This document shows, one piece after another, positions 1 through 43,689 of a stretch of 43,689 nt of DNA. The notes beneath the pieces were generated by a model. It did not search any database. It had not been told where the DNA came from and saw only the letters and a program-made list of their open reading frames with translations. The stretch lies in contig JAMOVV010000080.1 of assembly GCA_027067385.1 (NCBI GenBank), positions 1-43,689 of the forward strand, read 5' to 3'. This DNA is from Desulfarculaceae bacterium (lineage in GTDB: Bacteria; Desulfobacterota; Desulfarculia; Desulfarculales; Desulfarculaceae). The position numbers were made by a program, and so were the translations under genes. Every line of letters begins with the position of its first letter. Position 1 is the stretch's first letter.

Positions 1-2
1 TA

Positions 3-206
3 CCGGAGCACATTCTGCCCTCGATCTTCGACCCCTTCTTCACCACTAAGGACCGGGGTAAAGGCACCGGACTGGGGCTCAGCGTTTCCCAGGGCATCGT
101 CACCAAGCACGGCGGCCGCATCCTGGTCAGCAGCATCCCCGGCAGCGGGACCACCTTCAGCGTGGTGCTGCCGGTGACCACCATCCCCGCCGAGCTAGAC
201 GGCTAA
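3..206 (+). CDS. Sensor histidine kinase, C-terminal fragment
   Basis: This is the 3' end of a gene that begins before the window; 67 codons remain before the TAA at 204-206. The reading frame shows the end of a GHKL-type ATP-binding (HATPase_c) domain: an F-box-like DPFFTTK, then the G2 box GTGLGLS, then a conserved GGRI and a GTTFSVVLP ending. These are the standard features of histidine kinases of two-component systems, where the domain binds ATP and phosphorylates the kinase's own histidine. The sensor part and the partner regulator are outside the window. No response-regulator receiver domain follows, so it is a plain kinase C-terminus. The call is firm for the domain, but nothing can be said about the signal. 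Confidence 0.9.
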
Positions 207-314
207 ACCCCGTCTCGCCCCGCTTCGTCGCGGCCCGGCGCATACCCTGCCGCCGCGCCATAATCTTTAATCCCACCGACATGAAATCTTTCACATAAAG
301 CCCCGTCATATTAT

Positions 315-344
315 TTGCACCGCTTGGTAAACTTGTGGAATAAT
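315..344 (+). promoter_or_regulatory. Putative sigma70-type promoter of the polysaccharide operon
   Basis: An AT-rich island in otherwise GC-rich DNA holds TTGCAC (315-320) and AATAAT (339-344), separated by 18 bp. Transcription would start near 351, giving a leader of about 64 nt before the ATG at 415. No other good promoter was seen between 415 and 7165, which fits one long transcript. Confidence 0.45.
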
Positions 345-414
345 AACTTTCCCAATTAAAAAAAGTCCCAGCAGACAACCAAACCGGCTGAAAACATCGG
401 ATCGAGCCAGCTTC

Positions 415-2463
415 ATGGTATCAGCCGTCCACGTAGGAATTGAGGACCATTCCGTGCCTCCCTCTGTAGTTGCACCCCCCCAGGCCACCCTGGAAAAAGT
501 GGCGGGGCAGCTTCCCACCGTGTCGGTCATTGTACCGGTGCATCGCTGGGACCATGCCTTCACCCAGTGCTTGCACGCCTTGCTTAAGCTGCGTCCGCGT
601 CCCCGCGAGATCATCATCGTCTCCGACGGTCCGGTACCCGGGTTGGCCAGCCTGGAGGGCATGGACCGGCTCACCATTCACACCACCGATACCCGCCGCG
701 GTCCGGCCGCAGCCCGCAACGCCGGGGCTCGCCTGGCCGGTGGTGACATCCTGTTTTTCCTGGACTCCGACGTGGTGGCCCCCGGCGACATCGTGGGCCG
801 GGTGGCGAAGCTTTTCGCGGCGCGTTCCGACCTGGACGCGGTGATCGGTTCCTACGACGACCAGCCATCGGAGAGCAACCTTCTGTCGCAATATAAAAAC
901 CTGGCCCACCACTGGGTCCACCAGCACGCCCGCACCAGGGCCTCTACCTTTTGGACGGGCTGCGGGGCGGTGCGGCGGGAGGCCTTCATGCGGGTTGGCG
1001 GCTTTGCGCCCAGCTACTGCCGGCCCTGCATCGAGGACATCGAGTTCGGCTACCGGCTCAACCAACACGGCGGCACCATTGGCGTGGACAAGAGCCTGCA
1101 GGTAAAGCATCTGAAGCGCTGGGACGCGGCCAGCCTACTGCGATCGGACTTTTTCGACCGGGCCATCCCCTGGAGCGAGCTGATCCTGCAGCGAGGGGGC
1201 TTTGTCAACGACCTCAACCTCAGCCACGCCAACCGGCTCAGCGTGGCCTTGAGCCTGCTGCTGGCCGTGGCCCTGCCGGCCGGCCTGTTCTACCCCGGCG
1301 CCTGGCCAGTGGCGGCCATGGCCGTGGTCGGCCTGTTGGTCCTCAACGCCGAACTGCTGCGGTTCTTCTGGCGGCGGCGGGGTACGGCCTTTGCCCTGCG
1401 GGTGATACCCTGGCATTGGTTCCAGTTCGTCTACAGCGGGGCGGCCTTTGGCTGGGTGGCGGCCCGGACCCTGCTCCAGCGCCTGCGGGCCCTGGGCCAG
1501 CGGTCCCGCCGGTCCTTCACCCAGCCCACCGCCGCCCCCGCCCCCGGGCGGCAGGACCCGGCCCCGGCGGCGCTGGTGGACGAGTTGGTGTCGGTGGTGG
1601 TGCCGGCCTACAACGCCCAGGATACCATCGCCGATTGCCTGCGGTCCCTGGCCGCCCAAGAGGACGCCCGGCAGTTGCAGGTGATCGTGGTGGACAGCTC
1701 CCAGGACCGCACCGCCGCGATCGTGGCCGAGCAATTCCCTTGGGTGGAGCTGGTGCGCCATGCGCACCGCCAGGACCCCGGCCGGGCCCGCAACCAGGGG
1801 CTGGCCGCGGCCAAGGGCGCCGTGGTGGCTTTCATCGACGCCGACTGCCGGGCCCATCCCCGGTGGGTGCAGCGGCTACAGCAGGCCCACGCCAGGGGGC
1901 GGCCGGTGGTGGGAGGCGCGGTGGACATGGCCGAGGGTTCTTCCCTGGTGGGCCGGGCCTACTACTACTGCCTCTTTGGCCCCTGGCTGCCCGGCGGCCG
2001 ACCCGGCTGGGTCAGCGACCAGCCCACCGCCAACCTGTCGTTTGACCGCAGGACCCTGGATCGCTTGGGACCCTTCCTGGACCGGGGGCTCTGCTCCGAC
2101 AGCCAGATGCAGTGGCGCCTGGCCGTCCTGGGGCTACGCACCTGGTTCGCCCCCGAGATAAAGGTCTGGCACCACAACCCCCACGAGCTGGGCCGGCTCA
2201 TCGGCCATCGCTTTCGCCACGGTAGGGCCTACGCCAGCCGGCGGGTCCAACACTGGGATTGGGGCCGGGGTCGCCGTTGGACCTATGTGGCCCTGTCGCC
2301 GCTAATAATGCTCAAGCTGCTGGTTGAGCGCCTGGCCCAGGTCGCGGCTCGCCCCGCCCGGCTGCGAGAGCTGTTACCCTGCCTGCCCCTGGTGGTGCTG
2401 GGCCTCTTTTGCTGGACGGTGGGCGAGGCCCAAGGCTACGGACAACCCTGGGGCGACTCATGA
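415..2463 (+). CDS. Double GT2 glycosyltransferase with central membrane segment
   Basis: The 682-residue protein carries two family 2 (GT-A fold) glycosyltransferase domains. The first, about residues 36-250, begins VSVIVPVHR and has a DSD metal/nucleotide-sugar motif near 116 and an acceptor-side ED motif (CIEDIEFGYR). A hydrophobic stretch at about 271-350 follows. The second domain begins near 391 (VSVVVPAYN) and has a DAD motif near 474. A last hydrophobic helix lies at about 655-672. GT2 enzymes move sugars from nucleotide-sugars to growing glycans at the inner face of the membrane. It opens a tight polysaccharide operon and overlaps the next start by four bases (ATGA). The start lacks a strong ribosome-binding site, so a start slightly downstream is possible. 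The sugars transferred cannot be read from the sequence. Confidence 0.85.
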   Translation: MVSAVHVGIEDHSVPPSVVAPPQATLEKVAGQLPTVSVIVPVHRWDHAFTQCLHALLKLRPRPREIIIVSDGPVPGLASLEGMDRLTIHTTDTRRGPAAARNAGARLAGGDILFFLDSDVVAPGDIVGRVAKLFAARSDLDAVIGSYDDQPSESNLLSQYKNLAHHWVHQHARTRASTFWTGCGAVRREAFMRVGGFAPSYCRPCIEDIEFGYRLNQHGGTIGVDKSLQVKHLKRWDAASLLRSDFFDRAIPWSELILQRGGFVNDLNLSHANRLSVALSLLLAVALPAGLFYPGAWPVAAMAVVGLLVLNAELLRFFWRRRGTAFALRVIPWHWFQFVYSGAAFGWVAARTLLQRLRALGQRSRRSFTQPTAAPAPGRQDPAPAALVDELVSVVVPAYNAQDTIADCLRSLAAQEDARQLQVIVVDSSQDRTAAIVAEQFPWVELVRHAHRQDPGRARNQGLAAAKGAVVAFIDADCRAHPRWVQRLQQAHARGRPVVGGAVDMAEGSSLVGRAYYYCLFGPWLPGGRPGWVSDQPTANLSFDRRTLDRLGPFLDRGLCSDSQMQWRLAVLGLRTWFAPEIKVWHHNPHELGRLIGHRFRHGRAYASRRVQHWDWGRGRRWTYVALSPLIMLKLLVERLAQVAARPARLRELLPCLPLVVLGLFCWTVGEAQGYGQPWGDS

Positions 2464-3425
2464 ATCACCAGTCCAACGCCTCTGGACCGCTCTCCCGGGC
2501 GGCGGATCATCTGCCGAGCTTCAGCATCGTGGTGCCCACCCACCGGCGGGTGGCGGCCCTGGCCCGTCTCCTGCGGGGCCTGGCCAAGCTGGACTACCCC
2601 GCCGAGCGGCGGGAGGTGCTGGTGGTCGATGACGGCGGCGGCCTACGCCGGGAGCACCTGCCGGCCGAGGTTGCCGCCTTGCCCGGGATGCGCCTGTTGT
2701 CGCAGGAGCACGCCGGCCCGGCGGCGGCCCGCAACCGGGGCGCGGCCGCGGCCCAGGGGGACTGCCTGGCCTTTATCGACGACGACTGCCAGCCCCACCG
2801 CGCCTGGCTGCGCCACCTGGCCCAAGGACTGACCCGGCGGCCCAGGGCGGCCTGCGGCGGCGCGGTGATCAACCGCCTGGTTCACAACCGCTATTCCCAG
2901 GCCAGCCAGATGGTGGTGGACCACCTATACCAACACCTCAACACCGCCGGCGGCCGGGCGGGGTTCCTGGCCTCCAACAACCTGGCCGTGGGCCGCCGGG
3001 ACTTCTGGGCGGTGGGCGGCTTTGACACCGCCTTTTCCTTTGCCGGGGCCGAAGACCGTCATTTCTGCCGCCGTTGGATCGACAGCGGCCGCCACCTGGT
3101 CTACCTCCCCCAGGCGGTGGTGAACCACTTCCATCACCTGGACCTGCGCGGCTTCCTGCGCCAGCATATGCGCTACGGCCGCGGCAGCCAACTGCTGCGC
3201 CGGCGCTGTGGGTCGGCCGATTTCTTTGAGCCCAGCTTTTACCTGTCCCTGGTGGGACGCGGGATACGCCAGCGGTCTGGCCTGCGCGGTCTGCAACTCA
3301 GCGCCCTGCTGCTGGCGGCCCAGGCGGCCACCGCCGGGGGATACCTGGCCCAAGGCCTACGCCTGGCCAGGGCCGCGGCGCGCCAACCCGGTGCGGTGCA
3401 GGCCAAGCCACCGGTGGGTGAGTAA
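2460..3425 (+). CDS. GT2 family glycosyltransferase
   Basis: The start is the ATG of an ATGA overlap with the previous stop, giving 321 residues; a longer in-frame extension would lie inside the upstream gene. The GT-A fold begins at FSIVVPTHR (21-29). It has AAARNRGAAAA, a DDD-type metal motif in FIDDDCQ (about 106-112), and GGFDTAF followed by an acidic GAED motif, all usual GT2 landmarks. A basic C-terminal tail with a short hydrophobic region suggests membrane association. The product probably adds a sugar to the surface polysaccharide assembled and exported by the neighbouring genes. Its stop overlaps the next start by one base (TAATG), so translation is likely coupled. Donor and acceptor are unknown. 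Confidence 0.85.
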   Translation: MNHQSNASGPLSRAADHLPSFSIVVPTHRRVAALARLLRGLAKLDYPAERREVLVVDDGGGLRREHLPAEVAALPGMRLLSQEHAGPAAARNRGAAAAQGDCLAFIDDDCQPHRAWLRHLAQGLTRRPRAACGGAVINRLVHNRYSQASQMVVDHLYQHLNTAGGRAGFLASNNLAVGRRDFWAVGGFDTAFSFAGAEDRHFCRRWIDSGRHLVYLPQAVVNHFHHLDLRGFLRQHMRYGRGSQLLRRRCGSADFFEPSFYLSLVGRGIRQRSGLRGLQLSALLLAAQAATAGGYLAQGLRLARAAARQPGAVQAKPPVGE

Positions 3426-4867
3426 TGGACCGGTCAGGGCAAAACAGCGGCCAGTCCACCGGCCGGCCTGATCCTCCGGAGATGGCCCAGGTCCTGGAGC
3501 AACTGGCCCGGGTGCGCCGGCGCCACCAGGAAATACTGGAGCTGCTGCGCGACTGGCAGGACTGCCGGGTGGGGGACCCCGCGGTCACGACGCGGCAGTT
3601 ACAGGTCCTCTCCCAGCGCGCTAAGCGCCAGTTGGAGATTCTGGAGCACCTGGACCAACTGCTGGCCCATATGAACCCGCTCAAGCCCCTGGTACTGGGG
3701 CCGGCCAGGCTGGCTGGTTGGCTCGGCCGCCTGTCGGGGGATACCGCGCGGCGGCTGGGGTGGTCCCAAAGAGGCGCCCCGGCCGGCCGGACGGCGTGCG
3801 TGTTGATGGTCGCGGTCAACGGGATAGGGTTGGGGCACCTCACCCGCACCCTGGCCGTGGCCCGCCGCCTGCGGCGAATCGACCGCCGCACCCAGGTCGT
3901 CTTGCTCACCACCAGCCCGGCGGTGCACCTGGCCTTTGGCCAGGCAGTAACCGCCTACTACGTGCCGTCGGTCCAGGCCCTGCCCCGGGAACACCAGGAG
4001 GAATTCGGCGGCATGCTGCAGCGGCAACTGGCCGCCCTGGTCCGGCGGCACCAGCCCGGCGCCATAGTCTACGACGGTATATGGCCCTCCCGCGGGCTGC
4101 TTAAAGCCATGGGGCGGACCAGGGCGGCCAGGCGCTACTGGCTGCGGCGCGGGCGGTGGAAACGGCCGCCGCATCATAAGCAACTGCGGGCCGAGGATCA
4201 CTTCGACCTGATCATCGAGCCCGGTGAGGTGGGCCTGGCCGACGGGGCCGCGGCCGGCAAACAGCGACGGGTCGATCCCATCACCTACCTGGACCCCGGC
4301 GACCTGCTGGAGCGCACCGCGGCCCGGTATCACCTGGGCCTACCCTTGGACCACCAGGTGGTGCTGGTCTCGCTGGGCGCGGCCAACCCAGCCATCAACC
4401 GCGACCTGGCCATGGTGCAGGCGGTCCTGCAGGACCGCCCCCGGACCACGGTGGTGATCGCCGAGTCGATCATCGGCAGCCCACTAAAAGGCGAATCCCT
4501 CCGGGCCAGGTTCCTGCGGGAATATCCCGTGAGCCGCTACTTCAACGCCTTTGACGCGGCGGTGACCGCGGCCGGTTACAACACGGTGCACGAGTCGGTG
4601 ACCCTGGGCCTGCCCTGCGTATTCATCCCCAACCTGAACCGGGATACCGACGACCAGGCGGCCCGGGCCCGGGCGGTGGAGCAGGCCGGGGCCGGCATCT
4701 GCCTGGCCGGCCCGGACAACCGGAGCCTGGGCCGGGCCCTGGAGCGGGTGCTGGAGCAGGAGACCAACCAAGCGATGCGCCGGGCCTGCCGGGAGTTGGC
4801 CACCCCCAACGGGGCGGACCAGGTGGCCCGGATAATACTGGGGGCGGAGGAGCTTCCCAATCCATGA
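3425..4867 (+). CDS. MurG/GT28-like glycosyltransferase with coiled-coil N-terminus (copy 1)
   Basis: This 480-residue protein has a helical, charged N-terminal segment (about 20-85) that looks like a coiled coil. A GT-B fold follows, with the first Rossmann half starting near 125 (VAVNGIGLGHLTR, the glycine-rich loop of MurG-like enzymes). The second half ends in the nucleotide-sugar region TAAGYNTVHES near 380 and LPCVFIPN. GT28 enzymes such as MurG use UDP-sugars. The next gene is a clear paralogue, and both share an LKPLV-PARLA linker between the coil and the catalytic part. The start overlaps the preceding stop by one base and the end overlaps the next start by four bases. The unusual N-terminal extension suggests dimerisation or docking to a partner. 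The exact sugar transfer is unknown, and a non-glycosyltransferase role cannot be excluded. Confidence 0.75.
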   Translation: MDRSGQNSGQSTGRPDPPEMAQVLEQLARVRRRHQEILELLRDWQDCRVGDPAVTTRQLQVLSQRAKRQLEILEHLDQLLAHMNPLKPLVLGPARLAGWLGRLSGDTARRLGWSQRGAPAGRTACVLMVAVNGIGLGHLTRTLAVARRLRRIDRRTQVVLLTTSPAVHLAFGQAVTAYYVPSVQALPREHQEEFGGMLQRQLAALVRRHQPGAIVYDGIWPSRGLLKAMGRTRAARRYWLRRGRWKRPPHHKQLRAEDHFDLIIEPGEVGLADGAAAGKQRRVDPITYLDPGDLLERTAARYHLGLPLDHQVVLVSLGAANPAINRDLAMVQAVLQDRPRTTVVIAESIIGSPLKGESLRARFLREYPVSRYFNAFDAAVTAAGYNTVHESVTLGLPCVFIPNLNRDTDDQAARARAVEQAGAGICLAGPDNRSLGRALERVLEQETNQAMRRACRELATPNGADQVARIILGAEELPNP

Positions 4868-6279
4868 CCAAGGACACGGGCAAACGATCAGGGGAGGTAT
4901 GGGCCAAGCTGCTTGACGAGGTGGCCTCCCTGGAGCGGCTGAGCCAAGAGGCCCTGTCGCGTCTGAGCCAGGGTACGCAGCAGGCTACGCTCAACCAACA
5001 GCTAGACCGGCTGGAACGGCACAGCGCCCGAACGCAATCCATCGTGGAGCACTGGGACGCCCTACTGGCCCAGGCCAAGGGGCTCAAACCCCTGGTAATG
5101 GCCCCGGCCCGTCTGGCCCAAAGGCTCACCGGCCGGCTCCACCGGAGGGCACTGCTCCCGGGCCCCGTGGACGCAACCGTCGCCCGCACCCCGGCGGTTT
5201 TATTCATGCCCACCAACGGCGTGGGCCTGGGCCACATGGCCCGCTGCCTGGCCATTGCCCGGCGCATGCGGCAACTGTCGCCGGAGACCGACATCATCTT
5301 TCTCACCACCAGCCCGGCCCTGCACCTGGCCCACCGCCAGGGGATCATCGTCCACCACATGCCCCCCTACTCGGAAAAGACCTTCACCAGCCGGCAGGCC
5401 TGGAACCAGCTTCTGGCCCAGCGCCTGGCCGAAATTGACCGCCTGCACCGGCCATCGACCCTGGTGTTTGACGGTGTGTGGCTCTACCAAGGGTTGATCG
5501 ATCACCTGGAGCGCAGCCCCGGCCTGAAATCTTTTTGGCTACACACAGCCAACCCCAACCCACCCCCCCGCCAGGAAGCGCTGCCTGACAGGCACTATTT
5601 CAACCTGATCGTTTGGTTGACCGGACCGGGCTTTAATCGCCAGGAAAAACTGAGCGTAGCGCCCGCTTACACCACAGTGGACCCTATAGTCTACTTTGAG
5701 CCCCACGAACTGCCCCACCGGCGCGAGGCCCGCCACCAACTGGGCCTGCCGGAGGAGGCCACGGTGGTCCTGGTCTCCCTGGGAGCCGGAGTGATCAACC
5801 ACATCTTCGGCGATCTGGACGCCCTGCTCCAGGTGATCGAAGGCATGCCCGGGGTCTACGCGGTCATCGCTGAGACCCCCATCGTCAGTCGCCGCATCGT
5901 CAGCCATCACTCCCGGACCATGGTTCTGCGTGACTTCCCCCTTTGCCGCTACTTTAACGCCTTTGACGCGGCGGTGACCGCCGCCGGTTACAACACGGTA
6001 TACGAGATGCTGCGCCTGGGCGTTCCCGCGGTGTTACTGCCCAACATGGGTGCACCCACCAATGCCCAGCTAACCCGGGCCCGGGCGGCCGAGCAGGCCG
6101 GGGGGGCCATTTGCCTGGAAACACCGGACCGCGATTCGCTGGCCCGGGCGCTTAGCACCATGCTGGAGCCAGAGACCAACCAAAAGATGCGTCAGGCCGG
6201 CATGGCGGCCATAACCGGTAACGGCGCCGAGAAAACGGCCCGGTTAATCCTGGGCCGGGAAGCGTCGCCACAGGCATAA
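4864..6279 (+). CDS. MurG/GT28-like glycosyltransferase with coiled-coil N-terminus (copy 2)
   Basis: The 471-residue product is a paralogue of the preceding protein with the same plan: a helical charged N-terminus (about 10-75), the LKPLV-PARLA linker, a glycine-rich loop (PTNGVGLGHMAR) near 115, TTSPALHL, and a C-terminal sugar-nucleotide site (TAAGYNTVYE near 372, LPN near 393). It starts inside the previous stop (ATGA), so the pair is probably translated together and may form a complex. In both, RYFNAFDAAVTAAGYNTV is nearly identical while the outer parts have diverged. This is the pattern of an old tandem duplication with conserved donor binding and changed acceptor choice. A 52-bp gap separates it from the exporter permease. 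Function is inferred from fold and context only. Confidence 0.75.
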   Translation: MTKDTGKRSGEVWAKLLDEVASLERLSQEALSRLSQGTQQATLNQQLDRLERHSARTQSIVEHWDALLAQAKGLKPLVMAPARLAQRLTGRLHRRALLPGPVDATVARTPAVLFMPTNGVGLGHMARCLAIARRMRQLSPETDIIFLTTSPALHLAHRQGIIVHHMPPYSEKTFTSRQAWNQLLAQRLAEIDRLHRPSTLVFDGVWLYQGLIDHLERSPGLKSFWLHTANPNPPPRQEALPDRHYFNLIVWLTGPGFNRQEKLSVAPAYTTVDPIVYFEPHELPHRREARHQLGLPEEATVVLVSLGAGVINHIFGDLDALLQVIEGMPGVYAVIAETPIVSRRIVSHHSRTMVLRDFPLCRYFNAFDAAVTAAGYNTVYEMLRLGVPAVLLPNMGAPTNAQLTRARAAEQAGGAICLETPDRDSLARALSTMLEPETNQKMRQAGMAAITGNGAEKTARLILGREASPQA

Positions 6280-6331
6280 ACCCCACGGCCGGCCCCCGGG
6301 CCGCGCCGGCGGAACATTCAGGATCGAGCCC

Positions 6332-7117
6332 ATGTTGCGTTTGGCCCAGGAATTAGTAAGCCACCGGCACCTCATCGCGGCCCAGGTGCGGGCCGAGCTG
6401 CAGTCCAGCACGGTCAACTACCGGCTGGGGCTGCTGTGGTGGGTGCTCAATCCCTTGCTGCTCATGGCTATCTACTACTTCCTGGTGCGGGGGGTCTTTG
6501 GCCGGGGGGGCCAAAACTACCATGTCTTCCTGTTGGCCGGGCTGATCCCCTGGCAGTGGTTCACCTTTGCCATCGGGGCCTCGGTGCGCGCCCTGGAACG
6601 CAACCGCGACCTTATGTTGCAGGCCAAGTTTCCCCTGTTCACCCTGGTGTTGGTGCCTTGCCTAACCAACCTGTTTTTCGCCCTCATCGGCCTGGCGGTG
6701 GTGCTGGTGTTCGCCGGCCACTGGCCGGACCTCCACCTCCTGGGCCTGGTGCCCATCGCCCTGGTGCAGTTGATGATCACCCTGGGGGTGGGATGCCTGC
6801 TGGCCGTGGTGTCGGCCTACCTGCCGGACATGGAGCGGCTCACCGACTTCGGCCTGCGCGCCCTGTTCTACCTTAGCCCGGTGCTCTACGAGGTGGCCAT
6901 GATCAAGAGCTGGGGCAAGCTTCCCTCCCGGCTCATCGACCTGTGGCAGCTAAACCCCCTGGTGTTCCTGCTGGAGTCCTACCGCGGCCTGCTGATCAAG
7001 CAGGTCTGGCCCGACTGGGGGGCCCTGGCCATATGGACCCTGGTGGGCGCGGCCCTGCTGCAACTCGGTCTGGTGGTGCTGCGCCGCCAGGAGCACCAGT
7101 TGTGCAAGTTGATTTAG
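6332..7117 (+). CDS. ABC-2 type polysaccharide exporter permease (Wzm/TagG-like)
   Basis: At 261 residues it has the usual size and pattern of Wzm/TagG/KpsM permeases: about six hydrophobic helices, an N-terminal amphipathic part with STVNYRLGLLWWVLNP (the region typical of ABC-2 polysaccharide permeases), and a C-terminal region LNPLVFLLESYRGLL that is also conserved. Such permeases move undecaprenyl-linked O-antigen, capsule or teichoic-acid-like polymers across the inner membrane, driven by a separate ATPase, here the next gene. AGGATCGAG upstream of the ATG is a fair ribosome-binding site. Together with the upstream glycosyltransferases it points to ABC-dependent rather than Wzx/Wzy-dependent export. 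Confidence 0.9.
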   Translation: MLRLAQELVSHRHLIAAQVRAELQSSTVNYRLGLLWWVLNPLLLMAIYYFLVRGVFGRGGQNYHVFLLAGLIPWQWFTFAIGASVRALERNRDLMLQAKFPLFTLVLVPCLTNLFFALIGLAVVLVFAGHWPDLHLLGLVPIALVQLMITLGVGCLLAVVSAYLPDMERLTDFGLRALFYLSPVLYEVAMIKSWGKLPSRLIDLWQLNPLVFLLESYRGLLIKQVWPDWGALAIWTLVGAALLQLGLVVLRRQEHQLCKLI

Positions 7118-7122
7118 ACTCA

Positions 7123-7140
7123 CGCGGGCCTCGGCCCGCG
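7123..7140 (+). other. Intercistronic hairpin between permease and ATPase genes
   Basis: CGCGGGCC (7123-7130) and GGCCCGCG (7133-7140) form a perfect inverted repeat six bases after the permease stop. No T-run follows, so it is more likely an mRNA-stabilising or translation-tuning element than a terminator. Confidence 0.4.
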
Positions 7141-7164
7141 GGTTCCCGACGCGAGGAGTTCCAG

Positions 7165-7908
7165 GTGTCCCAGCTCAAACCGCAAGCAAGGCCCGTGGTC
7201 ATCCAGTGCCAAGGCGTGGGGCTCAAGTTCCGACGGCGGCGGCGCAGCCTGCTGGCGACCGGCGCGGCGCCGCCGGTGCGGGACTTTTGGGCCCTGCGCG
7301 ACATCTCCCTGGAGATACGGGAAGGGGAGCTGGTGGGCATCGTGGGGCGCAACGGCGCCGGCAAGAGCAGCCTGGCCCTGCTGTTGACCGGCATCTACCG
7401 GGCCGACGAGGGCCGCATCCAGGTGAACGCCCGGGTGAGCCGGCTGGCCCTGGGCATCGGCTTTCGCATGGACCTCACCGGCCGCCAAAACATCTTCATC
7501 AACGGCGCCTACCTCGGCTTCTCCCGCCGGCAGATCATCCGCCGGCAGCAGGAGATAATCGACTTCGCCCAACTGCAGGATTTCATCGACGAGCCGCTGA
7601 ACCACTTTTCCGACGGCATGCGCGCCCGCCTGGCCTTTGCCATCGCCACCTGCATCGAGCCGGAGGTGTTGGTGCTCGATGAATCCTTTAACACCGGCGA
7701 CGAGGGCTTTCGGGCCCGCTCCCGGCAGCGGGTGCTGGAGATAGCCGGACAGGCCAAGGCGGTGGTGATGATCTCCCACAACCTCGTAAACCTGCAGGAC
7801 CTGTGTCCCCGGGTGATCTGGCTGGAATCCGGACGCCTGAAGATGGACGCCCCGGCCGAGGAGGTCCTGCCCCGCTACCGCCAGTTCTGCCTGGAGCACG
7901 CCGCCTAA
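7165..7908 (+). CDS. Polysaccharide ABC exporter ATPase (Wzt/TagH-like)
   Basis: The chosen GTG start follows GAGGAG by about eight bases and gives 247 residues; upstream in-frame codons lie inside the permease gene. The protein has a Walker A loop GRNGAGKSS (61-69), a signature-like SDGMRARLAFA (about 148) and Walker B VLVLDES (about 168-174). The ALGIGFRMDLTGRQNIFINGAYLG region is characteristic of the Wzt/TagH/KpsT branch. It powers export of the glycan through the preceding permease. It lacks the long C-terminal glycan-recognition domain of O-antigen Wzt proteins such as E. coli O9a, so it may not need a terminal cap residue on the polymer. It ends four bases inside the oppositely oriented next gene. 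Confidence 0.9.
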   Translation: MSQLKPQARPVVIQCQGVGLKFRRRRRSLLATGAAPPVRDFWALRDISLEIREGELVGIVGRNGAGKSSLALLLTGIYRADEGRIQVNARVSRLALGIGFRMDLTGRQNIFINGAYLGFSRRQIIRRQQEIIDFAQLQDFIDEPLNHFSDGMRARLAFAIATCIEPEVLVLDESFNTGDEGFRARSRQRVLEIAGQAKAVVMISHNLVNLQDLCPRVIWLESGRLKMDAPAEEVLPRYRQFCLEHAA

Positions 7909-9671
7909 GGCGCCGGCCGCGCCTGGCGCTGGCCGCTGCCCGGCGGCCGGCCGTACACGCAGAAGAAGCGCCCGCACCCCAGCAAGGGGAAACGCCGGCG
8001 TATCCAGGTCTTCATTTTGTCTTTACCCGGCCTTTGGGGAAAACATCCCTGGTCCTGGTAGCGCTGGGGGTTGTCCAGGATGATCAGCAGGCCGGGCTGC
8101 TCCAGGTCGCGGCGCAGGCGGTCCTGGCAGCCGGCGTATTCCCACGGGTTCCACCAGTCGATGGAAGTAGGGTTGCGGGTGCCCGAGAGATAGTGGAACA
8201 GTGGGAACTCGCCCACCACCGCCAGTTTTACCCCGGGATAGCGGCGGGTGAGGTCCCGGGCCGTGGCGGCCAGGGCGGCGTGGCGGGCATGGTTGCAGGG
8301 GTTGCTGTAGAGCCGGCCGAAGCGCGGGTAGATATCGGCCAGGTCGCTGGTGAGCGCGGCGCGGGGCTGGTCCATGTAGGGGTGCTGGTAGTTGAAGGCC
8401 AGGAAGCTGCCGGCCACCACCAGCAGGCAAACCAGGGCCGCGGCCGCGGCCAGCCGGCGGCCGGCCCGGTTGGCCACCGCCCGGTCGTGGGCCATGGCCA
8501 AGACGGCCCCGGCGCCGCCCAGGCCCAGCAGAGGGGTATTCCACCCGATGCTCAGCGAGGCGCTCCAGCCCAAAAGGACCACCCCGGAGCACAGCACCGC
8601 CGCCGGCCAGAAGTCTTGCTGCGAGCCGCGACGCATGACCCACAGCACCCAGGCCCCCGCCCCGGCCACCAGGCCCAGGGCCCACTTGGCCCCCATGGAT
8701 ACCTGGTCGTAAGGGTCGAGGATCCACACCGTGTAGAACACCATGCCGGCCACGCCCAGCAGGGCCGCGACCAGGATGGCCACCGGCCACCAGGGCCGGG
8801 TGCGGGGGAGGTAGCGATAGGCCAGGGCCACCAGGATAATCGCCGCCGCGCCGGCCAGCAGCCGCTTGAAGCTGGTCATGTAAGTGGCAAAGCCGTAGGC
8901 GCCCAGGTAGCCGTGGAAGTGCGACTGGATAACCTGGTGGTAAAAGGGCTCCAGGGCCCCGGCGGCATGCAGCAGCCAGAGGAATACCCCGGCGATCAAG
9001 ACCAGCGGCAAGAGCGCCGCCCCGGCCCCGGCCGCCAGCCGCGCCGTGAGCCGCCCCTGCCTCCGCCAGCCCCAGAGCGTCTCCAGCCCAGTGGCCCCGA
9101 GATACCAGGCCGGCAGCACGGCGAAGTTTTGTTTGCAAAGCGCTGCCAGGCCAAAACACAGCCCGGCTGCGAAACGCAGGCCCAGCCCGGCGGCCAGGCC
9201 GCGGCCGCGGTCCAGGGCGTAGAGCCAGAGCACCAGCCCGCCGTAGCCCAGCATCACCCCGTCCACCGTGGTCCAGGGCATGGGCGGAAAGATGTGTATG
9301 GCCAGGAACCAAGCGGTGGCCACCAGGCAGAGGTTGGCCACGCCCATCTTGAACAGGCCGCGGCCCAGGGCCCACCACGCCGGCAACAGCACGGTGAGCG
9401 ATATCTGCAGGTAGAACCCCAAACGGGCGGCCAGGAACTGGCTGCCGGCCGGCAGCAGCATCCAGAGACTGTGCAGGTAGGCCGAGAGCGGCGGGCGCAA
9501 AAAGATAAAGTCACGGTAGGGCACCTCGCCGCCGGCCACCCGCCAGGCCAGGCCCAGCACCACCCCGTCGTCGCTGGGGTGATAGGCCCAAAAGCCGTAG
9601 GCGCCATAAACGCCGGCGCTCAACAGCACCACCACGCCGGCCAGCAGGATTTTCGCCGCGGACTTACTCAC
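7905..9671 (-). CDS. GT39/ArnT-like membrane glycosyltransferase
   Basis: This polytopic membrane protein of 588 residues has about ten or more hydrophobic helices. Just after the first helix lies HPSDDG, followed by a periplasmic-loop-like segment VPYRDFIFLRPPL. That layout (acidic pair after helix 1, then Y-D and RPPL) is typical of GT-C enzymes of the PMT/ArnT superfamily, which use lipid-linked sugars on the outer face of the inner membrane. The GTG start at 9671 is chosen because GGAGAG lies six bases before it; a longer start would put poorly hydrophobic residues ahead of the first helix. The gene converges on the exporter ATPase gene with a four-base overlap of their ends. It probably decorates the exported glycan, a lipid or a protein. 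Confidence 0.75.
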   Translation of the reverse strand: MSKSAAKILLAGVVVLLSAGVYGAYGFWAYHPSDDGVVLGLAWRVAGGEVPYRDFIFLRPPLSAYLHSLWMLLPAGSQFLAARLGFYLQISLTVLLPAWWALGRGLFKMGVANLCLVATAWFLAIHIFPPMPWTTVDGVMLGYGGLVLWLYALDRGRGLAAGLGLRFAAGLCFGLAALCKQNFAVLPAWYLGATGLETLWGWRRQGRLTARLAAGAGAALLPLVLIAGVFLWLLHAAGALEPFYHQVIQSHFHGYLGAYGFATYMTSFKRLLAGAAAIILVALAYRYLPRTRPWWPVAILVAALLGVAGMVFYTVWILDPYDQVSMGAKWALGLVAGAGAWVLWVMRRGSQQDFWPAAVLCSGVVLLGWSASLSIGWNTPLLGLGGAGAVLAMAHDRAVANRAGRRLAAAAALVCLLVVAGSFLAFNYQHPYMDQPRAALTSDLADIYPRFGRLYSNPCNHARHAALAATARDLTRRYPGVKLAVVGEFPLFHYLSGTRNPTSIDWWNPWEYAGCQDRLRRDLEQPGLLIILDNPQRYQDQGCFPQRPGKDKMKTWIRRRFPLLGCGRFFCVYGRPPGSGQRQARPAP

Positions 9672-9893
9672 AGCTCTCCACCGTTTCCCGCCGGGGACCA
9701 TCCCCGGCGGGCCGCCCCTTCGGCGACCGACATAACATAGCACCGGCCGGGCAAAGAGGCCAAGGAGCAATCACCGCCGGCGGCCACCCCGGCCCAATGG
9801 CCTTGTGGCACCCTGGTTCGTCGTGTTAGCATGCGCTGGTTTCCGGCGTCCACGGACCCAAACTCCAGCAACCCCCACCCCACGCGGCGGTTT

Positions 9894-11255
9894 ATGAGCC
9901 AGGCAAACGACATCGTCATTATCGGCGCCGGGCCGGCGGGGCTCACCGCTGGTTACGAATTGGCCCGCCACCAACGCGCGCCGCTGGTTATCGAGAAATC
10001 CCGCCTGGTGGGGGGCATCGCCCGCACCGAGCAATACCGCGGCTTCCTCTTTGACATCGGCGGACACCGCTTCCATACCGACATCGAAGAAATCCAGGCC
10101 ATCTGGCGGGAGCTGCTGGGCCCCGACCTGCTGGAGGTGCCGCGGGTATCCCATATCTTTTTCCAGGGCCGGCTGATCAAGTATCCCCTGCAGGTCGGCG
10201 ACACCCTGCGCAGCATCGGCCTGGGGGCCAGCCTGGCCGCCATACTCAGCTACCTCAAGGTCGCCCTCTTCCGGCCGGCCGAGCTGGACAACCTGGAACA
10301 ATGGCTCACCGCCCGCTTCGGCAGCCGCATCTACCGCACCTTTTTCAAGGAATACTCAGAAAAGGTCTGGGGACTGCCCTGCAGCCAGATCCAGGCCGAC
10401 TGGGCCAACCAACGCATCCAAGGCCTGTCCCTGGCCCGAACGATCATCAACGCCCTGGGCGGCAAGAAGACCGCCACCACCCTCATCGACCAGTTCCTCT
10501 ACCCCCGCCTGGGTTCGGGCATGCTGTGGGAAGAGATGGCCCGCCGCATGGTCAACCACGGGGCCGAGCTGGAGCTGGGCTGGGAGGTCTCGGGCCTGGA
10601 GCTGGATCACGGACGGGTGGCGCGCCTGCGGCTCAGCAACGGCCACGAAACCCGGTCGGTGGCGGCGGGCCAGGTCATCTCCTCCATGCCGCTGCCCCAC
10701 CTGATACAGCGCCTGGAGCCGGCCCCCGCCCCGGAGATTCTCAAGGCCGCCGGCCGCCTGCGCTTCCGCGGGTTCCTCCTGGTGGGGCTCGTCCTGTCGT
10801 CGGACATCGGCACCGAGCATCCTTGGCAGTGGCTCTATGTGCACGAGCCGAACCTACGGGTGGGGCGGGTGCAAAACTACCGCAACTGGAGCCCGCACAT
10901 GACCCCCGATCCGGACATGACCGCCCTGGGCATGGAGTACTTCTGCGACCAGGGCGACGAGTTCTGGTCCCTGGCCGACGATGAGCTGGTATCCCTGGCC
11001 ACGGCCGAGCTGGACCGGTTGTGGCCGGGCAGCGGCGAGCTGGTCACCGACGGGGTGGTCTACCGCCAGTCCCACGCCTACCCGGTTTACCACCTGGGCT
11101 ACCAGGAAGTCGTCACCCGGCTGCGCGACTACCTCGGCGGTATAAGCAACTTGGCCACCATCGGCCGCAACGGCCTGCACCGCTACAACAACCAGGACCA
11201 CTCCATGGTGACCGGCCTAGAGGCGGCCCGCCGCATCCTGGCCGCTACCGGCTAA
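9894..11255 (+). CDS. FAD-dependent UDP-galactopyranose mutase-like oxidoreductase
   Basis: The 453-residue protein starts with an FAD-binding Rossmann motif, VIIGAGPAGLTAGYEL (about 8-23). It then has EKSRLVGGIART and a GGHRFHTD segment, typical of the UDP-galactopyranose mutase/protoporphyrinogen oxidase-like amine oxidase superfamily. The C-terminus has a second FAD contact pattern (ATIGRNGLHRYNNQDHSM). The ATG at 9894 puts the dinucleotide motif at the usual distance from the N-terminus; the upstream in-frame extension is proline- and asparagine-rich and unlikely to be translated. Sitting at the end of a polysaccharide locus, it may make a furanose sugar nucleotide such as UDP-galactofuranose, but classic mutases are shorter, so the exact reaction is uncertain. 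Confidence 0.75.
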   Translation: MSQANDIVIIGAGPAGLTAGYELARHQRAPLVIEKSRLVGGIARTEQYRGFLFDIGGHRFHTDIEEIQAIWRELLGPDLLEVPRVSHIFFQGRLIKYPLQVGDTLRSIGLGASLAAILSYLKVALFRPAELDNLEQWLTARFGSRIYRTFFKEYSEKVWGLPCSQIQADWANQRIQGLSLARTIINALGGKKTATTLIDQFLYPRLGSGMLWEEMARRMVNHGAELELGWEVSGLELDHGRVARLRLSNGHETRSVAAGQVISSMPLPHLIQRLEPAPAPEILKAAGRLRFRGFLLVGLVLSSDIGTEHPWQWLYVHEPNLRVGRVQNYRNWSPHMTPDPDMTALGMEYFCDQGDEFWSLADDELVSLATAELDRLWPGSGELVTDGVVYRQSHAYPVYHLGYQEVVTRLRDYLGGISNLATIGRNGLHRYNNQDHSMVTGLEAARRILAATG

Positions 11256-11400
11256 CCCGCCGCCGCTTCGGCCACACCCCTACAGCACGCCAGTCCCTCC
11301 GCAACCCCTTGGCCCCAACCTGGGCACGAGCCCGCGTCCGGGCTTTTGCCGCCGCGCGCCGTCGCATCGCCAGGCGCGGTTGATCTTCTGGGCGGGTTAA

Positions 11401-11429
11401 TTGGCGGCCGGGAAGAATTATGATATATT
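11401..11429 (+). promoter_or_regulatory. Promoter of the sahR-like/ahcY operon
   Basis: TTGGCG (11401-11406) and TATATT (11424-11429) are spaced by exactly 17 bp in a local AT-rich island. Transcription would start near 11436, inside the adjacent palindrome, and leave a leader of only about 20 nt. Confidence 0.55.
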
Positions 11430-11432
11430 CAC

Positions 11433-11452
11433 ATATCAAGATTTATTGATAT
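11433..11452. promoter_or_regulatory. Palindromic operator, probable SahR-type site
   Basis: A perfect inverted repeat, ATATCAA (11433-11439), six bases, TTGATAT (11446-11452), lies just downstream of the -10 box and ends six bases before the GTG of the ArsR-family gene. Binding there would block transcription initiation. ArsR-family repressors bind such short AT-rich palindromes. From family knowledge, SahR-type regulators release DNA when S-adenosylhomocysteine builds up, which would induce ahcY. Confidence 0.65.
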
Positions 11453-11458
11453 TATGCG

Positions 11459-12394
11459 GTGGCCGAAAACTTGCAGGATGCCCTTACATATTTCAAGGCC
11501 CTGGCAGAGCAGACCAGGCTACGCCTACTCAAGGTGCTGATGCGTCACGAGCTCAATGTCAACGAGTTGGTCGCGATCATGGCCATGGGCCAGTCCCGGA
11601 TATCGCACCACCTCAAGGTCCTCACCGAGAGCGGGCTGCTATCCTGGCGGCGCGAGGGCAGCAAGGTCTATTACTCCGCCTGCACCCAGGGTCCGGGCGC
11701 CGAGGTGATCGAGCGCGTGGGTCCGCTGCTGGCCGACGACGAGGTGTCGGACCAGGACCTGGCCCGGGCGCGGGACACCATCGAGCAGCGGGCCGAGGCC
11801 ACCCGCCGCTTCTTCAACGCCATCGCCGCCAACTGGGACCAGTTGCGCCGCGACGTGCTGGGCGATCTCGACCTGGCCGGCGCGGTGACCGGCCAGATGG
11901 CCGGCCACCGCGTGGCGGTGGACCTGGGTTGCGGCACCGGGGGGATGCTCCCGGCCTTGCTGGAGAGGGCCGAGCGGGTCATCGGGGTGGACAGCTCACC
12001 CAAGATGCTGCAGCAGGCCCGCAGGCGCTTTGCCAACGACGGCCGGCGGGTGTCGCTGCGCATCGGCGAGCTGGAGCACCTGCCCCTGCGCGACGGCGAG
12101 GCCGACTTTGCGGTGGCCTCGCTGGCCCTACACCATTTATCGCGCCCCCAAGACGGCCTGGTCGAGGCCCACCGGGTCTTGCAGGACGGCGGCCGCCTGG
12201 TGGTGGTGGAATTCGACCGCCACCACAACGAACAGATGCGCACCCGCTACGGCGACCACTGGCTGGGCTTTTCCCTTAAGCGCCTGGCCGGTTGGCTGGA
12301 GCGCAGCGGCTTTTCCCTGGCGCAAACCAGACGGCTCCCGGTCAACCAGGGGCTGGCGGTCCACATATTAACGGCAAACAAAAACCAGCAATAG
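11459..12394 (+). CDS. sahR: ArsR-type regulator fused to SAM-dependent methyltransferase domain (SahR-like)
   Basis: The 311-residue protein has an N-terminal winged helix-turn-helix of the ArsR family (about 1-95; recognition helix region QSRISHHLKVLTESGL, then the wing REGSKVYY). A class I methyltransferase domain follows from about 125, with SAM motif VDLGCGTGG at 154-162 and a later HHLSRP segment. Regulators of this two-domain type next to ahcY are known as SahR and sense S-adenosylhomocysteine. I infer that the methyltransferase fold serves as the ligand sensor. The start is GTG at 11459, since no in-frame ATG lies nearby. Nine bases separate it from ahcY, so they form one operon and the protein is likely self-repressing through the palindrome at 11433-11452. 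A catalytic methyltransferase role is the main alternative. Confidence 0.85.
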   Translation: MAENLQDALTYFKALAEQTRLRLLKVLMRHELNVNELVAIMAMGQSRISHHLKVLTESGLLSWRREGSKVYYSACTQGPGAEVIERVGPLLADDEVSDQDLARARDTIEQRAEATRRFFNAIAANWDQLRRDVLGDLDLAGAVTGQMAGHRVAVDLGCGTGGMLPALLERAERVIGVDSSPKMLQQARRRFANDGRRVSLRIGELEHLPLRDGEADFAVASLALHHLSRPQDGLVEAHRVLQDGGRLVVVEFDRHHNEQMRTRYGDHWLGFSLKRLAGWLERSGFSLAQTRRLPVNQGLAVHILTANKNQQ

Positions 12395-12403
12395 GAGCAA
12401 ATC

Positions 12404-13855
12404 ATGGACGTGGCCGAAAATATCAAACCAGCGGTCCCGGCAGACCTGGACCTCTCCCTGGACTACAAGGTGGCCGACATTTCCCTGGCCGAGTTGGGCT
12501 TCAAGGAGATGCAGCTCTCCGAAAACGAGATGCCCGGGCTCATGGCCCTGCGCCAGAAGTACGGTGAGTCCAAGCCGCTCAAGGGCTTTAAGATCACCGG
12601 CAGCCTGCACATGACCATCCAGACCGCCATGCTCATCCAGACCCTGTACGAACTGGGAGCGGATATCCGCTGGGCCTCGTGCAACATCTTCTCCACCCAG
12701 GATCACGCGGCCGCCGCCGTGGCGCAAGGCGGCATGGCCAAGGTCTTCGCCTGGAAGGGCGAAAGCCTGGAGGACTACTGGTGGTGCACCGAGATGGCCC
12801 TTACCTGGCCCGACGGCTCGGGACCCGACCTCATCGTGGACGACGGCGGCGACGCCACCCTGTTCGTGCACCAAGGGGTGAAGGTGGAGAAAGACCCCTC
12901 GCTGCTGGAGCAGGCCTACGAGGTGAGGGAGTTCCAGATAATCATGGACCGCCTGGCGGCCGACTACGCGGCCGACCCGGGCCGCTGGCAGCGGGTGGCC
13001 GACAACATCCGCGGGGTGTCGGAGGAGACCACCACCGGGGTGCACCGGCTCTACCAGATGATGGAGTCCGGCGAGCTGCTCTTCCCGGCCATCAACGTCA
13101 ACGACAGCGTCACCAAGTCCAAGTTCGACAACCTCTACGGCTGCCGCGAGTCCCTGGCCGACGGCATCAAGCGGGCCACCGATATCATGATCGCCGGCAA
13201 GGTGGTGGTGGTCTGCGGCTACGGCGAGGTGGGCAAGGGCTGCGCCCAGTCCATGAAGGGCTTTGGGGCGCGGGTGCTGGTCACCGAGATCGACCCCATC
13301 TGCGCCCTGCAGGCGGCCATGGAGGGCTTTGAGGTCACCACCTTAGAAGAAGCGCTACCGGAAGGCGATATCTTCGTCACCGCCACCGGCAACTACAAGG
13401 TGATCAGCGGCGAGCACATGGAGCAGATGAAGGACGAGGCCATCGTCTGCAACATCGGCCACTTTGACTCCGAGGTGGACATGGCCTACCTGGAGAACTC
13501 GCCCGAGTGCACCAAGGTGAACATCAAGCCCCAGGTGGATAAGTGGACCCTCAAGAGCGGCCGTAGCATCATCGTGCTAGCCGAGGGCCGCCTGGTGAAC
13601 CTGGGCTGCGCCACCGGACACCCCAGCTACGTGATGTCCACCAGCTTCACCAACCAGGTGCTGGCCCAGATCAACCTGGCCACCGAGGACCACGAAAAGA
13701 AGGTCTACGTGCTGCCTAAAAAGCTCGACGAAGAGGTGGCCCGCCTGCACCTGGGTCGCCTGGGGGCCAAGCTCACCAAGCTCACCCAGGAACAAGCCGA
13801 CTACATCGGGGTGCCGGTGGACGGCCCCTTCAAGCCGGACTTTTATCGGTATTAA
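12404..13855 (+). CDS. ahcY: S-adenosylhomocysteine hydrolase
   Basis: AhcY splits S-adenosylhomocysteine into adenosine and homocysteine, clearing the inhibitor left by methyltransferases. The 483-residue protein is full length. It has the substrate region [33 protein letters not shown], the NAD-binding loop [23 protein letters not shown] and the closing KPDFYRY C-terminus. NAD stays tightly bound during the catalytic cycle. A good AGGAG precedes the ATG by seven bases. It is the second gene of the sahR-like operon, so it is probably induced when its own substrate accumulates. metK lies downstream in the opposite direction, placing two steps of the methyl cycle at one locus. Confidence 0.98.
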
Positions 13856-13869
13856 GAGAAAAAGAATGC

Positions 13870-13913
13870 GGGGGGAACCCCCTCTTTTTAGAAAAAAAGA
13901 AGGGGTTCCCCCC
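13870..13913. terminator. Long inverted repeat after ahcY
   Basis: GGGGGGAACCCC (from 13870) pairs with GGGGTTCCCCCC (13902-13913). The stem continues inward through TCTTTTT and AAAAAGA with one mismatch, so nearly the whole 44 bases fold back. On the leftward strand a T-rich stretch follows it, so it can also stop metK transcription. Confidence 0.65.
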
Positions 13914-13941
13914 ACACCCCCCTCCCCCAGAAAAACCGTCA

Positions 13942-13991
13942 AATTATGAGGTCCGGGCTTGGCTTTCGCCAAACCCGGACCGCATAATTTT
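13942..13991. terminator. Near-perfect hairpin between ahcY and metK
   Basis: AATTATG, GGTCCGGG and TTGGC (from 13942) pair with GCCAA, CCCGGACC and CATAATT (to 13989) around a TTTC loop, with only two mismatched positions. AT-rich ends on both sides allow it to work as a bidirectional rho-independent terminator. Confidence 0.7.
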
Positions 13992-14059
13992 GTCGGTGGA
14001 GATATGTAAGCCCTCTCACCTCTTGCCTTGCCCGGCCTCCCGTACTCCCCAATAAAACA

Positions 14060-14099
14060 GGGTGGGCCCAGCGCCCACCCTGATCGGTCGGTTTTTTTT
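14060..14099 (+). terminator. Third hairpin with T-run, rightward
   Basis: GGGTGGGC (14060-14067) and GCCCACCC (14073-14080) form a stem with a five-base loop. A run of eight T follows at 14092-14099 after an 11-base gap. The gap is longer than usual, so termination may be imperfect. Confidence 0.5.
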
Positions 14100-14239
14100 A
14101 GGGACTACAGGCCCCATGCTTGGCGTGGCACCCGCCCCGTTTTCCCAAGGCCTCCCCGCTTACCCGGCTCCGCCCGGTTCGCCCGGCCCCTCCTTGTCTA
14201 CCCGGACCCGCCCGGTTTGCCCGGCCCGCCGCGGCGAGG

Positions 14240-15403
14240 TTAGCCCAGCGCGGCCTTGAGGTCGTCGATCTTGTCGGTGATCTCCCAGCTAAAGCCGTCT
14301 TCCTCGCGTCCAAAGTGGCCATAAGCTGCGGTGGGGCGATAGATGGGCCGCTTAAGGTCCAGTTGGGCGATCATGGCCGCGGGCCGGAAGTCGAATACCT
14401 CCTTCACCGCGTTGGTAATCTTGGCCACCGGCACGGTGTTGGTGCCGTAGGTGTAGACCAGGATGGAGACCGGGTGGGGCACCCCGATGGCGTAGCCCAG
14501 TTGCACCTCGCACTTGGAGGCCAGCCCGGCGGCCACGATGTTCTTGGCGCAGTAGCGGGCATAGTAGGAGGCCGAGCGGTCGACCTTGGAGGGGTCTTTG
14601 CCGCTGAAGCAGCCGCCGCCGTGGCTGCCCTGGCCGCCATAGGTGTCCACGATGATCTTGCGGCCGGTGAGCCCGCAGTCGCCGTGCGGCCCGCCCACCA
14701 CGAAACGGCCGGTGGTGTTGATGAAGAAGTCGGTGTCGCTGTCGATCATCTCGGCCGGCACCACTTTTTTGATCACCTCTTCGATGATGGCGTCCTTGAG
14801 GCGCTGGTATTTCACGTCCGGGGTGTGCTGGCTGGCCACCACCACCGTGTCCAGGCGTTGGGGCACGTTGTTTTCGTAGACCACGGTGACCTGGGTCTTG
14901 CCGTCGGGCCGCAGGAAGTTCAGGGCGCCGCTCTTGCGCACCTTGGCCAGCCGCCGGGCGATCTTGTGGGCATAGGATATGGGCATGGGCATGAGCTCGG
15001 GGGTCTCGTCGCAGGCGTAACCGAACATGATGCCCTGGTCGCCGGCCCCCTGCTCGCCAAAGAGCGAGGTGTCGGCGGTGACGCCCTGGCTGATGTCGGG
15101 CGATTGTTTATCGATGCTGGTGATCACCGCGCAGGTTTCCCAGTCAAAGCCCATGGAGGAGTTGGTGTAGCCGATATCACGGATGGTTTTTCGCACCACC
15201 TCGGGGATATCCACGTAGGTGTTGGTGGTGATTTCGCCGGCCACCATGGCCATACCGGTGGTCACCAGGGTCTCGCAGGCGACCCGGCTTTCCGGGTCGT
15301 CGGTCAACATGGCGTCTAAGATTGCGTCGCTGATCTGGTCGGCGACCTTGTCGGGATGCCCTTCGGTGACCGATTCACTGGTGAAGAGGTAGTCGTGTCC
15401 CAT
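14240..15403 (-). CDS. metK: S-adenosylmethionine synthetase
   Basis: MetK makes S-adenosylmethionine from methionine and ATP. The 387-residue protein is full length for the bacterial family. It shows GHPDK at 15-19 (ATP/metal site), the flexible-loop motif [12 protein letters not shown], and the signature [25 protein letters not shown] lies ahead of the ATG. The gene has its own strong promoter (15443-15471) and points at ahcY, so the two genes of the methyl cycle converge. No palindrome like the one before the sahR-like gene was found upstream, and no SAM-riboswitch fold was seen in the short leader, so it does not look to be under the same repressor. Confidence 0.98.
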
Positions 15404-15442
15404 CCGCTGTCTCCCTAGAGGTTTTCTACGATAAGAAAATGA

Positions 15443-15471
15443 ATTAAACCACCCGGTTGCTTATGTGTCAA
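15443..15471 (-). promoter_or_regulatory. Promoter of metK
   Basis: Read on the minus strand, TTGACA (15466-15471) and TTTAAT (15443-15448) are separated by exactly 17 bp. The predicted start near 15436 gives a leader of about 33 nt, too short for a SAM riboswitch. Confidence 0.75.
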
Positions 15472-15573
15472 GGTGGGCCGACCCGGTGAAACCCGGCGCC
15501 CTTGAGGGGTGCTAGGGGTGGTCCGGGGGCCGGCCGGCGCGGCTGCGGCGCCGGGCCGACGAGGGGGCGGGAG

Positions 15574-15963
15574 CTAATTGGCTACCTGCAGACCGTGGGA
15601 TTGCTGGCGCACCAACGACTTCACCCGGTTGTCGTCGTCCACCAGCACCACCAAGGGCTCAAAGGAGGCCAGTTCGTCTTCTTCCATCGTGCAGGAGGTG
15701 ACGATGATGATGAGGTCCCCCACCTGGCCCTTGCGGGCGGCCGCGCCGTTGAGGCAGATGTCGCCCTGGCCGCGCGGGCCGGGGATGACATAGGTCTCGA
15801 AACGGTCGCCGGTGTTGATATTATAGACCTTGATCATTTCGTAGGGAACCATCTGGGCCGCGTCCATGAGGTCCTGGTCCACGCTGAGGCTGCCCTCGTA
15901 GTGCAGCTCGGCCTGGGTCACCTTGGCCCGGTGAATCTTGGATTTCATCATAAAGCGCTGCAT
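15574..15963 (-). CDS. panD: Aspartate 1-decarboxylase
   Basis: PanD makes beta-alanine from aspartate for pantothenate and coenzyme A synthesis. The precursor of 129 residues cleaves itself at Gly24-Ser25 (in YEGS) to form the pyruvoyl cofactor. The sequence also shows KSKIHRAKVT near the N-terminus (active-site Lys), YVIPGPRG and NGAAARKGQVGD, all family hallmarks. The start at 15963 has GAGGA six bases upstream; an ATG four or five codons later would give the N-terminus usual in other bacteria. It lies 75 bp after panC and shares its direction, so the two act in the same pathway and probably the same transcript. Confidence 0.96.
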   Translation of the reverse strand: MQRFMMKSKIHRAKVTQAELHYEGSLSVDQDLMDAAQMVPYEMIKVYNINTGDRFETYVIPGPRGQGDICLNGAAARKGQVGDLIIIVTSCTMEEDELASFEPLVVLVDDDNRVKSLVRQQSHGLQVAN

Positions 15964-16038
15964 GGCTCGTCCTCGCTGTCGGGGGGGTGTCCCCAGTCTC
16001 CGGTTGCTCCTTGGGCTTGGGCGCCAGGCCCGGCCAGG

Positions 16039-16896
16039 TTACGGGTTAAGCTCCATATTGTCGATGAGCCGGGTTTGGCCCAACCACACCGCCAGGGCCA
16101 TCACCGCCGGCCGGTGCAGGACCGCCAGGGGCTCCAGGCTGTGTTGGTCCACTACTTCCAGGTATTCCAGCCGGGCCGGGGCCACGGCGGCCACCTCGTC
16201 CTGGGCCGCCTGCTTTAGCGCGGCCACGTCGCGCCGGCCCTGCCGGACCAGGCTCTCGGCCCGGGTAAGGGCCCGGTACAGGCACAGGGCCTGTTCGCGC
16301 TCCTGGGGGCTGAGGTGGGTATTGCGGCTGCTCATGGCCAGGCCGTCGGGCTCGCGCACGATGGGCCGGCCCTTCACCTCCACCGGCAGGTCCAGGTCGA
16401 TGACCATGCGCTGGATCATGCGAAGCTGCTGGTAGTCCTTGCGTCCGAAGACGGCCAGGTGGGGACTGACGGTGTTGAAGAGCTTGAGCACCACCGTGGC
16501 CACCCCGTCGAAGTGGCCCGGCCGGCCGGCCCCGCAGAGTCCCCGGGTGAGCTCGGTCACGCTCACCTTGGTCTGGTAGCCCTCGGGATACATCACCGCC
16601 GGCGTGGGGGCGTAGATGGTCTCGGCCCCGTGCCCGGCGCAGGCGGCCAGGTCGGCCTCCCAGGTGCGGGGGTAGCCGCTGAGGTCGTCCTCGCGGTCGA
16701 ACTGCAGGGGATTGACGAAGATGCTCACCACCAGGTGGTCGCAGTGTTCGCGGGTGTAGTCGAGTAGAGAGAGATGGCCCTGGTGCAGGGCGCCCATGGT
16801 GGGCACAAAGCCGATACGCAGCCCCTGCCGGCGCAGGTCCGCGGCGTGGGCACGCATAGCGCGCGGATTATCGAAGACCACAGGGTCCTTGGTCAT
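16039..16896 (-). CDS. panC: Pantothenate synthetase
   Basis: PanC joins pantoate and beta-alanine using ATP, through a pantoyl-adenylate, to make pantothenate. The 285-residue protein matches the family length. It shows PTMGALHQGH (32-41, a HIGH-like nucleotidyltransferase motif), FVNPLQF, GRKDYQQ (ATP/pantoate contacts) and SSRNTHLS (a KMSKS-like loop). panD, which supplies beta-alanine, follows 75 bp later. panB is not in the window. Confidence 0.97.
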   Translation of the reverse strand: MTKDPVVFDNPRAMRAHAADLRRQGLRIGFVPTMGALHQGHLSLLDYTREHCDHLVVSIFVNPLQFDREDDLSGYPRTWEADLAACAGHGAETIYAPTPAVMYPEGYQTKVSVTELTRGLCGAGRPGHFDGVATVVLKLFNTVSPHLAVFGRKDYQQLRMIQRMVIDLDLPVEVKGRPIVREPDGLAMSSRNTHLSPQEREQALCLYRALTRAESLVRQGRRDVAALKQAAQDEVAAVAPARLEYLEVVDQHSLEPLAVLHRPAVMALAVWLGQTRLIDNMELNP

Positions 16897-17275
16897 GCTC
16901 CACCGTCCCGGTCGCCGGTAAGCCGCCCCCTCGGGCGCCTCCCTTGGTCAATCCAAGCGGTTGTTACTGCGGCCCCAGGCCCGCGCATGCCATGCGCTAC
17001 GCACCGCATGATGGGGACCCGTCGCTGGCAACGCGCCGTGCACTTTGTGCCTCACGTCCCGCGCTTCGCATCTCGCGCTTAGCGTCCCGCGTCGCACGTC
17101 CCGCGCTTCGCGTCCCCACTTCGCACCCCCTGGCTCGTAGGGCCTATCCGGGACCGCCGGGGTCCTCGCATGGCCGCCCAAGGGTGTCTGGGCCTGACAG
17201 GGCAATAATACCTGATGACCCGGCTGTAGTCCAACCGAGTCGCCCCCGGTGTGTTAACACGGGCCGGGTTGGGTG
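16897..17275. other. Intergenic region between rsmA and panC, no gene seen
   Basis: The 379-bp gap contains degenerate short tandem repeats (17041-17128, listed separately) and a GTGTTAACAC palindrome just before the rsmA stop (about 17252-17261). A clear promoter for panC was not recognised. Frames across it show low-complexity alanine/arginine/proline translations without homology. Confidence 0.6.
17041..17128. repeat. Degenerate short tandem repeats
   Basis: CACGTCCCGCGCTTCGC occurs at 17053-17069 and again at 17095-17111, a 42-bp period. Imperfect copies of CGTCCCGCG and TCGCGCTT fill the space between. It looks like slippage-prone noncoding repeat DNA; no function is evident. Confidence 0.6.
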
Positions 17276-18130
17276 TCAAGCCGGCGTACGATCGGCCAGG
17301 GCGCGGGCCACGCCGGCCAGCTCGTCCGGGCTTAAGGTCTCGGCCCGGCGCATGGGGTCCACGCCGCAGGAGCGCAGGACCTCGGCCACCTCGGCCCGGC
17401 CCAGGGCCAGGGACCCGGCCAAGCTGTTGGCCAGGGTCTTGCGGCGCTGGCTAAAGGCGGCCTTCACCACCCGGGAGAACCAGGCCTCCTCCCCGGGGGC
17501 AGCCACCGCCTGGCCGGCCGGGCGGGGGGTGAAGCTCACCAGTTGGCTATCGACCCGGGGGCGAGGGAAAAACTGCTCTGGTCCCAGCACCATGCCGGGT
17601 TTGAGGCGGCACCAGGTGTCGGCCAGCACGGTTAGGCGGCCGTAGTCGCGGCTGCCGGGCGCGGCCACCAGGCGGGTTACCAGCTCCCGCTGCAGCAGCA
17701 GGGTGGCCCGGCGCCAGGCGTGGCGGGCGGCCAGGAGCTCGAAGATCAGCGGCGAGCTCACCGAGTAAGGCAGGTTACCCACCACGGCCAAGGGCCCGCC
17801 GGCCTGGTCGGCCAGGGCGGCCCAGTCCAGGTCCAGGGCGTTGGCAGCCAGCGGCTCCACGTTGGAGACCCCGGCGCGGTCCAGCACCTGCACCAGGGCC
17901 CGGTGTATGCCCCGGTCCACCTCCACCGCGATCACCCGGCGGGCCAAGGGGGCCAAGGCCAGGGTGAGGGACCCCAGGCCGGCCCCGATCTCCACCACGG
18001 TGTCTTCGGGGTCGATGCCGGCCGCCCCGGCGATGGCCCGGGCGGTGGCCGGGTGGACCAGGTAGTTTTGGCCGCGGCGCTTGGTGGCGAACAGACCGTG
18101 GGCCTTGAGCAACTCGCGGGGGTGGGTCAT
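17276..18130 (-). CDS. rsmA: 16S rRNA dimethyladenosine methyltransferase
   Basis: RsmA (KsgA) dimethylates two adjacent adenosines near the 3' end of 16S rRNA late in small-subunit assembly. The start is the ATG at 18130, three bases after the tsaD stop; an upstream in-frame extension would overlap tsaD and is arginine-rich junk. The 284-residue product has QNYL (21-24), the SAM motif VVEIGAGLGSLT (45-56) and the catalytic NLPY motif in VVGNLPYSVSSPL, then FFPRPRVDS, all diagnostic. It is the last gene of fbp-tsaD-rsmA. Confidence 0.97.
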   Translation of the reverse strand: MTHPRELLKAHGLFATKRRGQNYLVHPATARAIAGAAGIDPEDTVVEIGAGLGSLTLALAPLARRVIAVEVDRGIHRALVQVLDRAGVSNVEPLAANALDLDWAALADQAGGPLAVVGNLPYSVSSPLIFELLAARHAWRRATLLLQRELVTRLVAAPGSRDYGRLTVLADTWCRLKPGMVLGPEQFFPRPRVDSQLVSFTPRPAGQAVAAPGEEAWFSRVVKAAFSQRRKTLANSLAGSLALGRAEVAEVLRSCGVDPMRRAETLSPDELAGVARALADRTPA

Positions 18131-18132
18131 GT

Positions 18133-19182
18133 CTAGACCCCCACGGGCAGGGCGCCACCGGTGGGCAGGCGGCTGATGGCGTCGGCGTCCCAGGCCAACC
18201 GGTGGCCGGCGCGCAGGCGGTGGCAGCCGGCGGCGGCGATCATGGCGGCGTTGTCGGTGCACAGCTCCACCGGCGGCAGGGTGATGCCCAGGTGGTTTTC
18301 GTCGGCCGCCTGGCGCATGGCGGCGCGCAGGCGCGAGTTGGCCGCCACCCCGCCGGCCAGGGCCAGGTGCCCCACCCCGGTGGCCTTGGCCGCGGCCAGG
18401 GTCTTTTTCACCAGCACCTCCACCACCGCCTCCTGGAACGAGGCGGCCAGGTCTTCCAGGCGGTAGGACTCGCCCTGGTGGTCGCGGCGATAGTAGACCA
18501 CCGCGGTCTTGAGCCCGGAGAAGGAGAAGTCCAGGGTGCCGTCGTGCAGGCGGGGGCGGGGAAAGGCCATGGCCGCGGGGTCGCCCTTGCGGGCCAGGCG
18601 GTCGATGACCACCCCGCCGGGATAGCCCAGGCCGTAGAGCTTGGCCACTTTGTCAAAGGCCTCGCCGGCCGCGTCGTCCACCGTGGCCCCGAGTTCTTCC
18701 TGCCGGCCCGGCCCCCGCACCAAAAACAGGCTGGTGTGGCCGCCGCTGACCAGGCAGCAGAGGTGGGGATACGGCGGTGGCGGGTCCATGAGGCCCAGGG
18801 CGGCCAGGTGGCCCTCCAGGTGGCTCACCCCCACCACCGGCAGGTCCCGGCCAAAGGCCAGGGCCTTGGCCGCGGCCAGCCCCACCAACAGCGCCCCGAT
18901 GAGGCCGGGGCCCTGGGTCACCGCGATGCCGCTGAGCCGGCTGAAGTCCAGGCCGGCTTGGTCCAGGGCGCGGTTGATCACCGGGACCAGGTTGCTCAAG
19001 TGCCGCCGGCTGGCCAGCTCGGGCACCACCCCGCCAAAGGGGGCGTGGTCCTTCACCTGGCTGGCGATGACCGAACTCAGCACCCGGTGGCCGTGGGCCA
19101 CCAGGCTGGCGGCGGTCTCGTCGCAGGAGGACTCGATACCCAGGACCAGGCGGCCCGGGTCCGGCTCAGTTTGGTTGGCCAC
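18133..19182 (-). CDS. tsaD: tRNA N6-adenosine threonylcarbamoyltransferase
   Basis: TsaD transfers the threonylcarbamoyl group to A37 of ANN-decoding tRNAs, working with TsaB and TsaE. The 349-residue ASKHA-fold protein has SSCDET (18-23), the metal-binding pair H121 and H125 in [14 protein letters not shown], and [10 protein letters not shown]. Its start lies 17 bases inside the end of fbp, so the genes are co-transcribed. tsaE is also in this window (24055-24528), but in another operon. Confidence 0.97.
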
Positions 19183-20179
19183 TGAAATACCGCTCGGCCA
19201 GCTTGACCTCCTCGGCGCTGCCGATGATCAGGGGCACCCGCTGGTGCAGCTCATCGGGCTCGACGTCCAGGATGCGGCCGTGGCCGGTGCTGGCCGCGCC
19301 GCCGGCCTGCTCACAGACCATGGCCAGGGGCGAGCACTCGTAGAGCAGGCGGAGTTTGCCGTGGGGCTTGCGGGGGTCCTTGTGGTCGGCCGGGTAGAGG
19401 AAGACCCCGCCGTAGAGCAGGGTGCGGTGAAAGTCGGCCACCAGGGAACCGATGTAGCGGCAGGAGTAGACCGGCTTGGTGTCGTCGGGGCGCTGCAGGT
19501 AGCGGAAGTAGTTTTGCACCTCCTGGTCCCAGTAGTCCCAGTATCCCAGGTTGGCGCTGAAAATCTTACCCCGCTCGGGGATGCGGATGTTGGGGTGGCT
19601 CAGCAGGAACTCGCCCACCGAGGGGTCCAGGGTGAAGCCGCTCACCCCGTTACCGGTGGTGTAGACCATCATGGTGGAGGAACCGTAGAGGAAGTAGCCG
19701 GCGGCCACCTGGCGGTATCCCGGCTGCAGCAGGTCTTCCATGCGATAGCCCAGGCAGGTGGACTGCTTGCGCAGGATGCTGAAGATGGTGCCGATGCTCA
19801 CGTTGGCGTCGATATTGGAAGAGCCGTCCAGGGGATCGAAGAGCAGCACGTAGTCGCCGGTCTCGGCCTGGGGCGGGATCTCGATGGGGTCGGCGTCTTC
19901 TTCCGAGCCCATGACGCAGAGGTGGCGGCTTTGGGCCATGCGGCGGACGATGGTGTCGTGGGCGAACTCGTCGAGCTTCTGCACCATCTCGTCCTGCACG
20001 TTTTTGGCCCCGGTGAAGCCCAGGATGTCCACCAGCCCGGCCTTGGTCACCTCGCGCGAGATTATCTTGGCCGAGAGGATCAGTTCGTTGAGCAGGCGGG
20101 TAAAGGCGCCGGTGGCGCCGCCGTGTTCCTGCTGTTGGCTGAGAAGATGCTGGGTAACCGTAACGCCGATGTCGGACAT
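19166..20179 (-). CDS. fbp: Fructose-1,6-bisphosphatase, class I
   Basis: The enzyme removes the 1-phosphate of fructose 1,6-bisphosphate, a committed step of gluconeogenesis. The 337-residue protein has the metal sites GSEED (91-95) and DPLDGSSN (115-122), then later [16 protein letters not shown] and AGGAAS, all in the class I order. GGGAGAAG precedes the ATG. It starts a three-gene leftward operon with tsaD and rsmA. A terminator-like hairpin at 20202-20257 separates it from the repeat-protein gene upstream. Confidence 0.97.
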
Positions 20180-20201
20180 GCTCTTCTCCCGTAAATCAGT
20201 T

Positions 20202-20257
20202 AAGGAAAAGGTGGCGGGGGGCCGGCCCTGTGACCGGTGGCCCCGCCCCTTTTCCTT
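20202..20257 (-). terminator. Terminator after the seven-repeat protein gene
   Basis: AAGGAAAAG and GGCGGGG (from 20202) pair with CCCCGCC and CTTTTCCTT (to 20257), closing a GC-rich stem with AT-rich ends. It lies between the repeat-protein stop and fbp, fitting the end of the repeat-protein transcript. A promoter for fbp must overlap or follow it. Confidence 0.55.
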
Positions 20258-20313
20258 TTCTTAGTATCACCCGGGCATAGCTCCCGCAAGGACGGGTTGC
20301 CGCCCGGCGGCGT

Positions 20314-22407
20314 TTAGCGGGCGCAGTCCACGTAGAGGAACCCGCCGCAGCGTCCGTCGCAGCGGCGCCCGGAGTTAACCACCCAGGTGGCGTTGAAGTC
20401 GCGCTTGTACCAGTGCACCGCGTGGTGGTAGCCCTTCTTGCGGCAGAAGTCGTCGGCCGCCGGCTGCCCGCAGTTGGTGGCCCAGGTGAGGCACCAGTCC
20501 CAGGGCAGGCCGTTGTAGCGCGGGTTGTTGAAGCGCACTACGTTGCCCCCGCCGCCGGAACGGCAGGAGTTGAGGGCGTTAACCCGAGCCCGGTCCTCGC
20601 TGTTGGCCGCCGCGGCGCTCACCCCCCGGCACCAGTTGTAGTGGTTGTTCCAGTTATTTTGCCAGCGGTTGCCAGTGAACCCGCAGTTCCAACGCAGGTT
20701 GCGCCGGTTCTGGTTCACCGCCCGGTCGGCGTAGCGGCGGCAACGCTGGTTGGCGCTGCCCTGACACCGGTTCAGGGCGTTGACACGGGCTTGGTCTTCA
20801 TGCCGGGAGGTGGAGGCGCTCACCCGACGGCACCAGTTGTAGTGGCCGTTCCAGTTGTTGCTCCAGCGGTTGCCGGTGAACCCGCAGCCCCGCCGCAAGT
20901 TGGTACGGTTCTGGTTCACCGCCCGGTCGGCGTAGCGGCGGCAGCGCTGGTTCACCCCACCCTGGCAAGAATGGAGGGCGTTAACCCGGGCCTGGTCCTC
21001 GCGGTGGGCCACCGCGGCGCTCACCCGGCGGCACCAGTTGTAGTGACCGTTCCAGTTGTTGCTCCAGCGTCTGCCGGTGAACCCGCAGCCCCATTGCTGG
21101 TTGCGCCGGTTCTGGTTCACCGCCCGGTTGGCATAGTGGCGGCAGCGCTGGCTCACCCCACTCTGGCAAGAGTGGAGGGCGTTAACCCGGGCCCGATCCT
21201 CGCTGTTGGCCACCGCGGCGCTAACCCCACGGCACCAGTTGTAGTGGCCGTTCCAGTTGTTGCTCCAGCGTCTGCCGGTGAACCCGCAGCCCCGCCGCAA
21301 GTTGGTACGGTTCTGGTTCACCGCCCGGTCGGCGTAGCGGCGGCAACGCCGGTTGGCGCTGCCCCGGCACCGGTTTAAGGCGCTGACCCGGGCCCGGCTC
21401 TCGCTGTCGGCCACCGCGGCGCTAACCCCACGGCACCAGTTGTAGTGGCCGTTCCAGTTGTTGCTCCAGCGGCTGCCGGTGAACCCGCAGCCCCACTGCA
21501 AGTTGCGCCGGTTGTGGTTCACCGCTCGGTCGGCGTAGCGGCGGCAACGCCGGTTGGTGGTGCCCTGGCACCGGTTCAAGGCGTTGGTACGGGCCTGGCT
21601 CTCGCTGTTGGCCGCCGCGACGCTAACCCCACGGCACCAGTTGTAGTGACCGTTCCAGTTGTTGCTCCAGCGGCTGCCGGTGAACCCGCAGCCCCACTGC
21701 AGGTTACGCCGATTCTGGTCCACCGCCTGGTCGGCGTAGCGGCGGCAACGCTGGTTGGCGTTGCCCTGGCACCGGTTCAAGGCGTTGGTACGGGCCTGGC
21801 TCTCGCTGTTGGCCGCCGCGACGCTAACTCCAAGGCACCAGTTGTAATGGCCGTTCCAGTTGTTGCTCCAGCGGTTGCCGATGAACCCGCAGCCCCACTG
21901 CAGGTTACGCCGATTCTGGTCCACCGCCTGGTCGGCGTAGCGGCGGCAACGCCAGTTGGGGTTGGGAGGAGGCGAGCTGACCCGGAATATCTTCACCTGC
22001 AGTCCACCCTGGTTATCCCGGTAGTCGGTATCGACTATGCGGAAGAAGATAGGCTGGCCATTGGAGATAAAGTGGGCCGAGCGGTAGACATGGCCGGGAT
22101 TATAGGTCCCGGGACAGTAGTTGATCCCCAGGTTGTTTTGCAAAATGGTCATGGGTCGCTGGGCCCCCGGCTCGCCAAAGCTGTAACACGAGTCGTTTCT
22201 CAGGATACCCCCCATGATGCTTCGGCCGAAGATCAGGGAGCCTTCCACCTGGATGTAGTACTTGGCCCCGGCCTGCAGGTTGATCGGTCCCACCTGGCGG
22301 CCATCGCCCGGAATATAACCCTGCCAGTGCAGTTGTGCGGCGTGGGCCGTCAGGGCAAGGCCACACACCAACGATATGATAAAGAGAAGACCTATAGTTT
22401 TTTTCAT
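20314..22407 (-). CDS. Secreted protein with lectin-like N-terminus and seven Cys/Trp-rich repeats
   Basis: I do not recognise a named family for the whole protein (697 residues). Residues 1-23 form a signal peptide (MKKTIG, hydrophobic core, AHA). Residues 24-150 look like a beta-sandwich: VEGSLIFG, then FFRIVDTDYRDNQGGLQVKIF near the end, a layout that recalls calcium-dependent galactose-binding lectins of the PA-IL type, though this is a visual likeness only. Residues about 151-619 are seven copies of a 67-residue unit with four cysteines each (unit positions 4, 23, 41, 63) and conserved YA..AV, WGCGF, RW.NNWN.HYNWC. The last 78 residues form a different Cys-rich domain with WDWCLTWATNCG. 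The exported, basic, presumably disulfide-bonded protein may bind carbohydrate. GGAGGGGG is its ribosome-binding site. Confidence 0.85.
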   Translation of the reverse strand: MKKTIGLLFIISLVCGLALTAHAAQLHWQGYIPGDGRQVGPINLQAGAKYYIQVEGSLIFGRSIMGGILRNDSCYSFGEPGAQRPMTILQNNLGINYCPGTYNPGHVYRSAHFISNGQPIFFRIVDTDYRDNQGGLQVKIFRVSSPPPNPNWRCRRYADQAVDQNRRNLQWGCGFIGNRWSNNWNGHYNWCLGVSVAAANSESQARTNALNRCQGNANQRCRRYADQAVDQNRRNLQWGCGFTGSRWSNNWNGHYNWCRGVSVAAANSESQARTNALNRCQGTTNRRCRRYADRAVNHNRRNLQWGCGFTGSRWSNNWNGHYNWCRGVSAAVADSESRARVSALNRCRGSANRRCRRYADRAVNQNRTNLRRGCGFTGRRWSNNWNGHYNWCRGVSAAVANSEDRARVNALHSCQSGVSQRCRHYANRAVNQNRRNQQWGCGFTGRRWSNNWNGHYNWCRRVSAAVAHREDQARVNALHSCQGGVNQRCRRYADRAVNQNRTNLRRGCGFTGNRWSNNWNGHYNWCRRVSASTSRHEDQARVNALNRCQGSANQRCRRYADRAVNQNRRNLRWNCGFTGNRWQNNWNNHYNWCRGVSAAAANSEDRARVNALNSCRSGGGGNVVRFNNPRYNGLPWDWCLTWATNCGQPAADDFCRKKGYHHAVHWYKRDFNATWVVNSGRRCDGRCGGFLYVDCAR
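20551..21957 (-). repeat. Seven in-frame 201-bp tandem repeats
   Basis: The coding DNA is a head-to-tail array with a 201-bp period (67 codons), seven units long. Neighbouring units are very similar, for example those encoding NALNRCQG and the RRCRRYAD junction, suggesting recent amplification or gene conversion. Differences fall in a few positions: TG[SNR]RW, SES versus SED, and LQWGCG versus LRRGCG. Confidence 0.9.
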
Positions 22408-22796
22408 GGCTTCGCCCCCTCCCGGCTTATCTGGTCCATTCCTCGGTCATCTTGACGACGCCCCGGGCCCACAATTGCTTACACCAAGGTGCGATTTCTT
22501 GAGCACACGCCCGGGAAACCCGGTATTGGCAGCGCCGGGCCGGGCGGACTCCCCAAGACGGCATCGCACCCCACCACGGCGGCGGCCTGCCTGGCCCACC
22601 CAGCGCATGTCACCGTTACTTAATGGGTATAATTGATAAAATATCGAAAATGCCCCTACGGCCGGGACCTCCCCGCTCCCTTTGGGCACCTTCGTAAGTG
22701 CTATTGTCGCTTGAAGAGTGCTCCAGGGTCAAGGGGCAAGACGCCGGCCGGGGTTTGGTAGACCGGCCAGCACCGCAAGGGCGCCGGCCGGGGGTG
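22408..22796. other. Intergenic region between lysC and the seven-repeat protein gene
   Basis: This 389-bp stretch shows no gene. An AT-rich island at about 22619-22655, in otherwise GC-rich DNA, probably holds the promoter of the leftward repeat-protein gene, but no clean -35/-10 pair could be chosen. GC-rich inverted segments just after the lysC stop (about 22745-22795, GGCCGG blocks) could end lysC transcription. No cyclic-di-GMP riboswitch signature was found. Confidence 0.5.
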
Positions 22797-24044
22797 TTAC
22801 ACCACCTCTTCGCTCGCCGGCTGGTTTTCCTCGGCCAGGCCAAAGGCGTCGTGCAGCACGCGCACGGCCAGCTCGGTGTACTTCTCTTGCACCACGCAGG
22901 ATATCTTGATCTCGCTGGTGTTGATCATCTGTATGTTGATGTTTTCCCGGGCCAGGGCGGAAAACATGCGGGTGGCCACGCCGGAGTGGTTGCGCATGCC
23001 GGTGCCGATGATCGATATCTTGGCGATATCCGGGTCGCCCAACACCTCGTCGGCCCCGATGTCGGCGGCCACCTTGGCCACCAGTTGCATGGCGTGCTTG
23101 TAGTCGGTCTTGGGCACGGTGAAGGTGAGGTCGGTGTGTCCATCCTCGCTGGAGTTCTGGATGATGACATCCACCACGATGCCCGCCTCGGAGACCGGGG
23201 TGAACAGCTTCATGGCCACGCCGGGCTGGTCCGGCACGCCCTTGACGGTGATGCGGGCCTCGTTCTTGTTGTAGGCCACCCCACTGACAGCCAGTCTCTC
23301 GCGGATTTCGTTATAGGGAACCACCATGGTGCCCTCCTCGTCACTAAAGGTTGAACGAACGTGGACCCGCACCCCGAACTCCTTGGCAAAGCCCACCGAG
23401 CGGATTTCCAGGACCTTGGCCCCCAGGGAGGCCATCTCCAGCATCTCGTCGTAGGATACCTGGGGCAGTTTACGCGCGTTGGGCACCAGGTTGGGGTCGG
23501 TGGTGTAGACTCCGTCCACGTCGGTGAATATCTCGCATACGTCGGCCTGCAGGGCGGCGGCCAGGGCCACCGCCGTGGTGTCGCTGCCGCCGCGGCCCAG
23601 GGTGGTGACGTCGCCGGTCTCGGCGTCGAGGCCCTGGAAGCCGGCCACCACCACCACGTGGCCGGTGTCGAGCATCTGCCGGATGCGCTGGGACTCGATA
23701 TTGGCGATGCGCGCCCGGCCGTACATGTGGTCGGTGAGGATGGCCGCCTGGAACCCCAGCAGGGAATGGGCCTTCATGCCCAGGTCACGGGCCACCATGG
23801 TGAACAAGGCCACCGATTGCTGCTCGCCGGTGGCCATGAGCACATCCAACTCGCGGGGGTCGGGGTCCTGGCTGGCCTGGCAGGCCAGGTCGATGAGCCG
23901 GTCGGTCACCCCGGCCATGGCCGAGAGCACCACCACCAACTGGTTGCCGGCCTCGGCGCGGGCCTTTACCTTGGCCGCCACGTTCTTGATGCGCTCAATG
24001 CTGCCCACCGAGGTGCCGCCGTATTTTTGTACTATCAACGCCAT
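22797..24044 (-). CDS. lysC: Aspartate kinase
   Basis: It phosphorylates aspartate, the first step towards lysine, threonine and methionine. The 415-residue protein begins with the catalytic KYGGTSVGS (8-16) and has [24 protein letters not shown] (nucleotide-binding lid) and two C-terminal ACT domains from about 265 ([28 protein letters not shown]), which normally bind lysine or threonine for feedback control. This is the monofunctional short-type architecture. It ends an eight-gene leftward run starting at yjbQ, with 10 bases between tsaE and lysC. Feeding of methionine synthesis links it loosely to the ahcY/metK locus. Confidence 0.97.
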
Positions 24045-24054
24045 CTCATACTTC

Positions 24055-24528
24055 TCATAGCATACGTTTACAGTAGTCTACCACGCGCCCTACCCGGTCG
24101 GCCGGTCCGCGCAGGTCCGCCCGTCTCCGGTCGAGGTCCACGATGGTCAACTCTACCTCAATTCCCTCGGCCGGCCACAGTCCCCGGCCCCGCTCGGCCC
24201 ACTCCACGGCCAGCACTCCGTCGGCCGCCTGGTCCAGCAACTCCAGCTCGGCCGCCTCGCCCTCCTGCAAGCGGTACAGGTCGGCGTGGTAAAACCGGGT
24301 GCGGCCCGGGTAGACGTTTAGCAGGGTGAAGGTGGGTGAGACGATGGCATAGGCCTGGTCCACCCCCAGCCCGCGGGCCAGTCCCCGGGCCAGCACCGTC
24401 TTGCCGGCCCCCAGGTCGCCGTACAGCAGCACCACCGCGCCGGGGTCCAGGGCCCGGGCCAGGGCCCGCCCCAGGGTCGCGGTGGCCTGCTCGCCGTCCA
24501 GTTCCAGGGATGCTTCCTTTATCGGCAT
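24055..24528 (-). CDS. tsaE: tRNA threonylcarbamoyladenosine biosynthesis ATPase
   Basis: TsaE is the ATPase that drives the TsaBDE complex forming the t6A37 modification of tRNA. The 157-residue protein has a Walker A loop GDLGAGKT (37-44), a switch-like SPTFTLLNVYPG, and FYHADLYRL followed by an ADGVLAVEWAERG motif typical of the family. It lies 22 bases after nnr; the pairing of nnr with tsaE is common in bacteria. Its partner TsaD is encoded at 18133-19182. Confidence 0.95.
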   Translation of the reverse strand: MPIKEASLELDGEQATATLGRALARALDPGAVVLLYGDLGAGKTVLARGLARGLGVDQAYAIVSPTFTLLNVYPGRTRFYHADLYRLQEGEAAELELLDQAADGVLAVEWAERGRGLWPAEGIEVELTIVDLDRRRADLRGPADRVGRVVDYCKRML

Positions 24529-24550
24529 CTACCACGCCATCTAGGCCAGA

Positions 24551-26143
24551 TCAAGAACCGTCCGGTTCCGGCTCGGGCTGGTCGCCGGGTTCTTCTTCCA
24601 AAAGGGCGAAGGCCGGCGGCAGGTAATCGGCCAGTTCCTCGGCCGCCAGGCCCCGCCGGCCGTAGTCGGCCCGGGCCAAGTCGGCGGCCAGGCCGTGCAC
24701 CAGCACCCCGACCAGGGCCGCCTCCAGGGCCTCCAGGCCCTGGGCCAGCAAGCCGCCCACTGTCCCGGCCAGCACGTCGCCGCTGCCGCCGCTGGCCAGC
24801 AAGGGGTTACCGCTGGGGTTCACCCACAGGTCGCCACCGGGGGAGGCCACCACGGTGCGCGCGCCCTTGAGTACCACCACCGCGGCGCTACGCTGCGACA
24901 GACGCCGCGCCGCCGCCGACCGGTCGGCCAGGATCTCGGGCACGGTGCAGTTAAGCAGGCGGGCCGCCTCGCCGGGGTGGGGGGTGAGGATCACCCGGCG
25001 GGCGTCCCAGCCCAGGCCGTCCAAGTCGCGGCCGGCCAGGGCGTTGAGCCCGTCAGCGTCCACCACCAGGGGCGTGGGCAGCTCGGCGGCCAGATCGGCG
25101 GCCAGTTCGCGGCTGGCCGGGTCCTCGCCCAGCCCCGGACCCAGCACCACGGCCGTGCTGCGGGCGGCCTGCTCGGCCACGGCCGGGCGGGCCTCGGCCG
25201 CCAGGCCGCCGCCCGGCGTCTGGGCCAGCGGCAGGCTCATGGCCGCCGTGAGCTTCACCTCGGCCACTGGGTTGAGCCCGACCGGCAGGCCCACGGTCAC
25301 CAACCCGGCCCCGGCGCGCAGCCCGCCCTGGGCGGCCAGGCACACCGCCCCGCTCTTGCCCGGCGAGCCGCCCACCACCAGCAGGTGGCCGAAGGTGCCC
25401 TTGTGGCCGCCGGCCGGGCGCGGCGGCAACAGCCCGGCGACCAGCTCCGCCTCGATCATCGCCGCCCGGGGCTCCAGCTCCACGGCTACCTTGGGCGGGA
25501 TGGATATGTCCACCAGGGTGAGCTCGCCCACCAGATCGCCCGGCTCCAGGGCCAGGCCCAGCTTCACCAGGCCGAAGGTAGCCGTGAAATCGGCCCGCAC
25601 CGCCGTGCCCAGCACTTGGCCGGTGTCGGCGCAGAGCCCGCTGGGGATGTCCACCGCCAGCACCGGGGCCTCCAGGTCGTTGAGCAGCTCAATGGCCCGG
25701 CGATAGCGGCCGCGCACCTCGGAGTTGAGACCGGTGCCCAACAGGGCGTCCAGGTAGAGCTGGTGCCCGACCATCCCGGGCAGCAGGCGCTCCAGGCTCT
25801 CCTCGTCGGGCACCTCGGTCACCTGCACCCCGCAGGCCAGGGCCACCCGGTAGTTGAGGGCCGCGTCGCCGGCCAGGTCCTGGCCGCGGCACATGAGGTA
25901 GGCCCGGCAGCGGGCCCCCTGGTTGGCCATGATACGCAGCATGGCCAGGCCGTCGCCGCCGTTGTTGCCCCGGCCGCAAAAGGCGGCCACGTCCAGGCCG
26001 GCGATATCACCCACCGCCCGGCTCAGCACCCGCACCGCGCCCTGGGCGGCGTTTTCCATCAGCACCGCGCCCGGCAAACCTATTTCTGCAATGGTGCGCC
26101 GGTCGGCCCGGCGCATCTGCTCTGCCGTAACCAAGATCATCAT
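24551..26143 (-). CDS. nnr: Bifunctional NAD(P)H-hydrate epimerase/dehydratase
   Basis: This metabolite-repair enzyme converts damaged NAD(P)H hydrates back to NAD(P)H. Residues about 1-215 form the YjeF_N epimerase domain (NAAQGAVRVL, GRGNNGGDGLAMLR, DIPSGLCADTG). The rest is the ADP-dependent dehydratase (carbohydrate-kinase fold) with KGTFGHLLVVGGSPGKSGA, LTPHPGEAARLL, LKGARTVV and a GSGDVLAG nucleotide motif. At 530 residues the fusion is full length. It overlaps acpS by four bases and precedes tsaE. Confidence 0.96.
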   Translation of the reverse strand: MMILVTAEQMRRADRRTIAEIGLPGAVLMENAAQGAVRVLSRAVGDIAGLDVAAFCGRGNNGGDGLAMLRIMANQGARCRAYLMCRGQDLAGDAALNYRVALACGVQVTEVPDEESLERLLPGMVGHQLYLDALLGTGLNSEVRGRYRRAIELLNDLEAPVLAVDIPSGLCADTGQVLGTAVRADFTATFGLVKLGLALEPGDLVGELTLVDISIPPKVAVELEPRAAMIEAELVAGLLPPRPAGGHKGTFGHLLVVGGSPGKSGAVCLAAQGGLRAGAGLVTVGLPVGLNPVAEVKLTAAMSLPLAQTPGGGLAAEARPAVAEQAARSTAVVLGPGLGEDPASRELAADLAAELPTPLVVDADGLNALAGRDLDGLGWDARRVILTPHPGEAARLLNCTVPEILADRSAAARRLSQRSAAVVVLKGARTVVASPGGDLWVNPSGNPLLASGGSGDVLAGTVGGLLAQGLEALEAALVGVLVHGLAADLARADYGRRGLAAEELADYLPPAFALLEEEPGDQPEPEPDGS

Positions 26144-26514
26144 TTTTCCAACACCACCACCGCGCCGGCGTATTCGCCTTCGTCGGTGAGACTGAGGTGA
26201 CAGGCGGCCACCGAGTTATCCGCGGCCCAGGCGCGGGCCCGGCCGTGCAGGCGCAGACCGGGCTTGCCCCGCGGGTCGTGCACCACCTCTATCTCGTGAA
26301 AGGCCAGCCCCTTCATGCCCAGCCCGGCCGCCTTGGCAAAGGCCTCCTTGGCCGCGAAACGCATGGCCAGGGCCGAGGCCGGCCGGGGCCGGCCGGTGGC
26401 CTGGGCCGCCTCGGCCGGCTGGAAACAACGCCGCAGAAACCGGTCACCGAAGCGCCGCCAGGTGCGCTCCAGGCGCGGCACGTGCACCAGGTCTATGCCC
26501 AGGCCGATGATCAC
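26140..26514 (-). CDS. acpS: Holo-[acyl-carrier-protein] synthase
   Basis: AcpS attaches 4'-phosphopantetheine from CoA to the acyl carrier protein of fatty acid synthesis. The 124-residue protein has GIGIDLV-type IIGLGIDLVHVPRLE at the N-terminus (Asp8 metal ligand), FAAKEAFAKA (Glu metal ligand) and CHLSLTDEGEYAGA near the end, the usual three family motifs. The start is GTG at 26514; no ATG is available in frame. It follows pdxJ by seven bases, a common bacterial arrangement, and overlaps nnr. Confidence 0.95.
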   Translation of the reverse strand: MIIGLGIDLVHVPRLERTWRRFGDRFLRRCFQPAEAAQATGRPRPASALAMRFAAKEAFAKAAGLGMKGLAFHEIEVVHDPRGKPGLRLHGRARAWAADNSVAACHLSLTDEGEYAGAVVVLEK

Positions 26515-26521
26515 GCCGGGC

Positions 26522-27286
26522 CTACAGTCTGCGGCGCGGCGGTTCGGAGGGCCGCTGGGTCAGCGCGGTCTTGACCAGGGCCAGCATCTCGGCCACCGCC
26601 TGCTCAAAGCCCACGAACACGGCGCGGGCCACGATGGAGTGGCCGATGGAGTATTCCTCGATCTCCGGCACCTTGAGCAGCGGCTCCACGTTGACCAGGT
26701 TCAGCCCGTGGCCGGCGGCCACCCGCAGGCCCAGGCGGGCGGCCAGGCGGGCCGCGTCGTCCAAGGCTCCCAGGTGCCGGGCCACGGCGCTTGGGCCGCG
26801 CGCGTTGGCATAGCTGCCGGTGTGCAGCTCCACCACCTGGGCCCCGCAGAGGTGGGCCGCCTTGATCTGCTCCGGCTCGGGATCGATGAACAGGCTGGCC
26901 TCGATGCCGGCGTCGTTGAGCCGGGCCACCGCCTGCTTGATGTGCTCCTGGTTGCCCTTGACGTCCAGGCCGCCCTCGGTGGTGAGCTCCTGGCGGCGCT
27001 CGGGCACCAGGGTGGCGATGTCCGGGGCCAGCTCGCCGGCGATGCGCAGCATCTCCTCGGTGGCCGCCATCTCCATGTTCAGCCGGCCCTTGACCACCTG
27101 GCGCAGCACCGCCAGGTCGCGGTCCTGCACGTGGCGGCGGTCCTCGCGCAGGTGGGCGATGATGCCGTGGGCCCCGGCCTTTTCGGCCAACACCGCGGCC
27201 CACACCGGGTCCGGTTCGTCGATGCCGCGCGCCTGGCGCAGGGTCGCCACGTGATCCACGTTGACTGATAAGCGTGCCACGGTCAT
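26522..27286 (-). CDS. pdxJ: Pyridoxine 5'-phosphate synthase
   Basis: PdxJ condenses 1-deoxyxylulose 5-phosphate with 3-amino-2-oxopropyl phosphate in the DXP-dependent vitamin B6 pathway. The 254-residue TIM-barrel protein starts LSVNVDHVATLRQARG, then shows AHGIIAHLREDRRH, NMEMAATEEM, SLFIDPE and AGHGLN, all diagnostic. It starts inside the end of ybeY (four-base overlap) and is followed by acpS. Confidence 0.97.
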   Translation of the reverse strand: MTVARLSVNVDHVATLRQARGIDEPDPVWAAVLAEKAGAHGIIAHLREDRRHVQDRDLAVLRQVVKGRLNMEMAATEEMLRIAGELAPDIATLVPERRQELTTEGGLDVKGNQEHIKQAVARLNDAGIEASLFIDPEPEQIKAAHLCGAQVVELHTGSYANARGPSAVARHLGALDDAARLAARLGLRVAAGHGLNLVNVEPLLKVPEIEEYSIGHSIVARAVFVGFEQAVAEMLALVKTALTQRPSEPPRRRL

Positions 27287-27739
27287 TCCTCCTCGTCCGC
27301 CCGGCTAAGCAGAAGCAGGCGTTCGGTAAGCTCTTCCATGCGGCGGGCGGCCTCGGCCGAGGGCAGGTGGTCGTGCCCCAGCAGGTGCAGCAGGCCGTGG
27401 ATGAGCAGGCGCACCAGGTGTTCCCCGGGCTCCAGCTGGTGCTCGGCCGCCTCGCGGGCCGCGGTGTCCAGGCTGACCACCACGTCGCCCAACAGGTAGG
27501 GGGCCCCGTCGGCCGGCTCGTCCCCCAGGCCGGCGGCCGCGTCCATGGGAAAGGCCAGCACGTTGGTGGGCCCCCGCCGGTCCATGTGCCGCTGGTTCAA
27601 CTCGGCCATGGCCGGGTCGTCCACCAGCACCACCGACAACTCGCTGGCCTCCGGGCAGCCCTGGGCCCGCAGCACCCGGGCCAGGCGACGGCGCAGCCCG
27701 GTCTGGTCCACCCGGCGCCGGGGATGCCGGTTGTCCAGC

Positions 27740-27750
<11 letters not shown>
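27283..27750 (-). CDS. ybeY: Endoribonuclease YbeY
   Basis: YbeY is a zinc-dependent RNase involved in 16S rRNA 3' maturation and ribosome quality control. The start at 27750 gives 155 residues; a longer version would run far into phoH and adds a non-conserved basic segment. The zinc motif HGLLHLLGHDH lies at 118-128, and TNVLAFPMD at 62-70 is the other family hallmark. It overlaps the end of phoH by 11 bases, matching the usual phoH-ybeY pair. Confidence 0.96.
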
Positions 27751-28738
<988 letters not shown>

Positions 28739-28739
28739 G

Positions 28740-29165
28740 CTAGGCCGCCACGCCCAGGACTTGCACCACCAGGCGCCGCGACCGGGCCTTGTTGTCAAAG
28801 TCCAACAGCACCATCTGCTGCCAGGTGCCCAGCACCGGCGCGCCGTCTTGGATGGGCACCGAGAGCGAAGGCCCCATCAGGGCGGCGCGCACGTGGCTGT
28901 AGCCGTTGCCGTCGTGCCAGCGCTGGTTGTGGGCGTAGTCGCCGCCGGCCGGCGCGATCTCTTCCAACACCCGCACCAGGTCGGCCAGGGCGCCCGACTC
29001 GTACTCGATGGTGGTCACCGCGGCGGTGGACCCCGGCGCGTGTACCGTCACCACTCCCATATCCACCCCGCTGGCGGACACCACCTGGGCCACCGCCGAG
29101 GTGATGTCGTGGATGTCGGTGCCGCTGGTGCCGGCGAACTCCAAGCTGTGGCTATGACAGATCAT
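28740..29165 (-). CDS. YjbQ family protein (UPF0047), copy 1
   Basis: The 141-residue protein belongs to the YjbQ/UPF0047 family, some members of which show weak thiamine-phosphate synthase activity; the true role is unclear. Visible family marks are HDITSAVAQVV, NGYSHVRAALMGPS, and LGTWQQMVLLDFDNKARSR. AGGAGGG sits directly before the ATG. It is the first gene of the leftward run to lysC. A second family member is at 39477-39884, and the two differ clearly, so they are not a recent duplication. Confidence 0.85.
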   Translation of the reverse strand: MICHSHSLEFAGTSGTDIHDITSAVAQVVSASGVDMGVVTVHAPGSTAAVTTIEYESGALADLVRVLEEIAPAGGDYAHNQRWHDGNGYSHVRAALMGPSLSVPIQDGAPVLGTWQQMVLLDFDNKARSRRLVVQVLGVAA

Positions 29166-29342
29166 ATCCCTCCTCTTGGCCCATCTTTACCACAGCGGTG
29201 CCAGGGGGGCAAGCCGCTCTGCCACGGGACCGGCCGCAGGCTCACATCTTAACCCACTAATAAAACGACGCAAAAACTATTTGCCCGCCGGCGGCCCATG
29301 GGGCGGGCGCCCTTGACACCATCGGGGCGGGCGTGCTACTGC

Positions 29343-29939
29343 ATGGTTGTCATGTTTGATCAAATCAGTATTTTGGATATAGTCCTCGGCGCCCTGCTGC
29401 TGCTGTTCTTGGTGCGTTCGCTCATGCGTGGCCTGGTGCGCGAGGTGGTGGGCCTGGTGGGCCTGGTGGCCTCGGTGCTGCTCAGCGCCATTTTTTACCA
29501 ACCCCTGGCCGCGGCCATGGCCCATTGGTTCGACCTGGGCTCCACCCCGCCGACCTGGATGGAACCGGTGGCCTACGGCGCCGTGCTGTTGCTGGTGATC
29601 ATGGTCTTCGCCTACCTGGGCCATATCCTCTCCAAGATCATCCGCACCGGACCCTTCTCGGGCATCGACCGCCTGTTGGGCGCCGGCGCCGGCCTGGTCA
29701 AGGGAATCCTGGTCTGCTACTTGGTGATCAACCTCTTGCTGCTGCTGGTGCCCTTCGGGGTCCCCAAGTCCCTGCAACAGTCCTGGCTGCAACCCAGGAT
29801 ACTCAAGGCCGGGAGCTACCTGGTCAACCTGGTGCCCGAGCAGTGGACCACCGGCCTGCGGGAGCGGGCGGCCAAGCTGCAGGAACAGATGTCGGCCCCC
29901 AAGGGCGGCGGTGGGACCCCAACAACCCCCACCCGATGA
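29343..29939 (+). CDS. CvpA family membrane protein
   Basis: About 198 residues, with four hydrophobic helices in the first 150, as in colicin V production protein CvpA. Family marks are the opening ISILDIVLGALLLLFLVRSLMRGLVREVVGL and the GIDRLLGAGAGLVKG segment. CvpA is linked to envelope homeostasis and, in some species, purine metabolism genes. Start codons at 29343 and 29352 are both possible; neither has a strong ribosome-binding site. A TTGACA lies at 29312-29317 without a clear -10. The stop overlaps the mazG start (ATGA). Confidence 0.85.
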   Translation: MVVMFDQISILDIVLGALLLLFLVRSLMRGLVREVVGLVGLVASVLLSAIFYQPLAAAMAHWFDLGSTPPTWMEPVAYGAVLLLVIMVFAYLGHILSKIIRTGPFSGIDRLLGAGAGLVKGILVCYLVINLLLLLVPFGVPKSLQQSWLQPRILKAGSYLVNLVPEQWTTGLRERAAKLQEQMSAPKGGGGTPTTPTR

Positions 29940-30727
29940 GCTCCGACCCGCCATCCGGCGCCGGCGCGGCCCTGGAGCGCCTGGACCAACTGATAGCCCG
30001 CCTGCGCGCCCCGGACGGTTGCCCCTGGGATCGCCAACAGACCACCACCAGCGTTACCCCCTACCTATTGGAAGAGGCCTTTGAGGCGGCCGAGGCGGTG
30101 GAGTCCGGCCAACCAGCCGAGGCCCGCGGCGAGCTCGGCGACCTGCTGTTCCAGGTGGTCTTCATGGTGCGCCTGTACCAGGAGCAGGGCCACTTCGACC
30201 TGCGCCAGGTGATCGAAACGGTGCACGCCAAGATGACCCGCCGCCACCCCCACGTATTCGGCGACCAGGACGCCATGCAACGGGCCGAGCAGGTGCGCGA
30301 CCTCTGGGGGCAGATCAAAAATCAGGAGCGCCGCGACAGCGGCCAGGGGCTGCTGCAGAGCGTGCCGCTCTCGGCCCCGGCCCTGGTGGTGGCCCAGCGC
30401 ATGGGCTCCCGCGCCGCCCGGGTGGGCTTTGATTGGCGCCAGGCCCACCAGGTCCTCGACAAGGTGGCCGAGGAATGCCGTGAGTTGCGCCAGGCCGGCG
30501 ACGACGAGCAGGCGGCAGCCGAGCTGGGCGACTTGTTTTTCGCCTTGGCCCAGTGGGCCCGGCACCGCGGGCTCGACAGCGAGGCCTGCCTGCGGGCGGC
30601 CAATCGGCGTTTCCGGCGCCGTTTCAGCCAGATGGAAAAGATACTCAAGCAGCGGGGCCTTGCATGGGAGTCTCTAAGCCTGGAGCAGATGAACCAACTT
30701 TGGGAAGAGGTGAAGGCCGCCGAGTAA
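29936..30727 (+). CDS. mazG: Nucleoside triphosphate pyrophosphohydrolase MazG
   Basis: MazG hydrolyses (deoxy)nucleoside triphosphates to monophosphates, cleaning the nucleotide pool. The 263-residue protein equals E. coli MazG in length and has two MazG domains. The first has PWDRQQT, EEAFEAAEAVESG and ELGDLLFQVVF (the EExxE and ExxD metal ligands). The second has DKVAEECRELRQA and ELGDLFFALAQWAR. The start is the ATG of an ATGA overlap with cvpA; longer in-frame extensions lie inside cvpA. Confidence 0.96.
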   Translation: MSSDPPSGAGAALERLDQLIARLRAPDGCPWDRQQTTTSVTPYLLEEAFEAAEAVESGQPAEARGELGDLLFQVVFMVRLYQEQGHFDLRQVIETVHAKMTRRHPHVFGDQDAMQRAEQVRDLWGQIKNQERRDSGQGLLQSVPLSAPALVVAQRMGSRAARVGFDWRQAHQVLDKVAEECRELRQAGDDEQAAAELGDLFFALAQWARHRGLDSEACLRAANRRFRRRFSQMEKILKQRGLAWESLSLEQMNQLWEEVKAAE

Positions 30728-30804
30728 ATTCGCCGCCCCCATGGTAAGAGACCCCTTTAACTAGCCGTCAACTAAATCACAAAGCCATGGTAGAGATAAA
30801 TTTA

Positions 30805-30834
30805 TTGACAACCTTTTGTGAAAATCGGTATATA
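30805..30834 (+). promoter_or_regulatory. Promoter of the cytochrome c3 gene
   Basis: TTGACA (30805-30810) and TATATA (30829-30834) are separated by 18 bp in an AT-rich region. Transcription starting near 30841 gives a 50-nt leader. A TTGTGAA half-site lies between the boxes, resembling half of a Rex operator but without a partner half. Confidence 0.7.
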
Positions 30835-30890
30835 GGGTCAACCCAAGAACCAAAAGTTAATCCGGTAATGCCAGAAGGAAGGGTAGAGTC

Positions 30891-31310
30891 ATGAAAAAGC
30901 GCCTGTTGGCCATCCTGGTCTGTGTCGCCTTTGCCGCCGTGGCCCTGTTCACTACGGCCGTTTGGGCGCAGAAGACCAAGTCCGGCGAAGTCGCCGACAC
31001 CTTGGAAATTTTTGAGACCGCCGTTTTCACGAAGCATAAGAAGTCGGCGGTGGTCTTCCCCCACAAGAAGCATTCGGTGGACTACAAGATCGCTTGCACG
31101 GAGTGCCACCACAACTACAAAGACGGCAAGCAGGTATGGAAGGAAGGCGACAAGGTCGCCAAGTGCGGTACCTGCCACAAGTCGCCCAAGAAGAACGATG
31201 GCAAGATGCTCAGCCTCTACAACGCCTTCCACAAGAACTGCCGCGACTGCCACAAGAAGGCCAAGAAGGGCCCGACCAAGTGCGCGCAGTGTCACCCCAA
31301 GAAGAAGTAA
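30891..31310 (+). CDS. Periplasmic tetraheme cytochrome c3 (class III)
   Basis: The 139-residue precursor has a signal peptide ending about TTAVWAQ (residue 26). Four CXXCH heme motifs follow: C69-H73, C92-H96, C117-H121 and C131-H135. Candidate distal ligands are H58, H61, H74 and H114, so all hemes can be bis-histidine, as in cytochrome c3. Classic type I c3 uses CX4CH for hemes 2 and 4; here all four are CX2CH, which from family knowledge is closer to type II c3 (TmcA). Very high lysine content gives a basic protein. Such cytochromes carry electrons from periplasmic hydrogenase or formate dehydrogenase to membrane complexes. Two copies of a terminator unit follow. Confidence 0.92.
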   Translation: MKKRLLAILVCVAFAAVALFTTAVWAQKTKSGEVADTLEIFETAVFTKHKKSAVVFPHKKHSVDYKIACTECHHNYKDGKQVWKEGDKVAKCGTCHKSPKKNDGKMLSLYNAFHKNCRDCHKKAKKGPTKCAQCHPKKK

Positions 31311-31333
31311 CCCGGCCATAGCCGCCGCAGGTG

Positions 31334-31360
31334 GGCCGGCCCTGAGGGGCCGGCCTTTTT
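31334..31360 (+). terminator. Cytochrome c3 terminator, copy 1
   Basis: GGCCGGCCC (31334-31342) and GGGCCGGCC (31347-31355) form a nine-base-pair stem followed by five T (31356-31360), a classic rho-independent terminator just after the cytochrome stop. Confidence 0.85.
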
Positions 31361-31446
31361 GTGGGGTGAAACCAGCCTCAAAAGTTAGCGCGGAGAGAGC
31401 CAGCCCTTTTGTGGGAAAAACAGCCGTCGCGGTTAACGTGCAGGTG

Positions 31447-31473
31447 GGCCGGTCCTAAGGGGCCGGCCTTTTT
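31447..31473 (+). terminator. Cytochrome c3 terminator, copy 2
   Basis: The second repeat unit carries GGCCGGTCC (31447-31455) and GGGCCGGCC (31460-31468), then five T (31469-31473). The single change turns a G-C pair into a G-U wobble in the RNA, so the fold is kept. Confidence 0.8.
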
Positions 31474-31621
31474 GTGGGGTGAAACCAGCCTCAAAAGTTA
31501 GCGCGGAGAGAGCCGGCCCTTTTGTGGGGAAAACAGCCGTCGCGGTTAACGTGCAGGTGGGCCGGTTTTAAGCAGGGGACGGCCTTGGGGACGTGTGACC
31601 ACGGCGGGTTGGCCCTAAGCC

Positions 31622-31663
31622 AAAAAAATCCGCCGCGGGAAGCTCCCGCGACGGAATTTTTTT
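31622..31663. terminator. Bidirectional terminator between cytochrome and ferredoxin genes
   Basis: Seven A (31622-31628), then a stem from TCCG and CGCGGGA to TCCCGCG and CGGA (31629-31655) with a three-base loop, then seven T (31657-31663). It can stop transcription from both sides and ends the leftward ferredoxin transcript as well. Confidence 0.9.
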
Positions 31664-31680
31664 ACTGGCGCTAAGTGGAA

Positions 31681-31866
31681 CTACTGCTCGGTGATAGTGA
31701 TGGCGTCTTGCTCGCACACCTCGATGCAGCTCTCACAGCCCAGGCACTCCTCGGCGTTTACCGGGACCGCCTTGCCGTCTTGCATCTCGTACACGTCCAC
31801 GGGGCAAACCTCCACGCACTCCTCGTCGCCGATGCACTTGTCGGCATCAACTTCCACCAAAAACAT
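31681..31866 (-). CDS. Ferredoxin with [3Fe-4S]/[4Fe-4S] site (Asp14) and a second [4Fe-4S] cluster
   Basis: The start is the ATG at 31866 behind AGGAGG; longer in-frame versions have no ribosome-binding site and do not look like a ferredoxin. The 61-residue protein has a first motif with C11, D14, C17 and C21-Pro, where Asp replaces the second cysteine. The second motif is complete: C41, C44, C47, C51. This closely resembles Desulfovibrio africanus ferredoxin III, and Asp14 also occurs in Pyrococcus furiosus ferredoxin; such sites interconvert between [3Fe-4S] and [4Fe-4S] and can bind other metals. It is a soluble cytoplasmic electron carrier, probably for sulfate reduction or pyruvate/hydrogen metabolism. 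It has its own promoter and a leader of about 140 nt. Confidence 0.93.
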   Translation of the reverse strand: MFLVEVDADKCIGDEECVEVCPVDVYEMQDGKAVPVNAEECLGCESCIEVCEQDAITITEQ

Positions 31867-32014
31867 ATGACAACCTCCTTGCTCAAATGAGCCCGGCTGG
31901 AGACCTTTCCCGCAACCAGGACAAATTATTAACCCGTCTGCCGCAACACTACGGTGCGCGTTTCGGGTAAGCTGACATTGCGACACGACCTGCAAAAGGT
32001 GGTCGACCTGAACC

Positions 32015-32043
32015 TGTATAGCCGCGAAACCCTAAAGAGTCAA
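32015..32043 (-). promoter_or_regulatory. Promoter of the ferredoxin gene
   Basis: Read leftward, TTGACT (32038-32043), 17 bp, TATACA (32015-32020): a strong match to a sigma70 promoter. The predicted leader from about 32008 to 31866 is unusually long and includes a GGTCGACC palindrome. Confidence 0.75.
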
Positions 32044-32145
32044 GGGGTGCAATGAAATAATTTTCACCCACTTGCTCACAAAGTTCAGCGCCCGGTACAA
32101 GCGGACCTCCCACCCGTCCCGATCATGCGCAGTGGCTGAAAATGT

Positions 32146-32790
32146 TTATGATAACCCGAGCTTGGCCAGCAGATCGCTGTGTACGGGATAGCCCAGCTCC
32201 ACCGCCCGGGAGGCGTGTTCGGCCGCGGCGGCGGTGTCGCCTTGTTCCTGCAGCACCACCGCCAGGTTGTTGTGGGCCATGGCGAAGTCCGGCGCCAACT
32301 CCAGGGCCTGGCGGCTTACCTCGGCGGCCAAGTCCAACTGTCCCAGGCGGATGTAGGCCGAGCCCAGGTTGGTGAGCGCGTCGGGCATATGCGGGTTCAC
32401 CTCCAGGGCCCGCTTGAGCTGGTCCACCCCCTGTTCCAGTTGTCCCAGCTGCAGGTAAGCCACCGCCAGGTTGGCCCGCACCATGGGCACGTCCCAGACG
32501 CTCAGCGCCTTGGTGAACGCCTTGAGGGCCTCGCCGGCGTCACCGCGCGACAGGTGGATGCCGCCGATGTTCACCAGGCTCTCCATGTGCTTGGGGGCCT
32601 GGGCCAGCACCTGGTGGAACTGCTCCAGGGCCTCGTCGGCGCGGTCGTCGTGCAGCAGGGCCACCGCCAGGTTGTAGCGGATATGCCAGGCGTCGGGCTC
32701 GGCCTCCAGGTACTGGGCCAGCCGATCTATCAGCCCCTCGCGCATGAATTCATCTTCCGGCACACCGCTGGTGTTGTCTATTTTCGCCAT
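32146..32790 (-). CDS. Tetratricopeptide repeat protein downstream of dsrD
   Basis: The 214-residue protein consists almost wholly of about five TPR units (for example WHIRYNLAVALLHDDRADEA, ALTNLGSAYIRLGQLDLAAE and AHNNLAVVLQEQGDTAAAAE). TPRs form helical scaffolds for protein binding. There is no signal peptide, so it should be cytoplasmic. It follows dsrD in the same direction, but a terminator at 32863-32914 sits between them, so it may be only partly co-expressed. A chaperone or assembly role for the sulfite reductase is conceivable from position only. Confidence 0.85.
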   Translation of the reverse strand: MAKIDNTSGVPEDEFMREGLIDRLAQYLEAEPDAWHIRYNLAVALLHDDRADEALEQFHQVLAQAPKHMESLVNIGGIHLSRGDAGEALKAFTKALSVWDVPMVRANLAVAYLQLGQLEQGVDQLKRALEVNPHMPDALTNLGSAYIRLGQLDLAAEVSRQALELAPDFAMAHNNLAVVLQEQGDTAAAAEHASRAVELGYPVHSDLLAKLGLS

Positions 32791-32862
32791 GATTCACATC
32801 CCGGCCGCCGCAAGGGACCGCCCGCACCGAACGCCCGGCCGGGGCCTCGGTGGCCGTTGGGG

Positions 32863-32914
32863 ACAAAACACCCCTCGCCTGGGATCAGCGGACACTCCGG
32901 TCCCGGGCGAAGGG
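32863..32914 (-). terminator. Terminator after dsrD
   Basis: On the minus strand CCCTTCGCCCGGGA pairs with TCCCAGGCGAGGGG (arms at 32901-32914 and 32871-32884, two G-U pairs), followed by TGTTTTGT (32863-32870). It ends the dsrN-dsrD transcript before the TPR gene. Confidence 0.7.
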
Positions 32915-32953
32915 TATAAAAGTAGCAACCAAATTAAGCTGCGAGCCGCCGCT

Positions 32954-33184
32954 CTAGTCCTCGCCCTCGGGGGCCTTGCTGCCGGGCAGGGCAAAGTAAG
33001 TGGTGGACCCGCTGGACCAGTAAGCCAGGGAGCCATCCATGATCATCGCGGAAGTGGCTTTCTTCAGTGGCCGCTTTTCAATGGAAGGATCGATTTTCTT
33101 GCACTCTTTGAGCAGGTCCTTCATCATCATGCGCTTTTTCTTCTTCTCCATGACCTGCAAAACGACATCTTTGATCTCGGCCAT
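32954..33184 (-). CDS. dsrD: Dissimilatory sulfite reductase-associated protein DsrD
   Basis: The 76-residue basic protein matches DsrD: MAEIKDVVLQ, a lysine-rich KKKKRMMMKDLL, then DGSLAYWSSGSTTYFALPG. DsrD has a winged-helix fold but is now seen mainly as an activator of DsrAB turnover found only in organisms reducing (not oxidising) sulfur, so its presence supports a reductive role for this locus. GGAGG lies ahead of the ATG. It comes after dsrN, 68 bp away, rather than directly after dsrB as in Desulfovibrio. Confidence 0.95.
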   Translation of the reverse strand: MAEIKDVVLQVMEKKKKRMMMKDLLKECKKIDPSIEKRPLKKATSAMIMDGSLAYWSSGSTTYFALPGSKAPEGED

Positions 33185-33252
33185 CTATATAACCTCCAGA
33201 CATGAATCATTTTTCACAACGTCTGACACCATATCCCTCAATGGGCCAAGTG

Positions 33253-34650
33253 TCAAGCATCTAATGACCTCCGGCGGGCCGCACCCACCATGGCGCCGGC
33301 CCACTGCGGCAGTCCCAGCACGTGGATGTGATGGTAGGTGCCCAGCACGTTTTTGTATATCAACCCGCCGCCTTGTCCCAAAATGGCCTTGCCCCGCTGG
33401 ACCAGGTAGGCGAACTGCAGCTCGGCCCCGGGCAGGGGCACCGGCTTGGAATAGTGGAACTGGTGGGCCCGAAACTCCAATCCCGGTTCCATGAACCAGT
33501 TGTCCTCTTGCACCAGGCATACCGAGTAGCCGTGTCCCTGGGGCTTGTTTTGCATCTCGAAGCTGAGCGGGAAGACATCGGCCAGGTGGTAGGCCTGGCC
33601 CTGGACCACCAGGCTGTGGCCCAGGTACATCATGCCGCCACACTCGGCATAGATGGGCAGGCCATCCTCGGCCGCCTCCTTCACCGCCCGGCAGAAGGAG
33701 CGGTTGGCCGCCAGGCTGGCGGCGTGGGTCTCGGGAAAACCGCCGCCGATGTACAGGGCGTCCACCGCCGGCAGGGACCTGTCATCCAGAGCCGAGCAGT
33801 AGACCAGGCGTGCCCCGTGGTTGGTGAGGGCCTCCAGGTTGTCGGCGTAGTAGAAACCAAAGGCCGCGTCGCGCACCACCCCGATGGTCACCTCGGCCGC
33901 CCGCGGCCGGCCCGCAGCGGGGAAGAGCCCCTGGGGCGGCTGCCGCGTTTCCGGGGTGCGGGCGGTGGACATGATGGCCATGAGCTGGTCCACGTCCACG
34001 TGGGCGGCCACCAGCCGGCCGGCCTGGTGCAGGGCCTCCGACACCGCCGAGTGCTCCTGGGGCGGCACCAGGCCCATGTGCCGCTCGGGCAAATCCAGCT
34101 TTAGCCGCGGCACCGCGCCGAGCACCGGCAGGCCGCAGGTGTTCTCGATGGCGCTGCGCACCACGCCCTCTTGGCGGGGGTTGGCCACCGGGTTGAGGAT
34201 CACCCCGGCCAGGTTCAGCCCGGGGTCGAAGCGCTGGCAGCCCAGCACCACCGCGGCCACGGTGCGGCTGGTCATGGAGCAGTCCACCGCCAGCACCACC
34301 GGCACGCCGAGCCACTTGGCCAACTCGGCGGTGGAGTAGCTGCCGTGCTCGTCCTTGCCGTCGAACAGGCCGCGGTTGCCCTCGATCACCGCGGCGTCGA
34401 AACCAGCGGCGCGAAAGGCGAAGGACCTCTCCACCTGGGAGCGGCCCATCATGTAGGGGTCCAGGTTGTGGCAGGGGTTGCCGGCCGCCTCGGTGTGCCA
34501 AAAGGGATCGATGTAGTCCGGCCCTTTTTTGAACGGCGCCACCGACAGGCCTCGGTCGCGCAGGGCCTGGATCAGCCCCAGGGCGATGGTGGTCTTGCCC
34601 GACCCGCCGCGCAAGGCGGCCACGACCACGCTGGGTACAACCTGTGCCAT
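33253..34650 (-). CDS. dsrN: Siroheme amidase DsrN (cobyrinate a,c-diamide synthase family)
   Basis: The 465-residue protein has an N-terminal P-loop domain (ALRGGSGKTTIALGL; FKKGPDYIDPFWH) and a C-terminal class I glutamine amidotransferase domain (YIGGGFPETHA, catalytic Cys in YAECGGMMYL, later HQFHYS). This is the CobB/CbiA architecture. Next to dsrAB, such proteins are DsrN, which amidates siroheme to the siroamide form used by dissimilatory sulfite reductase. A cobalamin role is possible but less likely given the context. A terminator-like hairpin at 34847-34879 lies between dsrB and this gene, so it may be expressed at a lower level than dsrAB. No strong ribosome-binding site is visible. 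Confidence 0.9.
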   Translation of the reverse strand: MAQVVPSVVVAALRGGSGKTTIALGLIQALRDRGLSVAPFKKGPDYIDPFWHTEAAGNPCHNLDPYMMGRSQVERSFAFRAAGFDAAVIEGNRGLFDGKDEHGSYSTAELAKWLGVPVVLAVDCSMTSRTVAAVVLGCQRFDPGLNLAGVILNPVANPRQEGVVRSAIENTCGLPVLGAVPRLKLDLPERHMGLVPPQEHSAVSEALHQAGRLVAAHVDVDQLMAIMSTARTPETRQPPQGLFPAAGRPRAAEVTIGVVRDAAFGFYYADNLEALTNHGARLVYCSALDDRSLPAVDALYIGGGFPETHAASLAANRSFCRAVKEAAEDGLPIYAECGGMMYLGHSLVVQGQAYHLADVFPLSFEMQNKPQGHGYSVCLVQEDNWFMEPGLEFRAHQFHYSKPVPLPGAELQFAYLVQRGKAILGQGGGLIYKNVLGTYHHIHVLGLPQWAGAMVGAARRRSLDA

Positions 34651-34762
34651 GGGTCAGTCGTCTCTCTTGCCAGCCGCCCGGCCGGAGCCGTGCGGGTGAT
34701 GTCCAATGCGCCAGGGTTTAGATGATACCACGCGACCGCGCAGGCGGCGCCGCCGCATACCT

Positions 34763-34871
34763 AACACTACCCGGGACCAAGCGGCCCTGAACGCCCAGCG
34801 CTTCCCAGCTACGCCAGCCCGACCGACGCCGCCACGCCCTACCTAAAACACTACCCGGGACCAAGCGGCCC
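34763..34871. repeat. 25-bp direct repeat in the dsrB-dsrN gap
   Basis: AACACTACCCGGGACCAAG followed by CGGCCC occurs at 34763-34787 and again at 34847-34871, identical and 84 bp apart. Only the copy nearer dsrB keeps the partner arm needed to form the terminator hairpin; the other is a half copy. Confidence 0.85.
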
Positions 34872-34879
34872 CGGGTAGC
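34847..34879 (-). terminator. Terminator after dsrAB
   Basis: On the minus strand CTACCCGGGG and CCCGGGTAG fold into a stem (34851-34879), followed by TGTTTTAGG. It sits about 45 bp after the dsrB stop and would end or attenuate the dsrAB transcript before dsrN. Confidence 0.75.
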
Positions 34880-34922
34880 GGTTGTTATTATCAGCCGAGC
34901 CGAGCCCGACCCTTGGGAATCT

Positions 34923-36008
34923 CTACCACTTGAACTGGGTGGAGTTCCGCCAGGTGGTCGCGGCAAAGCGATAGTCGTCGATGTGGTGGTGGCTGAACTC
35001 CAGGCCGGTCTTCTCGAAGAAGCGCTCCCAGCCGATCCGCTCGGCCCACTCACCGACACGCTCGTAGCGGTTGGCGTCAGCGGCGTAGGCCTCCACGATC
35101 TGGCGAATGATCTTCACCGTGGTCGGCCAACGAGGCGGCTCGTTGGGGATGAAGGGTACGGCCAGCTTGGAGAACTTGGGCATGGAGCGGGTGTTGGACA
35201 CCTTGCCGCCCACCCACAGGGCGATACCGTCGCCATCGGCGTCGGCCAGGGGCATGGCCGGGCACATGGTGTAGCAGTTACCGCAGAACATACACCGGTC
35301 GGCGTTAACCGTCACCGACTTGTAAACCTCACCGTCGACCTCTTCCTTGGACGGCTTAATGGCCGCGGTGGGGCAAGCGGCGATGGTGGTGGGAATCTCG
35401 CACATCTTGTCCAGGTGGGAGTGCTCAATGACCGGGGGCTTGCGGTGCACGCCGAGGATAGCGATATCCGAGCAGTGCACGGCGCCGCACATGTTGAGGC
35501 AGCAGGCGAGTGAGATGCGCACCTGGGCCGGCAGCTTGTGGGAGCCCCAGTACTCAAACAGGTCGTCCATGACCGCCTTGACCACGCCGGAGGCGTCGAT
35601 GGCCGGGGTATGGCAGTGGACCCATCCCTGGGTGTGCACGATGTTGGTCACGCCGGCGCCGGTGCCGCCCAGGGGCATGTTGCCCTTGTCGGCCAGGGCC
35701 TTTTTCAGGGCCTCCAGCTTGGACTCGTCGGTCACCATGAACTCGATGTTGTTACGAGTGGTGAACCGGAAGTAGCCGTCGCAGAACTCATCGGCGATCT
35801 TGCAGTACTCCTCGGCCTGGTCAGTGGTCATCAGGCGGGTACCGGGAATACGCACGGTGTAGAGCTTGGTACCGGTCTCGGAAACGTGCAGCAGGACGCC
35901 GGGCTCCAGGATGTCGTGGTACAGCCACTTGCCGTAGTTGTCCTTGATGACGTCAGGCCACATCTCATCGTATTTCGGCGGCCCAATATCGGTTATGCGA
36001 TCTTGCAT
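34923..36008 (-). CDS. dsrB: Dissimilatory sulfite reductase beta subunit
   Basis: DsrB carries the catalytic siroheme-[4Fe-4S] centre of the A2B2 enzyme that reduces sulfite to a DsrC trisulfide. The 361-residue protein shows C132, then C169, C170 and C174 ([14 protein letters not shown]) as siroheme-cluster ligands. An inserted ferredoxin domain has C239, C242, C245 and C249 ([13 protein letters not shown]). TRNNIEF and HTPAIDASG are conserved family segments. AAGGAGG precedes the ATG at 36008, 24 bp after dsrA. All key residues are present, so the enzyme should be active. Confidence 0.98.
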
Positions 36009-36032
36009 GGTATGAAACCTCCTTTTGCCGTC

Positions 36033-37307
36033 CTAACGGGCGTGCTTCTCACGGTAATCAGCGATGTCGCGCTGGAACCCGCCAGGAACCTCATCTTCCT
36101 TGTAGAAGATGTAGGGGTTGGAACGAGGCTCCCGGATGTGGCGCGGATCAGGATCGATCTCCACGGCCTTCAAGAACTCCGACAGGCCCAGGCGCTGGAT
36201 CAGCTCACCGATGCGCTCGCGGTTCTTACCGTTCTCATCCCACCAGTCGATGGCCTTTTCGGCGAAGTCCATCAGGTCGCCGTACTGCCCCTCTTCCAGC
36301 TTCATGAAGGGCACGATCACCGAGCCCAACTGGGCGCCTTCCAGGATCGGGGCCTTGGCGCCGACCAGGATGGTGGCGCCGGTGTCGGTGCCGGGGCGCA
36401 GGGCCTGGGGCATCATGTTGATGCAGTGCATGCAGCGGGTGCATTCCGCGTTGTTGATGGTCAGAGTCTTGCCGTCCCAAGCCATGCAGCCGGTGGGGCA
36501 CAGGTCCACCACGTCGGCCTGGATGTCGAGCTTGGTCTCCTGGCCATGGGCGCCGCCGTTGGCCGCCAGCTCACCGCCGGCATAGGCCGCCACCGCCTCG
36601 GCGTTGATGCGAATGTCGTCGCGCCAGGTGCCGATGATGGAGCAGTCGGAACGGGCGATGGAAGCCACGCAGTCGTTGGGGCAACCGGAGATCTTGAACT
36701 TGAACTTGTAGGGCCAGGCCGGGCGGTGCAGCTCGTCCTGGAACTCCTGGGTGATGGTGTAGCAAAGGTCCTGGGTGTCGATGCAGGCCCACTCGCAACG
36801 CGCCTTGCCCACGCAGCAGGACGGGGTGCGCAGCGCCGAACCAGAGCCACCGAGGTCCCAGCCCTTGGAAGTCATCTCGCCAAAGATGGGCTCCAGCTCC
36901 TCGGTGAAGGCGCCCAGAAGCACCATGTCGCCGGTGGAGCCGTGCAGGTTGAGCATGCCGCTGCCCCGACGATTCCAGATGTCGAGAATCTCGCGCAGGC
37001 GCTCGGTCTTGTAGAACTTGGAAGCAGGCTGGTTAACACGCAGGGTATGGAAGTGCTCCACACCGGGGAACAATTCGGGCACATCCGAATAACGGCCGAT
37101 AACGCCGCCGCCGTATCCCAGAACGCCGACGATACCGCCGTGCTTCCAGTGACCCTCCTTGTCCTTGTAAGACAGCTCGAGCTGACCCAAAAGGTCGGCA
37201 CAGGCTTCCTTGCCGGCTTCCGCCATCTTTTTGATGTCGGTAACAAAGCTCGGCCAGGGGCCCTTCTCGAGCTCGTCCAGCATCGGAGTCTGATGCTTAA
37301 TAGCCAT
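36033..37307 (-). CDS. dsrA: Dissimilatory sulfite reductase alpha subunit
   Basis: DsrA is the structural partner of DsrB. The 424-residue protein has the siroheme-cluster cysteines C165 and C171 (CVGKARC) and C209 and C213 (GCPNDC). Its ferredoxin domain has C270/C274 and C289, C292, C295 (CTRCMHC). The N-terminal ELEKGPWPSFVTDIK and WKHGGIVGVLGYGGGVIGRYSD are typical of bacterial reductive-type DsrA. Full length, with GGAGGGACC ahead of the ATG. It has an exact consensus promoter and a leader of about 230 nt. Confidence 0.98.
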   Translation of the reverse strand: MAIKHQTPMLDELEKGPWPSFVTDIKKMAEAGKEACADLLGQLELSYKDKEGHWKHGGIVGVLGYGGGVIGRYSDVPELFPGVEHFHTLRVNQPASKFYKTERLREILDIWNRRGSGMLNLHGSTGDMVLLGAFTEELEPIFGEMTSKGWDLGGSGSALRTPSCCVGKARCEWACIDTQDLCYTITQEFQDELHRPAWPYKFKFKISGCPNDCVASIARSDCSIIGTWRDDIRINAEAVAAYAGGELAANGGAHGQETKLDIQADVVDLCPTGCMAWDGKTLTINNAECTRCMHCINMMPQALRPGTDTGATILVGAKAPILEGAQLGSVIVPFMKLEEGQYGDLMDFAEKAIDWWDENGKNRERIGELIQRLGLSEFLKAVEIDPDPRHIREPRSNPYIFYKEDEVPGGFQRDIADYREKHAR

Positions 37308-37540
37308 GGACTGGTCCCTCCGTCACGGGTAAAAAATAATGGTTAGTCATATAAATACGGTCCGAGCGGAAAAACCCCGCCGAAACCGGTTTTCCACGAT
37401 GCTTGCCGCCAATAACCGGCACCGCACCGGCAACACTTGCGTGTAACTTATCGGCCAGACTAGGCTAAAGCTTGGCCAGGCCGGTCTAAGTTGCCGTTTT
37501 TTCAATGGAGAACCGAGGGAAAGTCCCTCTGTTCACAATC
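37308..37540 (-). promoter_or_regulatory. Long 5' leader of dsrAB
   Basis: From the predicted start near 37540 to the dsrA ATG the transcript has about 230 untranslated bases. A hairpin GAGGGA-AAG-TCCCTC (37515-37529) lies near its 5' end. A larger palindrome, ACCGAG (37512-37517) with CTCGGT (37540-37545), surrounds the start site and is a candidate operator. GC-rich fold-backs occur around 37365-37400 and 37420-37445. No known riboswitch was recognised. Confidence 0.5.
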
Positions 37541-37546
37541 TCGGTG

Positions 37547-37575
37547 ATTATAGGAACCATACAGGTTTCTGTCAA
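37547..37575 (-). promoter_or_regulatory. Consensus sigma70 promoter of dsrAB
   Basis: On the minus strand TTGACA (37570-37575), 17 bp, TATAAT (37547-37552): both hexamers and the spacing are exact consensus. This implies very strong transcription, in line with the high abundance of DsrAB in sulfate reducers. Confidence 0.9.
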
Positions 37576-37598
37576 CCAAAAAACGCCTAGTCAGCCAC

Positions 37599-37627
37599 TT
37601 GCCGCTAACGCCGGCCTTGGATAAAAT
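37599..37627 (+). promoter_or_regulatory. Divergent promoter for the small gene facing dsrA
   Basis: TTGCCG (37599-37604), 17 bp, TAAAAT (37622-37627) points right. Its -35 box lies only 23 bp from that of the dsrA promoter, so the two polymerases or a shared regulator could interfere with each other. The leader would be about 95 nt. Confidence 0.5.
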
Positions 37628-37725
37628 CTTCAACAACCAAAGACGCATAGGGCAGATCACCATTGGCTTAAAATACTTGTGCAATATTGCGCTAACGAGC
37701 AACCCCACGGCGGAGCCACTGCGAC

Positions 37726-37995
37726 ATGATCCAGGAAAACGACCCGCGCATACCAGCGCTTTTTGACGATCTGTACCAACGGATCAAGGCCCAGGGCGTT
37801 CAGCAGTGGACCAAGGACCGCAACCCCCAGCCCGACCTGGAGGGGCTCATCTACCTCTGCAAGTTCTGCTTTTTCACCGCCATCCTCACCAAGGCCGAGA
37901 TCGCCCGGGTTTTGGATATCGACCGCCAGGAGCTCAAGAAGCTGGTCAAGTCGTGGTATGACGACCACCGGGAAAAAGGGTGTGGCACCTGCTGA
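37726..37995 (+). CDS. Small HTH-like protein with two cysteine pairs, divergent from dsrA
   Basis: I do not recognise this 89-residue protein. What can be seen: an N-terminal helical region (ALFDDLYQRIKAQG), a CKFC pair at 45-48 inside a hydrophobic stretch, a segment at about 55-79 (LTKAEIARVLDIDRQELKKLV) that looks like a helix-turn-helix, and a C-terminal CGTC (86-89) as the last residues. Two CXXC pairs suggest metal or Fe-S binding or thiol redox chemistry. It is transcribed away from dsrA from a closely spaced divergent promoter, the usual layout for a local regulator. It is too short and has the wrong C-terminus for DsrC. A redox-sensing DNA-binding protein is a guess; a small electron carrier or assembly factor is also possible. 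A GC-rich hairpin follows at 38001-38032. Confidence 0.75.
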   Translation: MIQENDPRIPALFDDLYQRIKAQGVQQWTKDRNPQPDLEGLIYLCKFCFFTAILTKAEIARVLDIDRQELKKLVKSWYDDHREKGCGTC

Positions 37996-38000
37996 AGGCG

Positions 38001-38032
38001 CCGGCCGCCGGCCGGTTAAAGCCGGCGGCCGG
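38001..38032. terminator. Hairpin between convergent genes
   Basis: CCGGCCGCCGGC (38001-38012) and GCCGGCGGCCGG (38021-38032) form a perfect 12-bp stem with an eight-base loop. No T-run follows, so it is a weak terminator or mRNA 3'-end protector for both convergent genes. Confidence 0.55.
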
Positions 38033-38039
38033 GCCCTGG

Positions 38040-38732
38040 CTACTGGGAGTAGCGGTTGAGGGTCTCGATGAGCTTTTGGGCCTGGGGCGGCACCGGCACC
38101 TCGCCGGAGAGTAGCTGCTGGGCGGTGTAGGCCTTGCCGTAGAAGTTGCGGGTGGTCTCGGCGTCGAGCCCCATGCCCACGCCATCGAGGCTCACCCCGG
38201 CGAAGAGACCCTTGGCGCGCGAGTAGGAGTACACGTCGGCCGTGAAACTGGCCTCGGTGAGGGCGGCCCCGGCCTGGCGGCCCACCGGGCCGGCGGCCAC
38301 CGACATGTTGGCCCCCAGGCGCACGTTGTTTTGCAACACCCCGCGCAGCCCCTGCTCGGTGGGGAAGACCAGGATCAGGTCCACCGACTGGGCCCCGATC
38401 TGCAGACCGATGCTGCCGCCGCCCATCTCGTAAAAAGCCGGGGCGCTCCAGCGGCCGTCGGGCAGGCGGGCGATTATCACCCCCCAGCCGGCGCTGGCCC
38501 CCAGGATGAACCCGCCCTTGATCATGCCCGGGAAGATGCCCACCGCCTTGGCCTTGCGTAGCAGGGCCGGCGGAATACCGCCGCCCTCTTCAGACATGAT
38601 CTTGTTGATCACCTGGGCCGCCTGCAACAGCCGTATCTCGGCCTGGTCCTTGCTGTCGGCCAGGGCCGTGGAACCGGCCAGCAGCAGGGCCGCCACGGCC
38701 AGGTAGAAGACCACCAAACGCCTAAGTTTCAT
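38040..38732 (-). CDS. Secreted SYLF/YSC84-domain lipid-binding protein
   Basis: The 230-residue protein has a signal peptide (MKLRRLV, hydrophobic core, STALADS; cleavage about residue 25). One SYLF (YSC84/DUF500) domain follows: IPPALLRKAKAVGIFPGMIKGGFILGASAGWGV, a GRWSAPAFYEMGGGSIGLQIGAQ segment and SYSRAKGLFAGVSLDG. In other organisms SYLF domains bind phosphoinositides or other lipids; in bacteria the role is unknown, probably at the periplasmic face of a membrane. It converges with the small cysteine-pair gene and follows the TPR gene by 27 bp. Confidence 0.9.
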   Translation of the reverse strand: MKLRRLVVFYLAVAALLLAGSTALADSKDQAEIRLLQAAQVINKIMSEEGGGIPPALLRKAKAVGIFPGMIKGGFILGASAGWGVIIARLPDGRWSAPAFYEMGGGSIGLQIGAQSVDLILVFPTEQGLRGVLQNNVRLGANMSVAAGPVGRQAGAALTEASFTADVYSYSRAKGLFAGVSLDGVGMGLDAETTRNFYGKAYTAQQLLSGEVPVPPQAQKLIETLNRYSQ

Positions 38733-38759
38733 TACTACCCCCGATGCGATTTGGGTGGT

Positions 38760-39473
38760 TTATTGGTCGGCGCTCAACAAGCGCTCCATTTCTTGCTTTA
38801 CCTGCTCGGCCCTTTGCACCTGGCCCAGCTCCCGGTACACCGCCTCGGCCTGCTCAAAGGCCTGGCGGGCCGGATCGCGCCGGCCCATGGCGGCCAAGAG
38901 GGTGGCCATGCCCACCAGGGCCAGGGCCACCCGCTGGGGATCGCCGGCCTGGTCGGCCAGGCGTCCCAGGTTACGGTAGGCCTCCAGGGCCTGGTCGTGG
39001 CGGCCCATCTGGCGATACACGCCGGCCAGGTACTGGGTGAGCAGCAGCTCGCCCACCTGGTCATCGGCCCGGCGCACCATGGCCTGGGCCTCCTCCCAGG
39101 CCCGGGCCGCCCCGGCCGGGTCGCCGGCCTTGAGCTCCAGGCGGCCCCGCCGCTCCGCCACCCCGGCCAGCCCGGCCAGGTCGTCTTGGGCCGCGAAGAC
39201 CTCCTCGGCCTCGGCCAGGTGCTCCCGCGCCTGGTCGAAGCGCTCCCCGGCGGTGGCCACGTCGGCCAGGCGCAGGCAAACCTGGGCCCGGCCTGCGTGG
39301 TTCTCCAGCTTGCGGCAGAGATAATAGGCCTCGTCCAGGGGCTCGGCGGCCAGGTCGTACTTGCCCTTGTCCAGGTAGGCGATGGCCACCCGCATCAGGC
39401 TGTTGGCCACCCCCTCGTCGCTGTCAATGGCCCGCATCTCGGCCAGGCGTTCCAACTCGTCCTGTAGGTACAT
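38760..39473 (-). CDS. Tetratricopeptide repeat protein
   Basis: The 237-residue protein is made of about five or six helical pairs of TPR type, for example NSLMRVAIAYLDKGKYDLAAE, QVCLRLADVATAGERFDQAR, TQYLAGVYRQMGRHDQALE and ALVGMATLLAAMGRRDPARQ. It has no signal peptide or membrane helix and should act as a cytoplasmic binding scaffold. It lies three bases after the YjbQ-family gene, so the two are one transcript. No partner is evident from the sequence. Confidence 0.85.
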   Translation of the reverse strand: MYLQDELERLAEMRAIDSDEGVANSLMRVAIAYLDKGKYDLAAEPLDEAYYLCRKLENHAGRAQVCLRLADVATAGERFDQAREHLAEAEEVFAAQDDLAGLAGVAERRGRLELKAGDPAGAARAWEEAQAMVRRADDQVGELLLTQYLAGVYRQMGRHDQALEAYRNLGRLADQAGDPQRVALALVGMATLLAAMGRRDPARQAFEQAEAVYRELGQVQRAEQVKQEMERLLSADQ

Positions 39474-39476
39474 CGA

Positions 39477-39884
39477 CTATTCCCAATCGTTGGTTACGGT
39501 CTTCACCAGGACCCGGCGGCGGCGGGGGCCATCAAACTCCATGAAGAAAATCCCCTGCCAGGTACCGAGCTGCAGGCGTCCGTCATACACCGGCAGGTGC
39601 ACCGACGAGCCCACCAGCACCGACTTGATGTGGGCCGCCGAGTTACCCTCTTTGTGGGCGTAGGGGCCGTCCCAGGGGACCAGGCGGTCCAGGGCGGCGA
39701 ACACATCTTCCATCACCGCCGGGTCGGCCGCCTCGTTCACCGCCACCGCGGCGGTGGTGTGCGTCACGTACACCACGCACACCCCATCGCTTAGGCAAGC
39801 GGCCTCCACCGCCTCCTGCACCTGGCGGGTGATATCCACCCCCTGGGTGTGATCGCTGGTCTCTATCGTGATGGTGGCACTCAT
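39477..39884 (-). CDS. YjbQ family protein (UPF0047), copy 2
   Basis: The 135-residue protein is a second YjbQ/UPF0047 member, closer to the typical family consensus than copy 1. It has GVDITRQVQEAV, VVYVTHTTAAVAVNEAADP, KEGNSAAHIKSVLVGSSVHLPV and LGTWQGIFFMEFDGPR. Histidines in VTHTT and AAHIK are the conserved ones. The biochemical role of the family is uncertain. It heads a leftward pair with the TPR gene. Confidence 0.88.
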   Translation of the reverse strand: MSATITIETSDHTQGVDITRQVQEAVEAACLSDGVCVVYVTHTTAAVAVNEAADPAVMEDVFAALDRLVPWDGPYAHKEGNSAAHIKSVLVGSSVHLPVYDGRLQLGTWQGIFFMEFDGPRRRRVLVKTVTNDWE

Positions 39885-39961
39885 AGTTCACCGCCCTTGC
39901 CAAAGTCCCTCTCATTATAAACGCCGGCGGCGGTAATTAAAGGGCCGCGGCCCACAAAGTG

Positions 39962-39990
39962 TTGACAGGCGGCCCTGGCAACGACACAAT
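39962..39990 (+). promoter_or_regulatory. Promoter of the MBL-fold hydrolase gene
   Basis: TTGACA (39962-39967), 17 bp, CACAAT (39985-39990). The leader to the ATG at 40028 would be about 30 nt with AGGAG in place. Confidence 0.6.
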
Positions 39991-40027
39991 CGTAGCCGTA
40001 ACCAGCCCCCGCAACCCAGGAGCCGCC

Positions 40028-40690
40028 ATGAAACTGGCCGAAAACCTCTATGCCTACCCCTGGACCCAGCCCACCGCCAACAACTGCAACACCTTTCTCA
40101 CCACCGGCGGGGTCTCCATGATGGTGGACCCCGGCCACGCCGCCCTGTTTAACCACGTGGAGACCTCCATGGCCGGCGACCGCATCAAGAAACTGCCCGA
40201 GCTGGTGGTGATCACCCACTGTCACCCCGACCACATGGAGGCCGCCCTGGGCCTGCAAAAGGCCGGGAGCAAACTGGCCATGAGCGCCGAGGAATACGAC
40301 TACATGCTCGGCGAAGGCAAGCAACTGGCCGCCGCCCTGGGCATGACCTTCCCGGATATCAACCCGGAGGTGTTTTTAGACGAAGGTGAGCTGGACCTGG
40401 ACGGCGAGGTGTTTGAGGTGATCAAGACGCCGGGGCACTCGCCGGGGCACATCTGCCTGTACTGGCCGCGCCACAAGGCCCTGTTCGCCGGCGACCTGGT
40501 CTTTGCCCAGGGGGTGGGGCGGGTGGACTTTCCCGGCGGCGACGGGGCCCGGCTCAAGGAGTCCATCAACCGGGTGTCCGAGCTGGACCTGGACTGGATC
40601 CTGCCCGGCCACGGCCCGGTGATCCAGGGCGCCGACGCCATCGCGCGCAACTTCCAGGTGATCGAGCAGGTCTACTTCAGCATGCTCTAG
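40028..40690 (+). CDS. Metallo-beta-lactamase-fold hydrolase
   Basis: The ATG at 40028 has AGGAG seven bases before it and gives 220 residues; an upstream extension would include the promoter. Metal ligands fit the MBL fold: THCHPDH (H64, H66, D68, H69), then a histidine in TPGHSPGHICLY, an aspartate in FAGDLVF and the last histidine in LPGHGP. Members hydrolyse thioesters, lactones or other substrates; the layout is like glyoxalase II-type hydrolases, but the substrate is unknown. Cytoplasmic, no signal peptide. It is a single gene. Confidence 0.9.
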   Translation: MKLAENLYAYPWTQPTANNCNTFLTTGGVSMMVDPGHAALFNHVETSMAGDRIKKLPELVVITHCHPDHMEAALGLQKAGSKLAMSAEEYDYMLGEGKQLAAALGMTFPDINPEVFLDEGELDLDGEVFEVIKTPGHSPGHICLYWPRHKALFAGDLVFAQGVGRVDFPGGDGARLKESINRVSELDLDWILPGHGPVIQGADAIARNFQVIEQVYFSML

Positions 40691-40839
40691 CCGGGCCGGG
40701 CCGGCCCCAAGACGCCGCCGCGCAGAGTTGGTCTTCCTCCCCTGGCCGTAAAAAATGGTCGCCCGCCGGGCAAGAAATTCCAAGGCCGGGGTGTCATAAA
40801 AGATCATCCACCAAGCGCCCTGCCCTACGAGGAAGGATC

Positions 40840-41214
40840 ATGACCCTGCGTCGTCAACAAAAGTTTTTCGCCGGCCTCCTGGCTTGGCTGGTGATCACCG
40901 GAGTGGGGCTGGCGCTTTGCGGCCAGGCCCTGGCCGTGGACACCCAGGCCCACCGCAAGAAAACCATCGGCGTGCTCATCTCCCTGGGCTACATGTCCAA
41001 GGTGGAGATCAAAGACGACCTCCCCCACATGTTCGTCACGCCGATGTTCATGGCCGAGCCGTATAATAACCAGCAGGGGATAGCCGCCCTGGTTTGGCAC
41101 TACTACCAGGACATGGACCCCAAGTACGACAAGGTTATCTTGATCCTCTCCGGCAGCGGGGCCAAGGTCGGGGTGTTTTCCAAGGCCCTGGGCGGCCTCC
41201 GAATGGGGCCCTAG
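40840..41214 (+). CDS. Secreted protein of unknown function
   Basis: Not recognised. The 124-residue protein has a clear signal peptide (basic start, hydrophobic LLAWLVITGVGLAL, cleavage likely after GQALA near residue 32). The mature part (about 92 residues) has IGVLISLGYMSKVEIKDD, an aromatic middle HYYQDMDPKYDKVILILSGSG and a glycine-rich end. AGGAAGG lies before the ATG. It follows the MBL-fold gene by about 150 bp in the same direction and is closed by a hairpin at 41242-41295. The real signal and ribosome-binding site support a true gene, with no function to propose. Confidence 0.75.
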   Translation: MTLRRQQKFFAGLLAWLVITGVGLALCGQALAVDTQAHRKKTIGVLISLGYMSKVEIKDDLPHMFVTPMFMAEPYNNQQGIAALVWHYYQDMDPKYDKVILILSGSGAKVGVFSKALGGLRMGP

Positions 41215-41241
41215 CTGGTCTTCATCCCCAAAGCCACGGCT

Positions 41242-41295
41242 AAAGCACCCAGGAGAACGGGCCGCGAGGATATTCCTCCGGCCCGCCGGTGCTTT
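41242..41295. terminator. Hairpin between convergent small genes
   Basis: AAAGCACC (41242-41249) pairs with GGTGCTTT (41288-41295), and GGGCC...GAGGA with TCCTC...GGCCC inside it. The long stem lies between two convergent genes and can serve both. Confidence 0.6.
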
Positions 41296-41323
41296 CTGGG
41301 GTTGGCGCGGCTTGGGATCGACC

Positions 41324-41866
41324 CTACGGCTGGAGTAACACCGCGCGCACCTGCTCCAGCAGCTCGGCGCGCTTGGCGGCCCGCTGGGCCACGATGGCGT
41401 CGTGGCGCGCGGTGAGCTCAGGGTGGGCGCCGGGGTTGGGCACCACCGCGGTGCCGCTGATACCCGCGGCCGAGAGCTGCTCGGCCATCTCCAGGCTGAG
41501 CTGGCCGACGAGGGCGGCCTCCTCTTCCTGCTGGTCGCGGGCCAGCTCCTGCAAGGCGTCGGCCGCGGCGGCGGCCTCGGTGCCGGCGGCCAGCTCCTGC
41601 AACCCGGCGGCGGCGGCGGCCTCGCCCCGCTCCAGCTCCGTCGCCATGGTCTCCAGGGCCGCCGCGCGGGCGTGGGACGCCTCGGCGGCATCCAGCCGGG
41701 ACAGCTCGTCCCCCAGCCGCAGGGTGTCGATATCACCGCTCATGAAACGCCGGGCCATGGCTTTGCCCTTTTTACGACCCTCCTGGCGCGCCCGGTCGTC
41801 GGACGCTGAGCCCATGGCCGCGGCCCGCTCCAGGGCTATCTCGATGCTGGACTTGATCTCGGCCAT
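41324..41866 (-). CDS. Alanine/glutamate-rich helical protein of unknown function
   Basis: Not recognised with confidence. The start at 41866 is preferred because GGGGAGAG stands directly upstream; an ATG four codons earlier would be inside that site. The 180-residue protein is almost all helix-forming (Ala, Glu, Leu, Arg): MAEIKSSIEIALERAAAMG, a basic RARQEGRKKGKAMARRF, then long Ala/Glu stretches (ELERGEAAAAAGLQELAAG) and a last helix RAELLEQVRAVL. It has no signal peptide and no cysteine, so it is probably a cytoplasmic coiled-coil protein. It sits just downstream of the UGA-containing iron-sulfur gene but beyond that gene's terminator. Confidence 0.7.
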   Translation of the reverse strand: MAEIKSSIEIALERAAAMGSASDDRARQEGRKKGKAMARRFMSGDIDTLRLGDELSRLDAAEASHARAAALETMATELERGEAAAAAGLQELAAGTEAAAAADALQELARDQQEEEAALVGQLSLEMAEQLSAAGISGTAVVPNPGAHPELTARHDAIVAQRAAKRAELLEQVRAVLLQP

Positions 41867-41961
41867 CTCTCTCCCCATGTAAAATCACGCCTGGCCCGCC
41901 AAGCCATAATCGTATAAACCCGCCGCCTTGGCAACCCCAAAACACCGGCGCCCGCACCACG

Positions 41962-41990
41962 AAAAAGGGCCGCCCCCCGCGGGACGGCCC
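41962..41990 (-). terminator. Terminator after the iron-sulfur selenoprotein gene
   Basis: On the minus strand GGGCCGTCCC and GGGGCGGCCC form a stem (41967-41990) followed by five T (41962-41966), about 25 bases after the TAG at 42014-42016. Confidence 0.85.
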
Positions 41991-42013
41991 TGGAATCAGC
42001 GAGGGTGTTTCGC

Positions 42014-43333
42014 CTATTCCGGCGGCTGCCAATCATCCTCGTCGTCCTCGATGCCAAAGGCCTCCCACTGGGCCGCGCCTTCGGCCAGAGACTTCTCCTG
42101 CTCCTCCTCGGACCAGGGCTCGATGACGATGGCCTCGGACAACAGCTCCCAGAGGTAGAAGGTCTCGATGCCCAGATCGTACTCCGGGGTGAGGCCCTTC
42201 ATGATTTGGTCGCGGCAGTTGTGGCAAGGGGCCACGCAAATCTCGGCGCCGGTATCCTTGATCTGCTGGGCCTTCTTGCGGCCGTAGTAGAGCCGCTCGG
42301 CCGTGTAGGGCATGGCCCAGGCGCCGCCGCCGGCTCCGCAGCAGTAGTTGTTTTCCTTGGTGGGATAGGTGTCCACCCAGTCGGTGCAGATTTGATCGGT
42401 GATCCAGCGGATATCGTCGTAGTAGCCGTGTCCAAAGGTCTTTTCAGACTTGCGGCAGTAGTTGCAGGGATCGTGCACCGTGGCCAGCTTGCCCTCGAAC
42501 TTGGAGCGGTCGATCTTGACCCGACCCTCCTTGATGTACTCGATCATCAGCTCGAAGACGTTCATGACCTTGAACTCTTCAAAGGCCTCGGGGAACCACT
42601 TTTGCAGACCAAGCCTGGTCGCGAAGTAGGCGTGGCCTCACTCGGGTAGGAGTAGTATCTCCGACTCCACCCGGCGCGCGTTTTCCAGGACGCGGCTCAC
42701 CTGCTCCTTCATCGACGGATCGTCGCCGCTGAACAGGCCCCAGTTGACGCCTTCCCAGTTGACGCTGGATACCGTCCAGGACTCCTTGGCGGCGTAGTAG
42801 ATTTTCCACCAGAACTTCATGTCGTCCGGCTCGCCAAAGGGCTCCTTGGAGTTGATGGTGGTGATCACCCGGGCACCCTTTTTGTCCACCGGTACGTAGA
42901 AGCCGGGGCAGCCCTCGTCCTGCATCTCCTTGCCCAGGTCCATGAGCAAGAACAGGAAGTCGTCCTTGGGAATACCCAGGTTGTTGCCGCGCTCCAGGTT
43001 CATCATGGTGCCCTTGTGGATCGGGCCGGGCACCTCGTCGCGATCGCGCAGGCCGCGCGCGGTGCGCAGCATGGCCAGTATCTCCACCCCCATGGGACAG
43101 GCGCGCTCGCAACGGCCGCACAGGGTGCAGATCCAGGGGAAGCGGCTGTTGATCAGCTCGTCATCCAAACCCAGCGCCGCCATGCGTACCGCCTTGCGCG
43201 GGTCCATGCCGTCGACACCGGTGATCGGGCAACCGCCGGCGCAGGTGCCGCAGGTCAAGCATACGTCGGCCCACTTGGGGTCCACCCGCAGCTTGCTCTC
43301 GCGCTTTCCTATCTTAATCGGTTCTTGGCTCAT
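42014..43333 (-). CDS. Selenocysteine-containing DsrK/TmcB/HdrD-type iron-sulfur protein
   Basis: One frame of 440 codons is interrupted only by a TGA at 42638-42640; read as selenocysteine it gives 439 residues with Sec at 232. The N-terminal half has two [4Fe-4S] motifs: C25/C28/C31/C35-Pro and C69/C72/C75/C79-Pro. The C-terminal half has a CCG-type cysteine-rich domain: C290 and C293, then CCGAGGG (C331, C332), then CHNC (C370, C373). The codon before UGA gives PE and the next GHAY; in related proteins this is PECGHAY, so Sec replaces a conserved Cys. A SECIS-like hairpin follows. DsrK, TmcB, HmcF and HdrD pass electrons between membrane quinones or cytochromes and thiol/disulfide partners. 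At this length TmcB or HmcF is the closest guess. A real nonsense mutation is the alternative, but all motifs after the codon are intact. Confidence 0.85.
42601..42640 (-). promoter_or_regulatory. Candidate bacterial SECIS element with Sec UGA codon
   Basis: Directly after the UGA (42638-42640), minus-strand RNA can fold GACCA-GGCU-UGGUC (stem 42616-42620 with 42607-42611, loop 42612-42615). The stem extends outward by GC/GC past a single bulged U and then UU/AA. The loop begins GG and starts 23 nt after the UGA. A short GG-type apical loop at this distance is what SelB-binding bacterial SECIS elements show. Confidence 0.75.
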
Positions 43334-43641
43334 CGTCGTCTCCCAGAGATCTCATGGGCGGTGTAACACCTCACCGCGCCGATTGTCACCGATCCCCTCT
43401 CAACTAATTGCCACCATGTTCATCAGCCTAACTGACAAAACGTATCATAATTGACCAGCCCACCCAATAGCTATTTCTATGCCGGCGGCTATCGCTATGC
43501 CGGCTCCGGCTCCTGCCTGCGCCGGCAGATAGCTCGGTGGAAACAAGTTCCACCTCGCTACCGGCTCGCTCCCGCTCGCCGGGCGGGACATCATGTCCCG
43601 CGGGACGGGCCTAAGCCCCCTGCCGGGTCGCAGGTTAACCC
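43334..43641. other. Intergenic region upstream of the iron-sulfur selenoprotein gene
   Basis: The 308-bp gap holds no convincing gene. An AT-rich stretch at about 43436-43480 (with TATGAT read leftward) probably carries the promoter, but no good -35 was identified. Inverted repeats include GGTGGAA/TTCCACC (about 43533-43553) and GCGGGACATCATGTCCCGC (about 43583-43601); these likely end the leftward gene at the window edge. GGGAG precedes the ATG at 43333. Confidence 0.55.
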
Positions 43642-43689
43642 CTAGTACTCCACCGGCAAGGTGTCCAGGTAGGCCTTGGTGAAAACAGG
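43642..43689 (-). CDS. C-terminal fragment of an unidentified leftward gene
   Basis: The window edge cuts a leftward frame whose last 15 codons read VFTKAYLDTLPVEY before TAG (43642-43644). Codon usage and the hairpins that follow suggest a real gene end, but too little remains to name it. It could belong with the iron-sulfur gene about 300 bp downstream, though the hairpins argue for separate transcripts. Confidence 0.45.
   Translation of the reverse strand, partial: PVFTKAYLDTLPVEY

Follow-up and report, generated by a model that had tools for sequence, protein, structure and literature searches.

The minus-strand open reading frame (ORF) at 20314..22407 of the window, as we call the whole 43,689-nucleotide stretch of Desulfarculaceae DNA analysed here, encodes a 697-residue protein built on seven copies of a four-cysteine unit. 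This unit is an uncatalogued, widespread bacterial module that recurs in the company of an SRCR-like domain. Proteins of this general kind, exported and made of small cysteine-rich modules in tandem, are known, and the present example, from a bacterium related to the sulfate reducers, is likely to be exported as well, whether periplasmic, held at the surface or released.

Direct reading of the sequence places a Shine-Dalgarno-like GGGAGGGGG (22415-22423) just 5' of the ATG of the repeat gene, followed by a putative Sec-type signal peptide at residues 1-23 (22339..22407, minus strand). The protein begins MKKTIGLLFIISLVCGLALTAHA-AQ, with cleavage expected after AHA. Behind the signal come an orphan N-terminal domain (approximately residues 24-147; 21967..22338, minus), the repeats and a C-terminal six-cysteine domain with an SRCR-like predicted fold (approximately residues 622-697; 20317..20544, minus). 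A reading made from the sequence only had described a secreted seven-repeat protein; its seven units stand, export is likely, and it had missed the N-terminal domain, the separate cysteine-rich C-terminal domain and a paralogue elsewhere in the genome.

The translation, the unit starts and Tandem Repeats Finder (period 201 bp, 6.9 copies, 86% matches, score 1753) all confirm seven 67-residue units with four cysteines each, as that reading had counted them, although the assembly is a draft and the true number may differ from seven. The units start at residues 154, 221, 288, 355, 422, 489 and 556, a spacing of exactly 67, and are each recognised on the minus strand by the unit profile at 21766..21948 (unit 1, 76.9 bits), 21565..21747, 21364..21546, 21163..21345, 20962..21144, 20761..20943 (unit 6) and 20560..20742 (unit 7), the last two being those modelled with AlphaFold. 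A DNA pattern for C..YA..C..W..H..WC matches seven times in the window and never in 100 shuffles. Over their first 61 residues the units are 72-95% identical in protein and 78-97% in nucleotide sequence, units 1 and 2 differing at six codons, and the closest unit outside the repeat gene, among the units found, is at most 57% identical. This high identity within the gene, with no outside unit above 57%, indicates that the array arose by recent local duplication, in agreement with the amplification first suspected from the similarity of the repeats. The long plus-strand ORFs opposite the repeats are put down to the repeats themselves and the high G+C content.

Relatives of the unit are numerous. 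Of the 60 nearest genomes, counting that of the window, only three matched the full repeat protein. When genome contigs were searched with the whole protein nothing matched, because the peptide patterns used were too specific, and it was a hand-made degenerate DNA pattern that worked, with at least 116 matching stretches in the public species collection. Three pattern matches (L115, L123 and L132) were set aside as chance, having a stop codon inside the motif. An iterated profile gives 258 units in about 123 ORFs among the matches listed and the earlier loci. Alphaproteobacteria predominate among the hosts of the matches listed, joined by gamma-, beta- and deltaproteobacteria, Acidobacteriota and one record each under the labels Nitrospirae, Sulfurovum and Crocosphaera; as many host genomes are metagenome-assembled, these single odd hosts may be misbinned. 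The unit profile was positive in 34 of 150 sampled genomes of the order of Hyphomicrobium, in 4 of 349 genomes of its phylum (where fewer candidates were scored per genome) and in 2 of 395 genomes of the window's phylum, each tally counting the genome used as its centre. No unit was found in the viral, phage and plasmid collections searched.

Close to home, the window's own genome holds the unit-bearing paralogue, an apparently exported protein with three units (L002; contig 14, 1495-2217) that adjoins an HD-GYP-like ORF. Dethiosulfatarculus sandiegensis, of the same family, has a five-unit protein (L023 = L004) that shares tandem units and a signal-like N-terminus with the window protein but is larger, has a different N-terminal domain, lacks the SRCR-like domain and has fbp on a different contig. 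In a genome of the window's order, a locus cut by a contig end (L084 = L003) carries at least six units and a window-type C-terminal domain. This locus and two alphaproteobacterial MAGs (L111, L127) resemble the window in that the units lead directly into that domain, but they have one to six units, and their N-terminal regions are different or missing.

The number of units per ORF ranges from 1 to 8, with a single detected unit in 57 of 124 ORFs, and the linkers between units cluster at 6-13 residues across the family. By a crude rule, a hydrophobic signal- or TM-like segment lies ahead of the first unit in 104 of the 124 unit-bearing ORFs. PAN_4 stands beside the units in 13 of 79 relatives, and subtilase, trypsin, WSC, CAP, VWA, PASTA, YARHG, CsgG/FlgO/LpoB, beta/gamma-crystallin, fn3 and CARDB domains each accompany them in a single case; these companions are modules of extracytoplasmic binding proteins or of secreted enzymes. 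Alphaproteobacterial proteins from Hyphomicrobiales and elsewhere share the window's unit and spacing and are found by one profile with it, but some (L026, L029, L039, L109) have an N-terminal PAN-like region where the window protein has its own N- and C-terminal domains and no PAN match, and others (L031, L099) are short secreted proteins with a single unit against the window's seven. Such short proteins, of ~90-107 residues and with hardly anything beyond a signal-like segment and one unit, recur in Hyphomicrobiales (L031, L036, L038, L094, L095, L099, L126).

Ten residues define the unit, C1, Y4, A5, C20, W27, H34, C38, R53, L57 and C60, and all seven window units carry the whole set, scoring 73-78 bits each. 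Since the search pattern itself fixed some residues, conservation was read from 79 units outside it, where C1 is kept in 94%, Y4 and A5 in 77% each, C20 in 92%, W27 in 93%, H34 in 83%, C38 in 100%, R53 in 87%, L57 in 77% and C60 in 93%; R53, L57 and C60 are absent from the search pattern, yet conserved. All four cysteines are kept in 239 of the 258 units, and His34 is present in 94% of all units.

The sequence-only reading had recognised no family for the unit. This holds for the catalogues, as searches of Pfam, NCBIfam and PDB with the unit gave no model or relative and thus no characterised family, but not for the unit itself, which has hundreds of relatives. The published literature searched, which was largely open-access, gave no description of it. 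DUF4189 (PF13827) was considered and rejected, its 15.3 bits falling under the gathering cut-off of 25 (E 0.03, 29 residues); the similarity is weak and local, at the end of one window unit only, and the family is not among the 25 listed for the 79 relatives. The Pfam rows for InPase and Phi_1 are likewise weak and under cut-off. Pfam gave no PAN row for the window protein, PADLOC gave nothing, and neither Pfam nor NCBIfam matched the protein or its pieces to a carbohydrate-binding module or lectin. The phage family phrog_2293, of unknown function, matches the window protein at E 3.7e-9, but it does so for one of the 79 relatives and through no single stretch passing E 0.001, and tblastn found no credible match in 50,697 phage records; the similarity is probably compositional.

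Structure prediction, which had been proposed as a check on the unit, gives a confident three-helix model. For units 6-7 the mean pLDDT is 95 and the pTM 0.61, and the linker runs on into helix 1 of the following unit; for unit 7 with the C-terminal domain (87-row alignment) the mean pLDDT is 91 and that of the unit about 90-98, with helices at 2-17, 31-39 and 43-61. The models suggest that tandem units probably form a rod, the geometry between units being only moderately certain. With the tandem-unit model Foldseek found no PDB chain up to E 10, its matches among viral models were not significant, and VIA-align compared the model with seven chains, at a best Z of 3.6. A new fold is possible. 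Conservation is concentrated on a single side of each helix, with a strength that 0.47%, 5.8% and 0.14% of shuffles equalled for helices 1, 2 and 3, and the conserved Tyr, Ala, His, Trp, Arg, Leu and Cys share that face, which we read as a buried, packed core. Together with the retention of the four cysteines, the model upholds the earlier suggestion of a small, probably disulfide-stabilised cysteine-rich fold, and the unit is probably a small three-helix module pinned by disulfides.

Ten unit-bearing ORFs, that of the window among them, have the C-terminal domain, and six of these also supplied sequences to the search profile. The domain stands alone at L005, and a Legionella adelaidensis plasmid protein annotated as hypothetical (WP_058461638.1; L166:2644-3228) has two copies. 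At L019 and L062 units alternate with C-terminal-type domains, as if the pair had spread together; the domain matches there are weak. Searches of Pfam and PDB with the domain sequence gave nothing credible, and neither the domain nor seven proteins bearing it gave an SRCR row in Pfam at E up to 10. The AlphaFold block, with pLDDT mostly 85-94, tells more: in VIA-align the top nine rows all belong to SRCR domains (Z 4.1-6.1, 66-71 residues, rmsd 2.9-3.2 Å), led by CD5 domain III (Z 6.1, rmsd 3.1 over 71 residues) and including enteropeptidase, hepsin, MARCO, TMPRSS13 and M2BP, and unrelated chains over this domain reach Z 2.7 or less. All SRCR rows lie under the Z of 8 that VIA-align takes as safe, and Foldseek found no significant match for the model of unit 7 with the C-terminal domain. 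An SRCR domain has a beta sheet that cradles one helix, and six cysteines in a characteristic disulfide pattern. The predicted fold of the C-terminal domain resembles that of the SRCR domains of CD5, MARCO, hepsin and enteropeptidase, and its sequence has six cysteines; unlike them, it is bacterial and has no match to the Pfam SRCR profile. As the likeness appears in fold-level VIA-align rows with neither significance in Foldseek nor a sequence match, we prefer the name “SRCR-like” to “SRCR,” for a domain that resembles this family in predicted fold only.

The N-terminal domain, which may be reminiscent of a calcium-dependent, PA-IL-like beta-sandwich lectin, has DSCYSFG and DTDYRDNQG motifs (within window 21967-22338). 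For residues 24-147 Pfam gave nothing and PDB nothing credible; a row for a PA-IL-like lectin was absent from Pfam and, at E up to 10, from PDB. No relatives of the domain were found in 297 genomes of the window's phylum (its own genome apart), nor in 398 genomes of the phylum of Hyphomicrobium, plasmids or viral contigs. The G+C content of codons 1-149 of the repeat gene is 0.57, against 0.66 for the window and 0.65 for the whole gene.

The repeat gene stands alone between housekeeping genes, as had been recognised, with lysC upstream and fbp, tsaD and rsmA downstream on the same strand (names assigned by reading the translations). It splits lysC from fbp, which are adjacent and ~50-145 bp apart in three relatives (L170, D. 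sandiegensis; L173; L178); in the other relatives lysC was not within the flank compared. Both insertion here and loss elsewhere are possible, and gain is more likely than loss because the repeat gene is absent from nearly all sampled relatives. A strong hairpin between the repeat gene and fbp (20195..20275, minus strand; -42.1 kcal/mol, z -3.63) is the probable terminator and supports the earlier proposal that the gene has its own, though a simple consensus terminator scan did not include it among its entries; its A- and T-rich flanks suggest that it could work in both directions. An Rfam search upstream of the repeat gene gave no RNA. Elsewhere in the window, two 113-bp direct repeats (31327-31566), 96% identical and each containing a GGCCGGCC-type hairpin with a T-run behind it, lie just downstream of the end of an ORF that resembles a multihaem cytochrome with CxxCH motifs.

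The charge of the array is pronounced. The repeat region (window 20557-21948, 464 residues) contains 78 Arg, no Lys and 20 acidic residues, with a pI of 11.4, and the seven units proper hold 68 Arg and no Lys, for a net charge of +4 to +9 each; the neighbouring proteins use both Arg and Lys. The G+C content of 66% accounts in part for the Arg richness. L084, with units and C-terminal domain in the same order as in the window, reaches +11 per unit. Across the family the median is +2 per unit, the L086 and L060 arrays are neutral, and many members are neutral or acidic. A family so mildly basic, with some arrays neutral, cannot have polyanion binding as the shared function of its unit, but the cationic array of the window's branch probably binds polyanions.

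We lean, tentatively, toward an extracytoplasmic binding or adhesion array, acting here as a cationic, multivalent binder of polyanions; the class of ligand is the least certain part of this explanation. Once the signal peptide is cleaved off, every 67-residue unit would fold independently into three helices pinned by two disulfides, and the seven modules with their short linkers would form an elongated rod. Rich in Arg and poor in acidic residues, the rod would bind anionic polymers of the envelope or matrix (LPS, acidic exopolysaccharide, extracellular DNA or similar), with the SRCR-like C-terminal domain and the N-terminal domain contributing binding or anchoring. Recent local duplication would have supplied more copies and thereby higher avidity, and the variable surface of the unit would set specificity.

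Four other explanations were weighed against this one. The first, which follows the sequence-only reading, is a lectin or carbohydrate-binding array whose units bind sugar through conserved Trp, His and Tyr. It can point to the conservation of Trp27, His34, Trp37 and Tyr4 and to the WSC and PAN companions of some relatives, but we consider it unlikely, as the window protein matches no carbohydrate-binding family in Pfam or NCBIfam and the one-face conservation of each helix is the signature of a packed core. The exposed aromatic binding face proposed earlier thus finds no support; a conserved pocket is still compatible with the data, and the conserved polar Gln11, Asn15, His34, Glu49 and Arg53 could line it. 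We give about the same weight to a structural spacer or matrix of rigid, protease-resistant beads that have no ligand of their own and hold the terminal domains off the cell. Such a role would suit the variable unit number and surface, the fusion to many unrelated domains and the nearly continuous helix that joins tandem units in the AlphaFold model, but it leaves unexplained the many ORFs with one detected unit, some of them little more than a signal-like segment and that unit. A secreted cationic antagonist or enzyme inhibitor, its basic units directed at the envelopes of other cells or at extracellular enzymes, seems quite improbable: the strong positive charge of the window protein and the fusions to trypsin, subtilase and inhibitor-like domains in single relatives speak for it, but many family members are neutral or acidic, and among the housekeeping neighbours there is no candidate immunity gene. 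Binding of a metal or cofactor through the near-invariant His34 is very hard to credit; against it stand the lone conserved His of each unit and the four conserved cysteines, for which disulfides are the best account when a protein is exported.

Whatever its ligand, the binding array that we favour is made of a unit with a reach well beyond this genome. A wider proposal, which we hold to be rather doubtful, is that the unit represents a new protein superfamily, that its disulfide-pinned three-helix fold, not seen before, serves as a general extracytoplasmic recognition brick across several bacterial phyla, and that its recurrent C-terminal partner, though bacterial, is related to the SRCR pattern-recognition domain of animals. 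The SRCR domain is described as an ancient pattern-recognition domain (PMC3567963), and a bacterial SRCR-like fold, if confirmed, would bear on its origin. The confident model without a PDB match makes one unit, small as it is, attractive for experimental structure determination. The unit is absent from Pfam, NCBIfam and PDB although there are hundreds of copies in bacteria and it is common in the order of Hyphomicrobium, and giving it a name would bring annotation to a part that recurs in many secreted proteins now called “hypothetical.”

What the first reader, a model, noticed from the sequence alone, without database searches (positions are those of the whole stretch)
42014..43333. Iron-sulfur electron-transfer protein with in-frame UGA at a conserved cysteine: probable new-position selenoprotein
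Seen: two open segments on the minus strand are in the same frame, separated only by TGA at 42638-42640. The upstream part has two [4Fe-4S] motifs, and the downstream part has the CCG cysteine-rich domain needed for the same protein. Neighbouring residues (PE-U-GHAY) match the PECGHAY context known from DsrK/TmcB-type proteins. Known: Fe-S oxidoreductases of this large family (GlpC-like) include selenoproteins in some Desulfobacterota. Inference: Sec232 may ligate a noncubane cluster or form a Se-S redox pair, tuning electron flow in sulfate reduction.
Basis: partly seen in the sequence, partly recalled or inferred. Interest (0 to 1): 0.88.

Follow-up and report, generated by a model that had tools for sequence, protein, structure and literature searches.

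The report
Selenoprotein subunit beside NADH-linked Hdr genes
A sulfate-reducer gene that looks broken by a stop codon is a genuine selenocysteine-containing iron-sulfur protein of an already described family, and its unusual feature is its place next to genes for an NADH-driven energy-conserving complex, sometimes paired with a selenium-free twin operon.

Summary
Window 42014-43333 (minus) is one 440-codon frame interrupted only by TGA at codon 232 (42638-42640). In 89 homologous loci codon 232 is TGA in 84 and TGC in 5, with nothing else seen. Just downstream lies a conserved, co-varying bacterial SECIS hairpin with a GG apical loop 22 nt after the UGA. The genome carries selA, selB, selD (itself with an in-frame TGA) and tRNA-Sec(UCA). 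It is a selenoprotein in all but direct proof.

The "new-position" claim is not supported. This is the known "Fe-S oxidoreductase (GlpC)" selenoprotein family (Zhang 2006), whose published Sec motif is UGH, exactly PE-U-GH here. The protein is an HdrC+HdrB fusion of the HmcF/TmcB/DsrK superfamily but scores far below those equivalog cut-offs.

What looks less familiar is the setting. Close orthologues end a cluster hdrA-flxD(Sec)-flxC-flxB-flxA-[this gene], and the window contig breaks inside the flxA tail. One relative carries a parallel operon with Cys in both flxD and this gene, beside the Sec operon (84% DNA identity over the shared part). Most likely it is the high-potential, disulfide-reducing arm of a Flx-HdrA electron-bifurcating complex, with Sec232 next to the noncubane cluster; this function is inferred.

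The parts
42014..43333 (-). Selenoprotein gene: fused HdrC/HdrB-like (HdrD/GlpC-type) Fe-S oxidoreductase, 439 aa with Sec232
42638..42640 (-). In-frame TGA, Sec232 (motif PE-U-GHAY)
   Evidence: TGA in 84/89 homologous loci, TGC in 5
42604..42622 (-). bSECIS hairpin in the coding sequence; core stem nt 21-25/30-34 counted from the T of TGA (42607-42620), loop GGCU starting 22 nt after UGA
   Evidence: compensatory changes; synonymous-codon-shuffle mean z -2.94 against -0.18 in control windows; meets published bSECIS limits
43229..43261 (-). Cys motif C25-x2-C28-x2-C31-x3-C35 (first [4Fe-4S])
   Evidence: invariant in A1; Fer4_8/Fer4_17
43097..43129 (-). Cys motif C69-x2-C72-x2-C75-x3-C79 (second [4Fe-4S])
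   Evidence: invariant in A1; Fer4_8/Fer4_17
42215..42466 (-). CCG domain Cys set C290, C331-C332, C370, C373 (predicted noncubane [4Fe-4S] ligands)
   Evidence: invariant in A1; Pfam CCG; aligned to EtfD and HdrB
43642..43689 (-). C-terminal tail of the upstream flxA-like gene (PVFTKAYLDTLPVEY*), cut by the contig end
   Evidence: matches the FlxA C-terminus GPVFTKAHLDQLPKEY* of orthologous locus L119

Best explanation
The gene encodes a full-length selenoprotein. UGA-232 is decoded as Sec by SelB/tRNA-Sec at a SECIS hairpin 22 nt downstream (shown by comparative evidence, not by protein data). The product is an HdrC-HdrB fusion: two cubane [4Fe-4S] clusters feed one noncubane [4Fe-4S] cluster in the CCG domain (C290, C331, C332, C370, C373, probably with H234), and Sec232 sits two residues from H234 in the degenerate first CCG domain (inferred from alignment to EtfD Cys581/His583). 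By conserved gene order it is the terminal subunit of a Flx-HdrA complex: NADH to FlxA, FlxB/C, FlxD, then HdrA flavin bifurcation, giving reduced ferredoxin plus electrons to this protein, which reduces a high-potential disulfide. DsrC is the best candidate, being encoded in the same genome with both C-terminal cysteines. Complex, acceptor and bifurcation are inferred.
For: Sec: position; machinery; SECIS. Two stem pairs switch on both sides (G-C to A-U, C-G to U-A), with coupled Gly/Ser and Leu/Phe changes. Codon R240 ends in GG in 69/70 genes, against about 39% of Arg codons elsewhere, and places GG in the loop. Fold: AlphaFold pLDDT 90; best PDB matches EtfD 9ojn, then HdrB and HdrC among the leading hits. 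Operon: hdrA-flxD(U)-flxC-flxB-flxA-gene in L118, L119, L120, and hdrA with flxC, flxB, flxA also in L039, L041, L042, L046, L047, L054, L096, L103; flxA tail in the window. DsrC with CX10C end; dsrAB 5 kb away in the window.
Against: No protein or RNA evidence exists here. An intergenic gap with inverted repeats (192 nt in L119, about 300 nt in the window) separates flxA from this gene, so co-transcription is not shown. More distant Sec homologues have other neighbours: NiFe hydrogenase operons, or none of these genes. The rest of the Flx module is not seen in this 86% complete assembly: no FlxB match. The window hairpin alone is only mildly better than its own codon shuffles (z -1.5). Model coordinates could not be measured, so the Sec-cluster distance is untested.
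Confidence: 0.62

Rival explanations
1. Same selenoprotein, but it works as a free-standing or membrane-linked electron carrier (HmcF/TmcB/DsrK-like) or with a hydrogenase-Hdr complex, and the Flx neighbours are only loosely related.
For: Superfamily scores to HmcF 202, TmcB 175 and DsrK 141 bits; spacer and inverted repeats before the gene; homologues in hydrogenase operons, including a 64% identical paralogue in the same genome.
Against: All three scores lie far below the equivalog cut-offs (750, 735, 400). No hmc/tmc/dsr membrane genes were seen beside it. flxA lies directly upstream in nearly all close orthologous loci that reach far enough to show it, and in one genome a Cys paralogue follows a near-copy of the same Flx module.
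Confidence: 0.33
2. UGA is a real stop: a 231-residue Fe-S protein plus a separate CCG protein or pseudogene remnant.
For: A downstream ATG ORF of 183 aa exists. Any standard annotation would read TGA as a stop.
Against: Codon 232 is TGA or TGC in all 89 loci. The SECIS co-varies and is kept beyond protein coding need. Full Sec machinery is present. The CCG domain is conserved across the UGA in dozens of genomes.
Confidence: 0.02
3. Sequencing error or a genome-wide UGA reassignment rather than Sec.
For: None beyond the in-frame TGA itself; the assembly is a draft.
Against: The same TGA occurs in dozens of independently assembled genomes. TGA is used as an ordinary stop in the relatives, e.g. 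the flxD end in L118/L119. tRNA-Sec(UCA), selA and selB are present.
Confidence: 0.01

Closest known systems
Fe-S oxidoreductase (GlpC) selenoprotein family (Zhang et al. 2006, PMC1794560; review PMC13188914, motif UGH, PTHR43551)
   Same: Sec in the identical UGH motif, Desulfobacterota, Fe-S oxidoreductase; the in-genome paralogue lies in the published order glpC-hdrA-frhD-frhG-frhA.
   Different: The window gene lies at the end of hdrA-flxD-flxC-flxB-flxA (NADH-linked) instead of a hydrogenase operon.
FlxABCD-HdrABC NADH dehydrogenase/heterodisulfide reductase (Ramos 2015, as cited in PMC10553843 and PMC6687939)
   Same: HdrA, FlxD/MvhD, FlxC, FlxB and FlxA homologues adjacent; DsrC encoded in the genome.
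   Different: HdrB and HdrC are replaced by one fused protein; Sec in both FlxD and this subunit; gene order differs.
HmcF / TmcB / DsrK
   Same: Cubane-cubane-CCG architecture; Cys at the aligned position (ECGHAY/ECGTAY).
   Different: Scores well below the equivalog cut-offs; separate branch in the tree; no membrane-complex genes seen beside it.
EtfD (PDB 9ojn) and HdrB
   Same: Leading fold matches; CCG ligand set C290/C331/C332/C370/C373 corresponds to the noncubane D2 ligands of EtfD; H234 aligns with His583.
   Different: Only the second CCG domain has a full ligand set; Sec232 aligns with Cys581, which in EtfD binds a linear [3Fe-4S] cluster whose other ligands are missing here.

Membership tests
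Bacterial selenoprotein gene | In-frame UGA aligned with Cys in homologues | tested here: met
   84 TGA / 5 TGC; Cys in HmcF/TmcB/DsrK-like paralogues
Bacterial selenoprotein gene | bSECIS: loop 3-9 nt, stem 4-16 bp, G in the first two loop positions, 16-37 nt spacing, MFE <= -7.5 kcal/mol | tested here: met
   loop GGCU (4 nt), 5 bp plus 2 bp across a bulge, spacing 22 nt, -8.4 kcal/mol
Bacterial selenoprotein gene | selA, selB, selC, selD in the genome | tested here: met
   595 bits; 414 bits; tRNA-Sec, TCA; selD with TGA
Bacterial selenoprotein gene | Selenium demonstrated in the protein | not testable with these tools
   needs 75Se labelling or mass spectrometry
Fe-S oxidoreductase (GlpC) selenoprotein family | Sec in a UGH motif | tested here: met
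   PE-U-GHAY; published motif UGH
Fe-S oxidoreductase (GlpC) selenoprotein family | Direct sequence match to the published reference (WP_174406253.1 / PTHR43551) | not tested
   reference sequence and PANTHER model not held; linked indirectly by the in-genome paralogue in the published operon
HmcF / TmcB / DsrK equivalogs | Score above the NCBIfam curated cut-off | tested here: not met
   202/750, 174.6/735, 141/400 bits
FlxABCD-HdrABC complex | Adjacent flxABCD and hdrA genes | tested here: met
   orthologous loci L118, L119, L120, L096 and others; in the window itself only the flxA tail is visible
FlxABCD-HdrABC complex | Separate HdrB and HdrC subunits | tested here: not met
   replaced by this fused protein; the gene before hdrA in L118 and L120 is a phosphoribosyltransferase
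HdrB | Two complete CCG domains with two noncubane clusters | tested here: not met
   one Pfam CCG domain; residue 232 is the only Cys/Sec kept in the first domain

The most novel reading that the evidence does not exclude
Desulfarculaceae run an NADH-driven Flx-HdrA bifurcating complex whose disulfide-reducing arm is a single fused HdrCB subunit, in two parallel versions: one with Sec in both FlxD and the terminal subunit, the other all-Cys. This would be a bacterial counterpart of the Vhu/Vhc selenium switch of methanogens. It rests on one clear genome (G006) plus partial contigs.
Probability: 0.35. Interest if true: 0.6.

Novelty: new member of a known kind. Interest (0 to 1): 0.38.

Why it matters
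The gene would be annotated as two truncated proteins, hiding a conserved energy-metabolism selenoprotein across Desulfobacterota. If the Flx link is right, selenium supply would control an NADH/ferredoxin/disulfide bifurcation step in sulfate reducers. The Sec/Cys operon pair would give a natural test of what Sec adds next to a noncubane cluster.

Tried and rejected
Rfam gave no SECIS-like hit (bacterial SECIS are poorly covered). Single-sequence folding of the window hairpin is not significant alone (z -0.2 to -1.8), so the family-wide codon-shuffle and covariation tests were used. Same-codon conservation over 233-247 was not above the gene average, so synonymous conservation as such is not evidence. 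FlxB was not found in the own genome, most likely because the assembly breaks there. Presence of selB does not separate genomes with only Cys copies: G002 keeps selB. Plasmids hold only distant relatives. DsrK identity was rejected on score. I looked for literature on Sec-HdrD with Flx and found none in the papers searched, which is not proof of absence.

Full report
Observation. On the minus strand, 43333 to 42014 is one frame of 440 codons whose only internal stop is TGA at codon 232 (42638-42640). Read through, the protein has two dicluster motifs and one CCG domain.

Is it more than chance? Yes. In 89 homologous loci from two genome collections, the aligned codon is TGA in 84, TGC in 5 and nothing else (some genomes appear in both collections, but 70 TGA genes are unique at the DNA level). 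Residue 232 is one of the invariant columns of a 30-sequence alignment. HmcF/TmcB-like and DsrK-like paralogues carry Cys there.

SECIS. Counting from the T of TGA, positions 21-25 pair with 30-34 around a GGCU loop, 22 nt after the UGA. Two of five pairs change on both sides (18 cells, 0 of 500 shuffles reach this), and sliding the partner strand destroys the pairing. One co-varying change pairs a silent Thr codon change with Gly/Ser, another pairs a third base with Leu/Phe, so the RNA constrains the protein. A second register with a CGG loop serves more distant members. Against synonymous-codon shuffles, the 27-nt region folds with mean z -2.94 in 70 genes, against -0.18 in 387 control windows; 69 of 70 genes use a GG-ending Arg codon at 240, against about 39% elsewhere. 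The published bSECIS limits are met. The window hairpin alone is modest (z -1.5).

Machinery. selB 414 bits, selA 595 bits, selD with its own internal TGA, tRNA-Sec with anticodon TCA. The genome decodes Sec.

Known or new? The family is known. Zhang et al. 2006 (PMC1794560) list Fe-S oxidoreductase (GlpC) as a selenoprotein family found in the operon glpC-hdrA-frhD-frhG-frhA. A 2026 review (PMC13188914) gives its Sec motif as UGH, which is PE-U-GH here. Desulfobacterium autotrophicum hdrD4 is a Sec protein too (PMC2702500). "New position" is therefore wrong. The genome also holds a 64% identical Sec paralogue (contig C179) whose neighbours are a HycI-type protease, hdrA, mvhD(Sec), mvhG and mvhA: the published operon.

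Context of the window gene. Orthologues in Desulfarculaceae lie behind hdrA, flxD/mvhD (with Sec, GUHPGDCHY), flxC, flxB and flxA. The window contig ends inside flxA: its last 48 bases encode PVFTKAYLDTLPVEY*, matching the orthologous FlxA end. flxB is missing from the 86% complete assembly. A spacer of about 190-300 nt with inverted repeats separates flxA from the gene, so co-transcription is not shown.

Sec and Cys operons. In relative G006, one 75 kb contig carries both the Sec operon and a second hdrA-flxD-flxC-flxB-flxA-glpC operon in which flxD reads GCHPGDCHY and the terminal subunit has Cys (47% identical to ours). DNA identity is 84% over 6.3 kb of the shared module but drops to 69% in the terminal gene. 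Contigs of G016 and G001 also start in a flxA tail followed by Cys versions. This suggests one NADH module paired with alternative terminal subunits. The comparison with the methanogen Vhu/Vhc pair is from the description quoted in PMC2702500.

Evolution. In a tree of 86 proteins the Sec label needs 3 changes. Two Syntrophobacteraceae Cys forms (L083, L085) lie inside the Sec clade, most simply a Sec-to-Cys reversion; a separate Sec subfamily (L029, L133-L135, NTE-U-GHEFF) sits with a Cys member.

Structure and mechanism. AlphaFold gives pLDDT 90. The leading solved folds are EtfD (9ojn), HdrB and HdrC. A profile alignment pairs Sec232 with EtfD Cys581 and His234 with His583. In EtfD, His583 plus five CCG cysteines bind the noncubane cluster and Cys581 binds a linear [3Fe-4S] cluster (PMC13083937). 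Our protein keeps the five CCG cysteines and His234, but of the other cluster only residue 232 remains. So Sec232 is a lone chalcogen beside the noncubane cluster, suited to act as an extra ligand or as the nucleophile towards a disulfide. This step is inference.

Acceptor. The genome encodes DsrC ending C-x10-C, and the window holds dsrA and dsrB. Flx-Hdr complexes are described as linking NADH, ferredoxin and DsrC (PMC10553843, PMC6687939). DsrC is thus the leading candidate acceptor.

Verdict. A genuine selenoprotein (about 0.97 on comparative evidence), a member of a known family, in a Flx-HdrA setting that I did not find described. Interest is moderate; the Sec/Cys operon pair is the part worth pursuing.

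Noticed in passing
window 34923-37307 (-), with 33253-34650 (-): dsrA (576 bits) and dsrB (522 bits), followed by a CobB/CbiA-type a,c-diamide synthase: a dissimilatory sulfite reductase cluster about 5 kb downstream of the selenoprotein gene.
   Followed up: partly
L142 6965-14624 against L120 (genome G006, contig C1): Parallel Cys-only and Sec versions of hdrA-flxD-flxC-flxB-flxA-glpC in one genome, 84% DNA identity in the shared module and a divergent terminal subunit.
   Followed up: yes
L119 3489-3917; L121 5444-5827: flxD/mvhD genes with an in-frame TGA (GUHPGDCHY, GUHLGECHY): a second selenoprotein in both operon types.
   Followed up: partly
L083, L085 (Syntrophobacteraceae): TGC at codon 232, nested inside the Sec clade and without the Arg GG codon at 240: probable Sec-to-Cys reversion.
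   Followed up: partly
L029, L133, L134, L135: A second, about 37% identical Sec subfamily with motif NTE-U-GHEFF.
   Followed up: no
L105 (G000 contig C126 16514-17437): selD itself carries an in-frame TGA (selenoprotein SelD).
   Followed up: no
window 20314-22407 (-) and 7905-9770 (-): Two long ORFs (697 and 621 aa) without any Pfam match; they may be unknown genes or GC-driven spurious frames.
   Followed up: no
window 43334-43640: Intergenic stretch rich in inverted repeats (e.g. GTCCCGCGGGACATGATGTCCCGC) between the flxA tail and the selenoprotein gene; possible terminator or attenuator.
   Followed up: no
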